Positions 1 through 64,000 of a stretch of 64,000 bases of DNA are shown piece by piece. The notes under the pieces are model-generated. The model was given only the letters and a program-made list of their open reading frames with translations. It was not told where the DNA came from and made no database searches. This stretch comes from an uncultured Eubacteriales bacterium. Lineage in GTDB: Bacteria > Bacillota > Clostridia > Peptostreptococcales > Anaerovoracaceae. Numbering within the stretch: position 1 is the stretch's first letter; each line of letters opens with the position of its first letter. Made by a program: the position numbers and the translations under genes. Where the stretch lies: assembly GCA_902786815.1 (NCBI GenBank), contig CADADV010000010.1:25203-89202 (forward strand), written 5' to 3'.

Positions 1-611
1 TGGATCGTGTTCCCGGAGATTTCAAATCCGTCGATGTTGCCGTTGAGAACAAGCGACTCGCTGTCTCCGCATTTGCATTCCGAAACCTCACATCCTGTCA
101 CCGTAAGATCCTGCACCGACGCCATGTCGTTGCCCGCGTAGACACAGATGCCGTGGGCTCCCACCACGCCGCTGACGCTGCAGTCTTTGATGGTGATGTT
201 TTTCAGAGGATCATCGCCCTGATCCGGGGTGCTCTCGTAAATGATTCCGTGAGTTCCGCCTTCGACGGTGAGCCCCTCGATCACGATGTCATGGACGTTG
301 ACCATGTGGATGCCGTAGCTTGGCGGCAGTTCATCTTCTTCGCCGCTTTGGAACTCACCGGGCGCAACTTTTATAACCGGCGCGGCGCCGTCGGCGGCCT
401 TGATCACCGTCGGAGCATCCGGTGTGCCCGACATGGACGCGTCGAGTTCCAGCGTTCCGTAGGTTCCTTCCTCGACAATCGTTTCTTCTCCGGCTGTTGC
501 CTGTATCTGCATGCCTTCCTCCTCCGTGGCTTCTTCACTCCCGCTGCCGCATCCTGCAAAAGCAAAGCACGTGGCTGCTGCCAGCAGTGTCAGCAGAATG
601 ATCTTTTTCAT
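1..611 (-). CDS. Lipoprotein with right-handed beta-helix region, C-terminus outside window
   Basis: Partial gene running off the left edge; about 203 codons are visible. The start ATG (609-611) has an AGGAGG site 8 nt upstream. The first 20 residues form a lipoprotein signal ending in a lipobox (AFAGC), followed by a Gly/Ser/Glu-rich linker. From about residue 50 on there are repeated short strands (HDIVIEGLTVEGG, NITIKDCSVSG, DLTVTGCEVS) typical of right-handed beta-helix (pectate-lyase-like) proteins, which often bind or cut polysaccharides at the cell surface. It lies 3 nt after the GatZ-like gene and is the last visible member of the sugar operon. A role in glycan capture or cleavage outside the cell is inference; no catalytic residues can be assigned from this part. 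Confidence 0.75.
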   Translation of the reverse strand, partial: MKKIILLTLLAAATCFAFAGCGSGSEEATEEEGMQIQATAGEETIVEEGTYGTLELDASMSGTPDAPTVIKAADGAAPVIKVAPGEFQSGEEDELPPSYGIHMVNVHDIVIEGLTVEGGTHGIIYESTPDQGDDPLKNITIKDCSVSGVVGAHGICVYAGNDMASVQDLTVTGCEVSECKCGDSESLVLNGNIDGFEISGNTI

Positions 612-614
612 GGT

Positions 615-1925
615 TTATACCTCCTGCCCGCAGGCTCTCCAGTATTGGGACAGCGTGTCACGCACCCTGTCCAGGATCAGCTGCTCCGGCTCCGCTTCCA
701 GTTTGCCTTCCCGCACGTGGATAAACTGTTGCGGCATATACTGGCTGAGAAGCGGAAGCGGAATCCTGTTTCCGCTTAAGTTTGCAATCAGTTTCTCGAT
801 GGCTGCCTTCACTTCCGGTCTGTGCATGTAATATCTGCTCCGGTCGCTGTAGCTGTACTTCCTGAGGAGCGTGCTCTCCGGTTCCTCTGCTGTGTAGTGT
901 CCCTGCCAGCTGGACGGATCTTCCCGCATCACCTGATCAAGCACTTCAATGAAACAGGACGGCGCATCGCACAGTTCGTCTTCCATCGCGGCTAGAGCGT
1001 ACAGCGCTTCCCGCGCAGCGAAGGTCAAAGCCGGCCCGACTTTGAGGATGGCGATGCCGTCCCCAACCATTTTTTTCAGGCTGCTCTCTCGCTGGTAATC
1101 CGTGGAGTGTCCTTCCAGGACGATTCCCGGGATCTCCGCCGCTTCTTCCGTCAGCTGCGTTGCTTCTTCCGGCGCATATTCATGCACGTTGTCGTTGCCG
1201 AATTCCACGCCGGGCTGCACGACTGCGGCAATGATCCTGCTCCATGGGCTCTCCGCGCCGTCTGCCAGACCGGCCGCTGTAAACTTTTCTTCAAAACAGG
1301 CGAGCATTTCCTTCAGCGCTTCCGGTTTTGTTACGCTGAGGGCGTCCTCTTCGCCGCTTCCGCCCGGCGTCGGCACCTCGCTGCCGATGATGTAGACAGG
1401 CGGAACGGTAACAGCCGCGCCGCAGCTTTCTCTGTATTCCGCGAAGCCTCTCTCAGACGCCTTGCAGAGCCGGACGGTCCGGTCTGCGATTTCCTCTGTG
1501 GAAAGCGTGACCTCACTGCCCAGCGGCATGCTCGCGTCGAGATGGATCTTCGTAAATCCTGCTTTTGCAAATTCATAGGCAAGTGTTTCAGCAAGGTCCA
1601 TGGCTTCCGTAGCATCCTGCTTCTGCCAGGCGACCGGTCCCAGATGGTCGCCGCCGAGGATGACTCTGTCCGCCGGAAGTCCCAGTTCTGACGCACGTGA
1701 CAGGACGTGGTCTCTGAAGTCGGCGGGCTTCATTCCTGTATAGCCGCCGAACTGATTGACCTGGTTTGCCGTTGCTTCGATAAGCACCGGCGTGCCGGTC
1801 TTCACCGCCTGCAGGATCGCCGCGTCGATGACGAAGGGACTGCTGCTGCACACAGAACAGATGCCTGCCGGAATCCCGCTTTTTTGCTGTTTTACAAGTT
1901 GCTGTAAGTAGTGTGTATCTTGCAT
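615..1925 (-). CDS. GatZ/KbaZ-type class II tagatose-bisphosphate aldolase non-catalytic subunit
   Basis: A 436-residue protein, the usual length for the GatZ/KbaZ family. The N-terminus (GIPAGICSVCSSSPFVI) and the block ILGGDHLGPVAW around residue 90 are family hallmarks, as is the C-terminal YMPQQF region. In E. coli, GatZ and KbaZ stabilise and activate the GatY/KbaY catalytic subunit that splits tagatose-1,6-bisphosphate; some homologues in amino-sugar loci have been proposed to be tagatose-6-phosphate kinases. No GatY-type catalytic subunit lies in the window, so it either acts with a subunit encoded elsewhere or has the alternative role. It sits directly after the AgaS-like gene (17 nt gap), which supports a galactosamine/tagatose-type pathway. 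Confidence 0.85.
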   Translation of the reverse strand: MQDTHYLQQLVKQQKSGIPAGICSVCSSSPFVIDAAILQAVKTGTPVLIEATANQVNQFGGYTGMKPADFRDHVLSRASELGLPADRVILGGDHLGPVAWQKQDATEAMDLAETLAYEFAKAGFTKIHLDASMPLGSEVTLSTEEIADRTVRLCKASERGFAEYRESCGAAVTVPPVYIIGSEVPTPGGSGEEDALSVTKPEALKEMLACFEEKFTAAGLADGAESPWSRIIAAVVQPGVEFGNDNVHEYAPEEATQLTEEAAEIPGIVLEGHSTDYQRESSLKKMVGDGIAILKVGPALTFAAREALYALAAMEDELCDAPSCFIEVLDQVMREDPSSWQGHYTAEEPESTLLRKYSYSDRSRYYMHRPEVKAAIEKLIANLSGNRIPLPLLSQYMPQQFIHVREGKLEAEPEQLILDRVRDTLSQYWRACGQEV

Positions 1926-1942
1926 TGTTCGATCCTCGCAGT

Positions 1943-3094
1943 TTATTCCTCGTAAATCGTAACGCCCTGCACGACCCGATTGACTTCACCTGTCGGACAT
2001 GGATTGTCCGGAGTGATTCCCAGTTTCATCGAATACATCATGGCCAGAGTCTGCGCGGCCATGATGTAGGCCGGCGCCAGAAGACAATTGGCAGACTCGT
2101 TCCGGTAGCCCATGTTCAAATAGAGATCGCAGCATCCGGCCGCTTCCGCGTCTTCGGATGACGCGATCGCGATGATCTTGCTCCCCTTCCGGTCTCTGTC
2201 GAGTTCCTTCAGCACATCCATTTCATATCTTCTTGTAAACGGATCGTCGGAGAGGAACACGACGCAAAGGGTTTCGTCGTCAACGACGGATTTCGGTCCG
2301 TGCCTGAACCCCATAGGCGTATCATGCAGCGCGACCATCTGCCCCGCTGTCAGTTCGAGCACCTTGAGCGCAGCTTCCTGAGCGAGTCCTTTCAGGACAT
2401 CGCTTCCCAGATAGACGATTCGGGTGAAGTCGTTTTCCGCAACGAACTCAGCAAGTTCTTTGTGTCCGACGGCGAGGAATTTCTCCGCGCTGCTTACCGT
2501 CTCGTAGAGGTCCATCTCGTAATCTCCTGACAGGACCGCGAGCGCAGCGATGTACATACAGGTGAAGCTGCTGGTCATAGCGAAGCTTCTGTCGTTGGTC
2601 TCCGGCGTGAGCACCAGGCTGAAACAGTTTGCCTTGTCCGCGGCCAGCTTCGCCAGCGCGCCCTCCTCGTTGCATGTGATGAACAGATGATTCACTTTAT
2701 CTGAGATCCGCTCCGCCGCCTTGACCGCTCCGACAGATTCCGGACTGTTGCCGGATCTGGCGAAGGATACGAGCAGCGTCTTCCGCTCCGGTGAAATGAA
2801 CAGCTCGGGCGTGGCTACGATGTCTGTCGTGCCGATGGCGTGAACGCGGCCGGAAAGCTTTTGCAATAAAGCCGGATACAGGCACCGTCCTACATATTCG
2901 CTCGTGCCTGCGCCGGTCAGGATAATGTCGCATCCGCCTACCGTGGCATTATTGATAAAACTGCTCAGCGGACCGCGGACGCCGCGCACCTGCGCGATCG
3001 TCTTCTGCCAGACGTCCGGCTGCTGCGCGATTTCCTCCGCTGTGAAAATGGCGTTTCTTGTTTTCAGTTCTTCTTTCTGATATCCAAATAACAT
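1943..3094 (-). CDS. agaS: SIS-domain sugar isomerase/deaminase, AgaS-like
   Basis: 383 residues with two SIS (sugar isomerase) domains. SIS-1 at about 45-170 includes DIILTGAGTSEYVG and LLVSFARSGNSPES, the phosphosugar-binding serines; SIS-2 at about 200-340 includes IVYLGSDVLKGLAQEAALKVLEL. The order and length match AgaS, the D-galactosamine-6-phosphate deaminase/isomerase, rather than GlmS, since no glutaminase domain is present. The ATG at 3092-3094 is preceded by AAGGAG. It lies between the ABC permease and the GatZ-like gene in the same leftward operon, so it probably converts an imported amino sugar phosphate to a tagatose- or fructose-phosphate. The exact substrate is inferred. Confidence 0.85.
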   Translation of the reverse strand: MLFGYQKEELKTRNAIFTAEEIAQQPDVWQKTIAQVRGVRGPLSSFINNATVGGCDIILTGAGTSEYVGRCLYPALLQKLSGRVHAIGTTDIVATPELFISPERKTLLVSFARSGNSPESVGAVKAAERISDKVNHLFITCNEEGALAKLAADKANCFSLVLTPETNDRSFAMTSSFTCMYIAALAVLSGDYEMDLYETVSSAEKFLAVGHKELAEFVAENDFTRIVYLGSDVLKGLAQEAALKVLELTAGQMVALHDTPMGFRHGPKSVVDDETLCVVFLSDDPFTRRYEMDVLKELDRDRKGSKIIAIASSEDAEAAGCCDLYLNMGYRNESANCLLAPAYIMAAQTLAMMYSMKLGITPDNPCPTGEVNRVVQGVTIYEE

Positions 3095-3106
3095 GCTGCG
3101 TTCTCC

Positions 3107-3943
3107 TTATTTCATTCCTGTCATGGACAAGCCCTTGATGAACTGTTTCTGGAAGATGATGAACACAACTGCTGCCGGAATCATGATGAGAGCGGAAGCC
3201 GCCATCGTCGCCGACAGGTCGGTCGTATGCTGGGTCGAGAAGTAACTCAGAGCCAGCGGCAGTGTCATCTTTTCTGTCGATGAGAGGTAGATCAACGGAT
3301 TGAGGTAGTCGTTCCAGTACTCCATGAAGGTGAAGATGGCCAGTGCTCCGATGGCAGGCCGGATCTGCGGAATAACGATTCTCCAGTATATTGCAAAATC
3401 TCCCGCGCCGTCGATGCGCGCGCTTTCGATGAGTTCCCGCGGGATCTCTTCGCAGTACTGTTTACAAAGGTAGATGCCGAAAACGTTCACGAAGGACGGA
3501 ATGATCAGCGCCCATACAGAGTCATAGAGACCGATGTCATCGATGATGATGAACGTGGTGATCATGGTGACCTGCGCAGGTACCATCATGGTGAACATGA
3601 GCATGGCGAAGAGGAAGTCCTTCCCTCTGAACCGGAAGCGCGCGAACAGGTATCCCACAAGCGTACTTGTAAACAGAATCACCAACGTGTTCGTGCAGGT
3701 GATGAAGACCGAGTTGCCAAGCCAGTGGAAGAAAGGCGATTTGGTCAGCACCTTGATGTATCCGTCGAGGGTGAATTCCTGCGGAATGATGTGCATCGGA
3801 TCTGTCAGCGTCTCGATCGTTGTCTTAAAGGAATTGCTGAGCATCCATATATAAGGAATGACAACGATGAACGATACGGCCAGCAGGATCGCGAAGATGA
3901 GCGCCCTGCTTTTGAAATCTCTTGTGTATGCGAAATCTTTCAT
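3107..3943 (-). CDS. Carbohydrate ABC transporter permease, MalG/UgpE type
   Basis: 278 residues from the ATG at 3941-3943, which follows the stop codon of the upstream permease by 1 nt and has a GGGAG site; in-frame upstream codons lie inside the previous gene and were not used. About six hydrophobic segments are visible. The inner-membrane permease EAA loop is seen at about residues 185-200 (EIPRELIESARIDGAGDFAIYW), where the ATPase docks. It forms the channel together with the MalF-type partner. No ATPase gene is in the operon, so a shared MsmK-type ATPase encoded elsewhere is likely. Confidence 0.9.
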   Translation of the reverse strand: MKDFAYTRDFKSRALIFAILLAVSFIVVIPYIWMLSNSFKTTIETLTDPMHIIPQEFTLDGYIKVLTKSPFFHWLGNSVFITCTNTLVILFTSTLVGYLFARFRFRGKDFLFAMLMFTMMVPAQVTMITTFIIIDDIGLYDSVWALIIPSFVNVFGIYLCKQYCEEIPRELIESARIDGAGDFAIYWRIVIPQIRPAIGALAIFTFMEYWNDYLNPLIYLSSTEKMTLPLALSYFSTQHTTDLSATMAASALIMIPAAVVFIIFQKQFIKGLSMTGMK

Positions 3944-3944
3944 A

Positions 3945-4823
3945 TCAGTACTCCCAATCAACTCTGTTGATGCGCTGCTGCACAAGGCTTACGATGAGAA
4001 TCAGCAGGAACAGCACGACGGACAGTGCCGCTGCGTATCCCATTTCCTTGTAAATGAACGCATTCTCGTAGATATAACTTGTGAGTACCAGTCCGGAGTT
4101 CTGCGGTCCGTCTTTGAAGAGCAGGACGCTGAACTGCGCGAACATCTGGAAGTATGAGATCAGTGTCATGAGAATAACGAAGGTCGTCGTTCTGCCCAGC
4201 AGCGGCAGCGTGATGTGGAAGAATTTGCTCCACCCGCCTGCATGGTCGAGATCTGCCGCTTCATAGACTTCGCCGGGGATGCCGTCGATGCCCGCTGAGT
4301 AGAGGATGATGTTGTAGCCAAGGTCCGCCCACAAGGTGAAGACGATGACCGAAAACATGACGTAGTGAGGATCGCCTGTCCATGCTACGCCTTCCCCGCC
4401 AAAAGCTTCGATGATCTGGTTGACGAGTCCGATCTTCGTGTTGAAAATACTCCTCCCCCACACGACTGCCGAGGCGACCATAGGCGCCATACACGGCAGG
4501 AATACGATCATCCGGAAGAAGCTCCTGGTCTTGTTGCTCTTCATCTGGCTGATCAGCGTCGCGACGGTAAGAGAAATCACTATGTTAAGAGCAACTGCAA
4601 CGACGGTGAATATGATCGTGTTCTTGAACGCTTTGACGGCGTCCGGATCGTCGAGCAGTTCTCTGTAGTTGTCAAGTCCAACAAACTCCGCAGAATGGTT
4701 CAGCGGATTGTAATTCATAAAGGATATCCCGAGTGTTCCAAGGATCGGGATAATAAGAAAAATCAGTGCTTCCGCAAATATTGGTATCAATATGAGCAGA
4801 AGGAATTTGCGGCTGGTTGTCAA
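3945..4823 (-). CDS. Carbohydrate ABC transporter permease, MalF/UgpA type
   Basis: 292 residues when read from the TTG at 4821-4823, which has GGAAGGTG at a proper distance; the in-frame GTG at 4830-4832 overlaps that site and is less likely. Six transmembrane segments are visible, starting with a hydrophobic helix at residues 8-30. The EAA loop (GEVYEAADLDHAGGWSKFFH) is near residue 195. It is the N-terminal-type permease of the sugar importer, followed 1 nt later by its MalG-type partner. The gap to the binding-protein gene holds a stem-loop at 4888-4920. Confidence 0.9.
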   Translation of the reverse strand: MTTSRKFLLLILIPIFAEALIFLIIPILGTLGISFMNYNPLNHSAEFVGLDNYRELLDDPDAVKAFKNTIIFTVVAVALNIVISLTVATLISQMKSNKTRSFFRMIVFLPCMAPMVASAVVWGRSIFNTKIGLVNQIIEAFGGEGVAWTGDPHYVMFSVIVFTLWADLGYNIILYSAGIDGIPGEVYEAADLDHAGGWSKFFHITLPLLGRTTTFVILMTLISYFQMFAQFSVLLFKDGPQNSGLVLTSYIYENAFIYKEMGYAAALSVVLFLLILIVSLVQQRINRVDWEY

Positions 4824-4887
4824 TTTGATCACCTTCCGGTTCTGCGCCCGGCATCTTCAAGGCCGGGATCTAAATATCCGAGTTTGC

Positions 4888-4920
4888 AAAGGCGCGGAGA
4901 GCAAACGCCCCCGCGCCTTT
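4888..4920 (-). other. Intercistronic stem-loop after the binding-protein gene
   Basis: A 10-bp GC-rich inverted repeat, AAAGGCGCGG pairing with CCGCGCCTTT, lies between the solute-binding-protein gene and the permease genes. It is not followed by a long T-run, so full termination is unlikely. Such hairpins commonly protect the upstream transcript, giving more binding protein than permease; that role is inferred here. Confidence 0.6.
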
Positions 4921-4930
4921 ATTCATGTGA

Positions 4931-6238
4931 TTATTTGTACAGTTTCTTGTTGAGTGTCTTTTCAAGGGCAGCCAGAGCTTCATCTGTCGAGCCTGCCTCG
5001 CCTTTGCAGTATGCGCTGAATGTTTCGTTGATACATTCTTTGAATACGTCTGTGTTGAAGAATCCGATGAACTGCGCGCCGTCGAGGATACCTACGAGCG
5101 GCTCAGCAATCGGGTACTTCTTGAGATACTCAGGATCCTGCGCGACTGCTTCCTTTGCAGGAATCTGTCCACAAGCCAGATTGTGCTGCATGATCACTTC
5201 GTCAGAGAAGAAATAGTTGAGGAAATCGAAAGCTGCAGCTTCCTGCGCCTCATCCAGTCCAGCAGCGACAGCCATGGACCAGCCTGTCTCAGAAGCGAAC
5301 TTTTTCTCAGGACCGTAGAACGGCATTGCAACATAGTCGAAGTCTTTGCCAAGCTCAAGGCCGAAACTGTCTATACCTTCCTGCAGGCACCAAGGTCCGC
5401 GCGGTACCATCATGACATCACCGGTGTACAGTTCCTGATATCCTTCGATATCGCTTCCGTCATCCAGGCCGGAAAGGTTGGTGACTGCACTGTCTCCGGA
5501 TGCCATAGCTGCCAGCTCGTCCCAAGCCTTTTTGGCAGCATCTGAAGTGACGTTGATCGTGCCGTCTTCATTCAGATAGTTTTCACCCTGCGAAAGGATC
5601 ATGGAAGTCCACAGATACATAACGCCGTCCCAGTTGACGAAGTCAAATCCCTTGACTTTGATCTTATCTCCGTCCTTGATGGTTCCCTTTTCGGCTGCTG
5701 CTTTCAGTTCGTCCCATGTAGTCGGAACTTCGACGCCGGCGTCCTTCATGACATTGTTGTTGACGACCAGTCCGCCGCATTCAATGTTGAACTCCTGCGG
5801 AATGCCGTAGATGACACCGTCCGCTTCCAGAGCGCCGTAAGTGTTCGGATAGCATTCTTCCTTGACTTCTTTCTGCATGTCTTCAGGAAGCGGCGCTAAA
5901 ACGCCTGCAGGTGCGAAATCGACGCCCCAGCCTCCCCACATCTCGTAGATGTCAGCTCCGCCTTCTTTTGACATGAGTGCTGTCTGCACCTTTGACTCGA
6001 ACTCGTCATACGGGAATGACTCAATGTTGACTGTTACGTCAGGATGCTCCTCCATGTAGGCGTCAACGATGCTCTGATATGACGCGTTCCATGATTCTTC
6101 ATTGTTGTGTGTCCACAACGTCAGCGTTGTTCCGTCAGAACTGCCGCCACTGTCTGAGCCGCCGCATCCGGTGATCACGAGTGCGATCCCCAGGGTCAGC
6201 ACGACTGTCAGGGCGATCAGAATCAGTTTCTTTTTCAT
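4931..6238 (-). CDS. Extracellular sugar-binding lipoprotein of ABC transporter
   Basis: 435 residues with a lipoprotein signal (MKKKLILIALTVV...ITGCGGS; Cys 25) and a Ser/Gly linker, followed by an SBP_bac_1-type fold: TTLTLWTHNNEE opens the first lobe and the C-terminal LEKTLNKKLYK helix closes it. Length and architecture match carbohydrate-binding proteins of the MalE/UgpB class. It would be anchored to the outer face of the membrane and deliver sugar to the two permeases downstream. The ATG is preceded by AAGGAGG. It is second in the operon after the GH4 gene. Confidence 0.92.
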   Translation of the reverse strand: MKKKLILIALTVVLTLGIALVITGCGGSDSGGSSDGTTLTLWTHNNEESWNASYQSIVDAYMEEHPDVTVNIESFPYDEFESKVQTALMSKEGGADIYEMWGGWGVDFAPAGVLAPLPEDMQKEVKEECYPNTYGALEADGVIYGIPQEFNIECGGLVVNNNVMKDAGVEVPTTWDELKAAAEKGTIKDGDKIKVKGFDFVNWDGVMYLWTSMILSQGENYLNEDGTINVTSDAAKKAWDELAAMASGDSAVTNLSGLDDGSDIEGYQELYTGDVMMVPRGPWCLQEGIDSFGLELGKDFDYVAMPFYGPEKKFASETGWSMAVAAGLDEAQEAAAFDFLNYFFSDEVIMQHNLACGQIPAKEAVAQDPEYLKKYPIAEPLVGILDGAQFIGFFNTDVFKECINETFSAYCKGEAGSTDEALAALEKTLNKKLYK

Positions 6239-6275
6239 TTCTTTTTCCTCCTTAGAATCAGATAATAACCACCGA

Positions 6276-7541
6276 CTAGAACTTGAAATAACTTAAATAC
6301 GCTCTATTCTTCTCAAGCATCTCCTGAACCATGTTATGGATTTCCTCCATGCTGCATACGCTTGCCGTAAGCGGGTCCTGAAGAACTGCCTGGAATACCA
6401 GATCAGTATCGCCTGTGATCGCTGCCTGTACTGCCATCTCCTCAAGCTTCGCTGAGTGGGATACCAGTGCTGACAACTGCGGCGGAAGTGTGTACACGCC
6501 CTTGACATGGATGCCGGTTTTGTCTGCCATGACCGGCACCTCTACGCAGGCGCCTTCATCTATATTGGTGATATACCCCTTGTTCCTGAGGTTTGCGTTA
6601 AACGGGAACGGCGTGCCATCGCCGTAAATGGCGTTGAAGATATTCGATGCGTATTCATCGCCGCGCTCCAGTTCGACTTCTCCGTTCTCAAGCCAGTCAG
6701 AGTATTCTGCTTCCCAGGTGTCTTCACGGTTCATGTACTCTTTCAGTATATACGCGTATTCGCCCGGGTTCCATCCTGTTCCGTGCATGCAGTATTTCTC
6801 AATGAGATCCGGTCTCTTACGGAACCACGGATTGTACTCCGAATTGTGTCCTGAGGACTCTGTTGGGAAGTATCTGAGATATTTGAACATCTCGATCCGG
6901 ACAGGTTCTTCTGCTGCGACTTCCGGTCTGGTGATGGCTTCCCGCAGCGCCGGATACATGTCCTCGCCATTGTGTTTCAGTTCCAGATAGAATGCCTGGT
7001 GATTGATGCCAGCGCAGGTGTAGTCCAGTTCCCCTTTCTGCAGCCCGAGCCAGCCTGCCAGCATCTCCGCTGTTCCCTGCACACTGTGGCAAAGTCCTGT
7101 GATGCTCACATCCGACTGCGCCTGCAGATAGCTGACGAGCATAGCCATCGGATTGGTGTAGTTGAGAACGACCGCGTTCGGACAAAGCTTCTCAACATCT
7201 CTGATGATCTCCAGCAGGACAGGAGCTGTCCTGAGAAAGCGGAAGATCCCCGATGGGCCTCTCGTATCGCCGACACAGATATCCACGCCGTACTTCTTCG
7301 GGATCTCAACGTCATACCGCCAGACGTCCACGCCACCCTGCAGCACTGTAATCAGTACGCCGTCCGCGCCCGGCAGCGCTTCGAGCCTGTCCGTCGTCGC
7401 CGTGACCGTCGCATGGTGACCGCCGGCTTTTACGACCTTCTCGATGCCGCGTCTGGCATAGTCCAGTCGCTTTGCATCGATATCCACGAGGGCGATCTCT
7501 GCGTCATCAAAGCTTTCGAATGTCATCAGGTCTCTTACCAA
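6276..7541 (-). CDS. Glycoside hydrolase family 4 (alpha-galactosidase MelA-like), 5' end probably frame-disrupted
   Basis: The open frame gives 421 residues with GH4 signatures: NYTNP, GLCHSVQGTAEML (Cys/His that bind Mn2+) and AGINHQAFYLEL. These resemble MelA alpha-galactosidases, which use NAD+ and Mn2+. The frame begins only at a TTG (7539-7541) inside what should be the conserved ...FTRDLVRDL block and has no ribosome site. The well-placed AGAGGGA site and ATG (7577-7579, reading MRKFVV) are in another frame. A gap of about 13 nt, just where the NAD-binding GxGS loop should be, would explain both. So the gene may be inactive, or the gap may be an assembly error. It is first in the leftward operon. 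Confidence 0.82.
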   Translation of the reverse strand: MVRDLMTFESFDDAEIALVDIDAKRLDYARRGIEKVVKAGGHHATVTATTDRLEALPGADGVLITVLQGGVDVWRYDVEIPKKYGVDICVGDTRGPSGIFRFLRTAPVLLEIIRDVEKLCPNAVVLNYTNPMAMLVSYLQAQSDVSITGLCHSVQGTAEMLAGWLGLQKGELDYTCAGINHQAFYLELKHNGEDMYPALREAITRPEVAAEEPVRIEMFKYLRYFPTESSGHNSEYNPWFRKRPDLIEKYCMHGTGWNPGEYAYILKEYMNREDTWEAEYSDWLENGEVELERGDEYASNIFNAIYGDGTPFPFNANLRNKGYITNIDEGACVEVPVMADKTGIHVKGVYTLPPQLSALVSHSAKLEEMAVQAAITGDTDLVFQAVLQDPLTASVCSMEEIHNMVQEMLEKNRAYLSYFKF

Positions 7542-7590
7542 ATCTCTGGTGAATTCCAGAGAACCACAAATTTCCTCATGTGCGTCCCTC

Positions 7591-7607
7591 TTTGTTTAGT
7601 AAACAAA
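7591..7607. promoter_or_regulatory. LacI-family operator O1
   Basis: A perfect 17-bp palindrome, TTTGTTTAGTAAACAAA, centred on 7599. It lies downstream of the operon promoter, between its start site and the GH4 gene. The inner 13 bp (TGTTTA-N-TAAACA) recur at 7736-7748 in front of the LacI gene, as expected for the binding site of the adjacent regulator. Confidence 0.85.
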
Positions 7608-7635
7608 ACCTTTCAATACACTTTACTTTGTTATC

Positions 7636-7664
7636 ATTATAGAGCGTTTTCTCCCAAATGTAAA
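7636..7664 (-). promoter_or_regulatory. Sigma-A promoter of the sugar operon
   Basis: On the minus strand, TTTACA (7659-7664) and TATAAT (7636-7641) are separated by exactly 17 bp. Transcription would start near 7629 and run through operator O1 into the GH4 gene, so repressor bound at O1 would act as a roadblock. Confidence 0.8.
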
Positions 7665-7707
7665 CTGTTTTTTGCTGCCAAATAAAGGAACTTGCATGAA
7701 TTACGGC

Positions 7708-9703
<1,996 letters not shown>

Positions 9704-9716
9704 ATACGATTTGCTT

Positions 9717-9745
9717 TTGCCATATCCCCGGATTTGTTGTATAAT
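9717..9745 (+). promoter_or_regulatory. Promoter of tRNA-Val
   Basis: TTGCCA (9717-9722) and TATAAT (9740-9745) separated by 17 bp, ending 14 nt before the mature tRNA. Confidence 0.75.
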
Positions 9746-9759
9746 GCTGGGGACGGCTC

Positions 9760-9835
9760 GGTCTGCTAGCTCAGCTGGGAGAGCGCATGGGTCACAACCA
9801 TGATGTCGTGGGTTCGAGCCCCGCGCAGACCACCA
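9760..9835 (+). tRNA. tRNA-Val (anticodon CAC)
   Basis: A complete cloverleaf: acceptor GGTCTGC/GCAGACC, D-arm GCTC...GAGC, anticodon stem CATGG/CCATG with loop GTCACAA (anticodon CAC, reading GTG Val codons), T-arm GTGGG-TTCGAGC-CCCGC, discriminator A and an encoded CCA. Confidence 0.95.
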
Positions 9836-9846
9836 GGAACATAAGA

Positions 9847-9878
9847 CCCCGCGCCAGTGAAATGGCCGCGGGGTTTTT
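9847..9878 (+). terminator. Rho-independent terminator after tRNA-Val
   Basis: The stem CCCCGCG...CGCGGGG (extended by CCA/TGG with one bulged base) is followed by TTTTT, 11 nt after the tRNA CCA. Confidence 0.85.
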
Positions 9879-9922
9879 CACAAATCTGCAAGTACACTTT
9901 TGGCAGGCACGGATCGATGTGT

Positions 9923-12244
9923 ATGAACAATATAAGACTGTTAAGACGCAGTATCCTGATACTTCTGTTTCTGGGTGTGCTGATCGGCACATGCGGATTT
10001 AGTGCGGCCGCCGACGAGAATACTTTCACCACCCGCCCTGACGTTCAGTTTGCTGACGACAGCCGTTATAAAGATGTCCGGCAGCTCGAACTGAGTTTCT
10101 ATGACACTGCGGATCACCTGTATAACTGGAAGTTCCCCTATTCCGATGATCTTTTCCGGTATCCTTCCGATGAATTCAGCAGATTGTTTGCGCAGTGCTC
10201 TCTTGGTTTTGCGATATCCGCTTTCCGAAACGATAAAGAAGATTTTCTGCCGTACTTTGACCGGTATCTCGCAGCGATCGGGTTCGACGACCGGGATTCG
10301 TTTGGATACGATCGGCCGCCGACGCCGGATTCTCTGGCGGGAGTCATTGCGCATAAACGCATCGATGATATGACCGTCATTGCTGCGACCGCCTGCGGAG
10401 CAGGTTATGGAGAGGAATGGTCCTCGAACCTGATGGTCGGAACCGGGGAGCGCCACGAGGGCTTCAATAACGCAGCTATGATACTGGAGAGGCACATCAA
10501 CAGTTATATCAAAGAGCACAACATCAAAGGCAAAACAAAGCTCTGGATCTCGGGGTACTCAAGAGCATCTGCCGTCGCGAACATCACAGCGGCAGATATG
10601 ATCGAATCCGGACGATTCGATGACGTGTACGCTTATCTCACCGCTGTTCCTAGAACGACGAAAAAGCCGGTCGCTTATCCGGGCATCTACAATATCTGCG
10701 GCAAGAACGATCCCGTGCCGCGTACGCCGCTGCAAAGCTGGGGGTTTGAGCGGTACGGAACGACCCTGTACACACCTTCTCAGGAAACGGACAGCAATTA
10801 TGCAGCTCTGGCCCATACAGCATCAAAGACAACACAGCAGCTTGCCTATGAACCCTTCCGGAACAATCCGGAGCTCAACCATCAATTCCGCCTGGTGCTA
10901 TCCTTTTTGGGATCCTTCTTCCCGACCACGGATGAATATGTTGCACAGCTGCAGCCAAACCTGATGAAAATCTGGACGGAACCCGATTTAGGGCATGCTT
11001 TTGAGATGCTTGCCGCATCCATGCCGAAGCACTCCCAATTGAACGCGCAGCAAAAGAACCAGCGTGATGTATTTGTTGACTATCTTACCTTCGCAGCGTC
11101 CCAGCACCTCAAATCAAAAAGCCGCCAGACCGATGACGGAAGCTGGGAAGCGGATGATCCAACTGCTGATAACGTTGTTCTGGAGCATCGCCCCATGACC
11201 TACATCAGCTGGCTGTTCTCTGACAACAGTACGGAAGATGTATTCTACGGTCCAACAGAAACCAGGTGGATCGTCTTCATCGGCGACATAGCCGTCGACG
11301 TACTGAAAGGCAAAACCACCATCGCTTCCATTGACCGCAAAGGATCACTCACTGAAGCAGAAGACTCCGGGGACGCCAAACAAGGTTCCCTGCCGGACAT
11401 TTTCATGATGCGCCAGGGAAAAGAAACGGCCGTCAGCCTTCCTTCTGACAGTGAATATACGATACAGGTGACCGCCTTCAACCGAAAGTCGCTGACCTAT
11501 CATGATCTTTCATACGATGCGTATGATACCGCTTATAAACCGGGCATGATGTACATCGGAACTCCCGGCAAAGGTACTTATAAGATGAAAATAACTCCGG
11601 GCGAAGATCTTCCGGAGCTTGTTCCCACAGATAATAATGATGCCTTTGCTGCGTTTGCCCAAACACCTTATCGCTATTCTCCGGCAGACGAAATGGATAC
11701 AGAGATGAACGCGGACAGGAACAGTTTTCTTTCTGTTGGAGAAATAATCAAAATCGTGATCCGGACAAATCTGCTTCTGCTTTTGCTGTATGTGATCTGT
11801 CTGATCATCTATCTGGTGCACCGCCGTGAGGCGAAAAAAGGATCTGTTTCCTATTCCTCATGGTTCGTCATTGTGCCGCATCTGGTTGTCATCGCGGTCT
11901 TCGCCGTTCTGACACAGATTTTTTCCTATTATCTGTTCGCCATTGATCAGGCCATGACGGAATGTGCCGCAGTCACGTTTTTCGTGATCTGGCTTTTATC
12001 GGTGCGGGGACTTCTGCGGAACAGGAACCGGCGGAACCTGCTGCTCTCCGTTGTCCTTGCTCTGGTGACAGTGATTGTCTTCCTGTTCTATCACAGACTG
12101 CCGCTCGCAAGTTTCAGCGTGTTCCACCTGTTGGTATTTGCTGCGATCGTGGTGGGCTTCGCCTTTCTGGCGATCCAGTCCTTCCGTACTACTCCAGTCC
12201 GGGAAACTCCAGCTGCCGGAGAGCTTCAAACAAAACAACAATGA
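9923..12244 (+). CDS. Secreted/membrane lipase-like protein (class 3 lipase / Mbeg1-like fold)
   Basis: 773 residues from the ATG at 9923; earlier in-frame starts fall in the tRNA terminator. An N-terminal signal/anchor (about 6-28, ILILLFLGVLIG) is followed by an extracellular region. Around residue 215 the sequence KLWISGYSRASAVANI matches the nucleophile elbow of class 3 lipases (GxSxx, with Ala in place of the usual second Gly), and YNICGKNDPVPRTP carries a likely catalytic Asp. Four hydrophobic segments occupy the C-terminal 170 residues, giving a membrane anchor of unusual topology for a lipase. The 3' end overlaps trmL, on the other strand, by 56 bp. The substrate is unknown; the lipase call rests on the fold motif only. 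Confidence 0.7.
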   Translation: MNNIRLLRRSILILLFLGVLIGTCGFSAAADENTFTTRPDVQFADDSRYKDVRQLELSFYDTADHLYNWKFPYSDDLFRYPSDEFSRLFAQCSLGFAISAFRNDKEDFLPYFDRYLAAIGFDDRDSFGYDRPPTPDSLAGVIAHKRIDDMTVIAATACGAGYGEEWSSNLMVGTGERHEGFNNAAMILERHINSYIKEHNIKGKTKLWISGYSRASAVANITAADMIESGRFDDVYAYLTAVPRTTKKPVAYPGIYNICGKNDPVPRTPLQSWGFERYGTTLYTPSQETDSNYAALAHTASKTTQQLAYEPFRNNPELNHQFRLVLSFLGSFFPTTDEYVAQLQPNLMKIWTEPDLGHAFEMLAASMPKHSQLNAQQKNQRDVFVDYLTFAASQHLKSKSRQTDDGSWEADDPTADNVVLEHRPMTYISWLFSDNSTEDVFYGPTETRWIVFIGDIAVDVLKGKTTIASIDRKGSLTEAEDSGDAKQGSLPDIFMMRQGKETAVSLPSDSEYTIQVTAFNRKSLTYHDLSYDAYDTAYKPGMMYIGTPGKGTYKMKITPGEDLPELVPTDNNDAFAAFAQTPYRYSPADEMDTEMNADRNSFLSVGEIIKIVIRTNLLLLLLYVICLIIYLVHRREAKKGSVSYSSWFVIVPHLVVIAVFAVLTQIFSYYLFAIDQAMTECAAVTFFVIWLLSVRGLLRNRNRRNLLLSVVLALVTVIVFLFYHRLPLASFSVFHLLVFAAIVVGFAFLAIQSFRTTPVRETPAAGELQTKQQ

Positions 12245-12659
12245 CGGAATTGGATAAGTTGAATGATCTGAGACGTGTGTTCGCACTCATGGGGATGCGG
12301 ACAGCCTGATCGGCGTGGGCGGCAATGAAATCACGGGGCAGCCCCGCAGTCTCACGCCCGAAGAGGATCATGTCCTCGTCCCTGTATTCTACATCCGTAT
12401 AACGATGTCCGCCCTTGGTCGTGGCCAGCCACATGCGCCGGCCCGCGTACTTCTCCATGAACTCATCAAGACTTTCGTGCACCTCAAGTTTGACATAAGG
12501 CCAGTAGTCGAGCCCTGCGCGCTTCAGGCTTTTGTCGTCGATGCTGAAACCGAGCGGCTTGACGAGATGCAGCACACTGTCCGTGGCTGCGGCCGTTCTC
12601 GCGATATTACCTGTGTTGGGCGGAATCTCCGGTTCCACCAGAACGATGTGGATTGCCAT
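12189..12659 (-). CDS. trmL: tRNA (cytidine/uridine-34-2'-O)-methyltransferase TrmL
   Basis: 156 residues from the ATG at 12657-12659 (MAIHIVLVEPEIPPNTGN), the usual size for TrmL. It is a minimal SPOUT methyltransferase with the knot motifs EPEIPPNTGNIARTAA at the N-terminus, LFGRETAGLP near residue 105 and IPMSANTRLRSFNLSNSV near the C-terminus. TrmL methylates the 2'-OH of the wobble base in tRNA-Leu isoacceptors using S-adenosylmethionine. It lies just downstream of tRNA-Pro on the same strand and converges on the lipase-like gene. Confidence 0.95.
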   Translation of the reverse strand: MAIHIVLVEPEIPPNTGNIARTAAATDSVLHLVKPLGFSIDDKSLKRAGLDYWPYVKLEVHESLDEFMEKYAGRRMWLATTKGGHRYTDVEYRDEDMILFGRETAGLPRDFIAAHADQAVRIPMSANTRLRSFNLSNSVIVVLFEALRQLEFPGLE

Positions 12660-12701
12660 ATGAATCAACTCCTGCTGTCATGCTTTTGCGAATGAAATAC
12701 A

Positions 12702-12814
12702 AAACGCCGGGGTTTGCTCTTTGGTCGGAGAGACAGGATTTGAACCTGCGGCCACCTGACCCCCAGTCAGGTGCGCTACCAAACTGCGCCACTCCCCGAT
12801 AACTCCCGGCGTTT
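12702..12814 (-). repeat. Inverted repeat enclosing tRNA-Pro
   Basis: On the minus strand a 10-nt arm AAACGCCGGG (12814-12805) lies 6 nt before the tRNA, and its exact complement CCCGGCGTTT (12711-12702) follows 10 nt after the CCA. The two arms can pair and close the entire tRNA in a long stem that ends in TTTT, so this may act as a processing stem or a terminator. Confidence 0.6.
12722..12798 (-). tRNA. tRNA-Pro (anticodon GGG)
   Basis: Reading the minus strand: acceptor CGGGGAG/CTCTCCG (one G-U pair), D-arm GCGC...GCGC, anticodon stem CCTGA/TCAGG with loop CTGGGGG (anticodon GGG), T-loop TTCAAAT, discriminator A and an encoded CCA. Confidence 0.95.
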
Positions 12815-12847
12815 CGTACTTTGCTATTATACACCTTTTCCTTTTCA

Positions 12848-12876
12848 TTGACAAATACTATCTTGCGGTTTATACT
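12848..12876 (+). promoter_or_regulatory. Promoter of the pantothenate operon
   Basis: TTGACA (12848-12853) and TATACT (12871-12876) with a 17-bp spacer. It implies a leader of about 120 nt before the first gene. Confidence 0.85.
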
Positions 12877-12882
12877 TCCCCT

Positions 12883-13003
12883 TGTGATGGACGGTATTCC
12901 ACCAAGGAAACTGTACCGCGAAGGACCCGGAACCGATACAAGGTGCGCGCACGCAAGCCGCGGGAAAGGAACCACGTCACCTTTTGAGAAAAGAGGTGAT
13001 CGA
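12883..13003 (+). promoter_or_regulatory. Structured 5' leader of the pantothenate operon
   Basis: The leader contains CGGTATTCC pairing with GGAA...TACCG near its 5' end, a CCCG...CGGG pairing in the middle, and at 12977-12999 TCACCTTTT-GAG-AAAAGAGGTGA, a hairpin that would bury the GAGGTG ribosome site of the first gene. This is the layout of a translational control element. The pan RNA motif is known upstream of such genes in Firmicutes, but its bulged-A stem could not be confirmed by eye. Confidence 0.45.
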
Positions 13004-13867
13004 TTGAAAACAGGATTCATAGGAGCAGGCAAGGTTGGATTTACGTTAGGTAAATACTTCTCGAGCAAAACAGGCACAAACAGCATCAAGGTTACAGGCT
13101 ACTACAGCCGCAACACTCAATCTGCTGAAGAAGCAGCGAACTTTACCGGAAGCAAGGCGTTCACTGATCTGGGCGCCCTCATCGAAGCAAGCGACGTGTT
13201 GTTCCTGACTGTTCCCGACGGAACCATTTCAGAAGTGTTTGAACAGGTCCGTCAGTATCCGGTCTCGGGTAAGTACATATGTCACTGCAGCGGATCGCTC
13301 TCCGCAGGAGAAGCATTCCCCGGCATTGACCAGACAGGCGCGTACGAGTATTCCGTTCATCCGCTGTTCGCTGTAAGCGATAAATATGAAGCTTACAAAG
13401 AACTGCAGGATGTTTTTTTTGCGGTCGAGGGAAACGAAGAACATCTTCCCGAGATCAAAGGAATGCTCAAAGAAGCAGGCATCGACCTGCAGGTGATCCG
13501 GGCGGAGGATAAGACCCTCTACCACGCGGCAGCTGTTACGGCCAGCAATCTGGCGGTCGCGCTTCTGGCAGAGAGCATCGATATGCTCTGCCAGTGCGGA
13601 TTCGACGAAGCGGACGCGCGCAAAGCCCTCACCCCTCTCGTGACGGGAAACGTGCAGCACGTTCTCAGCCGCGGGCCTGCGGCAGCACTCACCGGACCGG
13701 TCGAGCGCGGCGATGCGAAGACCATCGCAAAGCATCTGGCCTGCATGAACGAGCAGCAAAGCGCCATCTATCGTGTACTTTCATCGCGGCTCATTCCGAT
13801 AGCGGAAGCCAAACATCCTGACCGTTTGTACCAGGATATCAAGGATCTGTTAAACGAAAATCTTTGA
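13004..13867 (+). CDS. Rossmann/DUF2520 dehydrogenase, probable ketopantoate reductase (PanG-like)
   Basis: 287 residues from the TTG at 13004, chosen because GAGGTG lies 6 nt upstream and the protein then begins MKTGFIGAGKVGFTLG, a dinucleotide-binding GxGxxG loop at the very N-terminus. The C-terminal half (about 150-287) is the helical DUF2520 domain seen in 6-phosphogluconate-dehydrogenase-like enzymes. Its place directly before panB and panC, with no panE in the window, strongly suggests it reduces ketopantoate to pantoate; a non-PanE ketopantoate reductase named PanG has been reported in other bacteria. Extending the frame to 12821 would include the promoter and leader and is rejected. 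Confidence 0.85.
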   Translation: MKTGFIGAGKVGFTLGKYFSSKTGTNSIKVTGYYSRNTQSAEEAANFTGSKAFTDLGALIEASDVLFLTVPDGTISEVFEQVRQYPVSGKYICHCSGSLSAGEAFPGIDQTGAYEYSVHPLFAVSDKYEAYKELQDVFFAVEGNEEHLPEIKGMLKEAGIDLQVIRAEDKTLYHAAAVTASNLAVALLAESIDMLCQCGFDEADARKALTPLVTGNVQHVLSRGPAAALTGPVERGDAKTIAKHLACMNEQQSAIYRVLSSRLIPIAEAKHPDRLYQDIKDLLNENL

Positions 13868-13904
13868 TCGAAAGAAAGGACAAAACAACGAAAGGAACAA
13901 AACA

Positions 13905-14732
13905 ATGAGAAACTCAGTACTCACCTTCCAGAAGATGAAGTCGGAAGGCAAAAAAATCTCCATGCTTACGTGCTATGATTACTCAACAGCGAAACTGATG
14001 GACGGTAACATAGACGCGATTCTGGTAGGAGATTCACTCGGTAACACAATGCTTGGACTTGGGGATACGATCCCTGTCACTGTTGATCAGATGATCACTT
14101 ACGGCGCTTCTGTCGTCCGCGGAACAGAGACCACCATGATCGTTGTCGACATGCCGTTCATGTCGTACCAGGTATCCATGGAGCAGGCCCTCGAGAACGC
14201 GGGACGTGTCATGAAAGAAACCCACTGCCAGGCCATCAAGCTGGAAGGCGGCGCCAGAGTCTGCCCCCAGATCAAAGCGATGGTCGACGCAGGAATCCCT
14301 GTCATGGCGCACCTCGGGCTGACGCCGCAATCCATCAACGCATTCGGCGGATGCCGCGTACAGGGCAAGACCGAAGACGCAGCAAAGGAACTCCTGGAAG
14401 ACGCATACGCAGTTCAGGAAGCCGGTGCTTTCTCAGTCGTACTGGAATGCATTCCAGCACCGGTCGCAGCGCTTATCACAAGCAAGCTTGACATCCCGAC
14501 CATCGGCATCGGCGGCGGAACCGAGTGTGACGGACAGATTCTCGTTTATCAGGATATGCTGGGAACGTTTACAGACTATGTTCCGAAGTTCGTCAAGCAG
14601 TTTGCCAACATCGGCGAAGAGATGGTCAAGGCGTTCAAGGCCTACGATGAGGAAGTCAAGAACAAGACCTTCCCGGATGATGAGCACTCATTCCAGATGA
14701 AGAACGAAGAAGCGCTCAAGCGCCTCTACTAA
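13905..14732 (+). CDS. panB: 3-methyl-2-oxobutanoate hydroxymethyltransferase PanB
   Basis: 275 residues, a normal PanB length. Conserved blocks are MLTCYDYSTAKLMD (20-33), ILVGDSLGNTMLG (Mg2+-binding Asp-Ser), the VVDMPFMSYQ loop, AIKLEGGARV (Glu-Gly-Gly) and PVMAHLGLTPQSI. It transfers a hydroxymethyl group from methylene-tetrahydrofolate to 2-oxoisovalerate to give ketopantoate, the first committed step of pantothenate and CoA synthesis. It is second in the operon. Its substrate 2-oxoisovalerate is also a candidate substrate for the ferredoxin oxidoreductase encoded at 20-23 kb. Confidence 0.97.
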   Translation: MRNSVLTFQKMKSEGKKISMLTCYDYSTAKLMDGNIDAILVGDSLGNTMLGLGDTIPVTVDQMITYGASVVRGTETTMIVVDMPFMSYQVSMEQALENAGRVMKETHCQAIKLEGGARVCPQIKAMVDAGIPVMAHLGLTPQSINAFGGCRVQGKTEDAAKELLEDAYAVQEAGAFSVVLECIPAPVAALITSKLDIPTIGIGGGTECDGQILVYQDMLGTFTDYVPKFVKQFANIGEEMVKAFKAYDEEVKNKTFPDDEHSFQMKNEEALKRLY

Positions 14733-14778
14733 TCAGCAAAAGCAATACAAGCAAAAGCATCACAGCGAGGAAACAAAC

Positions 14779-15639
14779 ATGAGAGTTATAACAACGATTG
14801 CAGAGATGCACGCACAGATCGAAACATGGAAGAATGCCGACCAGACGATCGGCCTTTGCCCGACCATGGGGTATCTCCACGAGGGGCACGCGTCCCTGAT
14901 GGACTACAGCAACGAGGACAACGACTACACGGTGGCTTCGGTCTTCGTAAACCCCATACAGTTCGGACCTAATGAGGATCTGTCAAAGTACCCCCGGGAT
15001 TTCGAACGCGACTGCAAGATCCTTGAAGCCCACGGCGTTGATGTGGTCTTCCATCCGGAGCCCGAGGAAATGTATTTCCCGGACTTCTGCACGTACGCGG
15101 ATGTTGACGTCGTATCCGACACCCTGTGCGGCGCCACAAGAGAGAACCACTTCCGCGGCGTCTGCACTGTGATCGCGAAATTCCTCAACATCGTTCAGCC
15201 GGATAAGATCTACTTCGGCAAAAAGGACGCCCAGCAGCTGGCCGTAGTCCGCAGGATGGTCAGAGACCTGAATTTCGATGTAGACGTCGTCGGCTGCCCG
15301 ACTGTCAGAGAAGAAGACGGCCTTGCCATGAGCTCACGCAATGTCTACCTGAACCCGGATGAGCGCAAAGCCGCGCGCATTCTTTCCAGATCCCTGCGTC
15401 TGGGGCAGGATATGATCAAAAACGGCTGTACTGACTCAAAGACGCTGCTCGATGCCATAAAAGCCAATCTGGCCACGGAGCCGATGGCGGACATCGATTA
15501 TGTGGAAGTTGTCGACGGCCTGTCCATGCAGCCCATCGAAACCTTTGGCAAAGGAGATGTCGTCGCAATGGCCGTGCGCATCGGCACCACCCGTCTTATC
15601 GACAACTTCACCGTCGGAGATATGGCCATCGACGTGTAA
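14779..15639 (+). CDS. panC: Pantothenate synthetase PanC
   Basis: 286 residues of the nucleotidyltransferase-like fold. The N-terminal signature CPTMGYLHEGHASLM carries the two His of the HxGH motif, followed by VASVFVNPIQFGPNEDL, the KIYFGKKDAQQLAVVRRMV region and the KMSKS-like loop LAMSSRNVYL. It joins pantoate and beta-alanine using ATP. It is last in the operon; no panD for beta-alanine is nearby. A strong terminator follows. Confidence 0.97.
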   Translation: MRVITTIAEMHAQIETWKNADQTIGLCPTMGYLHEGHASLMDYSNEDNDYTVASVFVNPIQFGPNEDLSKYPRDFERDCKILEAHGVDVVFHPEPEEMYFPDFCTYADVDVVSDTLCGATRENHFRGVCTVIAKFLNIVQPDKIYFGKKDAQQLAVVRRMVRDLNFDVDVVGCPTVREEDGLAMSSRNVYLNPDERKAARILSRSLRLGQDMIKNGCTDSKTLLDAIKANLATEPMADIDYVEVVDGLSMQPIETFGKGDVVAMAVRIGTTRLIDNFTVGDMAIDV

Positions 15640-15647
15640 ACGGATAC

Positions 15648-15679
15648 AAAAAAGGCTGACGCGAAGTCAGCCTTTTTTT
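15648..15679 (+). terminator. Terminator of the pantothenate operon
   Basis: AAAAAGGCTGAC / GTCAGCCTTTTTTT stem with a 5-nt loop and a T-run, 9 nt after the panC stop. The A-rich 5' side lets it work for the opposite strand as well. Confidence 0.92.
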
Positions 15680-15714
15680 CATGCTTTTGATTCGTATTGC
15701 TTTTGCATATGATC

Positions 15715-17613
15715 TCACATTTCATTGCCTCCCCAAGTCGGGTCGTCATCTGCTATCGCATTTTTGTCAGACATGATTTCAGGGTGTTTCTCAATGTAAT
15801 TCACCATATTCTGATCGCTCGTCTTGAACATATAGTAGCGGTTGTAAGCCTCCAGTTTTGAGACAGTCTCTTCAGAAAGGCTGTAGTCGACACTTATGCT
15901 GAGCGTGTAGGAAGACTTGTCTTTCTTCGGATCATACTCATCAATAGCCAGGAACAGCTCGCGGTTTTCTGCGGTCCAGTTCATGATATCTTTGTTGGCT
16001 GCCCTGATGATGCCTTTCAGGTTCTCATCCGGCACCTTGTAGGTATTGCTGTCAATGTAGTCCCCATACTTGTTGACATGTGCGTCATTGATGGACATAA
16101 ACTGCCCGGTTTTGAACGGATGCTTCTCGTCGATGCAGTCATGCTCTCTGATCTTCTCGCTCCGGTAATATGCCGCATATGCGTCGTAGGACGCCGGGTA
16201 AATCAATCCGTAGTATCTTGTGATCGTCTTGCCGTTTTTCAGATGGTAGTCGATCTGCACGCCGCCGATGGACGATGCCTGTCCGCCGTCTTTCACGTCA
16301 TCTGCAGGAATATCCATATCTGTGTGTTTCCCTTCCTCGGCGATGCTTTTGTGAAGGGCTGTGATCTGCGTGATCGTATCTTCATCTTTGATGCCTTTGT
16401 ACTCTGTGTTGATCAGATTCGAATCGCTGATATCCACGGATGCCACATTTGATGCTTCCGGAACTCTTTTCTCAAATCCGGTCACATCAAAGAGTGTGAA
16501 CGCCAGCACCAGGCACATGACCGCAGCGTAGATGATGAACACCCTGGCGTTCCTTCCTTTGAAGATCCTGAAGCTCTGATCTGCTATCATGCAGAACACC
16601 GGGAAGAAGACAATCGTTGCCAGCACGATCGTGATGACGCTGCCTGCCGCTGAGTCTATCGCCAGGAAACCCTGGGCGATAAAGAGCACTGTTGATACAG
16701 CCAGCGCTGTAAGCAGGATCACCAGAAGATCCGCAACGAAAGGCACGACGATGGTCTGTTCCTCATTCTCGAGTCTGATCTTCTTGTATACGGCTGCCGC
16801 TGCAAAGGCAATCAGTGCAGAAATCACCGCATACACGATGAGCGTTACAGGAACCGATTCAAACGGGAACGCGTCTCTCATCATCAGGAAACCGTACGGC
16901 GAAAGGTATGTCAGAAGGCTTGTGTTGCTGCCGGTGTATCCGTAAAGGAATGTGTCCATGTATCCCAGGAAAAAGCTGTACACGATCGAAGCCACTGATA
17001 TGAGCAGAAGTGACAGCAGCGCCTGTATGGCAGCCGTTCCGGCCAGTATCGCCGCGAAGCACGATACACAGTATGTGAATCCGATGATGACGATATTATC
17101 CAGAGTCCATCCGATGATGTTGGAAACGCACAGGATGTGTTCGGCGCCAACCTGCTTCGACCAGTCTCCCATCCCCAGATTTTCCATAGTTGTCGTAAGG
17201 TCGACGGTTCCGTGCGCGCCCATGACGCACAGGTACAGAAGCCCTGTGAGGACGACCGGGGCAATGACCATCAGTAATCCCGCGAAGAAGGATCCCCTGA
17301 ACAGCTGCGTTCTGGTCAGCGGTTTCGCGTGAGCGTCGATGACAGAAGCATTGCTGTGCAGATATCTGAATACTGCGCAGCTTACGACCACGCCGCCGGC
17401 GATCCCGATGAGGATGTTCAGCAGATTTGATCCGGTCATCGAGCTGTATACGTAGGTGATGACTCTTTCCAGCCTGCTGTAGGACAACAGGATCGGGAGA
17501 ATGTTGCTGAGAAAATATGCGACTGCGATGAGCACCGGCAATGCCTTGCAGCGTCTCAGTATCTCGATCAGCCAGGTTCTTTCAGGCCTTTTACATGATT
17601 TCGCTGAAGTCAT
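15715..17613 (-). CDS. ABC-2-type transporter permease, large
   Basis: 632 residues from the ATG at 17611-17613, chosen for its GGGAGG site 7 nt upstream, which lies inside the end of the ATPase gene (23-nt overlap). About twelve hydrophobic segments occupy residues 25-400; a soluble extracellular region of about 200 residues follows (Lys/Asp/Tyr-rich). No family beyond ABC-2 exporter permease is recognised. With the upstream ATPase and the YtrA-type regulator it forms a three-gene export cassette like those that respond to cell-wall stress or antimicrobial peptides; the substrate is unknown. Confidence 0.8.
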   Translation of the reverse strand: MTSAKSCKRPERTWLIEILRRCKALPVLIAVAYFLSNILPILLSYSRLERVITYVYSSMTGSNLLNILIGIAGGVVVSCAVFRYLHSNASVIDAHAKPLTRTQLFRGSFFAGLLMVIAPVVLTGLLYLCVMGAHGTVDLTTTMENLGMGDWSKQVGAEHILCVSNIIGWTLDNIVIIGFTYCVSCFAAILAGTAAIQALLSLLLISVASIVYSFFLGYMDTFLYGYTGSNTSLLTYLSPYGFLMMRDAFPFESVPVTLIVYAVISALIAFAAAAVYKKIRLENEEQTIVVPFVADLLVILLTALAVSTVLFIAQGFLAIDSAAGSVITIVLATIVFFPVFCMIADQSFRIFKGRNARVFIIYAAVMCLVLAFTLFDVTGFEKRVPEASNVASVDISDSNLINTEYKGIKDEDTITQITALHKSIAEEGKHTDMDIPADDVKDGGQASSIGGVQIDYHLKNGKTITRYYGLIYPASYDAYAAYYRSEKIREHDCIDEKHPFKTGQFMSINDAHVNKYGDYIDSNTYKVPDENLKGIIRAANKDIMNWTAENRELFLAIDEYDPKKDKSSYTLSISVDYSLSEETVSKLEAYNRYYMFKTSDQNMVNYIEKHPEIMSDKNAIADDDPTWGGNEM

Positions 17614-18529
17614 ATTTCTCACCTCCCAGTTCATAAATAAATACCTCTTCCAGTGACAGCGGCAGCACATCCAGCACCAGCGGCTTTGCCGGCGTGAGCA
17701 CTTCTTCGATTCTCTCCGCGCTGTCTCTCGTAATGATCAGTTCGATGGAACCGTGCCTGTCTCTATGCAGGACGTTAAGCTGTGCGATCGCTGCTTCGGC
17801 GTCGTCCGTTTCCTGCCCCGCCTGCGGATCATCTGCGCTTTTCTGCTTTTGCGCAAAGGCAACCTGCACTTTGTTGATGCCTTCTCTGACGGATTCCAGA
17901 TCGCGTTCGATGACAGTCCTGCCGTTGTCGATGATTCCCACATAATCGCAGATGGACTCCAGGTCCCGCAGGTTGTGGGAGGACACCATCACGGACATCT
18001 CCCGCTCTGCCACGTCGTCGACGATCTGCTTCCATACGAGTTTACGCACGATTGGATCCAGCCCGTCGATCGGTTCGTCCAGCAGCAGGTACTCCGGCAT
18101 GCTCGCCAGAGTCAGCGCGATGGCCGCCTGCTTCTTCATGCCCTTCGAAAAACTACGAAGCGGCGCCTTCTCATCGAGCCGGAAAAGCTGCGTCAGTTCA
18201 TGCAGTCGCTCCGTGCTGAAGCTGTCGTAGGTCCCGTTGTAGATTTTCGTCATATCCTTGATGGAATACCCTTTCGGGAAAAACAGCTCATCCGGTACGA
18301 GACCGATTCTCTGCTTGACGGCAGGATTCTCAAAGGCAGGTTCTCCGTCGAACAGGATTTCTCCGTCGTCCTGCTTCAGAATCCCGGCCATATGCCGGAT
18401 GACAGTCGTTTTGCCTGCGCCGTTAGTTCCGACCAGTCCGTAGATGGACCCTTTGTTGACTGTCAGGTCGATACCGTCGAGCGCTTTTGTCTTTCCAAAT
18501 TTCTTGTGAAGATTTTTGACTTGTATCAT
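17591..18529 (-). CDS. ABC transporter ATP-binding protein
   Basis: 312 residues. Walker A is YGLVGTNGAGKTTVIRHM (about 31-48), the Q-loop region GLVPDELFF, signature SFSKGMKK near residue 130, Walker B LLLDEPIDGLDP near 150 and the H-loop VSSHNLRDLE. The last 90 residues are a divergent accessory domain. It energises the large permease encoded downstream and overlaps it by 23 nt, and follows the GntR gene closely. Confidence 0.93.
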   Translation of the reverse strand: MIQVKNLHKKFGKTKALDGIDLTVNKGSIYGLVGTNGAGKTTVIRHMAGILKQDDGEILFDGEPAFENPAVKQRIGLVPDELFFPKGYSIKDMTKIYNGTYDSFSTERLHELTQLFRLDEKAPLRSFSKGMKKQAAIALTLASMPEYLLLDEPIDGLDPIVRKLVWKQIVDDVAEREMSVMVSSHNLRDLESICDYVGIIDNGRTVIERDLESVREGINKVQVAFAQKQKSADDPQAGQETDDAEAAIAQLNVLHRDRHGSIELIITRDSAERIEEVLTPAKPLVLDVLPLSLEEVFIYELGGEKYDFSEIM

Positions 18530-18542
18530 GAATACCCCTCCT

Positions 18543-18950
18543 TTAGTCTTCTTCCTTCGATGACCCTGCTTTGCTGCCGAACGGATCGGCGGCGATGTCG
18601 GCCACCAGCTTTTCGATGTCCGCTTGCGGCAGCCCCAGGTAGCTGAGCTCCTGTACGCTGTTTCTGATGTCTGCGCTGATTTTTTTCACTGCCGCCGGGT
18701 CGACCTGCTGTTCACGCCTCGGGCTCACGAAGGTGCCTCTGCCCTTGACCTTGTAGATGAAGCCTTCCCGCTCCAGCTCCTTGAAGGCCTTCTGGACGGT
18801 ATTCGGATTCACGGTCAGGCTGCGGGACAGTTCCCGTATGGACGGCAGTTCGCTGTCCTCTTCCAGCACGCCCCGTATGATCAGCTCTTTGATATTGTCG
18901 ATGATCTGTTCATATATCGACTGCTGACTTCGTAGATTGATCTGAAACAT
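18543..18950 (-). CDS. GntR-family regulator, YtrA type
   Basis: 135 residues from the ATG at 18948-18950 with GGGGAGG upstream. The winged helix-turn-helix occupies the first 75 residues (QSIYEQIIDNIKELIIRGVL, LPSIRELSRSLTVNPNTVQKAFKELEREGFI); a short helical C-terminal part without a ligand domain marks the YtrA subfamily, which controls adjacent ABC exporters. It is the first gene of the exporter operon, and its promoter carries a fitting palindrome at 19003-19023. Confidence 0.93.
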   Translation of the reverse strand: MFQINLRSQQSIYEQIIDNIKELIIRGVLEEDSELPSIRELSRSLTVNPNTVQKAFKELEREGFIYKVKGRGTFVSPRREQQVDPAAVKKISADIRNSVQELSYLGLPQADIEKLVADIAADPFGSKAGSSKEED

Positions 18951-19000
18951 TATCCTCCCCTTTTCTCTAATTATCCCCAACAACTGTTCTTTGTGAATTA

Positions 19001-19030
19001 AGTGTACTACATCGCATAGTACAGTGTCAA
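19001..19030 (-). promoter_or_regulatory. Promoter of the GntR/ABC operon with operator in the spacer
   Basis: On the minus strand TTGACA (19025-19030) and TACACT (19001-19006) are 18 bp apart. A perfect inverted repeat TGTACTA-N7-TAGTACA (19003-19023) fills the spacer and touches the -10 box, so a bound regulator would block polymerase. This predicts autoregulation. Confidence 0.85.
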
Positions 19031-19114
19031 GATGTTATTTTGTTTAGATTTCAGAATCGGAATGTTGAACATGGTAAAATAGGATGAAACAAATTCAGGA
19101 GGTGCCCGGAACGT

Positions 19115-20293
19115 ATGAAACGAACGATCAAAAGCATCACAATTGCATTATGTATGGCGGCCGTTTGTTTGCTGCCGGCAGCGGCATCGCCGGGCCTTGC
19201 TTTTACGTACGATCCTACCGCCCCTGCGCAGGAACAGCCGGACGCAGTCGACCCTTCCGGAACGCCTGCCGCAGGCCCATCTGATCCGAGCGTCGCTGAG
19301 GATCCTTCAGAGCCGGCAACAACGGAACCGACCGCGCCGGTCACGACGAAACCAACGCAGACGACCACGAAGAAACCGACGCAGCCGACTACGAAGAAAC
19401 CAACGACAACGAAGGCAACTACGACGACCGCAGCCCCGAGAAAAGACCCCACACCGGTCCTGTCATCGGTGAAGGCGGGATATCGGTCGATCCTCCTCGG
19501 CTGGTTCCCTGTCAAAAATGCCGTAGGATATGAGATCTATCTCAAGCAGGAAAACAAAGAAAAAACGATCATCAAAGTCGGAATCGAAAATACGTCAACA
19601 CTGACCAAGCTGAACTGCGGGAAGAAATATACGGTCAAAGTCCGGAGCGTCAAGAAAAAGGACGGAAAGAAAATCCGCTCCGAATGGAGCGAAAGCAAGA
19701 CAGTCACAGTCTCCCATACTGACTGGGAAATGCTGAAGAAAAAATACCAGAACAAAGGCGATGTGAACGAACTGATCTTTGTCCGGTATAAGGGCGGCAC
19801 GAAGGCAGACCTGCTTTTGTATGAAAAGAACGCGAAAGGAAAATGGAAACTGGTCCTCAGCTGCCCTGCATACGTTGGCAAAAAAGGAATCGACAAAAAG
19901 AAAGAAGGCGATGGAAAAACGCCGAAAGGACAGTTCCCTATCACCTGCGCCTTCGGGATCAAAGCAGATCCGGGCAGCAAGATGCAGTATACGAAGATCA
20001 ACAAGCATCATTACTGGTGCGCAGACAAGCGTTACAACCAGATGGTCGATCTGCGCGAGAAACCGCACAGCTGCAGCGGAGAGCATCTCATCGACCATAC
20101 CAAACAGTACGCCTACGCCATGAATATCGGATACAACAACAGCGGTGAGAAAGGGAAAGGCTTCGCGATCTTTCTCCACTGTTTCGGATATTACAAGTAC
20201 ACGCTAGGGTGCGTGGCTGTTTCAAAAACAAATATGATCAAGATTCTGCAGACCTGCGGTGACGGCACCATGATCTGCATCTACCGGAAATAG
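19115..20293 (+). CDS. Secreted L,D-transpeptidase with Thr/Pro linker and fibronectin-III-like domain
   Basis: 392 residues; AGGAGGTG precedes the start. A signal peptide (1-29) is followed by a Thr/Pro/Lys-rich low-complexity linker (about 32-108, repeated TTKKPT units) that could span the wall. A fibronectin-III-like module (about 112-200) is followed by a YkuD-type L,D-transpeptidase domain (about 215-392). The catalytic motif is FLHCFGYYKYTLGCVAV, with the His and the Gly-Cys pair of the family. Such enzymes make 3-3 cross-links in peptidoglycan or attach proteins. It is a single-gene unit ending in a shared terminator. Confidence 0.88.
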   Translation: MKRTIKSITIALCMAAVCLLPAAASPGLAFTYDPTAPAQEQPDAVDPSGTPAAGPSDPSVAEDPSEPATTEPTAPVTTKPTQTTTKKPTQPTTKKPTTTKATTTTAAPRKDPTPVLSSVKAGYRSILLGWFPVKNAVGYEIYLKQENKEKTIIKVGIENTSTLTKLNCGKKYTVKVRSVKKKDGKKIRSEWSESKTVTVSHTDWEMLKKKYQNKGDVNELIFVRYKGGTKADLLLYEKNAKGKWKLVLSCPAYVGKKGIDKKKEGDGKTPKGQFPITCAFGIKADPGSKMQYTKINKHHYWCADKRYNQMVDLREKPHSCSGEHLIDHTKQYAYAMNIGYNNSGEKGKGFAIFLHCFGYYKYTLGCVAVSKTNMIKILQTCGDGTMICIYRK

Positions 20294-20317
20294 GATCCTG
20301 CAAATCGCAGAAAAAAC

Positions 20318-20344
20318 AAAGCGCGCTATTCGCAGCGCGCTTTT
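20318..20344. terminator. Bidirectional terminator
   Basis: AAAGCGCGCT-ATTCGC-AGCGCGCTTT hairpin between the L,D-transpeptidase gene and the converging oxidoreductase operon. It includes the stop codon of the latter (20326-20328). Confidence 0.85.
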
Positions 20345-21255
20345 AAGTTCTCCCATTTTTCATCCACGTACTGCTGGGCTTCGTCGATCATCCACTCGTT
20401 GCCCGGACGGAACATGTGGGCGAAGCGACCCTGTTTCTCAAGGAAATCTGATACGGGCAGTTTGGTGCGCGGCTCATAGGTCAGGTGCCACTTGCCATTG
20501 ACCACTTCATACAAAGGCCACACGCAGGTGTCTACCGCCAGCCGGCAGATCTCTGCCAGGTCGTCCATCCCGTAGCGCCAGCCGCGGGGGCACGGCGCGA
20601 GAACGTTCAGGAAACACGGGCCTTCCGTATAGATGGCGCGGTGCGCCTTCTCATGGATGTCGCGGAAGTTTCCAAGCATGGTGGTCTGTGCCACGTAAGG
20701 AACGCCGTGGGCGGCGATGATCGCAGTCAGATCTTTTTTGTTCTGGATCTTTCCGTAACTCTTGGTGCCGACCGGCGTTGTAGTCGCGTCAGCGAACCGG
20801 GGCGTCGCAGAAGAACGCTGGATGCCGGTGTTCATGTAGGCCTCATTGTCATAGCAGACATAGACCATATCGTGGCCGCGTTCCATGGCGCCGGACAGAG
20901 ACTGCAGCCCGATATCGTAGGTGCCGCCGTCACCGCCGAAACAGATGAACTTGAAGTTCTCATCGATCTTGCCGCGTTTTTTGAGCACGCGGTAAGCCGT
21001 CTCAACGCCGCCTGTCATGGCAGCGGCATTTTCGAAGGCGCTGTGGATGTAACTATCCTCGTAAGCAGTATCCGGATAGATGAACGTGGATACTTCCAGG
21101 CAGCTGGTGGCGTTGGATACGACTGCCTTGTCCTCTTCATCCAGCGCACGCAGTACGGCGCTTACAGCAACGCCTGCACCGCAGCCCGCGCAGAGTCTGT
21201 GCCCCTGTGCGAAACGTTCTTTCTTATTCAGTTCTTCCTTCAGTTTATATGTCAT
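20326..21255 (-). CDS. 2-oxoacid:ferredoxin oxidoreductase, beta (TPP-binding) subunit
   Basis: 309 residues. The N-terminal RLCAGCGAGVAVSAVL and the TPP-binding block FICFGGDGGTYDIGLQSLSGAMERGHDMVYVCYDNEAYMNTG (GDG...N) are diagnostic of the PorB/VorB family. APCPRGW follows near residue 220. It binds thiamine diphosphate and, with the alpha, gamma and delta subunits encoded upstream, oxidises a 2-oxoacid to acyl-CoA while reducing ferredoxin. It is the last gene in the gamma-delta-alpha-beta order. The upstream Ile T-box points to a branched-chain substrate rather than pyruvate, although sequence alone does not exclude pyruvate. Confidence 0.93.
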   Translation of the reverse strand: MTYKLKEELNKKERFAQGHRLCAGCGAGVAVSAVLRALDEEDKAVVSNATSCLEVSTFIYPDTAYEDSYIHSAFENAAAMTGGVETAYRVLKKRGKIDENFKFICFGGDGGTYDIGLQSLSGAMERGHDMVYVCYDNEAYMNTGIQRSSATPRFADATTTPVGTKSYGKIQNKKDLTAIIAAHGVPYVAQTTMLGNFRDIHEKAHRAIYTEGPCFLNVLAPCPRGWRYGMDDLAEICRLAVDTCVWPLYEVVNGKWHLTYEPRTKLPVSDFLEKQGRFAHMFRPGNEWMIDEAQQYVDEKWENLKARCE

Positions 21256-21261
21256 AGAAAT

Positions 21262-22458
21262 CTACCCTTGTATTCCTTCTTCGTCGCCGCGAACGCCGAC
21301 ATGTCTGTAAATGTGCTCGACTGTTCCCGCTTCTGCTGTGCGGGCGAGGTCTTCATAGATCGCCTCAAATGTGGAAACGGTCACATCCCTGCCTCCCAGT
21401 CCGTATACCAGACTCTGCAGCAGCGGACGCGCGGATTCCTCCAGATCATAGAGCGCAGCCCGGGTCTCTGCGAACAGCGGTCCGCCCCATCCGGAAAAAC
21501 CCTCGGACTTATCCATAACGGCTACGGCTTTGACACCGCGCAGAGCTTTGCGCAGCTCTTCCCACGGGAAGGGCCGGAAGACACGCACCTTGATCACGCC
21601 GGCTTTGATGCCCGCTTCACGCAGACCGTGTGCGGCTGCCTTTGCAGTACCTGCTGAGGAGCCGATGAGAACCACCGCGAAGTCCGCGTCATCCATCATG
21701 TATTCTTCGATCATCCCGTAGCTTCGGCCGGATATTTTCGCAAACGCCTCCGCGACTTCATAGATCCGCGTGCGGCTTTCCTTCATGGCTTCCGCCTGGC
21801 CTTTTTTGATTTCCATATAATAAGGAGAGATACCATACGGGCCGACCGCCAGAGGTTCATCCTTCTTCAGGAGATAATGCTCCGGATCGTATTCGCCGAC
21901 AAAAGAACGCACCTGTTCATCCTCGAGCAGTTCGATGTTCTCCACGGCGTGGCTGGTGATGAAACCATCCTGGCAGATCATGATCGGAAGCCTGCAGTGC
22001 TCTGCGACAGGCATGGCCTGGATGTAATTATCGTAGACTTCCTGGTTGTTTTCGGCGTAGATCTGGATCCATCCGCTGTCGCGGCAGCCCATGGAATCCG
22101 AATGGTCGTTGTTGATGTTGATCGGTCCGGTCAGAGCCCGGTTCACGACAGCCATGACGATGGGCAGCCTGCTGGAGGCAGCCACATACAGAAGTTCCCA
22201 CATATAGGCCAGGCCTGCAGATGACGTTGCCGTGATAGCGCGTGCTCCCGCAGCGGATGCTCCGATGCAGGTGGACATGGCGGAGTGCTCCGACTCGACC
22301 GCAACGAATTCCGTGTGGACCTCGCCGTCGGCGATGTATTTGCTGAAATACTGGGGGATCTCTGTTGACGGCGTGATCGGGAAGGCTCCCATCACATCCG
22401 GATCGATCTGCTTCATTGCAAACGCAACTGCTTCATTGCCGCTCATCCTGTCTCGCAT
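21262..22458 (-). CDS. 2-oxoacid:ferredoxin oxidoreductase, alpha subunit
   Basis: 398 residues from the ATG at 22456-22458, just after the delta stop codon, with GGAGG about 10 nt upstream. Family blocks are SGNEAVAFAMKQ, the substrate-site region FPITPSTEIPQYFSKY, SSAGLAYMWELLYVAASSRLPIVM near residue 95 and the domain III Rossmann part (VLIGSSAGTAKAA). It supplies the pyrimidine-binding and transketolase-like parts of the enzyme. Spacing to delta and beta is a few nucleotides, so all are co-transcribed. Confidence 0.93.
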   Translation of the reverse strand: MRDRMSGNEAVAFAMKQIDPDVMGAFPITPSTEIPQYFSKYIADGEVHTEFVAVESEHSAMSTCIGASAAGARAITATSSAGLAYMWELLYVAASSRLPIVMAVVNRALTGPININNDHSDSMGCRDSGWIQIYAENNQEVYDNYIQAMPVAEHCRLPIMICQDGFITSHAVENIELLEDEQVRSFVGEYDPEHYLLKKDEPLAVGPYGISPYYMEIKKGQAEAMKESRTRIYEVAEAFAKISGRSYGMIEEYMMDDADFAVVLIGSSAGTAKAAAHGLREAGIKAGVIKVRVFRPFPWEELRKALRGVKAVAVMDKSEGFSGWGGPLFAETRAALYDLEESARPLLQSLVYGLGGRDVTVSTFEAIYEDLARTAEAGTVEHIYRHVGVRGDEEGIQG

Positions 22459-22460
22459 CG

Positions 22461-22745
22461 TTATAGTTCCTCCATCGTGATTGCACCGAAGCTGCACACC
22501 TTCGCGCAGATCCCGCAGCCCTTGCAGTAATCCAGATTCGTCTCAAGACGCTCTCCTCTCTCGACCGGAATGGAAACATCCGGACAGAACGGAACGCAAA
22601 GCAGACACTGCTTACATTTTTCCTTATCAAAAACAGGCGTGCGTGTGCGCCATTCGCCTGTTTTCACTTCCCGCGAGGTGGCCGGTTCGAAAATCTCAGC
22701 CCCCGTCGTCAGTTCATACCATTTGCTTTGTTCGTTTATATTCAT
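22461..22745 (-). CDS. 2-oxoacid:ferredoxin oxidoreductase, delta (2x[4Fe-4S]) subunit
   Basis: 94 residues. Two ferredoxin-type clusters are visible: CKQCLLCVPFCP and CKGCGICAKVCS. The ATG at 22743-22745 has GGAAAGG 6 nt upstream; the TTG at 22760 is less likely. It passes electrons from the TPP site to external ferredoxin. Confidence 0.93.
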   Translation of the reverse strand: MNINEQSKWYELTTGAEIFEPATSREVKTGEWRTRTPVFDKEKCKQCLLCVPFCPDVSIPVERGERLETNLDYCKGCGICAKVCSFGAITMEEL

Positions 22746-22760
22746 CGTTTGCCTTTCCAA

Positions 22761-22804
22761 TGTTGTCCCAGCGTTGCCCCGCTGTTGCTTCAGAGTTGCC
22801 TCAA
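22761..22804. repeat. Four 11-bp imperfect tandem repeats
   Basis: Forward strand units TGTTGTCCCAG, CGTTGCCCCGC, TGTTGCTTCAG and AGTTGCCTCAA lie between the gamma and delta genes and include the gamma stop codon. The unit is not a multiple of three and none of the array is needed for coding apart from that stop. Confidence 0.6.
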
Positions 22805-23385
22805 CCTACCTTCAGCTGCTTCATGGACATTCTCAGCGCTCTCATATTTCCTTCGACGACCTGCGGCTTGGATGCGAATTTGTGACGAAGGGAACCTTCC
22901 ATATCCGCGAGGAATCTGTCCTTGTCTATAACATGGCTTACCTCGACGGCTGCCGCCAGCATCGGGGTGTTCGGGATATTTCTGCCGAGGGTCTCCTGGG
23001 AGATGGATCCTGCGTCGACTGTGCAGACCTTGCCTTTGTATCCGCGGAGCTGTCTTCTGACTTCCTGCGGGCTCTTTCTGCTGTTGACGATGATTGCGCC
23101 GTTTTCGGAAAGACCTGCGGTAACATCCACTGACTTGAGCAGCGTCTCATCGACGACGACTACGAAATCAGGGTTGTAGATATTGGAGTGGACACTGCTA
23201 CCGCTGCCGCCTTCGCTGATGCGGTTGTAGGCTGTGATCGGCGCACCCATTCTCTCCGGACCGTATTCCGGAAAGCCCTGGACCTGCTTGCCTGAATTGA
23301 ATGCTGCATCTGCCAGGAGAAGACATGCTGTCTTCGCGCCCTGTCCGCCTCTGCCGTGCCATCTGATTTCTACTGTGTTACCCAT
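22801..23385 (-). CDS. 2-oxoacid:ferredoxin oxidoreductase, gamma subunit
   Basis: 194 residues from the ATG at 23383-23385, preceded by AGGAGG. The start VEIRWHGRGGQGAKTACLLLADAA and the FPEYGPERMGAPITAYNRIS block are characteristic of the gamma (CoA-binding) subunit. It is the first gene of the operon and is downstream of the T-box leader. Confidence 0.93.
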   Translation of the reverse strand: MGNTVEIRWHGRGGQGAKTACLLLADAAFNSGKQVQGFPEYGPERMGAPITAYNRISEGGSGSSVHSNIYNPDFVVVVDETLLKSVDVTAGLSENGAIIVNSRKSPQEVRRQLRGYKGKVCTVDAGSISQETLGRNIPNTPMLAAAVEVSHVIDKDRFLADMEGSLRHKFASKPQVVEGNMRALRMSMKQLKVG

Positions 23386-23438
23386 TGTTTTTCCTCCTGT
23401 GGCCTGTTCGCCGTTTCCTTTGCCACGTGCCATGTATC

Positions 23439-23469
23439 AAAAATTCCCGCCCTGTATCAGGACGGGAAT
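23439..23469 (-). terminator. Regulated terminator of the T-box leader
   Basis: ATTCCCGTCCTG-ATA-CAGGGCGGGAAT followed by TTTT on the minus strand, about 50 nt before the gamma start codon. It is mutually exclusive with the antiterminator. Confidence 0.9.
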
Positions 23470-23755
23470 CATAAATTACAATTCAACCGCTTGTAAACCA
23501 CCTGCTACATGCACGCATACCATCATATGCTCTTCCGATCACGGGGAAGGTCCGTCAGCGTTTAGTCACCATCATCTCTGTCTGCACAAATATGCCTGGC
23601 TTTCAGCCCTGCAGCTCGGGAGTGATATTCGATCATTCGTTTTTATCAGTACCGGACTCACACCATAACCGGCTCGCTCTTACCTTTTAACGTATGCCTA
23701 CTGTCTCCGTCTATGCCTTTGGTTCTTATTCAATTTCCGATCTTTTCTGATCGAC
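23439..23755 (-). promoter_or_regulatory. T-box riboswitch, isoleucine specifier (AUC)
   Basis: The leader has the T-box landmarks in order: Stem I with GAGCGAGCCGG and a GAATATCACTCCCGAGCTGC specifier region, so the codon read is AUC (23624-23626). The antiterminator bulge AGGTGGTTTACAAGCGG (23505-23489) contains UGGU, complementary to the ACCA end of tRNA-Ile. A 12-bp terminator follows at 23439-23469 with a T5 tail. Uncharged tRNA-Ile should allow read-through into the 2-oxoacid oxidoreductase genes. Confidence 0.9.
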
Positions 23756-23761
23756 AACGCA

Positions 23762-23790
23762 ATGTTACCATCAGATTTTCGTTGTGTCAA
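23762..23790 (-). promoter_or_regulatory. Promoter of the oxidoreductase operon
   Basis: TTGACA (23785-23790) and TAACAT (23762-23767) with a 17-bp spacer on the minus strand, placing the start of the T-box RNA near 23755. Confidence 0.75.
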
Positions 23791-23889
23791 CACATTTTGG
23801 GTAACTTTTTGTGTATTTTTTACAATACATTGCGGAATATTATTGTTGGTATAACTAAAAAACAGGGCTTTTGCACCAGTAATTCATGC

Positions 23890-23932
23890 AAAAGCCCGAA
23901 ACGCTGTATGTTATGAAGCACTTCGGGCTTTT
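23890..23932 (-). terminator. Terminator after citrate lyase genes
   Basis: AAAAGCCCGAA / TTCGGGCTTTT inverted repeat with a 21-nt loop about 50 nt beyond the citF stop. Two GCTTTTGC octamers (23867 and 23888) flank or overlap it. Confidence 0.75.
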
Positions 23933-23948
23933 GATTTCCATTTATTGT

Positions 23949-23985
23949 AAATGTGTCAAAGGAACCGTCCCTATTGGCACATTTA
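23949..23985. repeat. Palindromic repeat, copy 1 (REP-like)
   Basis: AAATGTGTCAAAGGAACCGT...CACATTT: 37 bp whose ends are complementary and whose centre is AACCGTCCC. A near-identical copy lies at 39836-39872. The last bases of copy 1 provide the stop codon of citF (23983-23985). Confidence 0.8.
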
Positions 23986-25521
23986 GTCGATGACGTTCTT
24001 GATCATGTCGATAACGGTTCCGTCTCTGTACTCGACGACGCCGATGATGTTCTCGCCGAACTTCGGAGGATTCGGCTTGCCTGTGATGGAGTAAGCCATA
24101 TCCCTGAGTTCCTTGATGTCGACGACCGGAAGTCCTGCCTTGACCAGTTCTGCCTTGAGGAGCGGGTTGTTCGGATTGACCGCGATGCCTCTCTCTGTTA
24201 CAACGACGTCCACGCTCGGTCCCGGCGTGCAGATGGTCATGACCTCATCCACGACGATCGGGATCCTCTTCCTGGTGAGCGGGCAGACGACGATGGCCAG
24301 TTTGGCGCCCGCCGCTGTGTCAGGATGTCCGCCCAGCGCGCCCATCACGTATCCGTTGGATGCGGTCAGAACGTTGACGTTGAAGTTCACATCCACTTCC
24401 GTAGCGGAGAGGATCATGATGTCCAGGTTGTTGGTGACGCAGCCTTTGGTCAGCGGGTCAGCGTAGGTGCCGGCATCCATCTCGATGTGGTTGCCGTTGT
24501 TTCGGATGGATTCTACAGCGCCCTTATCAAAGGTCTGTACATCCAGCAGTCCTGTGAACAGCCCTTCGTTGAGCAGCTCGACCATGGTCGATGTGATACC
24601 GCCTGAACCGAAGGACCCGATGATGTGGTTTTCCTTCATGTAATCACGCAGGAAGCGTACGACTGCCAGTGAAACGCCGCCGGTTCCTGCCTGATAGGAG
24701 AATCCGTTCTTGATGAGGCCCGAGGCGATGAGGACTTTGCTTGCGTATTCCGCGATCGTCAGCTCCAGCGGGCTCTTGGTTTTGCGTGTGGCGCCCTGCC
24801 CCATGAGTTCCGGATCGCCGATCTGATCGATCTCCGCTACGATATCCACCAGCGTCTGCGGGATGCTTACAGGGTATGCCGGGAAGTCGACGAGATTGTC
24901 CGTTACTGCAACGACCTTCTTCGCGTAACGGGCGTCCACCATGGCGTATCCCATGGAGCCGAATGCTGACGGTCCCTGCTGGCCGTTCATGTTGCCCATG
25001 TCGTCGCAGCAGGATGCGGCGATGAAGGCTACGTCGATCGTAACATCTCCCTTCTGGATGGCTCTGGCTCTGCCGCCGTGTGTCCGGAATACGACTGCGG
25101 TATCCAGGAGTCCTCTGGAAACCTGCTTGCCCAACTCGCCGCGCATGCCGCTTGTCTGCAGACTTGTGACGACACCTTTTTTGATGTAGTCGATCAGGCA
25201 CTCGTGGGAGCTTGTCAGGGAGGACGCACAGATTGTCAGATCCTTGATTCCCAGTTCATCAATGGCTTCCATGACCTTCGGCAGCACCATATCACCTGCC
25301 CTGAGATGATGGTGGAAAGAAATCGTCATTCCGTCTTGGAGACCTGCCTTAACGATCGCCTCTTTCAGGGATCCAACGACCTTGCCCGTATAGACTTTAT
25401 CGCTCTCCGTGATGTATTTTTCTTTTCTCTTGCCGCTTCTGATATATGGTTTGACATCCCCCATCTGCTGAATGTGCTCGGGGACATCTCTTCCTATTTG
25501 ATTCTTCTGCAATTTCTTCAT
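23983..25521 (-). CDS. citF: Citrate lyase alpha subunit (citrate:acetyl-ACP transferase)
   Basis: 512 residues, the normal length of CitF. CoA-transferase family I folds are visible; recognisable blocks are MTISFHHHLRAGD (about 79-91), VVFRTHGGRARAI and GSFGSGGITSTMVELL. It transfers the acetyl group of the acyl carrier subunit to citrate before cleavage. It overlaps citE by an ATGA junction. The operon order citD-citE-citF is standard, but the maturation genes citC, citX and citG are missing from the window. The stop codon is inside a palindromic repeat. Confidence 0.95.
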   Translation of the reverse strand: MKKLQKNQIGRDVPEHIQQMGDVKPYIRSGKRKEKYITESDKVYTGKVVGSLKEAIVKAGLQDGMTISFHHHLRAGDMVLPKVMEAIDELGIKDLTICASSLTSSHECLIDYIKKGVVTSLQTSGMRGELGKQVSRGLLDTAVVFRTHGGRARAIQKGDVTIDVAFIAASCCDDMGNMNGQQGPSAFGSMGYAMVDARYAKKVVAVTDNLVDFPAYPVSIPQTLVDIVAEIDQIGDPELMGQGATRKTKSPLELTIAEYASKVLIASGLIKNGFSYQAGTGGVSLAVVRFLRDYMKENHIIGSFGSGGITSTMVELLNEGLFTGLLDVQTFDKGAVESIRNNGNHIEMDAGTYADPLTKGCVTNNLDIMILSATEVDVNFNVNVLTASNGYVMGALGGHPDTAAGAKLAIVVCPLTRKRIPIVVDEVMTICTPGPSVDVVVTERGIAVNPNNPLLKAELVKAGLPVVDIKELRDMAYSITGKPNPPKFGENIIGVVEYRDGTVIDMIKNVID

Positions 25522-26387
25522 TTTTCCAGCCTCCCCGCCTGTATCAGTATTCTCTTGGCTTTATTGATAATTGGGTAATCCACCATCTTATTGTCCACGG
25601 TGAATACACCGATGCCGGCAGCAGTGGCCTCCCGCTCAGCGTCCACGACGCGCTGCGCATGTTCGATTTCAGCCTCTGAAGGGCTCAGCAGCTGATGTGC
25701 GATCTTGATCTGCGACGGATGGATGCAGGATTTTCCTGTGAAACCCAGGGTCTTTGCCCATTTCACCTCTTCTGCAAAACCCTCTTCGTCTTTGTAATTG
25801 GACCAGACAGTATCTACTGCTGTGATTCCTGCTTCTGCTGCTACGACCGGCAGATAGGTCCTGGCGTAGGAAAGTTCGTTGCCTTCTCTGGTTCTGACGG
25901 TACCCATGGAATTTGTATAGTCTTCCGCACCGAATGAAAGGGAGATGACTCTGTCGCTGGCTTTGACAGTGTCTCTGGCGTTGAGCACGCCCTTGGCCGT
26001 TTCGATGGAGCACTGGATCTTGACTGTACCGTCCTCGATTCCGCATTCCTTCTCGACTTCACTCAGCAGCTGATCGAGGACGACGACGTCATCCGGACAG
26101 TCGCACATGGCCAGTCTCATATATCTGATCCCTGACGGGACGATGGCTCTCACGTCATCTTCGAAGAACGGTGTTCCCGTTCCGTTGACTCTCGCAAAGA
26201 CCATGCAGTCTCCGAATTCCAGTGTCTCGACAGCCTTGCACAAGAGATCTCTGCCTGCATCTTTCTCTGACATGGCAACCGCGTCTTCCAGATCGAAGAG
26301 AATGCAATCAGGCTTGAATACCGGTGCGTTCAGATACATCTTCGGCTTGTTCGCCGGGCAGAATAACATGGTTCTCATCTTATACAT
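25518..26387 (-). CDS. citE: Citrate lyase beta subunit (citryl-ACP lyase)
   Basis: 289 residues from the ATG at 26385-26387; GTG codons just upstream sit on the GAGGGGTGG ribosome site. CitE landmarks are MLFCPANKPKMYLNA, DCILFDLEDAVAMSEKDAGR (Mg2+-binding Asp/Glu), VNGTGTPFFEDD and KSCIHPSQI. It cleaves citryl-ACP to oxaloacetate and acetyl-ACP. The 8-nt overlap with citD and the 4-nt overlap with citF show tight coupling. Confidence 0.95.
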   Translation of the reverse strand: MYKMRTMLFCPANKPKMYLNAPVFKPDCILFDLEDAVAMSEKDAGRDLLCKAVETLEFGDCMVFARVNGTGTPFFEDDVRAIVPSGIRYMRLAMCDCPDDVVVLDQLLSEVEKECGIEDGTVKIQCSIETAKGVLNARDTVKASDRVISLSFGAEDYTNSMGTVRTREGNELSYARTYLPVVAAEAGITAVDTVWSNYKDEEGFAEEVKWAKTLGFTGKSCIHPSQIKIAHQLLSPSEAEIEHAQRVVDAEREATAAGIGVFTVDNKMVDYPIINKAKRILIQAGRLEK

Positions 26388-26652
26388 CTTGCTCACCACC
26401 CCTCGCTCTTCTCACTGCAGTTCTGATCCTGGCCTGGATCACGAAGTCCAGCGCGCTGAAATCATCGATCGTAACATCTGCGTACTTCACACCCAGATAA
26501 TCGAGTTCTTCCTGCGCCTTCTGCAGAATCTGGTCACCGAACATCTTTTCCATCTTGCTGTTCAGGACGATCTTGAGTTTGCCCCGTCTTTTGAGTTTTA
26601 CGGTTACCTTGCAGTCCTGGGACTGCTCGTAGCCAGCTTCACCTATTCTCAT
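26380..26652 (-). CDS. citD: Citrate lyase acyl carrier protein (gamma subunit)
   Basis: 90 residues. The N-terminal AGYEQSQDCKVTV aligns with the AGTLESSD region of known CitD, so Ser11 is the likely attachment site of the phosphoribosyl-dephospho-CoA group. The C-terminal part keeps DFSALDFVIQARIRTAV. It is the first gene of the citrate lyase set and is 39 nt from fhs. Confidence 0.92.
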   Translation of the reverse strand: MRIGEAGYEQSQDCKVTVKLKRRGKLKIVLNSKMEKMFGDQILQKAQEELDYLGVKYADVTIDDFSALDFVIQARIRTAVRRARGGEQDV

Positions 26653-26691
26653 TGTTTCCTCCCTGTGTGCTGTGCTTTTGCAATATTATAT

Positions 26692-28368
26692 TTAGAACAG
26701 GCCTGTAACACGCCCGTCATTATCTACATCTATGTTTTCAGCAGAAGGTCTCTTCGGCAGTCCCGGCATCGTCATGATATCGCCGGTCCTGACGACAATA
26801 AAGCCCGCTCCGGAATTTGGTTTCACATCAGTTACGTGGATCCTGAATCCGCTTGGTGCTCCGAGAAGCGTCGGGTCGTCTGAGAAACTGAACTGGGTCT
26901 TTGCCATACAAATCGGCAGATTCCCGTATCCCTGCAGCTCAAGCCGCTTGATCTGTTTCTCCGCCTTCAAGTCGAAGCCGACGTCATCGGCGCGGTAAAC
27001 ACGTTTTGCAATTTCTCTGATTTTGTCTTCGATGCTCATGTCCAGCGGATACGTAAAGCTGAAGTTGTTTGGCTGCTCACAGAGGCTCCGCACTTCTTCA
27101 GCCAGAGCGATACCGCCCTCGCCGCCCTTGGCCCACACTTCGCTGATTACTGCTCTGACGCCCATATCCAGGCACTTGGAGCGTACCAGTTCCAGTTCTG
27201 CCTGCGTATCCGACGGGAACGCATTGACCGCAACAACTGCCGGAAGACCGTATACTTCTGTTACGTTCTCGAGATGCCTCATCAGATTCGGCATTCCCTT
27301 CTCGAGTGCTTCCAGATTTTCTTCTTCCAGATGTTTCTTTGACACTCCGCCGTGATACTTCAGCGCACGCACGGTTGCTACGACCACGCAGGCAGAGGGT
27401 TTCAATCCCGCTTTGCGGCATTTGATGTCCACGAATTTCTCTGCTCCGAGATCTGCCGCAAAACCCGCCTCTGTAATTACGTAGTCCGCAAGCTTCAGAG
27501 CCATCTTTGTGGCCATGACGGAATTGCATCCGTGTGCGATGTTCGCGAACGGTCCGCCGTGCACAAAGGCCGGCGTGTGTTCCAGCGTCTGAACAAGGTT
27601 CGGTTTGATTGCATCCTTCAGAAGCGTCGCCACAGCGCCCTGTACGTTCAGGTCACGCACCGTGATCGGCTTTCCGTCATAGTCATACGCAACGATGATA
27701 CTGGCGATCCTCTCCTTCAGATCGTCCAGGTCGCTGGCCAGACATACGATAGCCATGATCTCGCTGGCAACCGTGATTTTGAAATTGTCTTCCCTCGGAC
27801 GTCCGTTGACGCTGCCGCCGAGTCCATCCACGATGTAACGCAGCTGGCGGTCGTTCATGTCCATGACACGCGTCCAGGTTACGCGACGTGTATCGATCCT
27901 GAGTTTATTATCCTGGTGGATGTGGTTGTCTATGATCGCTGCAATCAGATTGTTTGCCGCAGTGATCGCATGCATATCCCCGGTGAAATGCAGGTTGATA
28001 TCCTCCATGGGAACGACCTGCGCGTATCCGCCGCCTGCCGCGCCGCCCTTGATACCAAATACAGGTCCCATGGACGGTTCCCGAAGCGTGACCATAACAT
28101 TTTCACCCAACCTGTGAAATGCATCCGCAAGCCCCACGGAAGTAGTTGTTTTTCCTTCTCCGGCAGGGGTCGGTGAAATTGCCGTCACAAGAATCAGCTT
28201 GCCGTCTTCGCGGTCCTTCAGTTCGTTCAGGACCCGATAATCAACTTTGGCCTTGTAGTGGCCGTACGGTTCTACGTACTCTTCAACAATGCCCAGGTGA
28301 TCCGCGATGTCCGAAATCGGATACATCTCGTTTTCCTGGGCAATCTCAATGTCTGTCTTTATCTTCAT
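26692..28368 (-). CDS. fhs: Formate--tetrahydrofolate ligase
   Basis: 558 residues, typical of Fhs. The ATP-binding loop is [23 protein letters not shown] (about 64-86); [26 protein letters not shown] and the C-terminal [23 protein letters not shown] are diagnostic. It makes 10-formyl-tetrahydrofolate from formate and ATP, feeding one-carbon metabolism or the methyl branch of acetogenesis. It is followed by citD-E-F on the same strand, an uncommon pairing, and could share their transcript. Confidence 0.97.
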
Positions 28369-28453
28369 AGCTTAACATCTCCTTCTTGATTCAAACTACC
28401 ACATATAGTGTTGAGATTCCAGTGCTTTTTGCACATTTATTGATTTTTGGTCT

Positions 28454-28490
28454 CTCGCTAATTCTTTACCGCGGCAAAGAACTAGCGGAG
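28454..28490. other. Inverted repeat upstream of fhs
   Basis: CTCGCTAATTCTTT / AAAGAACTAGCGGAG arms around ACCGCGGC give a stem of about 14 bp with one bulge. There is no T-run on either side, so an RNA leader structure of fhs or a protein site is possible. Confidence 0.5.
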
Positions 28491-28495
28491 TATAC

Positions 28496-28527
28496 GAAAA
28501 GACGACCGTCTTTTCGGTCGTCTTTTC
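28496..28527. terminator. Bidirectional terminator after the flavodoxin gene
   Basis: GAAAAGACGACC-GTCTTTTC-GGTCGTCTTTTC: a 12-bp perfect stem with an A-run and a T-run, 27 nt past the flavodoxin stop codon. Confidence 0.85.
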
Positions 28528-28553
28528 GCAAATCAATATATTGTATTATGTAC

Positions 28554-29012
28554 TTACAGACTTTCTGCCCAGGCTTTGAGCTCGTCGAGATCTTTCACAC
28601 GCACGGCGTCCTGCACCAATGCACCGTTCACATAGAGCTGGAGCTTCGCCTTGGTCTTGCCTATGCCGCTGCCGCCGGATGTGGCGAATGCGGCGACCTT
28701 CTTCCCAGTCCAGTCATAGGCCTTGCAGAATGTGTTCACCACATTCGGGGCGCAGCCGTACCAGATCGGGAAGCCGATCAGAACTTCTTCGTATTGCTCG
28801 AAGTTCTCTACCGCTCCTTCTACAGGAACGTCTTTCTTGCCGAACTTCTCCTTGTTGCAGCGGGACATCGGGTTTTTCCAGTTGATGTCCGCCTGCGTGT
28901 AGATTTTCTGCGGCCGGATCTCAAAGACATCCGCGCCGATCTCTTCTGCCAGTTTTTCTGCCAGCGCAGCCGTCGTTCCTTCTGCGCTGAAATATGCAAT
29001 CAGTGTTTTCAT
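28554..29012 (-). CDS. Flavodoxin family protein
   Basis: 152 residues from the ATG at 29010-29012, preceded by GGGAGG. The FMN phosphate loop is YFSAEGTTAALAEKLAE, and IGFPIWYGCAPNVVNTF and FATSGGSGIGKT form the ring-binding loops. This is the Flavodoxin_4 type, short-chain electron carriers often found in anaerobes. It is a single-gene unit divergent from the metal exporter. Confidence 0.9.
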   Translation of the reverse strand: MKTLIAYFSAEGTTAALAEKLAEEIGADVFEIRPQKIYTQADINWKNPMSRCNKEKFGKKDVPVEGAVENFEQYEEVLIGFPIWYGCAPNVVNTFCKAYDWTGKKVAAFATSGGSGIGKTKAKLQLYVNGALVQDAVRVKDLDELKAWAESL

Positions 29013-29164
29013 GTTTTTTCCTCCCTTGCTGATTTGATTTTGCATGTTTTTCTGAAATTGTCAACTACCTGTCGACCACCTTCTGAAACATAGGCTTGTA
29101 ATTATTTCCATTAATGTTACAATGTGTCCGTTAGTGTTTGCTTTGAGTCAGAAGGAGTTTTGGT

Positions 29165-30031
29165 TTGTTTGAGGTTCTGACAGCAGCAATTACAGATGGT
29201 ATCAAAGACACGGCTCTGTGCATTCCGATTCTCTATGTGACGTATCTGTTCATGGAGATCCTGGAAAGCAGCAGCCGTTTCGATGAAGAAACCCTTTGCC
29301 GCTATTCCCGTAAAGTCGGTCCCGTGATCGGCGGCGTGATCGGCGTCATTCCCCAGTGCGGTCTGGCAGGATCTGCGGCAGCGCTGTATTCCACCGGCAC
29401 CGTGACCCTCGGAACGATGCTGGCGGTGTTTTTCGCGACCTCTGACGAGATGCTTCCCGTGATGCTCGCGTCCCTGTCGGGCAAATTCGCCATCGGCGTC
29501 GGCGCCATGTTCAGCATCCTCGCCGCAAAGGCCGGATTCGGCATCCTGCTGGGCTACATTGCTGACATCGCTGTGAAGGCGGGCAAAGGCAAGAACATCC
29601 ACGCTCTCTGCGAGCGGGATCACTGCGAATGTGACGGCGAGGAAGGCAGCGTGTACCGATCCGCTCTGATCCATACGGCAAAAATCACACTGATGCTGCT
29701 GATCGTTAACGTTGTCCTGTCAGCAATCATCGGCTGCATCGGAATCGAATCCTTGTCCGGTACAATCATAAACCAGCCCGTCATCGGCGAGCTGGTCGTG
29801 GGCCTGTTCGGTCTGATCCCGAACTGTGCGATCTCGATCATCATCACTGAATCTTATCTGAGCGGCGTACTGGGACTGGGCGGACTGTTTGCCGGACTGC
29901 TGGCAAATGCCGGCATCGGTCTGATCGTGCTCTTCCGCACCAACGCGCGGCTCCGGGAAAACCTGATGATCGTTCTGATCATGTATATGCTGAGCGTTGC
30001 CGCCGGAACGGTTATTCAACTTATCCTCTAA
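29165..30031 (+). CDS. Putative 10-TM heavy-metal/manganese exporter (DUF2899/ArsP-like)
   Basis: 288 residues starting at TTG (29165) with GAAGGAG 8 nt upstream. Around ten hydrophobic segments cover the protein. The paired motifs GVIGVIPQCGLAGSAAALYSTG (about 57-78) and VGLFGLIPNCAISIIITESYL (about 207-227) are an internal duplication typical of this family; each has a Pro-x-Cys in a membrane helix. The loop HALCERDHCECDGEE (about 145-160) is Cys/His-rich and could bind metal. The transported ion is not established. Confidence 0.78.
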   Translation: MFEVLTAAITDGIKDTALCIPILYVTYLFMEILESSSRFDEETLCRYSRKVGPVIGGVIGVIPQCGLAGSAAALYSTGTVTLGTMLAVFFATSDEMLPVMLASLSGKFAIGVGAMFSILAAKAGFGILLGYIADIAVKAGKGKNIHALCERDHCECDGEEGSVYRSALIHTAKITLMLLIVNVVLSAIIGCIGIESLSGTIINQPVIGELVVGLFGLIPNCAISIIITESYLSGVLGLGGLFAGLLANAGIGLIVLFRTNARLRENLMIVLIMYMLSVAAGTVIQLIL

Positions 30032-30041
30032 AACACTTTTG

Positions 30042-30872
30042 TTATCTGGGTTCGAGAGTCTTGAGTTTCTCAGTGGCGGCGATGTTGTCGATAACTGCAA
30101 GGACGGCTTTCTCGAGGGGTGAGCCTTTGCGGTAATCGGCTTTACAGGCGAAGTTGACCCGGTTCTCACTGATAAGACGTTCCGCTTCCTTACGGTCCTT
30201 CTGATAGACAACGAAGGAGTGCCCGCCGTTTACTTTGGTCAGTTTCATGCAGGGGATATCAGTGTCTCCGTCTCCGAAGTAGATCATATTGCGGAACGGG
30301 ATCCGGCGCTCGTCTTCGGGCACGTACTCGTTGAGAGCACGCTGCTCGGTCACGTCCAGAACGCCTTTGTTGATCCGATAGAGGAACTGGGTCTTGCTGG
30401 TGTAATTGACCGCCATGGCCGGCCACTTGGCCAGTCCATCCTTATCATACAGAAACTCCGCAGCGTAGATTTCCTTAAACTCACCGGCGATGGGCGTGCC
30501 TTCGATGATTTCCTTCAGCCCGGACGAGATGATGTAATGTTCGCACTGCAGGCCCTGCTCCGCGCAGTATTCATTGATACGTCCGAACCAGGTCGATACG
30601 CCGGGAAAAAGTTTGACACTCCTGCCCAGTTGCCGGAAACTTTCCCGCTTCAGCAGAAATTTACTTCTTCCCTTCTCCAGCATCAGATACATATAGGACA
30701 GGATGCTGTCCATCCCGTTCGCCTTCGTAAGCCTGGTGCACTCGGCCCAGAACTCGGCGCTGGTCACATCCAGCCCATCCATGAAGCCGTAGTCCTGCAT
30801 GTTCTTCGGCGAGAGCGTTTTATCAAAATCGTACATCAAAGCTACGATTGGTTTTGCCTTAGGTTTTGCCAT
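30042..30872 (-). CDS. HAD-superfamily phosphatase
   Basis: 276 residues from the ATG at 30870-30872 with GAGGAAA upstream. HAD motif I is LMYDFDKTLS (Asp nucleophile), motif II is YIISSGLKEIIEG and the motif IV-like acidic pair is IYFGDGDTDIPCMKL. It resembles phosphoserine-phosphatase-like HAD enzymes in which DFDxT replaces DxDxT. It converges on the metal exporter with 10 nt between the stops. Substrate unknown. Confidence 0.85.
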   Translation of the reverse strand: MAKPKAKPIVALMYDFDKTLSPKNMQDYGFMDGLDVTSAEFWAECTRLTKANGMDSILSYMYLMLEKGRSKFLLKRESFRQLGRSVKLFPGVSTWFGRINEYCAEQGLQCEHYIISSGLKEIIEGTPIAGEFKEIYAAEFLYDKDGLAKWPAMAVNYTSKTQFLYRINKGVLDVTEQRALNEYVPEDERRIPFRNMIYFGDGDTDIPCMKLTKVNGGHSFVVYQKDRKEAERLISENRVNFACKADYRKGSPLEKAVLAVIDNIAATEKLKTLEPR

Positions 30873-30940
30873 ATCTGTTTCCTCAATTTTATCCCACACG
30901 TTTCAGCGTTTTCCATATTATACCATACTTTTCAACACAG

Positions 30941-30973
30941 AAAAACTCCCCGCGGGGTGGGAAGCGGGGAGTT
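30941..30973 (-). terminator. Terminator of the small membrane protein gene
   Basis: AAACTCCCCGC...GCGGGGAGTTT stem, with TTTTT following on the minus strand, about 45 nt after the 31019 stop. Confidence 0.85.
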
Positions 30974-31018
30974 TAGAGGAAGGACTGCATGATTTGGCAG
31001 TCGTGGTGATTTCTTTAT

Positions 31019-31318
31019 TTATTTCTCTTTGTTCCTGTACCTGTAAACCATCGCCGTAATCACTACGCCGGCGAAAAAAGCGATCACTGCCGCGAGCACA
31101 TAACCTCCTGCGCTTTCGTCCAGCAGAGATGTGCCTGCTGCCTGGCCAGTGTAGATCGCATGATGCATGCTCTGCAGTTGCTCTGTGACAACAATAAGAC
31201 AGATCATCAGTCCCGCTGATAAGGATCCCAGAATTCTCAGTCTGGACTTGTCCTCCCTTTTTTTGATCGCCGCTGCTCTTTCGTGCATCCTGACGAGTCT
31301 TTCTTCTGCGCTTCTCAT
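31019..31318 (-). CDS. Small two-TM membrane protein, paralogue of the one at 38041
   Basis: 99 residues. A charged N-terminal helix (EERLVRMHERAAAIKKRED, residues 5-23) is followed by two hydrophobic segments (about 28-46 and 70-92) and a basic tail. The protein encoded at 38041-38400 shows the same plan and matching residues: M-R-x-x-EER-x-x-x-MH-x-RA at the start and GYV...A-x-IAF...GV...T in the second membrane segment. No known family was recognised. The charged head may bind a soluble partner; function unknown. Confidence 0.7.
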   Translation of the reverse strand: MRSAEERLVRMHERAAAIKKREDKSRLRILGSLSAGLMICLIVVTEQLQSMHHAIYTGQAAGTSLLDESAGGYVLAAVIAFFAGVVITAMVYRYRNKEK

Positions 31319-31383
31319 GGGGATATCGTCTCCTCAAATCTATATAAACACAATATTTTTGTTTCTTTCACTTATACAGATAC

Positions 31384-31411
31384 AAAAAAGAGCGAGTTTC
31401 CCCGCCCTTTT
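31384..31411 (-). terminator. Terminator of the surface protein gene
   Basis: On the minus strand AAAGGGCG...CGCTCTTTTTTG forms an 8-bp stem with a T6 tail about 35 nt after the stop codon. Confidence 0.75.
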
Positions 31412-31443
31412 GATAAAAAATCTACAATTTTTTATTATTTTTT

Positions 31444-34400
31444 TCACTTGACCGTGATTTTGATGGTCTTATGTACGCCGTTATGGGCATAAACGTAGAT
31501 CCTGCAGGTGCCTTTGGCCTTGGCAGTGATCTTGCCGGCTCTGCTGACAGTCGCAACTTTCTTGTTATCGCTGATGTAACGCAGCGTCGGTACGTGGGTT
31601 GCCGGCATGAGTTTCTTGCTCTTCTTCACCTTCGTGACCTTGGCCTTGATCCTGAAGGTCTTTCCTTTCTTGAGGGTGAACTTCTTCTTGTTCACTGTCA
31701 GGGTCTTGGCGTTGCTGTACTTTTTGGAAGCCCCGGAGGTGTAGGAGTGTGTCAGCGGGCTGGTTTTAATGTATTTCTTCTTGCCGCTTTTCACAGTGTA
31801 GGCCTTGACGTACGCCTTGTATGCTGTCTTTTTCTTCAGACCCGTCTTGGTCCATTTCAGGGTCTTGCCCGCTTTGACGGTCTTGACCTTCTTCATTCCT
31901 TTCGTACCTTCCTTACCGTCGCACCGCGCGAGGAAGATGTCATAGCCCTTCGCGCCCTTGACTTTGTTCCAGGAGATGACTATGCCCTTCTTGCCTTTGG
32001 CTGTCACTTTGGCGATCAGCACGCCGGTCTGCTTTGCTTTTGGTTTTGGTTTTGCCTCAGCCTTCCACTTCGCGTAGATATTCGTGTCCTTTGTGATCTC
32101 CTGATTGAAATCAAAGGTCTTTGTCAATCCCTTGTCCGCATACCATCCCTTGAACACATATCCTTTGCGGGTCGGGGCCTTCGGCTTCTGTGCTTTCTGG
32201 TGGATTGGCACGATCTGCTTGTCAACACCGGTGCCGCCATTGTCCACGAAGGTGACCGTGAACTGTTTGATTTTCCATAGAACCGCATAGTCTCTGTCCC
32301 CGGTGGAGCCTTCCTCGACCGTGACCTCCTTCGCAGGCTGTTTCAGATCGGTCCCCACCCAGCCGGTGAATTCGTGGTCCTCTTTCTCCGGAGCGTTCAG
32401 CTTGAAGGTGGGAGTCGCTGCTGTGTATTCTGTCGGATTGTCTTTCCCGGATGGCAGCGTACCACCAGCCAGGTCGTAATCGATAGCGTACTTCTCCATA
32501 TCCCACTGGGCGTAGAGGGTGACAGTGTAGCCTTGTTCCTTGGTCAGGTTCTTGACGGACTGCTTATCTGTAATCGCATCGCCGCTTCCGTCCTTCTTCG
32601 TGTTCCAACCAGTGAATGTTCCGCCGGTGCGTTTGAACCGGTTTGCGAACAGATTCTGCGGCTGATCATAGACCATATACTGGTCTGCCATCGTTCCGGT
32701 CACATTGTTTCCGTTCGGATCGTACTTCACGGTGTAAACATTGGCCGCAGCATGGGCCGTGATTTTCGCTTCGCCGCAGACAGGCAGTTCGCTCTGGTCC
32801 GCCTCCTGAGGATCGAATGTCACGAACCCGTCCGGCGGCACTCCGGTCACGGAATACCCGTCGAAGTGATAACCGAGTTCTGCGGCTGCCGAGACATTGA
32901 TCTTTGCACCCACAGGTATATGGATGAGTTCCGTCGGTCCCGTCGGCTGGGTCGTTCCGCCAGACGGGCTGACCCAGGCGTTCGCGATATGTTCTTCCTT
33001 AACTATGGTCACCGTGTAATAATCAAGATTGATGGAAACGGGTTTACCCTTGAAGGTGAATTCCTGTTTGTCCGCCGGGATCACATATTCATCGCTGTCC
33101 ATGGTGAGATGATACGTACCGTTGTTGAGCCCTTCCAAGCCGATCGCATATGTTCCTTTAGAGTCGCTTTTGCTGACCATTCTGTCTGTTTCTGCAATAT
33201 GGAATCCCATATTCTCTCCCTGCTGCCAGGGCACGTCGAATCTCTTACCGTTTTCCTTTGTGGCTATAGTCAGCTTTACTTCAGTAATGAATTCCGCATC
33301 CAACGTCCAGGGTTCGATCTTCCATCCGTTTTCGGTTTGGCTCAGCGTACACAAGTTGAAGACCTGCGCGCCGTCAGCATAGAAGTTTCCGAACTGGACA
33401 CTCCTGTTCCATCCATGGAACACCGCTTTTTCAGGGAGTTCCCATCCTTCTTCCTGCACGAGGGAAGCGAACGTAGGCAATGTATCGCTCTGATCAAAAG
33501 TCATTTCCATTGTATATGTTGTGTCTGACGTACCGTCATTGTGTTTTTCCCTTAAAACAACATCGTACGGCAGCGCCTCCCACTGAGCGTAGAGGGTGAC
33601 CTCCCGAAGATCGACCGGTGCAAGGTCCTTCACATCCCGGGCAATATTCTCATAGTCCGTTCCTCTCCCATCGGCTCTGGTGTTCCATCCTTTGAACCGG
33701 TAGCCCGGCAGGACGAACTGACAGGCAGGAAGGTTGAATGACTGATCATAGTATTCCGTCAATTCATTCATGTGTCCGCTGACCGTCTTGGACGCGCCGC
33801 GGGGTCGGTTCCCGTCGAACTTCACTTTGTAACTATAACCCTGCGTCTTGCAGTACAGTGTCGGCGCAGGATCACTTCCGGTGTAGTTCCATCTGCCGCC
33901 TTCATCTGTGTAACCTGCTACGTTCATCTCTAGGTTCCCGTTTTCATCTGCAATCTTCGTTCCACCATGCAAATAATAGCCTTCGGGAAATGTTCCGGGA
34001 TGCAGATTTGGATTGATATCAAACAGATGGTTTTCTCCCGGAATAGCGACCGCGGATCCTGCCTCCGCCGTTGTGTCGCTTAATAATCGCAGTTTGAGAT
34101 CCATGCCCGGTATCAATTCACGTTCCAGTTTGGCATCTCCGTCAGCATCTCCATCCTTGAACGAGAGGTCACCGTAATATTTGGTTTTCTTCACACTTGT
34201 CGCACTGACCGTTTCCAACATGCCTTGGGTCCATCCTGATGCCTTGCCGGAAATCCACGGATAAAACATCCCGGTATGCTTATCTGAATCGATATCGAGC
34301 AGATATACATCCTTCACTCCATAATCCATCCTTTGTCCGATGTTCAGATCCTTGATCGCGTAACCGCTGCCGTCTTTTGGAATGGATTTGAAGGTTACAT

Positions 34401-35721
34401 CTAACCTGTGTACGTTTTCACCGTCATCGTTCACGACAGTTCCTGAAATGTGATCTGTATAAATGGAACCGCCGGTGATGACTGTCTTTGCATCGCCAGG
34501 TCCTCCAATACCGGAATCAGCATCCGAACCGCCCTTCGCAACGATCGTTCCTCCGCTGATCTCAGTATAGGCATAGTTCTCCCCCGGTGGGTCATACGCA
34601 CCTTGACCTGAACGCTTCCCTGCGCCTATAGCGGGAGATGTCCATCCGGCTTCTGCCGTAATGGACCCTCCGCTGATTTTTACTTCACCTGTTCGTGGTT
34701 TTTCGCTGCTGCCGGTTCCGCATCCGATTGCCGGACCTGGTCCGAGATTTGTTGCCGTAACAGATCCGCCGTTGATCTGAATGTTCTGAGCGCCGCCATT
34801 GCTGCCGCTTCCGATCGTCGCCGCTCCTCTACCGCTTTTGGCTATTACAGTTCCCCCGTTGATGATGATATTCTTGGCAGTAACCGATGTATCCCAGTGA
34901 GGAGGTTGTGTGCCGCCTCCAATTGCGACTCCTTTTAGATTTTCCGCATATACTGTGCCTCCATTGATGATGATTCCGTCTGCAACACCCTGCACTCCAC
35001 TTCCTATTGCGGCAGCATCATATTCGGATGTATAGGCTTTGATGTTCCCGCCGTTGATCGTAATATCCTCGACATCACAATTCTTTCCGCTGCCAATTCC
35101 TGCTGCGCCGTTGACCCCTTTGGCAATGATGTTACCGCTATTGAACGTGAGGTTTCCTATTGTATTCTTGTAGTCGCTGTCATAGTATACACACCCTATG
35201 CCGGCGGACATAATCCCGGCCCGTGCGGTAATGGTTCCCGGCCGTGTCACGTCTTCCGTTTCAAAAACCACTTCTGACTTTGTTCCCTCTTTCCGGATCG
35301 CGGGGCACATGTAGCCTTCCAAATACACGTCCGCATCTCTCTTGGAAATGATCTTGCACGTGCCATCAAACTCATCGACCCAGATGGGTGCCGTGCGCGA
35401 GCCCGTATATGATGTTGCGCCGCAGTTGAGGTTCAATCCGTCCGCAAGATATACGTTTGTCCCGGCACTTTGTATGAGGACACGGACGTGCGTGCTTTTG
35501 CCTTTCAATGTGTAGTTACCCGGTTTTTTGATAAAGACCGTGGTGTTTGCTTTTGCCTTACTGACATCGTAGGTGTCGCCCGGCTTCATGTTCACCGTAT
35601 GCCAAATCAACGCGTCTGCGTGGACCTGCTCTGCGCCCGCGAGTCCTGCTGCCGCGAACACAAGCAAAAGCAATACCGGCAGTAACTGCAGCCTGATTTT
35701 GTTCCTGAACATCGTTTTCAT
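31444..35721 (-). CDS. Large cell-surface protein with beta-helix, InlB-type and Ig-like repeats
   Basis: 1425 residues with a signal peptide (about 1-36) preceded by AAGGGAG. Residues about 60-450 hold repeated INGG-x-I/V-x-A...AIGSG units, a carbohydrate-binding-like beta-helix. From about 620 on there are four Listeria-Bacteroides (InlB B-type) repeats, recognised by FKGWNTRADG, FTGWNTKKDG, FTGWVG and FKGWYADKG plus LYAQW/IYAKW ends. A Lys-rich fibronectin-III-like module (about 1240-1320) and a C-terminal BIG2-like Ig domain (KKVATVSRAGKITAKAKGT) follow. There is no LPXTG sorting signal; the very basic C-terminus may bind wall polymers. An adhesin or matrix role is inferred. The neighbouring sigma factor gene could control it. 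Confidence 0.85.
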   Translation of the reverse strand: MKTMFRNKIRLQLLPVLLLLVFAAAGLAGAEQVHADALIWHTVNMKPGDTYDVSKAKANTTVFIKKPGNYTLKGKSTHVRVLIQSAGTNVYLADGLNLNCGATSYTGSRTAPIWVDEFDGTCKIISKRDADVYLEGYMCPAIRKEGTKSEVVFETEDVTRPGTITARAGIMSAGIGCVYYDSDYKNTIGNLTFNSGNIIAKGVNGAAGIGSGKNCDVEDITINGGNIKAYTSEYDAAAIGSGVQGVADGIIINGGTVYAENLKGVAIGGGTQPPHWDTSVTAKNIIINGGTVIAKSGRGAATIGSGSNGGAQNIQINGGSVTATNLGPGPAIGCGTGSSEKPRTGEVKISGGSITAEAGWTSPAIGAGKRSGQGAYDPPGENYAYTEISGGTIVAKGGSDADSGIGGPGDAKTVITGGSIYTDHISGTVVNDDGENVHRLDVTFKSIPKDGSGYAIKDLNIGQRMDYGVKDVYLLDIDSDKHTGMFYPWISGKASGWTQGMLETVSATSVKKTKYYGDLSFKDGDADGDAKLERELIPGMDLKLRLLSDTTAEAGSAVAIPGENHLFDINPNLHPGTFPEGYYLHGGTKIADENGNLEMNVAGYTDEGGRWNYTGSDPAPTLYCKTQGYSYKVKFDGNRPRGASKTVSGHMNELTEYYDQSFNLPACQFVLPGYRFKGWNTRADGRGTDYENIARDVKDLAPVDLREVTLYAQWEALPYDVVLREKHNDGTSDTTYTMEMTFDQSDTLPTFASLVQEEGWELPEKAVFHGWNRSVQFGNFYADGAQVFNLCTLSQTENGWKIEPWTLDAEFITEVKLTIATKENGKRFDVPWQQGENMGFHIAETDRMVSKSDSKGTYAIGLEGLNNGTYHLTMDSDEYVIPADKQEFTFKGKPVSINLDYYTVTIVKEEHIANAWVSPSGGTTQPTGPTELIHIPVGAKINVSAAAELGYHFDGYSVTGVPPDGFVTFDPQEADQSELPVCGEAKITAHAAANVYTVKYDPNGNNVTGTMADQYMVYDQPQNLFANRFKRTGGTFTGWNTKKDGSGDAITDKQSVKNLTKEQGYTVTLYAQWDMEKYAIDYDLAGGTLPSGKDNPTEYTAATPTFKLNAPEKEDHEFTGWVGTDLKQPAKEVTVEEGSTGDRDYAVLWKIKQFTVTFVDNGGTGVDKQIVPIHQKAQKPKAPTRKGYVFKGWYADKGLTKTFDFNQEITKDTNIYAKWKAEAKPKPKAKQTGVLIAKVTAKGKKGIVISWNKVKGAKGYDIFLARCDGKEGTKGMKKVKTVKAGKTLKWTKTGLKKKTAYKAYVKAYTVKSGKKKYIKTSPLTHSYTSGASKKYSNAKTLTVNKKKFTLKKGKTFRIKAKVTKVKKSKKLMPATHVPTLRYISDNKKVATVSRAGKITAKAKGTCRIYVYAHNGVHKTIKITVK

Positions 35722-35770
35722 CCTGTTGTCTCCCTTCTGAAGCCCTTTACCTTTTATCTATAATAGATAC

Positions 35771-35799
35771 AAAAAAGGATGGGATTCCCCACCTTTTTT
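35771..35799 (-). terminator. Terminator after the sigma factor gene
   Basis: AAAAAAGGTGGGG...CCCATCCTTTTTT hairpin on the minus strand between the sigma factor and surface protein genes, so the two are probably separate transcripts. Confidence 0.8.
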
Positions 35800-35858
35800 A
35801 GAGTTTTTGCCGAAAGTTTGCCGAAATATTTTTTGAAATATTCCGAACTGATATTGGT

Positions 35859-36422
35859 TCACGCGTACGCTCCCAGCACGCCTTCTTTTTTCAGTTCTTC
35901 CCGCATCTGCTTCTTGCCTCTGCTGAGCAGGTGATCCACCCGCTTCGCGTTCACGCCCATGACAGAAGCGGCTTCCGCATACGTCAGTCCTTCGGAATAC
36001 ACCAGCCACAGGGCTTCCCGCAGCTGCGGATCGATTCTGTCGAGGCATGTCCGGAGAACCTGCAGGCGCTCCCCGTCCATCACCATTTCCTCTACCATTT
36101 CACGGCCTTCGGTGTCTTCATAATAGTCATCGAAGGAGAACTCTGTGATGCGGGTTTTTCTGGTGTGGTATCTATAAGCAAGATTACGTCCTGTCTTGAA
36201 CAGATATGCCTTGAAACATCCTTCACCGATTTTCGGTCTCTTGACCATGAGTCTGGCAAAGGCTTCGATCATCAGGTCCTCCGCCGTGTGCCAGTCGTGC
36301 AGATAGCCGTACAGATAGAATGTCAGACTGTCACCGTGGCGGATCATCAGCTGATCGTAGGCTCCGGCATCTCCTGCGAGATAATTATTGTATAGTTCGC
36401 TGTCGTTTTGGTACTCTGTCAT
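35859..36422 (-). CDS. ECF-like RNA polymerase sigma factor
   Basis: 187 residues. Region 2 covers about 20-85 (DQLMIRHGDSLTFYLYGYLHDWHTAEDLMIEAFARLM) and region 4 about 125-180 (LDRIDPQLREALWLVYSEGLTYAEAASVMGVNAKRVDHLLSRGKK), as in ECF sigma-70 proteins. No anti-sigma factor gene with a zinc-binding or transmembrane pattern follows it; the next gene is the large surface protein. The PrsW-type protease upstream could take part in its activation, but that is inference. Confidence 0.9.
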   Translation of the reverse strand: MTEYQNDSELYNNYLAGDAGAYDQLMIRHGDSLTFYLYGYLHDWHTAEDLMIEAFARLMVKRPKIGEGCFKAYLFKTGRNLAYRYHTRKTRITEFSFDDYYEDTEGREMVEEMVMDGERLQVLRTCLDRIDPQLREALWLVYSEGLTYAEAASVMGVNAKRVDHLLSRGKKQMREELKKEGVLGAYA

Positions 36423-36737
36423 TTTGCTTTTCCCCCCGACATCATCTTCTCTGCGTCATTGCTTTATTGCTTGAAAGCTTTTCTGCTTTAATAGAAAAGC
36501 AATTCCCGTGCCATTTCCTCTATATACCCGTAATTTTGCTGTGGACCCTTGGGAAACTCACCCTTGCCGCGTACAAATGCGTTTCCTTTCAGTGTATTTT
36601 CACTGCATTTCGAACCGCATTCGGTTCAATTTGCAAATAAGCCGATTCAATTTCAGTTCATATAGAAAAAACCGCCGATTAGCCATATAATCGGAGGATT
36701 TTTGCTGTGTTTCAGGGTCATATTCCCGTGAAAACGG
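36423..36737. other. Intergenic region with palindromes upstream of the sigma factor gene
   Basis: No gene was seen in these 315 bp. The region has a hairpin GCTTTTCT/AGAAAAGC (36477-36500), a perfect palindrome GAACCG-CATT-CGGTTC (36612-36627) that may be an operator, and the terminator at 36666-36703. Confidence 0.5.
36666..36703 (-). terminator. Terminator of the PrsW operon
   Basis: AAAATCCTCCGATTA...TAATCGGCGGTTTTTT stem on the minus strand, 35 nt after the PrsW-like gene. Confidence 0.85.
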
Positions 36738-37388
36738 TCAACGATTATCTGGTGAGTCGAAATCGGTTCGGCGCGGTTTTCCTCTAAGAAGCAGAACCAC
36801 CACGACCGTCAGCAATGGGATCAGATATCCGATCATCGCTGCAGTCCCGGTCTGTGAAACCAGAATATTGTATATGCCGTGGTAGGTGATCGCAATGGCA
36901 ATGAGCCCGATGGTTCCCGCCAGCCGCAGCCAAGTCCGGTCCCAAAGATACAGAAAACCAACGGCGATCAGGAATCCGCAGACCACATGCATCGCACCGG
37001 TTCCGAACCCCCGGATCAGCAGGTGCAGGACTTCGTTTGCGCCGTTGCTTGCCAGATAGCATGCATTCTCAAAGGTCGCAAACCCTACGGCGGTCATAAT
37101 GATTCCGCCTGTAAGTTCTTCCTTCCCCGGTTCAAATACCAGAAGATAGAACAGGATCGGCAGGAATTTCATGATTTCCTCTGTCATCGGCGCGATTTCC
37201 ACAGACGCCGTCAGTTCTCCCACACCCCATACTGCCGCGATAAACGTGTTGATGTAAGAAGACAGCAGGCATACTGTCATGCCCGCAAGGACAAACATGT
37301 TCATTGCCTTGCCTCTGCCCCTCATGCACAGGACCGCGATCAGAAGCGGCGCAGCCAGACAAATATAGATGTTCTCTATATAATTCAT
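36738..37388 (-). CDS. PrsW-family intramembrane protease
   Basis: 216 residues with about seven membrane segments. PrsW (CPBP-like glutamic protease) motifs are present: APMTEEIMKFLP (EExxK), GFATFENACYL, RGFGTGAMHVVCG and a final His in AITYHGIYN. PrsW cleaves the anti-sigma factor RsiW in Bacillus; here the protease is the last gene of a three-gene membrane operon and is near a sigma factor gene. Its ATG overlaps the stop codon of the upstream gene (ATGA-type). Confidence 0.85.
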   Translation of the reverse strand: MNYIENIYICLAAPLLIAVLCMRGRGKAMNMFVLAGMTVCLLSSYINTFIAAVWGVGELTASVEIAPMTEEIMKFLPILFYLLVFEPGKEELTGGIIMTAVGFATFENACYLASNGANEVLHLLIRGFGTGAMHVVCGFLIAVGFLYLWDRTWLRLAGTIGLIAIAITYHGIYNILVSQTGTAAMIGYLIPLLTVVVVLLLRGKPRRTDFDSPDNR

Positions 37389-38023
37389 CTGCTCACCGCC
37401 TTTCTAAGCGCCGGAAGAAACAGCATGAACGTAATGGAAAGCAGGAAATCAAACCAGAAGTAGATGTTCATGATGGTATCCCCCATCCAGAAACATGAGG
37501 ATGTCCATATACCGTACTCCGCCGCGCAGAACACCAGCGTCACAATGTACAGCATACGGCGGTTTTTGCCTTTGTCTCCCTGGCCGCGCACTGTTTGCAG
37601 GCCGTAAACCGCATGCCAGATCAGACCAGTCATCAAAGTCGCAACAATAATATTGCCGACGTAGTCGCCCCAATGCATGTAGAATATGCACATCCCCACC
37701 GTGAATACCGGGATGCACAGATACTTTGGCCGCAGGCGGAACTTCCAGTCCTCCGTATTCTCCACGTTGATATAGATCAGCAAAAGCAGCAAAAACAGGT
37801 ACGATGTGTACCAGCTGAATTCCGAAATATAAAAAACCGGCGGTGTCTTGTCATAAAAAATCAGGAACAGCTGCCAGTAAAGATCTCCGAGAAAAAAAAC
37901 GCCTGCAAACAGGCCAAGCAAAATCCAGGCGCGCTCTTTTGATCGCACCGCATAATACAGCGCGCTGGCTGAACACAATCCTGTCACTGTCAGCTGTATG
38001 GCGTTTTCGATGGTCTCGATCAT
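37385..38023 (-). CDS. Seven-TM membrane protein of unknown family
   Basis: 212 residues with seven predicted hydrophobic helices and short loops; Trp and Tyr are abundant (FSWYTSYLFLL, GDLYWQLFLIFY). The family was not recognised. It lies between the small two-TM gene (17-nt gap) and the PrsW-like protease (4-nt overlap), so the three products probably work together, perhaps as sensor, scaffold and protease. That is inference from gene order. Confidence 0.7.
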   Translation of the reverse strand: MIETIENAIQLTVTGLCSASALYYAVRSKERAWILLGLFAGVFFLGDLYWQLFLIFYDKTPPVFYISEFSWYTSYLFLLLLLIYINVENTEDWKFRLRPKYLCIPVFTVGMCIFYMHWGDYVGNIIVATLMTGLIWHAVYGLQTVRGQGDKGKNRRMLYIVTLVFCAAEYGIWTSSCFWMGDTIMNIYFWFDFLLSITFMLFLPALRKAVSR

Positions 38024-38040
38024 TGCAGAACCTCTTCGTC

Positions 38041-38400
38041 CTACGTTTCCTGTTCGTCTTTATGTTTCTGCCATTCCCGCAGCCGAAAGCAGAATATGGT
38101 CAATGTCACGCCAAGCAGGAACGCAATCAGCGCAATCACAACATACCCTAATGCAGCACTGTTGCCGAAAATGCTGGCGTTCATGGTCCCTGACGTTCCA
38201 GCCGGCCCGATAGGGCTGCCCGCCGGAGCTGCCTCGAAATTCGCAAGTCGGGGGATACATACTGCCAGCACGATGGTCGCAGCAAATGAAACCGCAGCTC
38301 CGGCCGCCTGCATGATTCTCACCTGCCGCGCGCGCCTTTGCCTATTCAGTTCCGATGCCCGCGCATGCATTGCATTGATTCGCTCTTCGTTTGTGCGCAT
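38041..38400 (-). CDS. Small two-TM membrane protein, paralogue of the one at 31019
   Basis: 119 residues from the ATG at 38398-38400 with GAAGGAAGGAA upstream. The N-terminal helix EERINAMHARASELNRQRR is rich in charge. Two hydrophobic segments flank a Pro/Gly/Ala-rich extracellular loop of about 25 residues. It is first in the operon with the seven-TM protein and PrsW. Similarity to the 31019 product is clear at both ends. No known family recognised. Confidence 0.7.
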   Translation of the reverse strand: MRTNEERINAMHARASELNRQRRARQVRIMQAAGAAVSFAATIVLAVCIPRLANFEAAPAGSPIGPAGTSGTMNASIFGNSAALGYVVIALIAFLLGVTLTIFCFRLREWQKHKDEQET

Positions 38401-38532
38401 ATGTGATTCCTTCCTTCTTCTGCTCCTCGCGCATCTGTATCTTGTCCCAGCCGACAATACAAGTCAGATTCGATCAATTGTATTGTACTATGACGCAGAC
38501 ATATTCACAAACAAAAAGACTTCAGGAAGGTC

Positions 38533-38796
38533 TTACATTTTATACAGCTGCCACTCGCAGCTGGAGCAGTAGTACTTCAGCTCGAAACGTTTCTCTCTCC
38601 CGTTGATCGTACTCTGACAGAGATACAGAATGTTTTCTGCCCCGCAGACCTTGGTCTTTGTCGCGTCGATGATCTGATCAACAAAGACCGTCACCAGTTC
38701 GCCGTTCTCCTCGATCTTGAATTTGTACGGCCGCGGGATCTTCGTGTTCGCACGGAACACCACCATCGTATCGATTGGTTTCGCTAACAACTTCAT
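38533..38796 (-). CDS. Small conserved protein under an SOS-box promoter
   Basis: 87 residues from the ATG at 38794-38796, with GGGGAGGG 8 nt upstream. It is a compact mixed alpha/beta protein (MKLLAKPIDTMVVFRAN, RPYKFKIEENGE, FELKYYCSSCEWQLYKM) without signal or membrane segment. I recognise this type from genomes where it stands beside Y-family DNA polymerase genes, but that is memory, not evidence in this window. The LexA-type site in its promoter supports a role in the DNA damage response. The biochemical function is unknown. Confidence 0.75.
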   Translation of the reverse strand: MKLLAKPIDTMVVFRANTKIPRPYKFKIEENGELVTVFVDQIIDATKTKVCGAENILYLCQSTINGREKRFELKYYCSSCEWQLYKM

Positions 38797-38820
38797 CTCG
38801 TGTCCCTCCCCTTCTTCCCT

Positions 38821-38850
38821 ATTATAAGAACATTTGTTCGTGCTTGTCAA
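38821..38850 (-). promoter_or_regulatory. Promoter with LexA (SOS) box
   Basis: On the minus strand TTGACA (38845-38850) and TATAAT (38821-38826) are 18 bp apart. CGAACAAATGTTCT lies in the spacer (38827-38840); it matches the Bacillus/Clostridium LexA consensus CGAAC-N4-GTTC. Confidence 0.85.
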
Positions 38851-38894
38851 GAGTATCGTTCTGACGTTGAACCGTTCCTCCTCATGCCCGCCTC

Positions 38895-38923
38895 TTGAAC
38901 GGCCATGGGTTCTGCATTATAAT
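38895..38923 (+). promoter_or_regulatory. Promoter of the alpha/beta hydrolase gene
   Basis: TTGAAC (38895-38900) and TATAAT (38918-38923), 17 bp apart. The expected start site falls at about 38930, which is the first base of the ATG, so the mRNA appears leaderless. Confidence 0.75.
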
Positions 38924-38929
38924 CCTCAT

Positions 38930-39778
38930 ATGGTTACATCAGGAAGCAGCAAAAACAACAACAAGAAAAAACGCAGCAAAACGTTCAAGGTCCTCGTGGG
39001 GCTGATCATCGCGCTCGGCGTGTTCGAACTAGCTGCTTTTGGTGCGCTCGCATATTATATTTCAGATGATTACGATGCAGACGCTGATGCGGAAAAGGCG
39101 CTGAAATCATCCTCCGGCGTACGCGTCACCATGGCGGAAGACTGGATCGAATTCGCGCCGTCGGCACGAAGCCAGGCAATCAAGTGTGATCGGCCGGCCG
39201 CCGGTCGCCAAGCCTCAGAGGCATTTGGCAGTAACGCTTCGGATACTGGAATCATTTTCTATCCGGGCGGCAAAGTCGAGTATACAGCTTATGCGCCGTT
39301 GATGCAGGACTTTGCGAAAGAGGGCTATTTCTGCACCCTCGTGAAGATGCCCTTCGGTTTGGCTGTGTTCGACACCAACGCGGCGAAGGATGTAAAGGAA
39401 GCACACCCGGAGATCACGCACTGGATCATCGGCGGACACTCCCTGGGCGGCGCCATGGCTGCCAAGTACGCTGCGATCTCCGATTTCGACGGACTGTTTC
39501 TGCTCGCCGCGTACACAACGACGGACATGTCCGACAAAGACATCCCTGTGGTATCTGTCTACGGCGATGCGGACGGTGTGCTCAACATGGATGACTACGC
39601 CGCAAACAAAAGCAACCTCCCCGCTGACACAGTCGAGTGCGTTATCAAGGGAGGCAACCATTCTCAGTTCGGTTCCTACGGTCTGCAGGAAGGCGACGGT
39701 GAAGCCGGCATCTCCGCTGAGAAGCAGCGTGCGCAGACCGTACGTCTTGTGCTAGATAACATCAACGCCGACAAGTGA
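38930..39778 (+). CDS. Membrane-anchored alpha/beta hydrolase
   Basis: 282 residues from the ATG at 38930. A basic Asn/Lys-rich head (residues 5-18) precedes a single transmembrane helix (about 19-43), so the enzyme sits outside the membrane. The hydrolase domain follows: GIIFYPGGKVEYTAY (oxyanion region), nucleophile elbow IIGGHSLGGAMAAKYA (GxSxG), DGVLNMDDY (Asp) and IKGGNHSQFG (His). This is the YqiA/alpha-beta-hydrolase_5-like group. Substrate unknown. No ribosome site precedes the ATG; see the leaderless promoter. A terminator follows directly. Confidence 0.88.
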   Translation: MVTSGSSKNNNKKKRSKTFKVLVGLIIALGVFELAAFGALAYYISDDYDADADAEKALKSSSGVRVTMAEDWIEFAPSARSQAIKCDRPAAGRQASEAFGSNASDTGIIFYPGGKVEYTAYAPLMQDFAKEGYFCTLVKMPFGLAVFDTNAAKDVKEAHPEITHWIIGGHSLGGAMAAKYAAISDFDGLFLLAAYTTTDMSDKDIPVVSVYGDADGVLNMDDYAANKSNLPADTVECVIKGGNHSQFGSYGLQEGDGEAGISAEKQRAQTVRLVLDNINADK

Positions 39779-39794
39779 TGTCGGCGTCTTTTTT
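39765..39794 (+). terminator. Terminator of the alpha/beta hydrolase gene
   Basis: ACGCCGACA-AGTGA-TGTCGGCGT followed by CTTTTTT; the stop codon lies in the loop. Confidence 0.92.
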
Positions 39795-39835
39795 ATTTAA
39801 TCACATGATTGGTTACTTCCCAGTGTGTTCTCTGA

Positions 39836-39872
39836 AAATGTGTCAAAAAGAACCGTCCCTTTTGACACATTT
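39836..39872. repeat. Palindromic repeat, copy 2 (REP-like)
   Basis: AAATGTGTCAAAAAGAACCG...TTGACACATTT: same ends and same AACCGTCCC centre as the copy at 23949-23985. The arms are perfectly complementary for 11 bp (AAATGTGTCAA/TTGACACATTT). Confidence 0.85.
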
Positions 39873-39937
39873 ATGATAGAATAAAGTTGCAATTCAGTAA
39901 AGCATGAAACTTTGTATATATGAAAGGAGACTGTATT

Positions 39938-40708
39938 ATGGCAAATACGAAACTCTGGGATATTGTAAAAGAACTGAAGGGCCCCGGCTACAAGTGGGTC
40001 AATCTGACGCACGAGCTGAGTCCGCAGACACCGCACTGGTTCGGATTCAGTCCTCTTGAGGGCGAGCTTCTGTTCGATTATCTGGAAGGCACGCCGGATG
40101 ACAAGATGGCGCCGATGCGCTGCCACCAGTGGAGCGTCGCCAGCCAGTACGGCACGCACGCGGATGTACCGAGCCACTTCCACGCGGACGGCCGCGACAT
40201 GAGTCAGATCACGGAGAAAGAACTTGTGTATCCGATGGTCGTCATCGACAAATCCAAGGAATGCGCCGAGAACCCTGACTTCGTCCTGTCCATCGATGAC
40301 ATCAAAGCATGGGAAGAAGAATACGGCAGGATTCCGGAAGGTTCTTTCGTAGCGTTCCGTTCGGACTGGTACAAGAAGGACGATCTGGAAAACAAAGACG
40401 CAGACGGCCAGCCTCACTATCCGGGATGGGCAACCGAAACCATCAAGTGGCTCGTTGAAGAGCGCAACATCGGATCCATCGGACATGAGCCTGCTGACAC
40501 AGACCCTGCCATCGTTACGACAAAGGAAGACGCTTACCCGTATCCTGCAGAGCAGTACATTCTGGCAGTCGACAGGATCCAGATCGAAGTTATGAGAAAC
40601 CTGGACCAGCTGCCGCCGACGGGCGCTGTCATCTTCATCGCTTTCCCGAAGCTGAAGGACGGCACCGGATTCCCGACAAGAGTTTACGCGATCTGCCCGG
40701 CAGAATAA
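39938..40708 (+). CDS. Cyclase-family metal hydrolase (kynurenine formamidase-like)
   Basis: 256 residues from the ATG at 39938 with AAAGGAG upstream. The cyclase family (PF04199) fingerprint is SQYGTHADVPSHF near residue 70, equivalent to HxGTHxDxPxHF; the first metal-binding His is replaced by Ser-Gln here. ELSPQTPHWFG near the N-terminus and AIVTTKEDAYPYPAEQY follow. Members hydrolyse formamides, lactams or isatin using Mn2+ or Zn2+. It is followed after 33 nt by the AhpD-like gene, so both likely act on one compound. Confidence 0.85.
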   Translation: MANTKLWDIVKELKGPGYKWVNLTHELSPQTPHWFGFSPLEGELLFDYLEGTPDDKMAPMRCHQWSVASQYGTHADVPSHFHADGRDMSQITEKELVYPMVVIDKSKECAENPDFVLSIDDIKAWEEEYGRIPEGSFVAFRSDWYKKDDLENKDADGQPHYPGWATETIKWLVEERNIGSIGHEPADTDPAIVTTKEDAYPYPAEQYILAVDRIQIEVMRNLDQLPPTGAVIFIAFPKLKDGTGFPTRVYAICPAE

Positions 40709-40741
40709 TAACCGGCACGACACAATAAATGGAGGTACATT

Positions 40742-41350
40742 ATGGCATTGGAATTTGACGAACAATTATCGCGCCTGCAAAAGCCTGTACGGGAGGATAT
40801 GACAGACGAGGAGTACGCAGTCTTTGATAAGAACGTGGAAGTGATGATGGAGAACTGGGGATTCATCAACAACCTGTTCAAGGTTCTTCCCCTCAACGCC
40901 AAGGAATACATCGGCTTCCTCAATTTCAAAGGCTCCCTCTACAATGACAGCTGCTTCCTGACGGATGCACAGAAGGAAATGATCGGCGTCGTCGTTTCTT
41001 CCTACAACTGCTGCACCTACTGCCTGCAGACACACGGTGACAACCTGCGCGGCATGTGGAAGAACGCTTCCCTCGTCGACAAGCTTTCCGGAAACTTCCG
41101 CGCATGCAAGGACGAACTGTCCCGCGTCGACTACGCGCTGTGCGAATACGCCTGGTTCGTGACTGCACACCCGCGCGACATTGACGATGAGCAGATCGAA
41201 AAGCTCCGTGATGTCGGTCTCGACGATCACCAGATCCTCGAAGCCGCTTTCGTCGCCGGCTTCTTCAACTACACCAACCGCTGGGTCAGCACCATCGGCC
41301 CCGTCGTCAACCCCGGACATTTCAAACACAACCGGGACTTCGACAAGTAA
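40742..41350 (+). CDS. AhpD-like / carboxymuconolactone decarboxylase family protein
   Basis: 202 residues. The redox motif CCTYCLQTHG (CxxC followed by His) in the centre, about residue 95, marks the alkylhydroperoxidase AhpD core of this family. The preceding helix LTDAQKEMIGVVVSSYN is typical. The protein may protect against peroxides or act in a degradation route with the cyclase-family enzyme upstream. Ribosome site GGAGG. Confidence 0.85.
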   Translation: MALEFDEQLSRLQKPVREDMTDEEYAVFDKNVEVMMENWGFINNLFKVLPLNAKEYIGFLNFKGSLYNDSCFLTDAQKEMIGVVVSSYNCCTYCLQTHGDNLRGMWKNASLVDKLSGNFRACKDELSRVDYALCEYAWFVTAHPRDIDDEQIEKLRDVGLDDHQILEAAFVAGFFNYTNRWVSTIGPVVNPGHFKHNRDFDK

Positions 41351-41455
41351 CCAGTCGCGGTGCCGGATGAGCGGTAACAGCAGCGGTGAAGGTACCGATG
41401 CGTATTCCGCAGGAGACGAAGCAATAACCGGCGAAACGAACAAAGGCAATAGCAA

Positions 41456-41499
41456 AACCCCGGAGATGTCCGAACCGTCAGGTGAGTTTCTCCGGGGTT
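41456..41499. terminator. Terminator between converging genes
   Basis: AACCCCGGAGA / TCTCCGGGGTT, an 11-bp perfect stem with a 22-nt loop. The T-run on the plus side is weak. Confidence 0.65.
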
Positions 41500-41570
41500 C
41501 TATTGTCTGTGAGTAAGCCGTCGTTATTGCCGGCGACGAGGACCAAGCAGAGGTACCTTTGCCGCTGCTG

Positions 41571-43487
41571 TTACCGTCCCAATGGGATCTCCACGACCTC
41601 GGCCATCTTGACAAGGGTGTGCTGGATCTGCGCCGAGATCTCCTCCACCATGCGCTGGCTGATTTCATCGTTCTTCTCCTGCTCGAGGCTCTTGTAGAAG
41701 GCCTCCTTGACATCGGCGCTGATGTTGTCCATACGGGAGCTGAAGGCGCTCTTTGGAACGAGGCGGCGCATCGGCTTAGGAATGTCCGCTGTCAGCATCA
41801 TCTCCTGCATTTTGTCTTTGCCCAGGAAGAGGATCACAATCGAGGTGATGATTCCGACCATGATGCCGCTCGGATCCGCGAAGAACGGAATGAATCCCAG
41901 GGTGGACATCAGGATGGCGAGAAGCGCCGTCACGATGGAGTCGATCAGGATCGTCATCTCATTGATTGCGAACATCTCCTTCGCGTTTACCTTGATATCT
42001 ATATCAGAAACGGACAAGTAGGACTTGAGACTCAAGGCTGTGTAAGGCACGCGGTGCCTGATGCAGATTGGCACGGTGTGCTCCTCCAGTTCCTCGATGA
42101 CCGGCCGCAGCCATGAAGTGATCGGACCTGCCAGCAGTTCTCTGGTCGCGTCTTCACTTAGGAACGCAGCGATGTCCTGCTGCAGGATCACATCTGTATC
42201 AGATAACTTGCTGATCTCACCAGACCGCCATTTTTCGAAAATCGGCAGCGCCACCTGCTTGACAATCGGATCCACAAGGGTGTCGACCGCGTCTTTGTAG
42301 AGTTTTGTAATGTGCTTGCCGACGATATCTTCGATGGTATTGGAATGCACCAGCTTATCAAGGTCTTCCTTGAATTCCCGCAGGTCTTCGTCGATGCGGC
42401 CGCAGTAAGCCAGTCCTCTTGCCACAGAGAACTCCGGATCCGTTGCGGATATGATAACAGAATCTGTGAACACTTCGCTGCACCACTTGCGGACGGCGGG
42501 CATCTTGCTGACGCCGCCGGTAAGGAAAATCAGTTCCGGCTGCTTGCCGGTGATACTGTCCTTCACATCTTTAAGAGATTCTGTGAACACTTCGCGGAAA
42601 GAACGATTGTCCAGTTTTTTGATTTTCTTATTGACCAACTTGTCTGCGATGTTTTTGTCGATTTTCAGAGTCAGCTTAAGCGGCAGGTTGTAGTGGATCA
42701 TAACGCTCTCCACGCACTTGTTCCTGCTCCAGTAATCTTCATCTGAGAAATATTTTTCTTTTAGCCTTCTGGCGGCAAACTCGGCATAGGTGCGCCACGG
42801 ATCGCTCTCTGCCAGATCCGCCTGGATCTTTTTCTTGAACAGACCGGAATCTGCTACGGATTCCTCCAGCAGAATCTCATCCATCAGGCCGCCGCCCAGC
42901 ATGACTTCGCCAGCGGTACGCATCTCGACTTCTTTGCCGCCCATGATATACGCAAAGTCTGTCGTGGACGAGCCGATATCCACGACAAGAACCGGCTTGG
43001 ACAGAATGTCCACGCCGATCTGCAGGTGCTTGGACTGGCAGGCGCTGACCATAGCAGCCCTGGACTCAGAGATGATCCTTACCGGCGGGTAGCCCGCGCC
43101 TTCAAAGATTTCCCGGTAATGTTCCCGGGCGTTCCGATCCCAGCCTGCCGGGCATCCTACATAAACACTGGTTTCCTCATTCTGGATGAGGTCGCCGCTC
43201 CCGTAGAGCTGTCCCAAGACGCCAGCCGCGAAACTTTTGACATCGCCCGCGCTGGCGCCGTCGGTCAGGAACCGGCTCTTGAACCGGATCTTGCGCTTGA
43301 CCACATTGTCAGCGTAGCAAGCCTTCTCTCCGATGATGATCTCCCCGGAGTTCGTCTGCGCATAGGCGGTGATGAAACTCTTCTCCCCCGCCACGGGTAT
43401 CATCTCAGGAATGACTTGGTCTTCCTTATATAATCTGGCGATGGCGCTTTCCGCGTCGCCTAAGTCAAATCCAAAAAAACGATCCAT
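41571..43487 (-). CDS. Membrane-anchored Hsp70/actin-like ATPase
   Basis: 638 residues. The ATPase part (1-370) has the Hsp70/actin loops: phosphate 1 MDRFFGFDLGDAESAI, phosphate 2 VLVVDIGSSTTDFAYI (about 166-181) and adenosine ELIFLTGGVSKMPAVRKW. There is no DnaK substrate-binding domain; instead a helical region is followed by two membrane segments (about 515-558; LIDSIVTALLAILMSTLGFIPFF and IMVGIITSIVILFLG) and an acidic/basic cytoplasmic tail. That design is unusual for Hsp70 proteins, which are normally soluble. It is 24 nt after a second membrane-protein gene and forms a two-gene operon with it. Function unknown. Confidence 0.82.
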   Translation of the reverse strand: MDRFFGFDLGDAESAIARLYKEDQVIPEMIPVAGEKSFITAYAQTNSGEIIIGEKACYADNVVKRKIRFKSRFLTDGASAGDVKSFAAGVLGQLYGSGDLIQNEETSVYVGCPAGWDRNAREHYREIFEGAGYPPVRIISESRAAMVSACQSKHLQIGVDILSKPVLVVDIGSSTTDFAYIMGGKEVEMRTAGEVMLGGGLMDEILLEESVADSGLFKKKIQADLAESDPWRTYAEFAARRLKEKYFSDEDYWSRNKCVESVMIHYNLPLKLTLKIDKNIADKLVNKKIKKLDNRSFREVFTESLKDVKDSITGKQPELIFLTGGVSKMPAVRKWCSEVFTDSVIISATDPEFSVARGLAYCGRIDEDLREFKEDLDKLVHSNTIEDIVGKHITKLYKDAVDTLVDPIVKQVALPIFEKWRSGEISKLSDTDVILQQDIAAFLSEDATRELLAGPITSWLRPVIEELEEHTVPICIRHRVPYTALSLKSYLSVSDIDIKVNAKEMFAINEMTILIDSIVTALLAILMSTLGFIPFFADPSGIMVGIITSIVILFLGKDKMQEMMLTADIPKPMRRLVPKSAFSSRMDNISADVKEAFYKSLEQEKNDEISQRMVEEISAQIQHTLVKMAEVVEIPLGR

Positions 43488-43511
43488 TGATTCTTGCTCC
43501 TTCCAGACTGA

Positions 43512-44390
43512 TTAATGTCCTGAACCTGCCGATGCCATACCCTTTCTGAGCAGTTTCCCGTCGGCGACCAGCGCCGGCCGGATGGTTCCTGCACGCTGGG
43601 ACGGCATCATGTCGAAGAACTGCGCTGTCTCCGGACTGTAATCCACTGCTTCGATCTGTTGTTTGTGCAGGTAGTATTTGATGTCATCGATCTTCTCGAG
43701 AGCGTACTCGGGGTCTTTGCTGTAGGACGCTGTCAGCAGATCCGAGAAGATGTCCAGCTCAGATGCGGATACTTCGTGACCATCGATCTTGCCCGCTTCT
43801 TCCCGCTTTTCCCAGCGCTGCATGGACTGGATCTCCTCCAGGTTCTGGTCTACCGCAAGCAGCGCGTTGCGGAAACTGATGTAGATCTTGTTTGCATCCA
43901 CATGTGTTTCGACCCGCTGCCCGGTTTTTGTTTTCTTAGGTGCCGGGCGTCTGGACAGAAGTCCTGCTACAAAGGCAGCCGCCAGCCCGCCGAGCAGCAT
44001 CGGCCCTTGTTTCATATAATCGACTTTCTCGATACCACCCAGATCCAGCACGAGCGGCAAAAGCCCAACGCCGCAGAGGACGATAGCAACGATGAGCAGC
44101 ACGATCACAAGCGGCCACATTCTGGTTTTGTGTTCTTCTGCCACGCTGCCGGTCTCCCAGATTTTCGTCTCGCCAACCGAATCGATCAGCGGCAGGGACA
44201 GCCTTACTGCCTGCATCATATACGCTGCAGCATCCCGTTCACGCTCACTGTCACATTGCTCATTATACGTCATGAGTATTTTATCCAGTTCGTTTTCCAA
44301 AACCCGGATCGCTCTGTCCGGCTCCTTTGCGGCAGCCAGTTCCGTGAGCAGATTATCTTTGTCTTTTTCTAAAATATCAACTAATTTCAT
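43512..44390 (-). CDS. Two-TM partner protein of the Hsp70-like ATPase
   Basis: 292 residues. A helical N-terminal domain (1-88) is followed by two close membrane segments (about 92-116 and 130-146) and a helical C-terminal domain. The motif LSRRPAPKKTKT begins the second soluble part. No known family recognised. Gene order and shared membrane location suggest a complex with the downstream ATPase, with this protein as regulator, exchange factor or substrate adaptor (inference). Confidence 0.7.
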   Translation of the reverse strand: MKLVDILEKDKDNLLTELAAAKEPDRAIRVLENELDKILMTYNEQCDSERERDAAAYMMQAVRLSLPLIDSVGETKIWETGSVAEEHKTRMWPLVIVLLIVAIVLCGVGLLPLVLDLGGIEKVDYMKQGPMLLGGLAAAFVAGLLSRRPAPKKTKTGQRVETHVDANKIYISFRNALLAVDQNLEEIQSMQRWEKREEAGKIDGHEVSASELDIFSDLLTASYSKDPEYALEKIDDIKYYLHKQQIEAVDYSPETAQFFDMMPSQRAGTIRPALVADGKLLRKGMASAGSGH

Positions 44391-44434
44391 AGCACTATTC
44401 TCTCAATCATCCTGTGATGCTTTCATACATATAT

Positions 44435-44463
44435 ATGATATTCTTTTGACGCCGCGTTGTCCA
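44435..44463 (-). promoter_or_regulatory. Promoter of the Hsp70-like operon
   Basis: On the minus strand TGGACA (44458-44463) and TATCAT (44435-44440) with a 17-bp spacer, about 45 nt before the first ATG. Confidence 0.65.
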
Positions 44464-44609
44464 CAATTATTGCAGCGCCTGCATTATCATTGCAATCAGC
44501 AGCAGGGTTTTTTTCTAAATATTCAGCAAGGTTCAGGACTTTTGTCTTCAGTTCGTGATATGCTCAATTGAATAGATATTGCGGCACATCCGAAAGAAGG
44601 CGGACGCTC

Positions 44610-45977
44610 ATGTTCAGAACACATATACGTTGTTCCGTGAAGCTGATCATAACTGCACTTGTGCTGAGTCTGATCGTATCATTCCCGGCCGAATCATTTG
44701 GAACAGAAAACGATGATTCCGGGAATCAGGCTGCGAGCGGCAACGACATCTTTATCTCGGAAGGACAGTCCCCTGCAGAGGGATCCTCTGAAGGAACGCT
44801 GTCTGAAACCACCGATCCCGGTACTGTAAACGCTGAGTCCGGAAACGGTACTGTTACTGTGCCGGAAGACGATGATGCCGCTGTGACCCTGCAGGGAGAA
44901 ATCACCGAGCCGGAGCAGGCTGCGCAGGAGCAGACCGAGCCGGAGCAGACTGAACCGGAGCAGACTGAACCGGATCCGGAAGAAGAAGAGAACATCATTG
45001 CAGAGTATGAAAGCATCACCATTTGGGCGAAACATAAGTACACTGCTGCGCAGCCGGAAGGCACTTCCTCTCCCATCACGAGATGGATGACGACCAATCC
45101 AAAGGTGGCTTCTGTTTCCAACGCCGGTGTGATCACAGCGCGCAGTCTCGGCGTGGCGATCGTACAGGGATTTGATGACAAGGAGCGGTTCCGCAAAAGC
45201 ATCAAAGTAGTCGTCAAGCTTGGACGGGATTATACCCTGTTCGTCGCGCACAAAGGTTACAGTGCCATTGCACCGGAAAACACCCTTCCGGCATTCAAAA
45301 CAGCCGTGAGGGCAGGCTTTGGAGGTGTCGAATTCGATATCTGGGAATCGAAGACAACATCAAAAAAAGCTATACCATGCATTCTGGTCATACATGATAA
45401 AAACCTGAAAACAAAAACCGGCAAAAAAATGAAAGCCTATAAACTGAACAGACAAAACCGGTCTAAGTATAAAATCCGGAAGAACGTCAACGGAATCAAA
45501 AAATACGGTCCGCAGAAGATCCCGACCATCGAAGAAGCGCTGAACTGCATTTACAAAGAAGGAAAAGCCGCAAAGCGGGACATCGTTGTCGAAATCGATG
45601 TTAAAGGTTCCCTGTCAAACCGTGCTGTAAAACGCATCATCAAATTAGTGGGACGGCACCATGTCCATATCATTTCACCGAAATTGTCTACGCTGAAGCA
45701 GTTCAAAAAATACAGAAAATATAAATCTACCGAATTATGGTACTGCACCGAAAGCAATCTGAAATCAAAGCGCAACAGCGCGATAAAGAGCGCCGGAAAA
45801 TCCGGCTTTAACGGAATCTCCCTTCCTTACCGCAACATGAGCAAAGCGACCATCAAGCTTGCCAAGTCCTATGGAATGAAAATCGGCGGATATGGAATCA
45901 ACGACGCAGCTAGCGTACAGCAGTGGGTAAACGCAGGCTGCTCGAGGTTCAATATGAACAGCAAAGTTTTTCAGTAA
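44610..45977 (+). CDS. Secreted glycerophosphodiester phosphodiesterase with Ig-like domain
   Basis: 455 residues from the ATG at 44610. Signal peptide at about 1-31. A Glu/Pro/Thr-rich linker with EPEQT repeats (about 100-134) precedes a BIG2-like Ig domain (KVASVSNAGVITARSLGVA, about 160-200). The GDPD catalytic domain follows (about 208-455): FVAHKGYSAIAPENTLPAF (HKG...ENT), GVEFDIWES (Glu/Asp) and LVIHDKNL (HD). It hydrolyses glycerophosphodiesters, perhaps from membrane lipids or teichoic acids. The Lys-rich surface suggests wall binding. Its 3' end overlaps the converging small gene by 7 bp. Confidence 0.88.
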   Translation: MFRTHIRCSVKLIITALVLSLIVSFPAESFGTENDDSGNQAASGNDIFISEGQSPAEGSSEGTLSETTDPGTVNAESGNGTVTVPEDDDAAVTLQGEITEPEQAAQEQTEPEQTEPEQTEPDPEEEENIIAEYESITIWAKHKYTAAQPEGTSSPITRWMTTNPKVASVSNAGVITARSLGVAIVQGFDDKERFRKSIKVVVKLGRDYTLFVAHKGYSAIAPENTLPAFKTAVRAGFGGVEFDIWESKTTSKKAIPCILVIHDKNLKTKTGKKMKAYKLNRQNRSKYKIRKNVNGIKKYGPQKIPTIEEALNCIYKEGKAAKRDIVVEIDVKGSLSNRAVKRIIKLVGRHHVHIISPKLSTLKQFKKYRKYKSTELWYCTESNLKSKRNSAIKSAGKSGFNGISLPYRNMSKATIKLAKSYGMKIGGYGINDAASVQQWVNAGCSRFNMNSKVFQ

Positions 45978-46267
45978 CGCCGCAGCAACCAGCACGCGGC
46001 AAAGACTGCACGCATGAGAGGGTTATCCCCTCCGTCGCGCATGTCGATCGGACTCGCATGTTCTTTGAGGAATGAGAACGATCCGGTTCTATCGCAGAAA
46101 TAAAACACAACCGCGTGGGAATACAGTTCCCGCGCGATTTGTTTTTCATTCATTCCACGCAAAGTTCCTTCGCGCAAAAGCTTCCGCGCTTCTTTCAGGC
46201 ATTCCTGTTTATCCAGAAACTCCCGGCGCACAGGTATTGATACTGTGTTGCTCATTTGCTCTTTCAT
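45971..46267 (-). CDS. Small conserved protein downstream of the flavoenzyme
   Basis: About 98 residues (ATG at 46265-46267; TTG at 46274-46276 and ATG at 46253-46255 are alternatives, and no good ribosome site helps to choose). Helical, with CLKEARKLLREGTLRGMNEKQIARELYSHAVVFYFCDRTG. The start lies 12 nt after the flavoenzyme stop, so translational coupling is likely. Family not recognised; function unknown. Confidence 0.6.
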   Translation of the reverse strand: MKEQMSNTVSIPVRREFLDKQECLKEARKLLREGTLRGMNEKQIARELYSHAVVFYFCDRTGSFSFLKEHASPIDMRDGGDNPLMRAVFAACWLLRRY

Positions 46268-46278
46268 ATTCCGCAAAA

Positions 46279-48234
46279 TCAGAATATCCAGCCGGTCTCG
46301 AAGCCTTCGCGTACAGCGGTTGCGATGCGGCCGCCTTTGCGTGCGTCACCTGCAACAAGGACTTTATCGAAAGCAGCCCGGAACGCCTCCACCACGTCGG
46401 CGCGCGGTTTGATTCCTGCCGCCATGATGACGGTATCGGCTTCGATGTCGAACTGTTTGTCTGCCGCAAGTTCCTTCACAGTCACAGACCCGTCCTGGAT
46501 CGATACAAGGGCGTGACCCGGATAGAGTTTCGGATCGTATGGTTTGATCCTACTCATCTCATCGTTCAGGATCGCGCCGAATATCCCCGGTCCGATCTGC
46601 GGGAGCATCTCCACGATGGAAACATCGGAAACAGTGCTCCCATCTGCCAGGAGCATTTCCGCGGTTTCCAGTCCGGTCAGACCGGAACCGATGATGACGA
46701 CCTTGCCCGCCGCTTTCGCCTTTCCGGTAATCACGTCTTCCGCCGTGACTACGCTTGCCGCATCCGCGCCGGGCACCGGCGGAATGACCGGCTGCGCGCC
46801 GCACGCCACAATCACGCCTGCCGGATCCAGCTTCTTCACTTTCTCAACAGTAGCTTCTTCGCCCAGTTGCCAGCAGACATCCATCGTGTCGAGTTCCGCC
46901 TTCATGCCGGCGACCATATCCGTGATCTTATCCTTGAGCGGCGGCTTGTCCGCAATGTTCAGAGTGCCGCCGGGCTTATCTGCTTTATCGAATATCACCG
47001 GCATATATCCCCGCAGTGCCAGGACGCGGGCTGCTTCCATACCGGCAGGACCGGCGCCGATAACGGCAACCGTGCGGCCTTCCCCATCCTGCCTGAGTTC
47101 CGATGCCGGAAATTCGATCTCACGGGCTGTCCGCGCGTTGACGGAGCAGCGGATCGGCAAACCTGCGCCTAAGATGCGCTCTCTGCAATAGAGGCATCCA
47201 ATGCACCTTCTGATCTGATCCGCCTTTCCTGCTTTTGCTTTATTCATGAACTCCGGATCGGCCAGCTGGGACCGCCCCATGGCCACGAAGTCGCAGACGC
47301 CTTCTTCCAGAAGCTGCTCCGCGAAATCCGGATTTTTGATTGTGTTCGTAGCGATGACCGGAATATGCAGAGCTTCTTTGTATGCTTTTGCCACATGCTT
47401 CTTCCACCCCGGTTTGTAGGAGAACGGCTCACAATTGGCGTCCGCATTGCGGGAGCTTCCCATGCTGATATCGATGGCATCGATGCCCAGACTTTCCAGA
47501 TATTTCGCGATTTCAATGCCTTCTTCAAGATCGAAGAACCCTTCGATCGGCGTCATCTCATCGCCGCACATACGTACCAGGATTGGATACTTCGGACCAA
47601 GTTTTTCACGGATCCCTGCGATGATCTCCGCAATGAAACGGCAGCGGTTCTCGATGCTTCCGCCGTACTCGTCCGTTCTGCGGTTGTAGTACCGGTTGAA
47701 GAACTGCGTCAGCAGATATCCATGTGCTCCGTGCAGTTCGACGGCATCATAGCCTGCTTTCTGACATCTGACTGCGGCGTCGATAAATTTGCCCTGGACA
47801 CGCTTGATATCTTCAATCGTCATCTCCCGCGGCATCGGTTTCCCATCGGCGATCGGCACGGCGCTTGGCGCAATATTGTCCCGGCCCGTGTACGCAGGAT
47901 TGGATGTGGACCCTGCGTGATGGAGCTGCGCGACGATGCGGCAGTCATACATATGAACCGCGTCAACAAGGGCTTCGGCCGCTGCAATATTCTGGTCTCC
48001 GGCGACTCTGTAATAGTTCACCGACGGCATGCTGTCCACGTCATCGACGCCCGTGTACTCGTTCACGATCATGCCGATGCCGCCCTTGGCTCTCGCCTGG
48101 TAGTATTTGATCTGCCTGTCTGTGGCGTTGCCGTCATTGCCCGCCAGATTTGACCCCATGGGCGCCATAACGCCGCGGTTCTTAATGGTCATTGTTCCGA
48201 TCTTTCCCGGTTCAAACAGTTTCTCGTAAGCCAT
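46279..48234 (-). CDS. Old-yellow-enzyme / 2,4-dienoyl-CoA reductase-like Fe-S flavoprotein
   Basis: 651 residues from the ATG at 48232-48234 with AGGAGG upstream. An N-terminal FMN barrel (1-360; LFEPGKIGTMTIKNR, QLHHAGSTSNP, ELHGAHGYLLTQFFNRYYNRRTDEYGG) is followed by a [4Fe-4S] cluster motif, CIGCLYC...C, in which the third Cys is one residue nearer than in E. coli FadH. An FAD/NAD domain follows (VAVIGAGPAGMEAARVLALRG and VVIIGSGLTGLE). This architecture is shared by FadH, trimethylamine dehydrogenase and bile-acid BaiCD/BaiH. The substrate is an unsaturated carbonyl compound; which one cannot be said. Confidence 0.9.
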   Translation of the reverse strand: MAYEKLFEPGKIGTMTIKNRGVMAPMGSNLAGNDGNATDRQIKYYQARAKGGIGMIVNEYTGVDDVDSMPSVNYYRVAGDQNIAAAEALVDAVHMYDCRIVAQLHHAGSTSNPAYTGRDNIAPSAVPIADGKPMPREMTIEDIKRVQGKFIDAAVRCQKAGYDAVELHGAHGYLLTQFFNRYYNRRTDEYGGSIENRCRFIAEIIAGIREKLGPKYPILVRMCGDEMTPIEGFFDLEEGIEIAKYLESLGIDAIDISMGSSRNADANCEPFSYKPGWKKHVAKAYKEALHIPVIATNTIKNPDFAEQLLEEGVCDFVAMGRSQLADPEFMNKAKAGKADQIRRCIGCLYCRERILGAGLPIRCSVNARTAREIEFPASELRQDGEGRTVAVIGAGPAGMEAARVLALRGYMPVIFDKADKPGGTLNIADKPPLKDKITDMVAGMKAELDTMDVCWQLGEEATVEKVKKLDPAGVIVACGAQPVIPPVPGADAASVVTAEDVITGKAKAAGKVVIIGSGLTGLETAEMLLADGSTVSDVSIVEMLPQIGPGIFGAILNDEMSRIKPYDPKLYPGHALVSIQDGSVTVKELAADKQFDIEADTVIMAAGIKPRADVVEAFRAAFDKVLVAGDARKGGRIATAVREGFETGWIF

Positions 48235-48269
48235 ATGTGTTCCTCCTCTTCTCAGCAACTGTCTCTGCC

Positions 48270-49454
48270 TCAGCAGTTGCCTCTGAGTATATTCGCATCG
48301 ATTCCTTTGAGCGCGTCCCGGTCGATGCCCTTCAGCGCATCGATCAGCGCGTCGATATCTTCTCTCGTGTTGAATACGCCGAGACTGATGCGGATCGTCC
48401 CGTCGTACTTTTTATTGTTCAAGTGATGGTGGATCAGCCCCGCGCAGTGATGCCCTGCCCGGACCGCGATGTCGTTCTTCGCGTCCAGGATCGCCGCTAC
48501 CTCATTGGCCCGGAAGCCCTCGAGGTTGACGCTCACCACGCCTGCCTGCTGCGCGCCCGGCGGCGCCTTGTAGATCGTCAGATCCTTGACCTCAGGCAGC
48601 CGTGCCAGCAGGTATTCTATCAACTCAGTTTCGATCTTCCACGGATCGACGCCCTTCAGCCAGTTCAGCGATGTGCGCAGCCCGCAGATCGCAACCGAAT
48701 CCATACTGGCGCATTCCATCTTCTCCGGCATGAACTTCGGCATGTTCGGATCCTCCGAGCGGATCCCGTTGCCTCCGGCAAGCACCACGTCCAGATCCAC
48801 GCCGTTCTTTATCAGAAATCCCGCCACGCCAAAAGGCGCATACAGCGTCTTGTGCCCTGCAAAAGCAATGCAGTCTGCTTTCAGCTGCGCGAACCGCATC
48901 CGCAAAAGCCCCATCGCCTGGGCTGCATCCAGTACGGTAAACGCCCCGTACTGCTTCGCCTCTGCAAACACCTCCGCCGCAGGCAGCACGTATCCTGTCA
49001 CATTGCTGATGGCGGTCACCGCCACAAAGTCCGGAGGACACGCTGCAAAAGCCTCCCGCACGCCGTCCAGATCGATGGACAGATCCTCCTTCAGCGGGAG
49101 CTCCATAACCTGGATGTGATGCTTTTGCTCCATGAGTTTGAGCGGGCGCAGGACTGCGTTATGTTCGTAAGGGGTGATGTAGGCTGTCACTCCTTCCTTC
49201 CAGCGCTGTCCCTGGATGATCTGGTTCAGGGCGATCGTAACAGAGGGCGTCAGCGCCACCTCGGCCTGGCCCCGCGCATCGCACATGCTGAGCAGCTCCG
49301 TTTTGACCTCCTTGATCATGTCGGTAGCCGCTCTGGCGGCACGGTAGGCGCCCCGGCCCGCGTTCACCGCTGCTTCCCTGGCGAAGCGGTCCGTCGCCTC
49401 ATATACACATTCCGGTTTTGGAAAAGTTGTCGCTCCGTTGTCTAGATAAATCAT
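48270..49454 (-). CDS. Aminotransferase class V, cysteine-desulfurase-like
   Basis: 394 residues. The start MIYLDNGATTFPKPECVYEA is typical; the PLP lysine is in IAFAGHKTLYAPFGVAG (near 198) and the sulfur-carrying Cys could be in IAVRAGHHCAGLIH near residue 350. It belongs to the CsdA/YfkA-type group with cysteine desulfurase fold rather than to IscS. The end carries a short direct duplication (DALKGID twice). It is followed by the flavoenzyme gene after 35 nt and probably belongs to the same transcript. Confidence 0.88.
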   Translation of the reverse strand: MIYLDNGATTFPKPECVYEATDRFAREAAVNAGRGAYRAARAATDMIKEVKTELLSMCDARGQAEVALTPSVTIALNQIIQGQRWKEGVTAYITPYEHNAVLRPLKLMEQKHHIQVMELPLKEDLSIDLDGVREAFAACPPDFVAVTAISNVTGYVLPAAEVFAEAKQYGAFTVLDAAQAMGLLRMRFAQLKADCIAFAGHKTLYAPFGVAGFLIKNGVDLDVVLAGGNGIRSEDPNMPKFMPEKMECASMDSVAICGLRTSLNWLKGVDPWKIETELIEYLLARLPEVKDLTIYKAPPGAQQAGVVSVNLEGFRANEVAAILDAKNDIAVRAGHHCAGLIHHHLNNKKYDGTIRISLGVFNTREDIDALIDALKGIDRDALKGIDANILRGNC

Positions 49455-49484
49455 GGTAATATAATAACACTTTAATCAGATAAT

Positions 49485-50861
49485 TTACATACTCAACAGC
49501 TCGCGCACGCGTTTCTGGATGATTTTCTCCAGGGCTCTCGTTCTCCAGCTCGGCAGATTGCAGACATCACTCTCTTTGAACGTGAAGTTGATCAGTTTCC
49601 GGAGCTGCTCTTTCTGGAGCGGGCCCATGACCCTGGCTGCGAGCTCCATATGTTGATTTCCCCAGCCATAAGGGTTGCTTCTTGTCTTGATGTACTCGTC
49701 GATATCTTTAAAATCATCCTGCATGGCGTAGCAAAGGAGCGATAGTCCGTTGTCGAAGACCGGCGCCGGGGATATGATTTCTCCGCTATGATTGTCCCGG
49801 AGCACGCCGAAGTTCCCGAAATGCCTGTCTTCATTCAGGATGACTGCATCAAAGACCAGCATACTGGCCAGTTCCTGATAGAACGCGTCGCCACGCTCCT
49901 TATAGAACTCGATACAGGCATCGATGCCGCCGGTCCGTACGATCCGCCCAATCGGGATGTATGCAGTGTCGATATCTGTGAACAGTTTGCATTTGGATGC
50001 CAGAACGCCCTTCCAGTTTTCCAGCTCATACTGCACAGCATGCAACCCCATTCTCTCTGCAATCTGGCTGGCATAGAATTCCGAGTACGGCTCGTTGCCT
50101 GCGTTGGCATAATCGAATGTGCCGCCCTTGTAGAGCCAGATGCCTTTGCTCCTTGAAAACCGCCAGCCCTTTCGCAGCATGCCGCCTGTCGTAAGTTCCG
50201 GTGATGTTCGGAATTTGCTCGTGTCGTACTTCCAACCAGTGTAGGCAATGAGGGATAAGGCTTCTGTAAACCGGTTTTCATACAGGTTGTATTCTTTGAA
50301 GGTCCCCTCAAAGCCCTTTTGCGGAGTCCAGTAACTGTCGTTAAGAGACAACCCCATACATACATCGATGATGCCCTTCAGGCTGTTGACATCCAGCCCC
50401 AGGGAACCCAGTATCTTTCCCACCAGTTCCCGATTTGCCGGTATTATTCTATGCCCCAGCCACTTCAGCATCCCGTCATCATCCAGTTTCAAGTCCAGCG
50501 GCAGCAGATGACGCCGATCCTCATTGATCCACAGGATTTCCGCATGCAGCATATACTCGGTGTACAGCCGGAACCGCAGAAGTTCCTCATCGTAAAGTTT
50601 CAGGCTGTACTCCGTGTCGTCCCCGTAATCGAACCCTGGTTCTTCCAGTGCGAACTTCGCTTCTTTGCCCAGCGCCTCCGCGATGGCCTGGATATAGTCG
50701 ACGCTGATGTTCTGCCGTCCGTTTTCGATGCGCGAGATATTGGACTTCTGCGTCCCGACCCGCTGCGCCAGTTCCTCCTGGCTGATCTGCGCAAACAGCC
50801 GCTCAACCGCCAGCTGTTTGGCGATCTTCGTTCTGAGCCTCGTCTTGTCGTTCTGTTTCAT
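49485..50861 (-). CDS. HipB-HipA fusion: XRE helix-turn-helix plus HipA-like kinase
   Basis: 458 residues. The N-terminal 65 residues are an XRE-type helix-turn-helix (ISQEELAQRVGTQKSNISRIENGRQ). The rest is a HipA-like Ser/Thr kinase: GWRFSRSKGIWLYKGG may be the nucleotide site, catalytic loop VILNEDRHFGNFGVL and metal loop APVFDNGLSLL. In HipBA modules the repressor-antitoxin and the kinase-toxin are usually separate proteins; here they are one chain. Ribosome site AGAGGAGG. Several HipB-like palindromes precede the gene. Confidence 0.87.
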   Translation of the reverse strand: MKQNDKTRLRTKIAKQLAVERLFAQISQEELAQRVGTQKSNISRIENGRQNISVDYIQAIAEALGKEAKFALEEPGFDYGDDTEYSLKLYDEELLRFRLYTEYMLHAEILWINEDRRHLLPLDLKLDDDGMLKWLGHRIIPANRELVGKILGSLGLDVNSLKGIIDVCMGLSLNDSYWTPQKGFEGTFKEYNLYENRFTEALSLIAYTGWKYDTSKFRTSPELTTGGMLRKGWRFSRSKGIWLYKGGTFDYANAGNEPYSEFYASQIAERMGLHAVQYELENWKGVLASKCKLFTDIDTAYIPIGRIVRTGGIDACIEFYKERGDAFYQELASMLVFDAVILNEDRHFGNFGVLRDNHSGEIISPAPVFDNGLSLLCYAMQDDFKDIDEYIKTRSNPYGWGNQHMELAARVMGPLQKEQLRKLINFTFKESDVCNLPSWRTRALEKIIQKRVRELLSM

Positions 50862-50910
50862 GGTTTTGTACCTCCTCTAACACCTTTGCCCCTTCTTTTG
50901 TTTTCTATAG

Positions 50911-50984
50911 TATCACATATGATAACCCCAAAAGCAACAAAAAAGTTATCATTTCTGATAACTTTTTTGAGACTATCACATATG
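50911..50984. promoter_or_regulatory. Operator cluster of the HipBA-type gene
   Basis: Two inverted repeats of the same type: TATCA-CATA-TGATA (50911-50924) and GTTATCA-TTTC-TGATAAC (50945-50962), plus a half-site TATCACATATG (50974-50984). They are spaced by 35 and about 26 bp. E. coli HipB binds a TATCC-N8-GGATA repeat, a comparable design. A weak promoter (TTGCTT-17 bp-GATACT on the minus strand) lies over the first site, which fits autorepression. Confidence 0.75.
50939..50968. terminator. Terminator of htpG overlapping the HipBA operator
   Basis: AAAAAAGTTATCA-TTTC-TGATAACTTTTTT, a perfect 13-bp stem with A- and T-runs, about 30 nt after the htpG stop. The centre is the second operator palindrome. 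Confidence 0.75.
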
Positions 50985-50995
50985 CAAAAGCCGGA

Positions 50996-52909
50996 TCACA
51001 TCAGTTCACAGATCAGATTGCTCATCTCTGCCGGATCCTCTGCGGGCAGTCCCGCAACGAGTCTGGCCTGGAAGTACAGGATCTTCGCATACTTGCCGAG
51101 TTTCTCCTCGTCTTCCGCTGCGGCCTTCAGCTTGTCGACGATCTCGTGGTTTGCGTTGATCTCAAGAGCCAGCTGCGCCTTGACCTTCTCGCCGACCGGC
51201 ATGGCGTTGATGGCTTTCTCCATTTCGATGCTGAGTTCTCCCGCGCTGGTGAGGCTGACCGGATAGTCGCCCAGGCTGCCTGTGAGTCTGACCTCCTGCA
51301 CGGATTCTCCGAGGGTGTCCTTGATCTTTGCGAGGATCTCCGACATATCCGCGTTCTTCTTCTCCAGATCTTCCTTCTCGTCTTCCGAATACAATTCGAA
51401 TTCCGCGGAGCTGATATTCACGAACCGCTTTCCGTCGTACTCGCCCATCATCCTCACCGCGAACTCGTCGACCTCATCCGTCATGTAAAGGACCTCGTAT
51501 CCCTTTTTCTTCGCGCCGTCGGCCTGCGGGAGCGCATCGATCTGCTGGATCGAATCTCCGCATGCGTAGTAGATCTTGTCCTGCTCCGGATCCATTCTGT
51601 CAACGTATTCTCTCAGCGTGACCGGCTTTTCCTCCGATGACGAATAGTAGATGAGCAGATCCTGCAGGTGTTCCTTGTGTATGCCGTAGCCTTCGTAAAC
51701 GCCAAACTTGAGCTGCATCCCGAATTCCTTAAAGAACGCTTCGTATTTCTCGCGGTCTTCTTTCAGGAGTTTTTCAAGCTGGGATTTGATCTTCTTATCG
51801 ATATTCTTCGCGATGATCTTGAGCTGTCTGTCATGCTGCAGCATCTCCCTGGAAATGTTCAGTGACAGATCTTCGCTGTCCACTACGCCGCGGACGAAGC
51901 TGAAATACTCCGGCAGAAGATCCGGGCACTTCTCCATGATCATCACGCCGTTGCTGTAGAGAGCCAGACCTTTTTCGTACTCCTTCGAATAGTAATTCAT
52001 CGGAACCTTGGAAGGAATGAACAGCAGCGCGTCGTAAACGACCTGCCCCTCTGCCCTTGTGTGGATCACATCGATCGGATCTGCAAAATCAAAGAATCTC
52101 TCTTTGTAATAATTATTGTAGTCTTCATCTGTCAGTTCGTTCTTGTTCTTTCTCCAGATCGGGACCATGCTGTTGAGCGTGCGCAGCTCCGTGACCTGTT
52201 CGTACTCCGTCGGCGCGTCATCCGGAGCATCGGGTGCTTTTGCTTTCGGAACGGAACGCGTCATTTCCATCCGGATCGGATAGGCGATGTAATCGGAGTA
52301 CTTCTTCACGAGGGCCGCGAGCTTGTACTTGTTCAGGTAATCGTCATAGCTTTCACCGCCCTCTTCTGTTTCCTCGGTTCCGTCTTCTCTGATGTGGAGG
52401 GTGATGGTCGTTCCGTGTCCGTCCTTCTCTGTCTCCTTGATCGTATAGCCGTCCGCGCCCTTCGACTCCCACACGTAAGCTTCATCGCTTCCAAAAGCAC
52501 GGCTGACGACGGTGACCTTATCGCTGACCATGAACGCCGAATAGAATCCGACGCCGAACTGTCCGATGATATCCACATCTTCTGCGCCGTTGTTTTCATT
52601 CTTGAACTCCATGGATCCGCTCTTGGCTATGGTTCCCAGATTCTTTTCCAGTTCTTCCTTCGTCATGCCGATGCCGTTGTCACTGATCGTCAGGGTCCTG
52701 GCGTCTGTATCCACATCGAGCCGGATGCTGTAGTCGCTCCGCTGGATCCCGATCGTCTGATCCGACAGCCCTTTGTAATACAGTTTGTCGATTGCGTCGC
52801 TTGCGTTGGAGATCAGCTCTCTGAGGAATATCTCTTTATGTGTGTAGATCGAGTTGATCATCATTTCCAGTAGTTTTTTTGATTCAGCCTTAAATTGTCT
52901 CTTTGCCAT
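50996..52909 (-). CDS. htpG: Molecular chaperone HtpG (Hsp90)
   Basis: 637 residues from the ATG at 52907-52909 with AAGGAG upstream. The N-terminal ATPase lid is clear: KAESKKLLEMMINSIYTHKEIFLRELISNASDAIDKL (Glu and Asn of the GHKL fold), LTISDNGIGMTKEEL and GQFGVGFYSAFMV. The middle domain has the catalytic Arg region NISREMLQHDRQLK. HtpG is an ATP-dependent chaperone of the cytosol. No CIRCE element precedes it; the leader has a GC-rich hairpin. Confidence 0.97.
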   Translation of the reverse strand: MAKRQFKAESKKLLEMMINSIYTHKEIFLRELISNASDAIDKLYYKGLSDQTIGIQRSDYSIRLDVDTDARTLTISDNGIGMTKEELEKNLGTIAKSGSMEFKNENNGAEDVDIIGQFGVGFYSAFMVSDKVTVVSRAFGSDEAYVWESKGADGYTIKETEKDGHGTTITLHIREDGTEETEEGGESYDDYLNKYKLAALVKKYSDYIAYPIRMEMTRSVPKAKAPDAPDDAPTEYEQVTELRTLNSMVPIWRKNKNELTDEDYNNYYKERFFDFADPIDVIHTRAEGQVVYDALLFIPSKVPMNYYSKEYEKGLALYSNGVMIMEKCPDLLPEYFSFVRGVVDSEDLSLNISREMLQHDRQLKIIAKNIDKKIKSQLEKLLKEDREKYEAFFKEFGMQLKFGVYEGYGIHKEHLQDLLIYYSSSEEKPVTLREYVDRMDPEQDKIYYACGDSIQQIDALPQADGAKKKGYEVLYMTDEVDEFAVRMMGEYDGKRFVNISSAEFELYSEDEKEDLEKKNADMSEILAKIKDTLGESVQEVRLTGSLGDYPVSLTSAGELSIEMEKAINAMPVGEKVKAQLALEINANHEIVDKLKAAAEDEEKLGKYAKILYFQARLVAGLPAEDPAEMSNLICELM

Positions 52910-52945
52910 TCTTGTCTTGCTCCTTCTTCTGTCTATTTTTATTGC

Positions 52946-52969
52946 CCTGCCGTCTTTCTCACCGGCAGG
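52946..52969 (-). other. Hairpin at the 5' end of the htpG transcript
   Basis: CCTGCCG-N10-CGGCAGG inverted repeat between a TATAAT-like -10 box (52982-52987) and the htpG start. It may stabilise the mRNA or be a regulator site. It is not the CIRCE sequence. Confidence 0.5.
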
Positions 52970-53014
52970 TATCATGGTAGAATTATAACACATTCAATGC
53001 TAATGGGAGGCGTC

Positions 53015-53863
53015 ATGATTCAGGATATTTCACCTTACGAGTTTCATAATGAATATACAGACCGGGCTCCGCAGCCGGGGGATACAGTATTTGTATTTGA
53101 CGGAAGAACCGTTCTCTGCCGCGAGGGCTCAGACGAGAGCAACTTGTTTCCGACAGTTGCAGATGTTTCTTGCCCGGCTTCCGCGCTGCAGTATCTCTTT
53201 CGCATCAGCGAAACATACTGCTACCTGTTTCTGCCGGAAAAACCGGATATCAGTCTGACTGAAGTTCCCGGCTGCCGGTTTGTTCCGCTCATGTCGCTCC
53301 GCAGCAAAGAGCACACAGTCTCTGCGTTCGCAGCGATGACTGCCTATCATCTCCATACGTGGTATGAAAAAAACCGCTATTGCGGCAGATGCGGTTCCGG
53401 CGTCCGGTTGGAGCACGATAAGCAGGAGCGCATGCTCCGGTGCCCGGTATGCGGCAACATGGTCTTCCCAATGATCGCGCCGGCCGTCATCGTCGGCGTC
53501 ACTTGGGGAGAGAAACTTCTGATGACGAAATACGCCGGCAGGGAATACGGGGGCTGGGCCCTGATCGCCGGCTTTTGCGAAGTCGGTGAGACAGTTGAGG
53601 ACACCGTCCATCGGGAGATCATGGAAGAAGCCGGCGTGCATGTAAACAATCTTCGTTACATCGACAGTCAGCCCTGGGGTTCCGATTCCAATCTCCTCAT
53701 GGGATACTTCTGCGATGTCGATGGTGATCCTGCAATCCATATGGACGCGGAGGAACTGTCCCGCGCCCAGTGGGTCGACCGCAGCGAGATTCCCGACATG
53801 AGCGATAACATCAGCCTGACGGGACATCTGATCGAACTGTTCAGAAAAGGAAAAGAGAAGTGA
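53015..53863 (+). CDS. nudC: NAD(+) diphosphatase, NudC-like
   Basis: 282 residues from the ATG at 53015 with GGGAGG 5 nt upstream. A divergent N-terminal domain is followed by a zinc ribbon (CGRCGSG...LRCPVCGN), then the Nudix box GFCEVGETVEDTVHREIMEEAGV (about residues 187-209) and the NADH-specific SQPW motif (DSQPWGSDSN). The motif lacks the proline-phenylalanine-proline continuation of E. coli NudC. The family splits NAD(H) to NMN and AMP and removes NAD caps from RNA. Confidence 0.9.
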   Translation: MIQDISPYEFHNEYTDRAPQPGDTVFVFDGRTVLCREGSDESNLFPTVADVSCPASALQYLFRISETYCYLFLPEKPDISLTEVPGCRFVPLMSLRSKEHTVSAFAAMTAYHLHTWYEKNRYCGRCGSGVRLEHDKQERMLRCPVCGNMVFPMIAPAVIVGVTWGEKLLMTKYAGREYGGWALIAGFCEVGETVEDTVHREIMEEAGVHVNNLRYIDSQPWGSDSNLLMGYFCDVDGDPAIHMDAEELSRAQWVDRSEIPDMSDNISLTGHLIELFRKGKEK

Positions 53864-53903
53864 TCGTATCACTTCTCTATCACTTCTCGTTCTGTCCGTT
53901 CCA

Positions 53904-54131
53904 CTATTTCCCTTCGATTGCGGCGATGGTCTCTTCCAGCCCCTGGAGGAGTTCCTCGGCCGGCACCTTTGCCATATCGGCAACGTCTTGAACGGAAGCC
54001 TTGCGCAGCATCAGTTTGCCAGGCACCGTTTCAAAGAAACTTACGCGCGGTTCCAGTTTCTTCAGTTCGTCCAGCAGCGTCGGATACGCTTTCTGGATGT
54101 CTTTCAGTTTCGTATCTTTCGTGATTTCCAT
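53904..54131 (-). CDS. DUF1858-like small protein
   Basis: 75 residues. MEITKDTKLKDIQKAYPTLLDELKKLEPRVSFF and LRKASVQDVADMAKV match the fold of DUF1858 domains, found alone or attached to DUF438/PAS proteins and hybrid cluster-type enzymes. The Cys pair of some DUF1858 proteins is absent. Function unknown. It converges on nudC with 40 nt between, which hold a GAGAAGTGAT/ATCACTTCTC hairpin. Confidence 0.75.
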   Translation of the reverse strand: MEITKDTKLKDIQKAYPTLLDELKKLEPRVSFFETVPGKLMLRKASVQDVADMAKVPAEELLQGLEETIAAIEGK

Positions 54132-54193
54132 TATTGTTTCCCCCGTTCAATCTAATTGCGTTCAATTTGTGTTTTATTATACCACAAAAAAGA

Positions 54194-54226
54194 AAAACCC
54201 GGAGATCAGTGTGAACTCTGGGTTTT
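54194..54226 (-). terminator. Terminator of the sigma-54-controlled operon
   Basis: AAAACCCAGAG...CTCCGGGTTTTTC stem on the minus strand about 45 nt after the SDR stop codon. Confidence 0.8.
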
Positions 54227-54272
54227 CTGTGTGATTTGCAATACCGATTTTTGTATTCAAATCATATTCAAA

Positions 54273-55043
54273 CTATTTTTCGAGACTTTTCAGCACGGCG
54301 TCAATCAGCTGCTCCGCCGGACCTGCTTTCAGGCCGCCGTCGATATAGATGTCTTCGCCGGTGATATATCTGCAGTCATCGGACGCCAGGAAGTGATACA
54401 GCGCAGCTGCTTCCTTCGGGTCGCACATACGTGCCAGCGGTGTCTGGATCTTCATGCAGTTCAGTTCCGTCTCACAGCCGTCCGCATAAGCCATCGGCGT
54501 ATCCATTGTGTTCGGACAGATGCAGTTGACTCTGATGTTTCTCGGAGCAAGTTCTATCGAGGCCACTTTGGTAAGACCGACAATAGAGATTTTGCTCATG
54601 ATATAAGGTCCGTATCCTGAGTAATCTCCGTTCGCGGAGTTAGATGCTGTATTAAGAATCGTTCCCCCGTCATTCATATATTTCTGTCCGTACTTTATGC
54701 CGAAGACAACACCCATAACGTTGATATGGAACAATGCTTCATAGGTCTTCTGATCAGCATCCTCCAGTCTTTCCTCAGGACAGATGATACCTGCATTGTT
54801 TACAACGATATCGAGTTTTCCGTATCTTTCGGCGGCTGTTTTCATAAGGTTCTCAACAGCTTCCTCTTTGCTGACATCAGTCTGGATGAAATCAGCGCCG
54901 ATTTCATTAGCCAGGTTGGTGCAGTCCTTGATATCCGCCATGATAACATCTGCGCCGGCTGCTTTGAATCTCTTGGCTGTTTCCAGACCCAGTCCCTGTG
55001 ATGCACCTGTAACTACAGCTACTTTTCCTGTAAGATCGAACAT
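54273..55043 (-). CDS. Short-chain dehydrogenase/reductase (SDR)
   Basis: 256 residues, classical SDR. NAD-binding TGASQGLGLETA (12-23), NNAGI (about 87), catalytic Ser region NTASNSANGDYSGYGPYIMSKIS with Y-x-x-x-K, and CPNTMDTPM after beta-6. Probably oxidises or reduces a hydroxy compound. It is last in the leftward operon that also encodes the amidohydrolase, the GcvP-like pair and the AcoX-like protein. Substrate unknown. Confidence 0.9.
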   Translation of the reverse strand: MFDLTGKVAVVTGASQGLGLETAKRFKAAGADVIMADIKDCTNLANEIGADFIQTDVSKEEAVENLMKTAAERYGKLDIVVNNAGIICPEERLEDADQKTYEALFHINVMGVVFGIKYGQKYMNDGGTILNTASNSANGDYSGYGPYIMSKISIVGLTKVASIELAPRNIRVNCICPNTMDTPMAYADGCETELNCMKIQTPLARMCDPKEAAALYHFLASDDCRYITGEDIYIDGGLKAGPAEQLIDAVLKSLEK

Positions 55044-55063
55044 TTTATACCTCCCTGTCAGTT

Positions 55064-56191
55064 TTAACAGCTTACTTTATAGACCATTGTTTTCCCTTGT
55101 GCGGTTTTGACCATCTTGTATCCGCAGAGAGCCCGGTTTACGTCTTCGACACCCGTGTCGACAAGAAGAGGTTTACCCTCCAATGCAATCATCTTGCTTT
55201 CGGTCGCAATAACAGTGATGTTTTTGAATCCTGCTGCTTCGAGCACTTCCGCACTGAGCTGCTGATTTCCACGGCCGAAGATATACCCTTGCCCGCCGAT
55301 AACTGTGACAATGATATGGGCCTTTCCCCTCGCTTCCCCGTGCAAAAGTTCCAGCAGCTTCTGTTCGTTTGCGTCTGACATTACGAGCCGACGGTCTTTG
55401 ACGACATCGACGCCCAGCAAAGTTGCCGGAAGCCCCAGCATCTCCAGTATGCCGCGCGGCGTACTCCCCGGTCCGATGATATAATACTCACCGGATTTCA
55501 TGTTGGAGATTACATCCGAAGCGATAGATTGGATGGTGGCTTTCTCCGACATGGAACTACCTGCCTTTGCGCACTGAAGCAACCTGCGTTCGAACGGCAC
55601 TTTCATGTATCCATACAGGCGCGCTGAAACTCTGTCGTTGCGAAATTCATCTTCGTCGATATCCATGACTTCCATTTCGCGAAGCTGTGTGCTTCCTCCT
55701 CCGTTGAGATACATATCTGCCGCCTCGCCAGCGTGAATAGGGGAAGAACCATATACACCTGAGTGGATTTTGACTCCCGCAGGTATTCCGAGAACCGGTA
55801 GGTCAGTGCCGATGACACTGCAGACATCTCTCGCAGTGCCATCGCCGCCTGCAAACATCAGCAGATCTACACCTCGCTCCATCAAGACCTGCGCGGCCTT
55901 TTTCGTGTCCTCAGCACTGGTTCTGTCTGTGGAGATCCCTTCAATGATTTCCGGATCATATCCGGCTTCCCGGGCTTCCTCTTCTCCCATGCTCCCGGGA
56001 CACGTTATGATATGGACTTCATGACCGCATTCTTTCATACGCTTCAGTGAGCGAACAACCTTGCCGGGAGCTTCCTGAACAGCCCCAAGCGAGAATGCAA
56101 GCATGCGAATCTCTTCCCCGTCGCTTCCTTTAAGTCCGACTCTTCCGCCTATGCCCGCCATGGGATTTACAATCAATCCAAGCTGTTTCAC
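55064..56191 (-). CDS. ATP-NAD kinase-fold protein, AcoX-like
   Basis: 375 residues. The N-terminal LGLIVNPMAGIGGRVGLKG and LLMFAGGDGTARDVCSVI (GGDGT) motifs are those of NAD and diacylglycerol kinases, and the total length matches the AcoX group found in acetoin-degradation operons. The function of AcoX is not established. Here it sits 20 nt before the SDR gene, which may need its cofactor product (NADP). Confidence 0.85.
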   Translation of the reverse strand: MKQLGLIVNPMAGIGGRVGLKGSDGEEIRMLAFSLGAVQEAPGKVVRSLKRMKECGHEVHIITCPGSMGEEEAREAGYDPEIIEGISTDRTSAEDTKKAAQVLMERGVDLLMFAGGDGTARDVCSVIGTDLPVLGIPAGVKIHSGVYGSSPIHAGEAADMYLNGGGSTQLREMEVMDIDEDEFRNDRVSARLYGYMKVPFERRLLQCAKAGSSMSEKATIQSIASDVISNMKSGEYYIIGPGSTPRGILEMLGLPATLLGVDVVKDRRLVMSDANEQKLLELLHGEARGKAHIIVTVIGGQGYIFGRGNQQLSAEVLEAAGFKNITVIATESKMIALEGKPLLVDTGVEDVNRALCGYKMVKTAQGKTMVYKVSC

Positions 56192-56200
56192 CTAAAACTC

Positions 56201-57760
56201 CTATTTATTATTCTTGCGTTTGTAAGCCTGCCATGTGGATGCCCATTTGCTTTCGTCATCAACAATGCTGGTGTCTGTCATCTTGCCGATTGGCTGCGCA
56301 TATGGTGCTCCCAGCGTGAATTCCGGATCTTCCCAGGCCTCTTCGATGGCCTGCTTCATAGCTGCTGCCCAGTAGTCCAGATCCTCCTTCGAATATGTTT
56401 CGCATGGCTCCGGTGTGAATGGCTCCGGAACGATCCATGGGTGATGACTCATCCAATAGCTCTGAACGCCGAAGTCAACCAGTCTTGACCTGATATCATC
56501 TGTTCCTACTCCGGTCGCTTGTGTCAGTTCATCCATAGAATACCTGACCTGCTCGAATCTGAATCCGTCAGCGTACGGTCTGGTTACACCTTTAATCTGC
56601 TGGAGCAGCTTGTCCAGATAATTGTTGTTGAGTACAGAAGTCTCTGCCGTCAGTTTCAACCCGTCCGGACCCATCGTTCGGATCCAGGCATACGCCTTAA
56701 GCATGCACTCCGGATTTCCAATGTAACTTCTTACCTTGCCCAGTGACTTAGGTCTGTTGTAGTCCAGATAATAGCCGCTTTCTCCTTTCTCGACGGTTGG
56801 CGTAGGAATAAAGTCAGCAAGTTCTTCCCTTACGCAGTATGCTCCTGAAGCCGGTCCCTCGCAACCGTGCGGTGCCGAGAATGTTTTGTGCAAATTGAAA
56901 TGGCATGCGTCAAATCCCGCGTCGAATGCTCTGGCGATGCCCAGAATACCATTCGCATTCGCCTGATCGTAGAAGCAAAGTCCCCCGACACTGTGGATCA
57001 GTTCAACGTATTCTGCAACATCCGGGTTATAAATACCTGTATCCTCAGGGTTCGTGAACATGATTCCTGCGATTCGCTCACCGTATTCCTCAACCAGTGC
57101 CTTCAGAGCGTTCAGGTCAGGATAGCCGCTTTCGTCTGGCATCAGCGTCGCCACCTGGAATCCGGCCGTTGCCGGCGTAGCGCCATCACAGGGGTGTGAG
57201 AAGATTGTCGTAATGACGATGTCCTTCTTATCCAGATTTCCATGTGCCCGGTGATATTCTCTGATAGTACAGGCATTTGTATATGTCGCGTGCGAACCAC
57301 CGCCTGGCTGGAATGAGATTTTGTACATCCCGGATACTTCCTTCAGGTACTGTTCCAGATTGTATATAATCTCCAGGATGCCCTGGATGTCTTCAACCGG
57401 TTGGTTCGGGTGAACGTCTGCTAGTTTCGTGTGATTTGCCATCTGATCATGAAGCTTAGGGCTATACTTCATAGTGCAGGTTCCCTCGCCTATGTCTGAC
57501 GCCAAATCCATACCCATAGTCTCTTGTGAAAGTCTGAGCCAGTGCTGGAGCACATGGTACTGATCCAGTTCAGGAAGCTTCGGCGCGGTTTTTCTCCTGA
57601 TTCCTGCCGGAATCAGTGAATCAGCGTTGCCTACTGCGTCGGTTACTTCACTCGGTGAGAGTGGCGGCAGCAATCCTCTTGTTCCCGGAACGCCCTGTTC
57701 CATGATGAAAGGCTCGTCCCATTTCGCTGCGTGGTATCTTCTAAGTTTAACGTCACTCAT
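56201..57760 (-). CDS. Atypical GcvPB-like PLP protein (glycine decarboxylase P-protein subunit 2 homologue)
   Basis: 519 residues. The fold and length follow GcvPB, and the PLP lysine is retained in HFNLHKTFSAPHG near residue 296. Several conserved parts of real P-proteins differ: the glycine-rich PHGGGGPG becomes PHGCEGP, AHGTNPA becomes SHPCDGATPA, the TNPNTLG region becomes TNPEDTG and YYDGANLN becomes FYDQANAN. It is 1 nt from the GcvPA-like gene. No gcvT or gcvH is in the operon. A PLP-dependent decarboxylase or lyase with a new substrate is the best inference. Confidence 0.82.
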   Translation of the reverse strand: MSDVKLRRYHAAKWDEPFIMEQGVPGTRGLLPPLSPSEVTDAVGNADSLIPAGIRRKTAPKLPELDQYHVLQHWLRLSQETMGMDLASDIGEGTCTMKYSPKLHDQMANHTKLADVHPNQPVEDIQGILEIIYNLEQYLKEVSGMYKISFQPGGGSHATYTNACTIREYHRAHGNLDKKDIVITTIFSHPCDGATPATAGFQVATLMPDESGYPDLNALKALVEEYGERIAGIMFTNPEDTGIYNPDVAEYVELIHSVGGLCFYDQANANGILGIARAFDAGFDACHFNLHKTFSAPHGCEGPASGAYCVREELADFIPTPTVEKGESGYYLDYNRPKSLGKVRSYIGNPECMLKAYAWIRTMGPDGLKLTAETSVLNNNYLDKLLQQIKGVTRPYADGFRFEQVRYSMDELTQATGVGTDDIRSRLVDFGVQSYWMSHHPWIVPEPFTPEPCETYSKEDLDYWAAAMKQAIEEAWEDPEFTLGAPYAQPIGKMTDTSIVDDESKWASTWQAYKRKNNK

Positions 57761-57761
57761 C

Positions 57762-59159
57762 CTAACATACCTCCTTTAATGCATCAACAAGGGTTTTAAC
57801 ATCATCCACTGTGATTACTTCAGTGAAGCAGTACAGAGCGCTCTGTCCAAGTTCAGGGTACTGCTTGCTCAAATCGATACCGCCGTAGATCTTCTTGGCA
57901 GTCAGCGCTTTGTTGATTTCCTCAACGGTTTTCCCAGTCTTGTCAAAATTCACAACGAACTCCTTGAACGTGCTGTCGAACTTCGTTTCGACGCCCGGCA
58001 CTTCATCAAGCAATTTCTTCGCATAGTTCGCATTCTGAACCATCGTTTCACCAATCTCCTGCATGCCTTGCGGTCCCATCAGTGACATGTATACGGCAGC
58101 TGCGATCGTCCAGAGACCGGAAGCTGTGCCTACCCAGTCTTTGCCCTTATCCCTTGCCTCATAGGAGGTTCTTTCAGGAAGCATCTCTGCATATCCGAAC
58201 TGGCCGTCGACAGTTTCTACCAATGTGTAGAATGCCAGCGGACATTCGCCTACGAATCTTTCTTCATCTTTCATAGCGATGAATCCGGACTGTCCGCCGC
58301 CGCAGTACATGTGTACGCCCAGTGACTGCAGATCGCCGCAGATGATGTCTGCACCATAGTTTCCCGGAGCTTCCAGAACGCCCAATGAAATAGGATCGAC
58401 GCCGACGACAGCGACCGCACCGGCTTCATGCGCCGCCGCGCAAATCGCTGCAGGATCGTCTTCGATGACGCCGAAGTACCCCGGAACCTCGAAGTAAACG
58501 CCTGCTGTCTTCTCACTCAATTTGCTTTTCAGATCATCCATATCCATTCTGCCTGTCTTCTCGTCATAAGCTACAGGGATCACATGGACACTGTTTGACA
58601 TTTCTTCCGGCTGACACTGCGTTTTAATGACGGCCAGTCTGTCAGGTGACATCTGTGCAGGAATAAGTACTTCATTTCTGCCGGTGACCCTTGACGCCAT
58701 TCTAAGCGAAAAACCGGCTGCAGTCGCCCAATCATAAATAGGCTCACTGACCGCTTCAACACCAAGCATCTCACCCATCATAGAATAGAATTCGAATCTG
58801 GCCTGGAACTTACCAAAGTCAGAATACGTGCCTCCACAGTATGCTGTGACGAATTCCGCTCTGTTCACTACTTCATCTACGACAGCCGGAACGTAATGCT
58901 GCCAGCATCCGCCGCCTAAGAAACTAAGGTATTCCTTGCACGTAACATTCTTGTTGAGAATCTTTTCCAGATGGCTTCTCATCTCTGCCTCCGATCTGAT
59001 TGGTTCAGGCAGATCCAGCCTTCTGCGAAATCTCAACTTCTCGGGAATCCAAGCGTAGATTTCCTCCGTATCTTTGATTCCAACGAAATCCATCATTTCC
59101 TTTCTTACTTCGGGAACAGAATTTGGAATATACGGATGAATGAACGGTTTGTTAGTCAT
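57762..59159 (-). CDS. Atypical GcvPA-like PLP protein (P-protein subunit 1 homologue)
   Basis: 465 residues from the ATG at 59157-59159 with AAAGGAG upstream. It has the GcvPA N-terminus (IPNSVPEVRKEMMDFVG) and the FLGGGCWQHYVPAVVDEVV block (FLGAGxYxHYxPAVV in normal GcvPA), but TPYQPEISQG is replaced by CGGTYSDFGKF and MYDGATA by IYDWATA. The PLP cofactor binds the other subunit in this family; this one shapes the active site. Changes fall in the same places as in its partner, so both subunits seem to have shifted together to another substrate. Confidence 0.82.
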   Translation of the reverse strand: MTNKPFIHPYIPNSVPEVRKEMMDFVGIKDTEEIYAWIPEKLRFRRRLDLPEPIRSEAEMRSHLEKILNKNVTCKEYLSFLGGGCWQHYVPAVVDEVVNRAEFVTAYCGGTYSDFGKFQARFEFYSMMGEMLGVEAVSEPIYDWATAAGFSLRMASRVTGRNEVLIPAQMSPDRLAVIKTQCQPEEMSNSVHVIPVAYDEKTGRMDMDDLKSKLSEKTAGVYFEVPGYFGVIEDDPAAICAAAHEAGAVAVVGVDPISLGVLEAPGNYGADIICGDLQSLGVHMYCGGGQSGFIAMKDEERFVGECPLAFYTLVETVDGQFGYAEMLPERTSYEARDKGKDWVGTASGLWTIAAAVYMSLMGPQGMQEIGETMVQNANYAKKLLDEVPGVETKFDSTFKEFVVNFDKTGKTVEEINKALTAKKIYGGIDLSKQYPELGQSALYCFTEVITVDDVKTLVDALKEVC

Positions 59160-59206
59160 ACATATCTCCTTTCTTTTTTGCAAATACAGTTCATAAGTTG
59201 ACTACA

Positions 59207-60829
59207 TTAATATTTTTGATAAACGATCTTTCCATCCATGATCGTGTAATCAACGGTGACATCTTTTACTTCTTCCGGCGGCATTGCCAGAATGTTCTTC
59301 GACATAATCACGACATCTGCCAATTTGCCTGTTTCCAGTGTCCCCAGATCACCTTCTCTGTGCATCGAATAAGCAGAGCCGTACGTGTATCCGATCAGGC
59401 CTTCTCTGACAGTAAGCTTTTGCGTTGGATTCCAGCCGCCTTCCGGCAGCCCGTCGTCATGCAGCCTCGTCACTGCTCTGCAGATCTGGGGGAACGGATT
59501 CATTCCCATGACCGGACAGTCTGTTCCGTATGAGACGACGCCCGCTGAAGTCAGAAGATCCCGGAAAGGCCATGTTTTGGCAGCCCTTTCTTCTCCCAGT
59601 CTGACTCTGTATGGATCGTCATCAAAGGTTTCTGTAGTAGCGATCGCATCCGGCTGAATGCTTGGAATGATGTGGTATTTCCCCAACTGTGCCACATCTT
59701 CCGGCGCTGCCAGTTCGCAGTGTTCAATGCAGTGTCTGCACTCGTTCATGCCGTAAGTTTTGATTGCATCGCGATACCATTCAAAAGCTTTTCGGAAGGA
59801 ACCGTCACCACAGGAATGGAGCTTTACGGAAAGCCCTCTGCGGTGTGCCTCGCCGATTTTTTTACCTATAGCGTCCAAATCGTAAAGTATTCTGCCTTTG
59901 TTGCCCGGATCGTCAGCATAATCTTCCAAAAGCAGGCCGGTGTATGCCGATGGGACACCATCCACAAATTGCTTTACCATATCTACATGGATCTTCTCGG
60001 ATCGATATTTGCGGTCAAGCTCAAGTACTTCGTCCAGATCCCCCAAAAGATCCGGCGCGACAGTAACACGTACGGTCAGCTCTCCTGATTCAGTCATTTC
60101 GTTATATACATCTACATGACCCATATTCCCGTGGAAAAAAGGCTGCACGTCCGTAATAGCTGTTACCCCATATGAATTGGCATACCTGGAGAATATCCGG
60201 AGGATATCTTTTTCCCGTTCTTTCGAAAATTCCATTGCCTGAATGGTCACGAGACCCATCGCCGACTCATGCAGGATTCCTGTGGGTTCTCCATTCTCAT
60301 CTCGTTCAATGCGCCCTCCATCCGGATCCGGGGTGTCTTTCGTGATTCCGCACAGCTCCAGCGCTTTAGAATTGACCCAGCATCCGTGTGCTTCCCAATT
60401 CAACAGGAAAACAGGTCTGTCGGGGAACACGGAATCAAGGCTTTTCTTCGTTGGAAGATCTTTTTTCTCCCAGAAATAGTGATACCAGGAAAAACCGTAG
60501 ATCCACCCTTCCGTTTCGCCAAGTTCTTCCGTCCTCTTCTGAACAATTTGCACGGTTTCTTCTTCACTCCGAGCATCCAGCAGGTTCGCATACTTCTCAA
60601 ACAATCCCGCCATAAGCATATGAACGTGGCTGTCGATGAAGCCTGCGCTGACCAGTCGATCACCCGCATCGATCCAGAGTGTATCCATTCCAAAAGCATC
60701 CCTCTTAGGAAAACCGCGATTCACTTCTGCGATCCTGTTGCCATTGATAACAACAAAACCCTGATAGGGTTCTTCTGAAATACCGTCGAAAATAGCATTT
60801 CCAAAAATAATCATGTCAGCTTGATGCAT
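59207..60829 (-). CDS. Amidohydrolase, YtcJ-like
   Basis: 540 residues from the ATG at 60827-60829 with AAAGGAG 8 nt upstream; the TTG at 60847 lies ahead of that site. Amidohydrolase 3 family marks: VSAGFIDSHVHMLMAGLFE (HxH), the KQFVDGVPSAYTG region carrying a metal ligand, LSVKLHSCGDGS, HCIEHCELAAPED and the final VSYGTDCPVMGMNPF (Asp). Members cleave N-acyl, formyl or cyclic amide bonds. It is the first gene of the sigma-54 operon, so it probably produces the substrate of the GcvP-like pair. Confidence 0.9.
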   Translation of the reverse strand: MHQADMIIFGNAIFDGISEEPYQGFVVINGNRIAEVNRGFPKRDAFGMDTLWIDAGDRLVSAGFIDSHVHMLMAGLFEKYANLLDARSEEETVQIVQKRTEELGETEGWIYGFSWYHYFWEKKDLPTKKSLDSVFPDRPVFLLNWEAHGCWVNSKALELCGITKDTPDPDGGRIERDENGEPTGILHESAMGLVTIQAMEFSKEREKDILRIFSRYANSYGVTAITDVQPFFHGNMGHVDVYNEMTESGELTVRVTVAPDLLGDLDEVLELDRKYRSEKIHVDMVKQFVDGVPSAYTGLLLEDYADDPGNKGRILYDLDAIGKKIGEAHRRGLSVKLHSCGDGSFRKAFEWYRDAIKTYGMNECRHCIEHCELAAPEDVAQLGKYHIIPSIQPDAIATTETFDDDPYRVRLGEERAAKTWPFRDLLTSAGVVSYGTDCPVMGMNPFPQICRAVTRLHDDGLPEGGWNPTQKLTVREGLIGYTYGSAYSMHREGDLGTLETGKLADVVIMSKNILAMPPEEVKDVTVDYTIMDGKIVYQKY

Positions 60830-60878
60830 ACATGTAACTCCTTTCAAATCATGTTTTCAATCTTCACCAGTTTAATAT

Positions 60879-60894
60879 AGCAATTAGTGTGCCA
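60879..60894 (-). promoter_or_regulatory. Sigma-54 promoter of the amidohydrolase operon
   Basis: On the minus strand TGGCAC-ACTAA-TTGCT matches the sigma-54 consensus TGGCAC-N5-TTGCW exactly, with the GG and GC pairs at -24 and -12. Transcription should start near 60867, about 40 nt before the amidohydrolase ATG. Confidence 0.9.
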
Positions 60895-61050
60895 TTCTGA
60901 TCGCAGCCGCTGCAAAACTGCTTCTTCTTCCGCCGGCACGGCGTGAAATGCTGTTTCTAAAGGGTTTTCATAGCTTTCCTCTGTCACCTGCTTTCATGAT
61001 CATTTCTGTTTTCGAAATGTATGCCGCCTAATTTTTTTCATATCTGACAC
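60895..61050. promoter_or_regulatory. Candidate upstream activator sites
   Basis: Between the sigma-54 promoter and the regulator gene lie a GCAGC-C-GCTGC palindrome (60903-60913), GAAATGCTGTTTC (60945-60957) and CATTTC-N7-GAAATG (61001-61019). At 20-130 bp upstream of the -24 box the last two are well placed for enhancer binding. Which one is used cannot be told from sequence. Confidence 0.4.
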
Positions 61051-61051
61051 G

Positions 61052-61084
61052 TGAATTGTCTATACTGACAATTCATGCTATACT
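61052..61084 (+). promoter_or_regulatory. Promoter of the sigma-54 activator gene with palindrome
   Basis: TTGTCT (61056-61061) and TATACT (61079-61084) with a 17-bp spacer. A perfect inverted repeat TGAATTGTC-TATACT-GACAATTCA (61052-61075) covers the -35 box and spacer, so the gene is probably repressed, perhaps by its own product or another regulator. Confidence 0.75.
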
Positions 61085-61127
61085 TTATTCAACACAATTC
61101 ATTTCTGCCGGAGGAGGATACCGAAGT

Positions 61128-62888
61128 ATGTATGAGCTGACACTAATTAAGGATACCGTTGGTCAAGTCGCCGATGCGATTGCTGCAATTCTGGAAATGG
61201 AAACGGAAATCGTCGATCATAATCTGCAGATTGTAAGTGGTACCGGTCGCTTCCGCAGGAAAATCGGCGCCTATGAAGAAGGAGGGGATCTGGACTCGCC
61301 TTTGATCTATGGAAAAGTGCTGCGAAGCGGCATAGACTATATCTGTCTTGATGCTCCGAATGACCCCATTTATCGGCCGGAGGAAAATGAACTCGCCGAG
61401 ATTTGCTGTCCCATCCTTGTCGGCAGTGAGGTCGCCGGTCTGATCGGACTTGTCGCTTTTACAACTGAACAGCAGGAAAAGATGGTTGCGCGTGCTAATA
61501 TTTATCTGAACTTTCTCAGAGAAATGTCCATGCTTATTTCCGGAAAACTAGTTGAGAACCAAAGCAGCACCAAACTCTCAATGCTTTTGGAATCCATGCC
61601 GGAGGGGTTGATTGCCAGCGGAACAGATGGAAAAATCTTCTACTGCAACTTCTCAAGCGAGCTGCTTCTGGAAAAACATCGAACAGAAATCATCGGATCA
61701 AAGCTGACGGAGGTATTCCCGAACGATGATCGGTTTTCTTTGCTCAATCCGCAAGACATGTTTTCAAGTTACGAATACATGCTTCCGCTTCCTTCAGGAA
61801 CAAAGCACTTCCTGATTACATCAGTGCCGATTGCCCACCTTGGAACGATGTATCTGTTCTTCGACTCCTTGCGTGCCGGATTGTTCCCTTCGAGTGAATA
61901 CAATGATAACCGAATCTTCTTTTCTGATATTTTTGGACACAGTGAATCTATTCTGGAAGCAAAAAAATTCGCAAGCCAGATTTCAAACAGCAACAGCACT
62001 GTCCTGATTACCGGGGAAAGCGGTACAGGCAAGGAGCTGTTCGCACGGGCAATTCACAATAACAGCTCGCGCAGTGAAGCGCCTTTCGTATCGATCAACT
62101 GCGGTGCGATTCCTGAAACATTGCTGGAAAGCGAACTGTTCGGATATGAAAAAGGTTCCTTTACAGGCGCCAGCACATCAGGAAAAATCGGTAAATTTGA
62201 ACTGGCGAACCATGGTACTCTCTTTCTGGATGAAATCGGAGATATGCCGTTCCATCTTCAGGTAAAACTGCTTCATTTTCTGCAGTATCGTACTGTAGAA
62301 CGTATCGGCAGCACAAAGCCTATTCCTGTCGATGTCCGCATCATTGCGGCAACTAATAAATCGCTGGAAAGCATGATTGAAAACAATGAGTTTCGTGAGG
62401 ACCTCTATTTCAGACTCAATGTTCTTTCTCTTGATATTCCTCCTTTGCGGGAACGCGACGGGGATCTGGAAGTCCTCCTGAACAACCTGCTTCGCAAATT
62501 CAACGGCATTCTCGGAAAAAATGTATCCGGGTTCTCGCAGAATGCGGTCGATATCCTGAAGAAGTATAATTGGCCGGGAAATGTGCGTGAATTGGAGAAC
62601 ACGATCGAGTACTGCGTGAACATAACGACAGCAGACTACATTACGCCTGAAGATTTGCCTAAACGTATCATTGAAAATGTAAATCCAAAAGGAACAATTA
62701 CGCTTTCCTCCCCTGAAGGAGAAGATCGCTCCCTGAAAGCGCAGCTAAGAGCAGCAGAAAAGGCCATTCTGCAGAAGACTTTAGCGGAAACAGGTTCAAC
62801 GCTGGAAGGCAAGCGGACCGCCGCCGGGATTCTGGGGATCAGCGAATCCACACTGTACCGCAGGCTGCGGGAATTCGATCTGCTCTGA
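61128..62888 (+). CDS. Sigma-54 enhancer-binding regulator with PAS domain
   Basis: 586 residues from the ATG at 61128 with GGAGGAGG upstream. An N-terminal sensor region (1-150, GAF-like) and a PAS domain (about 165-275) are followed by the AAA+ domain (about 285-510): Walker A GESGTGKELFARAIHN, the sigma-54 contact loop GSFTGA (Ser replaces the usual Ala of GAFTGA), Walker B GTLFLDEIGDMP and RDLxxRLN-like YFRLNVLSLDIPPLRER. A Fis-type helix-turn-helix (EGKRTAAGILGISESTLYRRLREF) ends it. Divergent from the amidohydrolase operon, whose sigma-54 promoter it should activate in response to a metabolite. Confidence 0.93.
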   Translation: MYELTLIKDTVGQVADAIAAILEMETEIVDHNLQIVSGTGRFRRKIGAYEEGGDLDSPLIYGKVLRSGIDYICLDAPNDPIYRPEENELAEICCPILVGSEVAGLIGLVAFTTEQQEKMVARANIYLNFLREMSMLISGKLVENQSSTKLSMLLESMPEGLIASGTDGKIFYCNFSSELLLEKHRTEIIGSKLTEVFPNDDRFSLLNPQDMFSSYEYMLPLPSGTKHFLITSVPIAHLGTMYLFFDSLRAGLFPSSEYNDNRIFFSDIFGHSESILEAKKFASQISNSNSTVLITGESGTGKELFARAIHNNSSRSEAPFVSINCGAIPETLLESELFGYEKGSFTGASTSGKIGKFELANHGTLFLDEIGDMPFHLQVKLLHFLQYRTVERIGSTKPIPVDVRIIAATNKSLESMIENNEFREDLYFRLNVLSLDIPPLRERDGDLEVLLNNLLRKFNGILGKNVSGFSQNAVDILKKYNWPGNVRELENTIEYCVNITTADYITPEDLPKRIIENVNPKGTITLSSPEGEDRSLKAQLRAAEKAILQKTLAETGSTLEGKRTAAGILGISESTLYRRLREFDLL

Positions 62889-62910
62889 AACCGCCATAAA
62901 GACAATAAAA

Positions 62911-62960
62911 GAGGTTGCTGCACTTAGTGATGTATAGTCAGATGCAGCAACCCGTTTTTT
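62911..62960. terminator. Terminator after the sigma-54 regulator
   Basis: GGTTGCTGCA / TGCAGCAACC, a 10-bp stem with a 20-nt loop, then CGTTTTTT. It also lies 17 nt after the DUF6485 stop on the opposite strand. Confidence 0.8.
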
Positions 62961-62976
62961 ATTATGTTTTTCCTGT

Positions 62977-63186
62977 CTATTCCTGTCCGAGCGTCAACTT
63001 CGCGAAGTGTTCAAAGCTCCAGTCCTCAAACCCTTTGATACTGTCGGTTACTTTCAGGAAAAAGCACTTTGGGATTTCCCCGCATTTCAGTGAATCCTCC
63101 ACACAGAGATTACATCCCTGATCGTGATTGGCCGGATTGAACGGACACGTTTCATCCTGACAAGGACACCATGCTAATTTCGCCAT
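62977..63186 (-). CDS. Small cysteine-rich protein (DUF6485-like)
   Basis: 69 residues with six Cys in a zinc- or iron-binding pattern: CPCQDETCPFNP, CNLCVEDSLKCGEIPKC. The C-terminal half is hydrophobic and aromatic. A small protein of this type, annotated DUF6485, is common in anaerobes; its function is not known. It follows ureG on the same strand with a gap of 67 nt. Confidence 0.8.
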   Translation of the reverse strand: MAKLAWCPCQDETCPFNPANHDQGCNLCVEDSLKCGEIPKCFFLKVTDSIKGFEDWSFEHFAKLTLGQE

Positions 63187-63253
63187 TATTTTGCCTCCTT
63201 CTTTAATCCTCTATCCACATAATACAATAAACAATGCCTGTGAGCATAATGAA

Positions 63254-63868
63254 TCACTGCATGTCTTCAAACAGCATATCTTCCCTGATCCACCGGATGA
63301 CTTCATCCAGTCCGATTCCCCGGTACAGATCCGTGAACACGTAGGGCTTGTCGCCCCGCTGTTTTTTCGTGTCCCGGTCCATGACCTCCAGGCTTGCATG
63401 GACGTACTCGGCGATGTCGATCTTGTTGATCACCAGCAGATCGGACTTCGTGATGCCGGGGCCGCCTTTGCGCGGGATCTTTTCCCCCTCGCCCACATCG
63501 ATGACGAAGATCAGTCCGTCGACGAGTTCGGGGCTGAAGGTGGCGGCCAGATTATCGCCGCCGCTCTCGATGAAGAGCAGATCCAGGTTATCGAAACGCG
63601 ACGTCAGCTCGTCGACTGCGTCCAGATTCATGGAGATGTCCTCGCGTACCGCGGTGTGCGGACAGCCGCCGGTCTCCACGCCGATGATCCGCTCGGCGGG
63701 CAGCGCCTCGGCGCGCGTCAGTATCAGCGCGTCCTCCAGCGTGAAGATATCATTTGTCACAACTGCGATCTCGTATTCGTCCCGCAGCGCCTTGCAAAGT
63801 TTCTCGATCAGCGCGGTCTTTCCCGATCCGACGGGCCCGCCCACGCCGATCCTTACAGGTTTCCTCAT
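63254..63868 (-). CDS. ureG: Urease accessory GTPase UreG
   Basis: 204 residues, standard UreG. P-loop [18 protein letters not shown] (8-25), [17 protein letters not shown], the [19 protein letters not shown] Cys-Pro-His nickel motif near residue 66, [17 protein letters not shown] and the NKID guanine site. It delivers Ni2+ and drives carbamylation of urease with GTP. It starts 14 nt after ureF. UreD/H is not seen downstream; the next gene is the DUF6485-like one. Confidence 0.97.
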
Positions 63869-63882
63869 TGTTGTCTCCTAGT

Positions 63883-64000
63883 TCAGCTCATATACAGCCG
63901 TACGGGCAGTTCTTCATGCCGCAGGCTGGCGATGTCGATGCCGGGGCAGAAATTGGTGATGTTCTCGATGCCGGTCGCCTCGGCAAGCCTGCATACCTGA
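63883..64000 (-). CDS. ureF: Urease accessory protein UreF, C-terminal end only
   Basis: The last 39 codons run from the right edge to the TGA at 63883-63885. The peptide ends CPGIDIASLRHEELPVRLYMS, the UreF C-terminal motif (ASxRHE...RLFxS), which binds UreG. It is followed by ureG with an AGGAG site between. The rest of the gene is outside the window. Confidence 0.9.
   Translation of the reverse strand, partial: QVCRLAEATGIENITNFCPGIDIASLRHEELPVRLYMS

Follow-up and report, generated by a model that had tools for sequence, protein, structure and literature searches.

Gene content and sigma-54 control

The window (the whole stretch of 64,000 nucleotides that was analysed) carries five minus-strand genes at 54273-60847, and their coordinates together with intergenic gaps of 23, 1, 9 and 20 bp bear out the single leftward unit described in the initial annotation. 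In leftward order they encode an amidohydrolase, two P-protein-like subunits referred to here as PA' and PB', a protein with NAD-kinase and DAGK domains which we take to be AcoX-like, and a short-chain dehydrogenase/reductase (SDR). Pfam and NCBIfam profiles assign these to Amidohydro_3, GDC-P (GcvPA-like), GcvPB-like, NAD_kinase plus DAGK, and SDR, respectively. The features of the locus are as follows:

59207..60829, minus strand: Amidohydro_3 (YtcJ-like) amidohydrolase, operon gene 1 (Pfam PF07969, E 1.4e-87)
57762..59159, minus strand: PA', GcvPA-like subunit (profile match, alignments, tree)
56201..57760, minus strand: PB', GcvPB-like subunit with the PLP lysine K292 (profile match, alignments, tree)
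55064..56191, minus strand: AcoX-like protein, NAD-kinase/DAGK domains, GGDGT motif (Pfam, co-occurrence)
54273..55043, minus strand: SDR of the downstream type (64-66% identity to the SDRs that follow AcoX in L041 and L052)
54195..54225, minus strand: terminator-like hairpin followed by a T run, directly past the SDR gene (read from sequence)
60880..60894, minus strand: sigma-54 (-24/-12) promoter TGGCACACTAATTGC (exact match; similar elements upstream of related cassettes)
61052..61075, no strand: perfect 9-bp inverted repeat with a 6-bp spacer, candidate activator-binding site
61128..62888, plus strand: divergent sigma-54-dependent activator (PAS, AAA+, Fis-type HTH; Pfam PF00158, E 4.6e-72)

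The likely true starts as read from the sequence are ATG 60829 for the amidohydrolase, ATG 59159 for PA' and ATG 61128 for the activator, each preceded by a stretch resembling a ribosome-binding site. The region of the hairpin (54178-54240) folds with a z of -3.5; the hairpin itself is absent from the listing of the consensus scan.

Judging from its -24/-12 promoter, the sigma-54-type activator and the presence of rpoN, the gene for sigma-54 itself, in the same genome, the operon should be sigma-54-dependent. Both the consensus promoter and the divergent PAS-type activator reported earlier are present, the former as an exact -24/-12 match at 60894-60880 on the minus strand and the latter with all three of its domains. 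Promoter-pattern matches with at most one mismatch number 4 in the window against 4.8 expected, which is not significant by count, and the promoter is accepted because of its position and conservation. A strict -24/-12 match occurs in 13 of 31 upstream regions (the window, 11 family loci and 19 named loci); three of the named loci duplicate family loci, so that the distinct regions come to 11 of 28, or 10 of 27 when the window is set aside. Among random 560-bp windows drawn from these loci, with promoter base composition not controlled, the rate is 1.05%. Of the named loci, 64 have more than 3 kb of sequence ahead of PA', and in 16 of these an activator homologue is among the three genes immediately upstream of it. 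The inverted repeat lies some 160 bp upstream of the -24 element and partly coincides with a sigma-70-like promoter match for the activator gene.

A separate branch of P-protein-like pairs

PA' and PB' make up a two-subunit protein of the fold type I PLP class with a catalytic lysine. Each subunit forms one branch that spans bacteria and archaea and stands apart from the canonical P-proteins, and the branches that separate the new PA and the new PB from their canonical counterparts have SH-aLRT values of 97-100 (quick method, midpoint root). Dereplicated members (96 PA' and 86 PB' rows) were compared with 23 canonical rows, and the canonical motifs, namely TPYQxEISQG and REQHIRRxKASSNIC in PA and the H-E pair in PB, are lost in all 96 PA' and all 86 PB' rows. 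At most three of the ten residues of TPYQAEISQG are kept in 96/96 new PA rows as opposed to at least seven in 23/23 canonical rows, and PA' also lacks the E-Q, S-N and C of REQHIRRxKASSNIC. Loss of the PGR stretch was dropped as a further hallmark of PA', its arginine (R291) being kept in 53 of 96 new rows. In PB' the PLP lysine K292, D265 and H189 are invariant across new and canonical rows, while E239-D240, Q266, R401-x-E403-Q404-x-R406 and S438-H439-H440 replace other residues of canonical PB. R406, E239, D240 and H439 are each found in 86/86 new and 0/23 canonical rows, and R401 in 86/86 and 2/23. All four motif changes first noticed in the sequence are visible in the translations and alignments. 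The accompanying claim that both subunits keep the PLP-lysine context holds for PB' and fails for PA', the lysine being confined to PB' as in canonical two-subunit P-proteins.

The description of PA' and PB' as an atypical pair also stands; the two are inherited together, and PA' is 32% identical to the PA of the genome's own glycine decarboxylase, part of a canonical gcvT-H-PA-PB-lpd set on contig C8. The reported absence of gcvT, gcvH and lpd is correct for the window, where tblastn found none. Besides the C8 set, the genome encodes a second PA'/PB'/AcoX trio (48-51% identity). The pair occurs in 27 of 398 sampled genomes from the window's phylum, and also in archaea and many other phyla; a canonical-type PA is likewise present in every one of the 20 named PA' genomes examined, out of 80 loci.

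It could be supposed that PA'PB' is an ordinary glycine decarboxylase isoenzyme served by H-, T- and L-proteins borrowed from the main system. The window pair scores above the NCBIfam equivalog cut-offs (GcvPA 450.5 vs 364; GcvPB 510.1 vs 441), and in 5 of the 21 PA' genomes that have a true gcvH (G407, G293, G382, G287 and G490) no more than about 11 kb separates the cassette from that gene. Two of these five carry a second gcvH 4-5 kb beyond AcoX. Against such a role stand the low identity to the genome's own PA, the separate branch, the motifs lost in all new rows and the distribution of gcvH. A GCV_H match that passes the Pfam cut-off is present in 23 of 27 PA' genomes. Those in G515 and G263 are, however, fragments (22.6 and 24.1 bits), and once they are discounted gcvH is missing from 6 of 27, four of which are at least 92% complete (one of the four, G220, with 7% contamination). 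The gcvH-less genomes and the motif loss make a borrowing isoenzyme very unlikely, and PA'PB' very probably does not act as a conventional glycine decarboxylase.

PA'PB' might instead decarboxylate an amino acid oxidatively in the style of the glycine cleavage system and pass the aminoalkyl group to another acceptor, either a different thiol or one handled by AcoX and the SDR. This would agree with the fold and two-subunit architecture shared with the P-protein and with the tight link to an AcoX protein of nucleotide-binding type, but no gcvH homologue is found among ORFs of at least 90 aa in the 20 family and 80 named loci when the gcvH of this genome is used as query, and the proposal is considered unlikely. 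A gcvT-like ORF is present in two loci (L111 and L055).

Partners and neighbouring genes

Full-length AcoX is encoded by 23 of the 398 genomes searched, 22 of which also have PA' (Fisher 2e-30, kinship not corrected); inclusion of a 124-bit partial match in G256 changes this to 22 of 24, and 5 of the 27 PA' genomes have no AcoX. The AcoX-like protein of the window matches Pfam NAD_kinase domains, its sole NCBIfam match is a weak one to diacylglycerol kinase, and its AlphaFold model (pLDDT 89.8) shows local likeness to NADH kinase and DAGK, whereas none of the 50 PDB matches listed aligns well over the whole chain.

In related loci an SDR directly upstream of PA' is a commoner partner than the amidohydrolase. 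Across 40 loci this upstream SDR is for the most part a single group, with a median identity of 59% (10-90% range 34-68%), and it varies in step with PA' (r 0.82, 0/999 permutations). It is missing from the window operon; the genome's best match to it, at 45%, lies on contig C12. For the SDRs, NCBIfam matched generic models only and gave no finer identity.

The initial annotation treated the amidohydrolase as the defining first step of a pathway: it would open a cyclic or N-acyl amide, after which the PLP pair would decarboxylate or cleave the amine set free. The gene is indeed first in the operon, 23 bp from PA', and the cassettes of L049, L080, L101 and L134 contain genes like it. However, besides the window a contiguous operon includes it in just 3 of the 79 named and 1 of the 20 family loci, although some of the 76 named operons without it are clipped by contig ends. 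The operon of the nearest named relative, L057 (PA' 94%), begins at PA' and has no such gene. A same-genus genome, G068, encodes a 58% amidohydrolase on a different contig from its PA'. On these grounds the amidohydrolase is rejected as the defining partner, and the pathway as drawn is improbable. The nearest solved structures of the protein by sequence, 3igh and 3icj, are uncharacterised hydrolases. Of the joint deep branch envisaged with AcoX and the same amidohydrolase, the trees recover the branch and co-occurrence supports AcoX; the usual partners of PA'/PB' are AcoX and SDR, and the amidohydrolase is a minority partner.

Other neighbours bear on the substrate. The cassette adjoins a glycine cleavage locus or a glycine/sarcosine-type reductase in some lineages, and it lies beside the sole protein-B selenoprotein gene in G073 and G007 and 13 kb from it in G094; no such gene is present in the window's genome or two same-genus genomes. 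For the three neighbouring zinc dehydrogenases tested the nearest NCBIfam model is threonine 3-dehydrogenase, with best scores of 245-256 bits that fall below the cut-offs of 380 or 458. CoA-transferase-like genes occur in 2 of 79 named operons; a succinate-type CoA-transferase is found in L090 and CoA-transferase-like genes in L103 and L007. Ornithine or lysine fermentation was set aside as the pathway that supplies the substrate, the neighbours that hint at it being single cases: an ornithine-racemase-like gene beside L123 (457.7 bits, cut-off 480) and a lysine 2,3-aminomutase beside L074.

A rival to the enzyme proposed below would be a simple PLP decarboxylase that converts another amino acid or an N-substituted glycine to an amine and CO2 with no H-protein, which is the general idea of the earlier annotation. 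The retained PLP site, the loss of P-protein motifs and the six PA' genomes with no true gcvH are all compatible with this, as is the predicted PB' model, whose fold neighbours include group II decarboxylases (the model is poor outside the core, pLDDT 74.6, probably due to the absent partner chain). A decarboxylase would, however, leave the co-inherited upstream SDR and the zinc-dehydrogenase and CoA-transferase variants unexplained, and is rather doubtful.

Proposed function and comparison with known systems

It is proposed, with a probability of roughly 0.35, that the operon is an amino-acid catabolic module with the two-subunit PLP enzyme PA'PB' at its core, operating by a retro-Claisen route. 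An N-acyl or cyclic precursor would yield the amino acid through the action of the amidohydrolase, a part that other hydrolases near related cassettes would play as well. A beta-hydroxy-alpha-amino acid, or a comparable vicinal amino alcohol, would be oxidised to an amino ketone by the SDR, or in some lineages by a threonine-dehydrogenase-like zinc enzyme. PA'PB' would bind this ketone as a PLP aldimine and break it at the C-C bond, acting functionally like 2-amino-3-ketobutyrate CoA ligase (Kbl). Cleavage would leave a glycine-PLP carbanion that is subsequently protonated, the acyl group would depart, probably as acyl-CoA, and the glycine could enter the glycine cleavage system or glycine reductase. 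AcoX would serve as a frequent helper with a nucleotide-binding, kinase-like fold.

The presence of a dehydrogenase as partner, together with the ties to systems that consume glycine, favours C-C cleavage to glycine; the assignment of the retro-Claisen step to PA'PB' is tentative. This reading accounts poorly for the context in Paenibacillus, where the genes ahead of the pair encode an ABC transporter of the sugar type and a GH2 glycosidase. Kbl-family matches of at least 300 bits occur in 12 of 27 PA' genomes (one exceeds the cut-off) with no clear pattern, and therefore PA'PB' is not a simple Kbl replacement. Stated in full, and somewhat more speculatively, PA'PB' could represent a heteromeric family of PLP C-C lyases from the glycine decarboxylase lineage that, together with SDR and AcoX and independently of H-protein, converts beta-hydroxy amino acids (threonine-like, with substrates differing by paralogue) to glycine and acyl-CoA in bacteria, Asgard and Bathyarchaeota under the database name glycine dehydrogenase. 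The separate deep branch, kept PLP site, lost motifs, co-inheritance with AcoX and SDR (the latter in most lineages) and sigma-54 control are sequence-based. PA'PB' probably breaks down some amino acid other than glycine.

The family is widespread and apparently undescribed, as no account of a PA'/PB'-type pair was found among the titles and abstract openings listed by searches of open-licence PMC papers. It is probably misnamed in databases as glycine dehydrogenase, because both subunits of the window pair pass the corresponding NCBIfam cut-offs. Metabolic models assigning glycine cleavage to PA'/PB' would be in error, and the pair may conceal a missing amino-acid reaction. A possible example is Thermacetogenium phaeum, which is reported to grow on threonine with neither a threonine aldolase nor a threonine dehydrogenase found (PMC12674515). 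The cassette furthermore provides a testable partner for the AcoX protein.

Among the closest known systems is the glycine decarboxylase GcvPA/GcvPB of Thermus thermophilus (PDB 1wyt), which likewise consists of two homologous fold type I subunits; the PLP lysine, aspartate and histidine of its PB are kept in PB', and the PB' model matches 1wyt_B with Foldseek TM scores of 0.75 (query) and 0.82 (target). Unlike the canonical P-protein, PA' has lost TPYQxEISQG and SNIC and PB' has gained invariant arginines, identity to the canonical subunits of the same genome is about 32%, and the operon contains no gcvH, gcvT or lpd. Sigma-54 control is shared with the Stickland operons (Prd and Grd), and PrdR is the best NCBIfam match of the AAA+ activator, although the score of 416 is below the cut-off of 795 and the window's genome has no protein-B selenoprotein. 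The resemblance to Kbl and L-threonine dehydrogenase is a functional analogy, in which an alcohol dehydrogenase is combined with a PLP enzyme and the proposed products are glycine and acyl-CoA; Kbl is a single-chain alpha-oxoamine synthase and belongs to a different family. Acetoin dehydrogenase uses thiamine and not PLP, but the acetoin operons, to whose AcoX the protein is likened by name, similarly place a protein of kinase-like fold beside a C-C-cleaving enzyme and an alcohol dehydrogenase.

The operon and its control elements

Five minus-strand genes lie within 54273-60847, separated by intergenic gaps of 23, 1, 9 and 20 bp. The GcvPA-like and GcvPB-like subunits are referred to here as PA' and PB', and the AcoX-like protein carries NAD-kinase and DAGK domains.

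54273-60847, minus strand: operon encoding an Amidohydro_3 protein, PA', PB', the AcoX-like protein and a short-chain dehydrogenase/reductase (SDR)
60894-60880: -24/-12 element, exact match
61052-61075: perfect inverted repeat of 9 bp
about 61128: start of the divergent sigma-54 activator
3' of the operon's last gene: hairpin and T run

The genome encodes rpoN. Across the 64 kb window the number of -24/-12 matches shows no excess over chance; of 31 cassettes tested (PA'/PB' with their usual partners AcoX and SDR), 13 have a strict match upstream (11 of 28 counting distinct regions, 10 of 27 without the window), versus 1.05% of random windows. A sigma-70-like match ahead of the activator gene shares sequence with the inverted repeat; this match is weak, since the scan gave 11 where 8.5 were expected.

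Another exact sigma-54-type match, TGGCACGGGAATTGC at 36499-36513 (minus strand), may be due to chance. The gene whose start is some 0.8 kb away (31444-35721, minus strand) encodes a large secreted-looking protein of 1425 aa, which matches a Listeria-Bacteroides repeat domain and a beta-helix repeat. Elsewhere in the window, gene 49485-50861 (minus strand) encodes a 458-aa protein with an N-terminal helix-turn-helix and a remainder that is HipA-like by eye. This HipA part gave no Pfam match at 1e-10, and the protein is possibly a fused HipBA-type protein.

Relationship of PA' and PB' to P-protein

The kinship of PA' and PB' with P-protein is certain. Both window subunits score above the NCBIfam glycine dehydrogenase cut-offs, and the PB' model is nearest to P-protein structures, followed by S1P lyase, cysteine desulfurases and group II decarboxylases. 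Judged from motifs and trees, the pair nonetheless falls outside glycine decarboxylase proper. Every motif change that the initial annotation described in the two subunits was found again in our analysis. In PB', K292, D265 and H189 are invariant in rows of the new family (86/86) and of canonical P-proteins (23/23). R401, R406, E239, D240 and H439 are likewise present in all 86 new rows, where canonical rows mostly have C, V, N, T and Y; E403 (79 rows, D in 7) and Q404 (84 rows, E in 2) replace canonical H and E. All 96 new PA' rows keep at most three residues of a ten-residue canonical motif, of which 23 canonical rows keep at least seven. Within REQHIRRxKASSNIC, positions E313, Q314, S323, N324 and C326 differ in 96/96 new rows and are kept in 24/24 canonical ones, and R291 in the PGR stretch is retained in 53 of 96 new rows. 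The lost motifs presumably serve glycine or the lipoyl arm. Published work on P-protein describes a tunnel leading to the active site, for lipoylated H-protein (PMC7259800).

The PA' tree (47 new, 24 canonical rows) places the new rows on one side of a single marked branch with SH-aLRT support of 97-100, and the PB' tree (46 new, 23 canonical rows) gives the same split with support 100, both by a quick method with midpoint rooting. One PA row from a Bathyarchaeal genome, new by best-hit label, sits with the canonical side and is canonical because it contains the TPYQPEISQG motif. PA' and PB' distances agree, with r 0.87 over 74 loci and 0.90 over 75.

PA'/PB' is not the organism's glycine decarboxylase. 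Contig C8 of the same genome groups gcvT, gcvH, gcvPA, gcvPB and lpd, and its canonical PA is 32% identical to PA'. Contig C1 holds a second PA'/PB'/AcoX set, 48-51% identical to that of the window. Its operon (locus L007, 7580-17063) includes genes for what look like a beta-lactamase-fold hydrolase and a DUF819 membrane protein, and also a CoA-transferase-like gene; these assignments were made by eye and from resemblance to genes modelled in other loci.

Distribution and partner genes

PA' of at least 42% identity is present in 18 of 197 genomes of the window's family, with three fragments among the 24 matches; below these, the matches listed reach at most 36%. In 398 genomes of the phylum (presumably Bacillota) scores are bimodal: 27 genomes reach at least 520 bits, and the next one 393. 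A GCV_H match above the Pfam cut-off is found in 23 of these 27, reaching at least 120 bits in 21 of the 23; G515 and G263 have GCV_H fragments only (22.6 and 24.1 bits), and no match at this cut-off was found in G220, G439, G480 and G514. Completeness is at least 92% for G515, G263, G220 (contamination 7%) and G439, 61% for G480 and 72% for G514. Among the best 80 matches in named organisms, many of them metagenome bins, are Bacillota, Chloroflexota, Aminicenantes, Desulfobacterales, Actinomycetota and other phyla, and archaeal members from Heimdall-, Hodar-, Njord- and Bathyarchaeota. A canonical-type PA, 40-49% identical to the window genome's own, also occurs in 20/20 named PA' genomes tested (of 80 loci), that of G598 being interrupted by a stop. 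In a search limited to open-licence literature, none of the papers listed dealt with a pair of this kind together with AcoX or an SDR.

Of the 398 genomes, 23 have full-length AcoX (at least 440 bits), and 22 of these carry PA' (Fisher p 2e-30, kinship not corrected for); a 24th has a partial match of 124 bits, and five PA' genomes are without AcoX. Contiguous same-strand neighbours at 79 named loci include an SDR in at least 57 and AcoX in at least 51, lower bounds owing to contig ends. SDRs directly upstream of PA' fall mostly into a single group: across 40 loci their median pairwise identity is 59% (34-68% from the 10th to the 90th percentile), and they track PA' distances (r 0.82; 0/999 permutations as high). 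Those downstream are a mixed set, with a median of 36% over 13 loci. Of the two types, only the downstream SDR is present in the window operon, and a search of the rest of the genome with the L041 upstream SDR gave a best match of 45%.

The initial annotation proposed testing for a deep branch of both subunits accompanied by the same amidohydrolase and AcoX. The branch, in both trees, and AcoX stand, and the amidohydrolase is a minority partner: apart from the window, an Amidohydro_3-type gene occurs in only 3/79 named operons and 1/20 family loci (L049). In the nearest named relative, L057 (PA' 94%), the operon starts at PA' without it, and G068, of the same genus, has a 58% homologue on a contig other than that of PA'. 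Among 52 scanned operon neighbours (of 131), Na+/H+ antiporter and amino-acid permease lead the Pfam families with 6 and 5 cases, followed by MFS, DUF436 and ABC permease (3 each). DUF436 (TIGR01440) genes were seen near the PA'/PB'/AcoX cassette in L108, L111, L131, L171, L172, L174 and L183 (L171 by NCBIfam, three of the 52 neighbours by match, the remainder by eye).

Genomic context and proposed reaction

We read the cassette as an amino-acid catabolic module yielding glycine. Five genomes, from three families (G407, G293, G382; G287; G490), have it next to gcvT-H-PA-PB and no more than about 11 kb away from gcvH; in four of them the stretch includes lpd as well. Three of the 16 families represented by the 21 PA' genomes with true gcvH corresponds to p ~0.0009, at our own rough estimate of a 1.2% chance each. 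The gcv regions L171, L172, L173 and L175 (G407, G293, G287, G382) also contain two radical-SAM-looking proteins and a lipoate-ligase-looking protein near lpd, to our eye reminiscent of alternative lipoyl synthases. In G073 and G007, whose PA' is close to the window's, glycine/sarcosine-type reductase protein-B subunits come after the cassette and are the only such genes above cut-off found there. The protein-B gene is 13 kb from the cassette in G094 and on a contig other than that of PA' in G143 and G022; none above cut-off was found in G000, G068 and G190.

L090 and L103 carry zinc dehydrogenases upstream of PA', and L071 has one in the vicinity; their nearest models are those for threonine 3-dehydrogenase, at scores below cut-off. 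L090 further encodes a CoA-transferase of the succinate type and a protein with a methylmalonyl-CoA mutase N-terminal domain, and a carbamoylase-type amidase is near the L045 cassette. T. phaeum is reported to grow on threonine, with neither threonine aldolase nor dehydrogenase found (PMC12674515). A lysine 2,3-aminomutase gene (above cut-off) adjoins the L074 cassette, a similar-looking gene is near that of L080 (by eye), and gcvT-like ORFs are near those of L111 (12758-13376; 44%, 197 aa) and L055 (367-3051; 37%, 401 aa).

From these neighbours and the gcv and reductase links we infer that a beta-hydroxy amino acid would be oxidised by the SDR and its product then cleaved by PA'PB' in a PLP-dependent retro-Claisen reaction, with CoA as the putative acyl acceptor. 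The Paenibacillus cassettes, accompanied by GH2 glycosidases and sugar-type transporters, do not fit this unless extra assumptions are made, and a simple decarboxylase is a serious rival reading of PA'PB'. P-protein likewise forms a PLP-stabilised carbanion, so that with the retro-Claisen cleavage only the leaving group and the acceptor would change.
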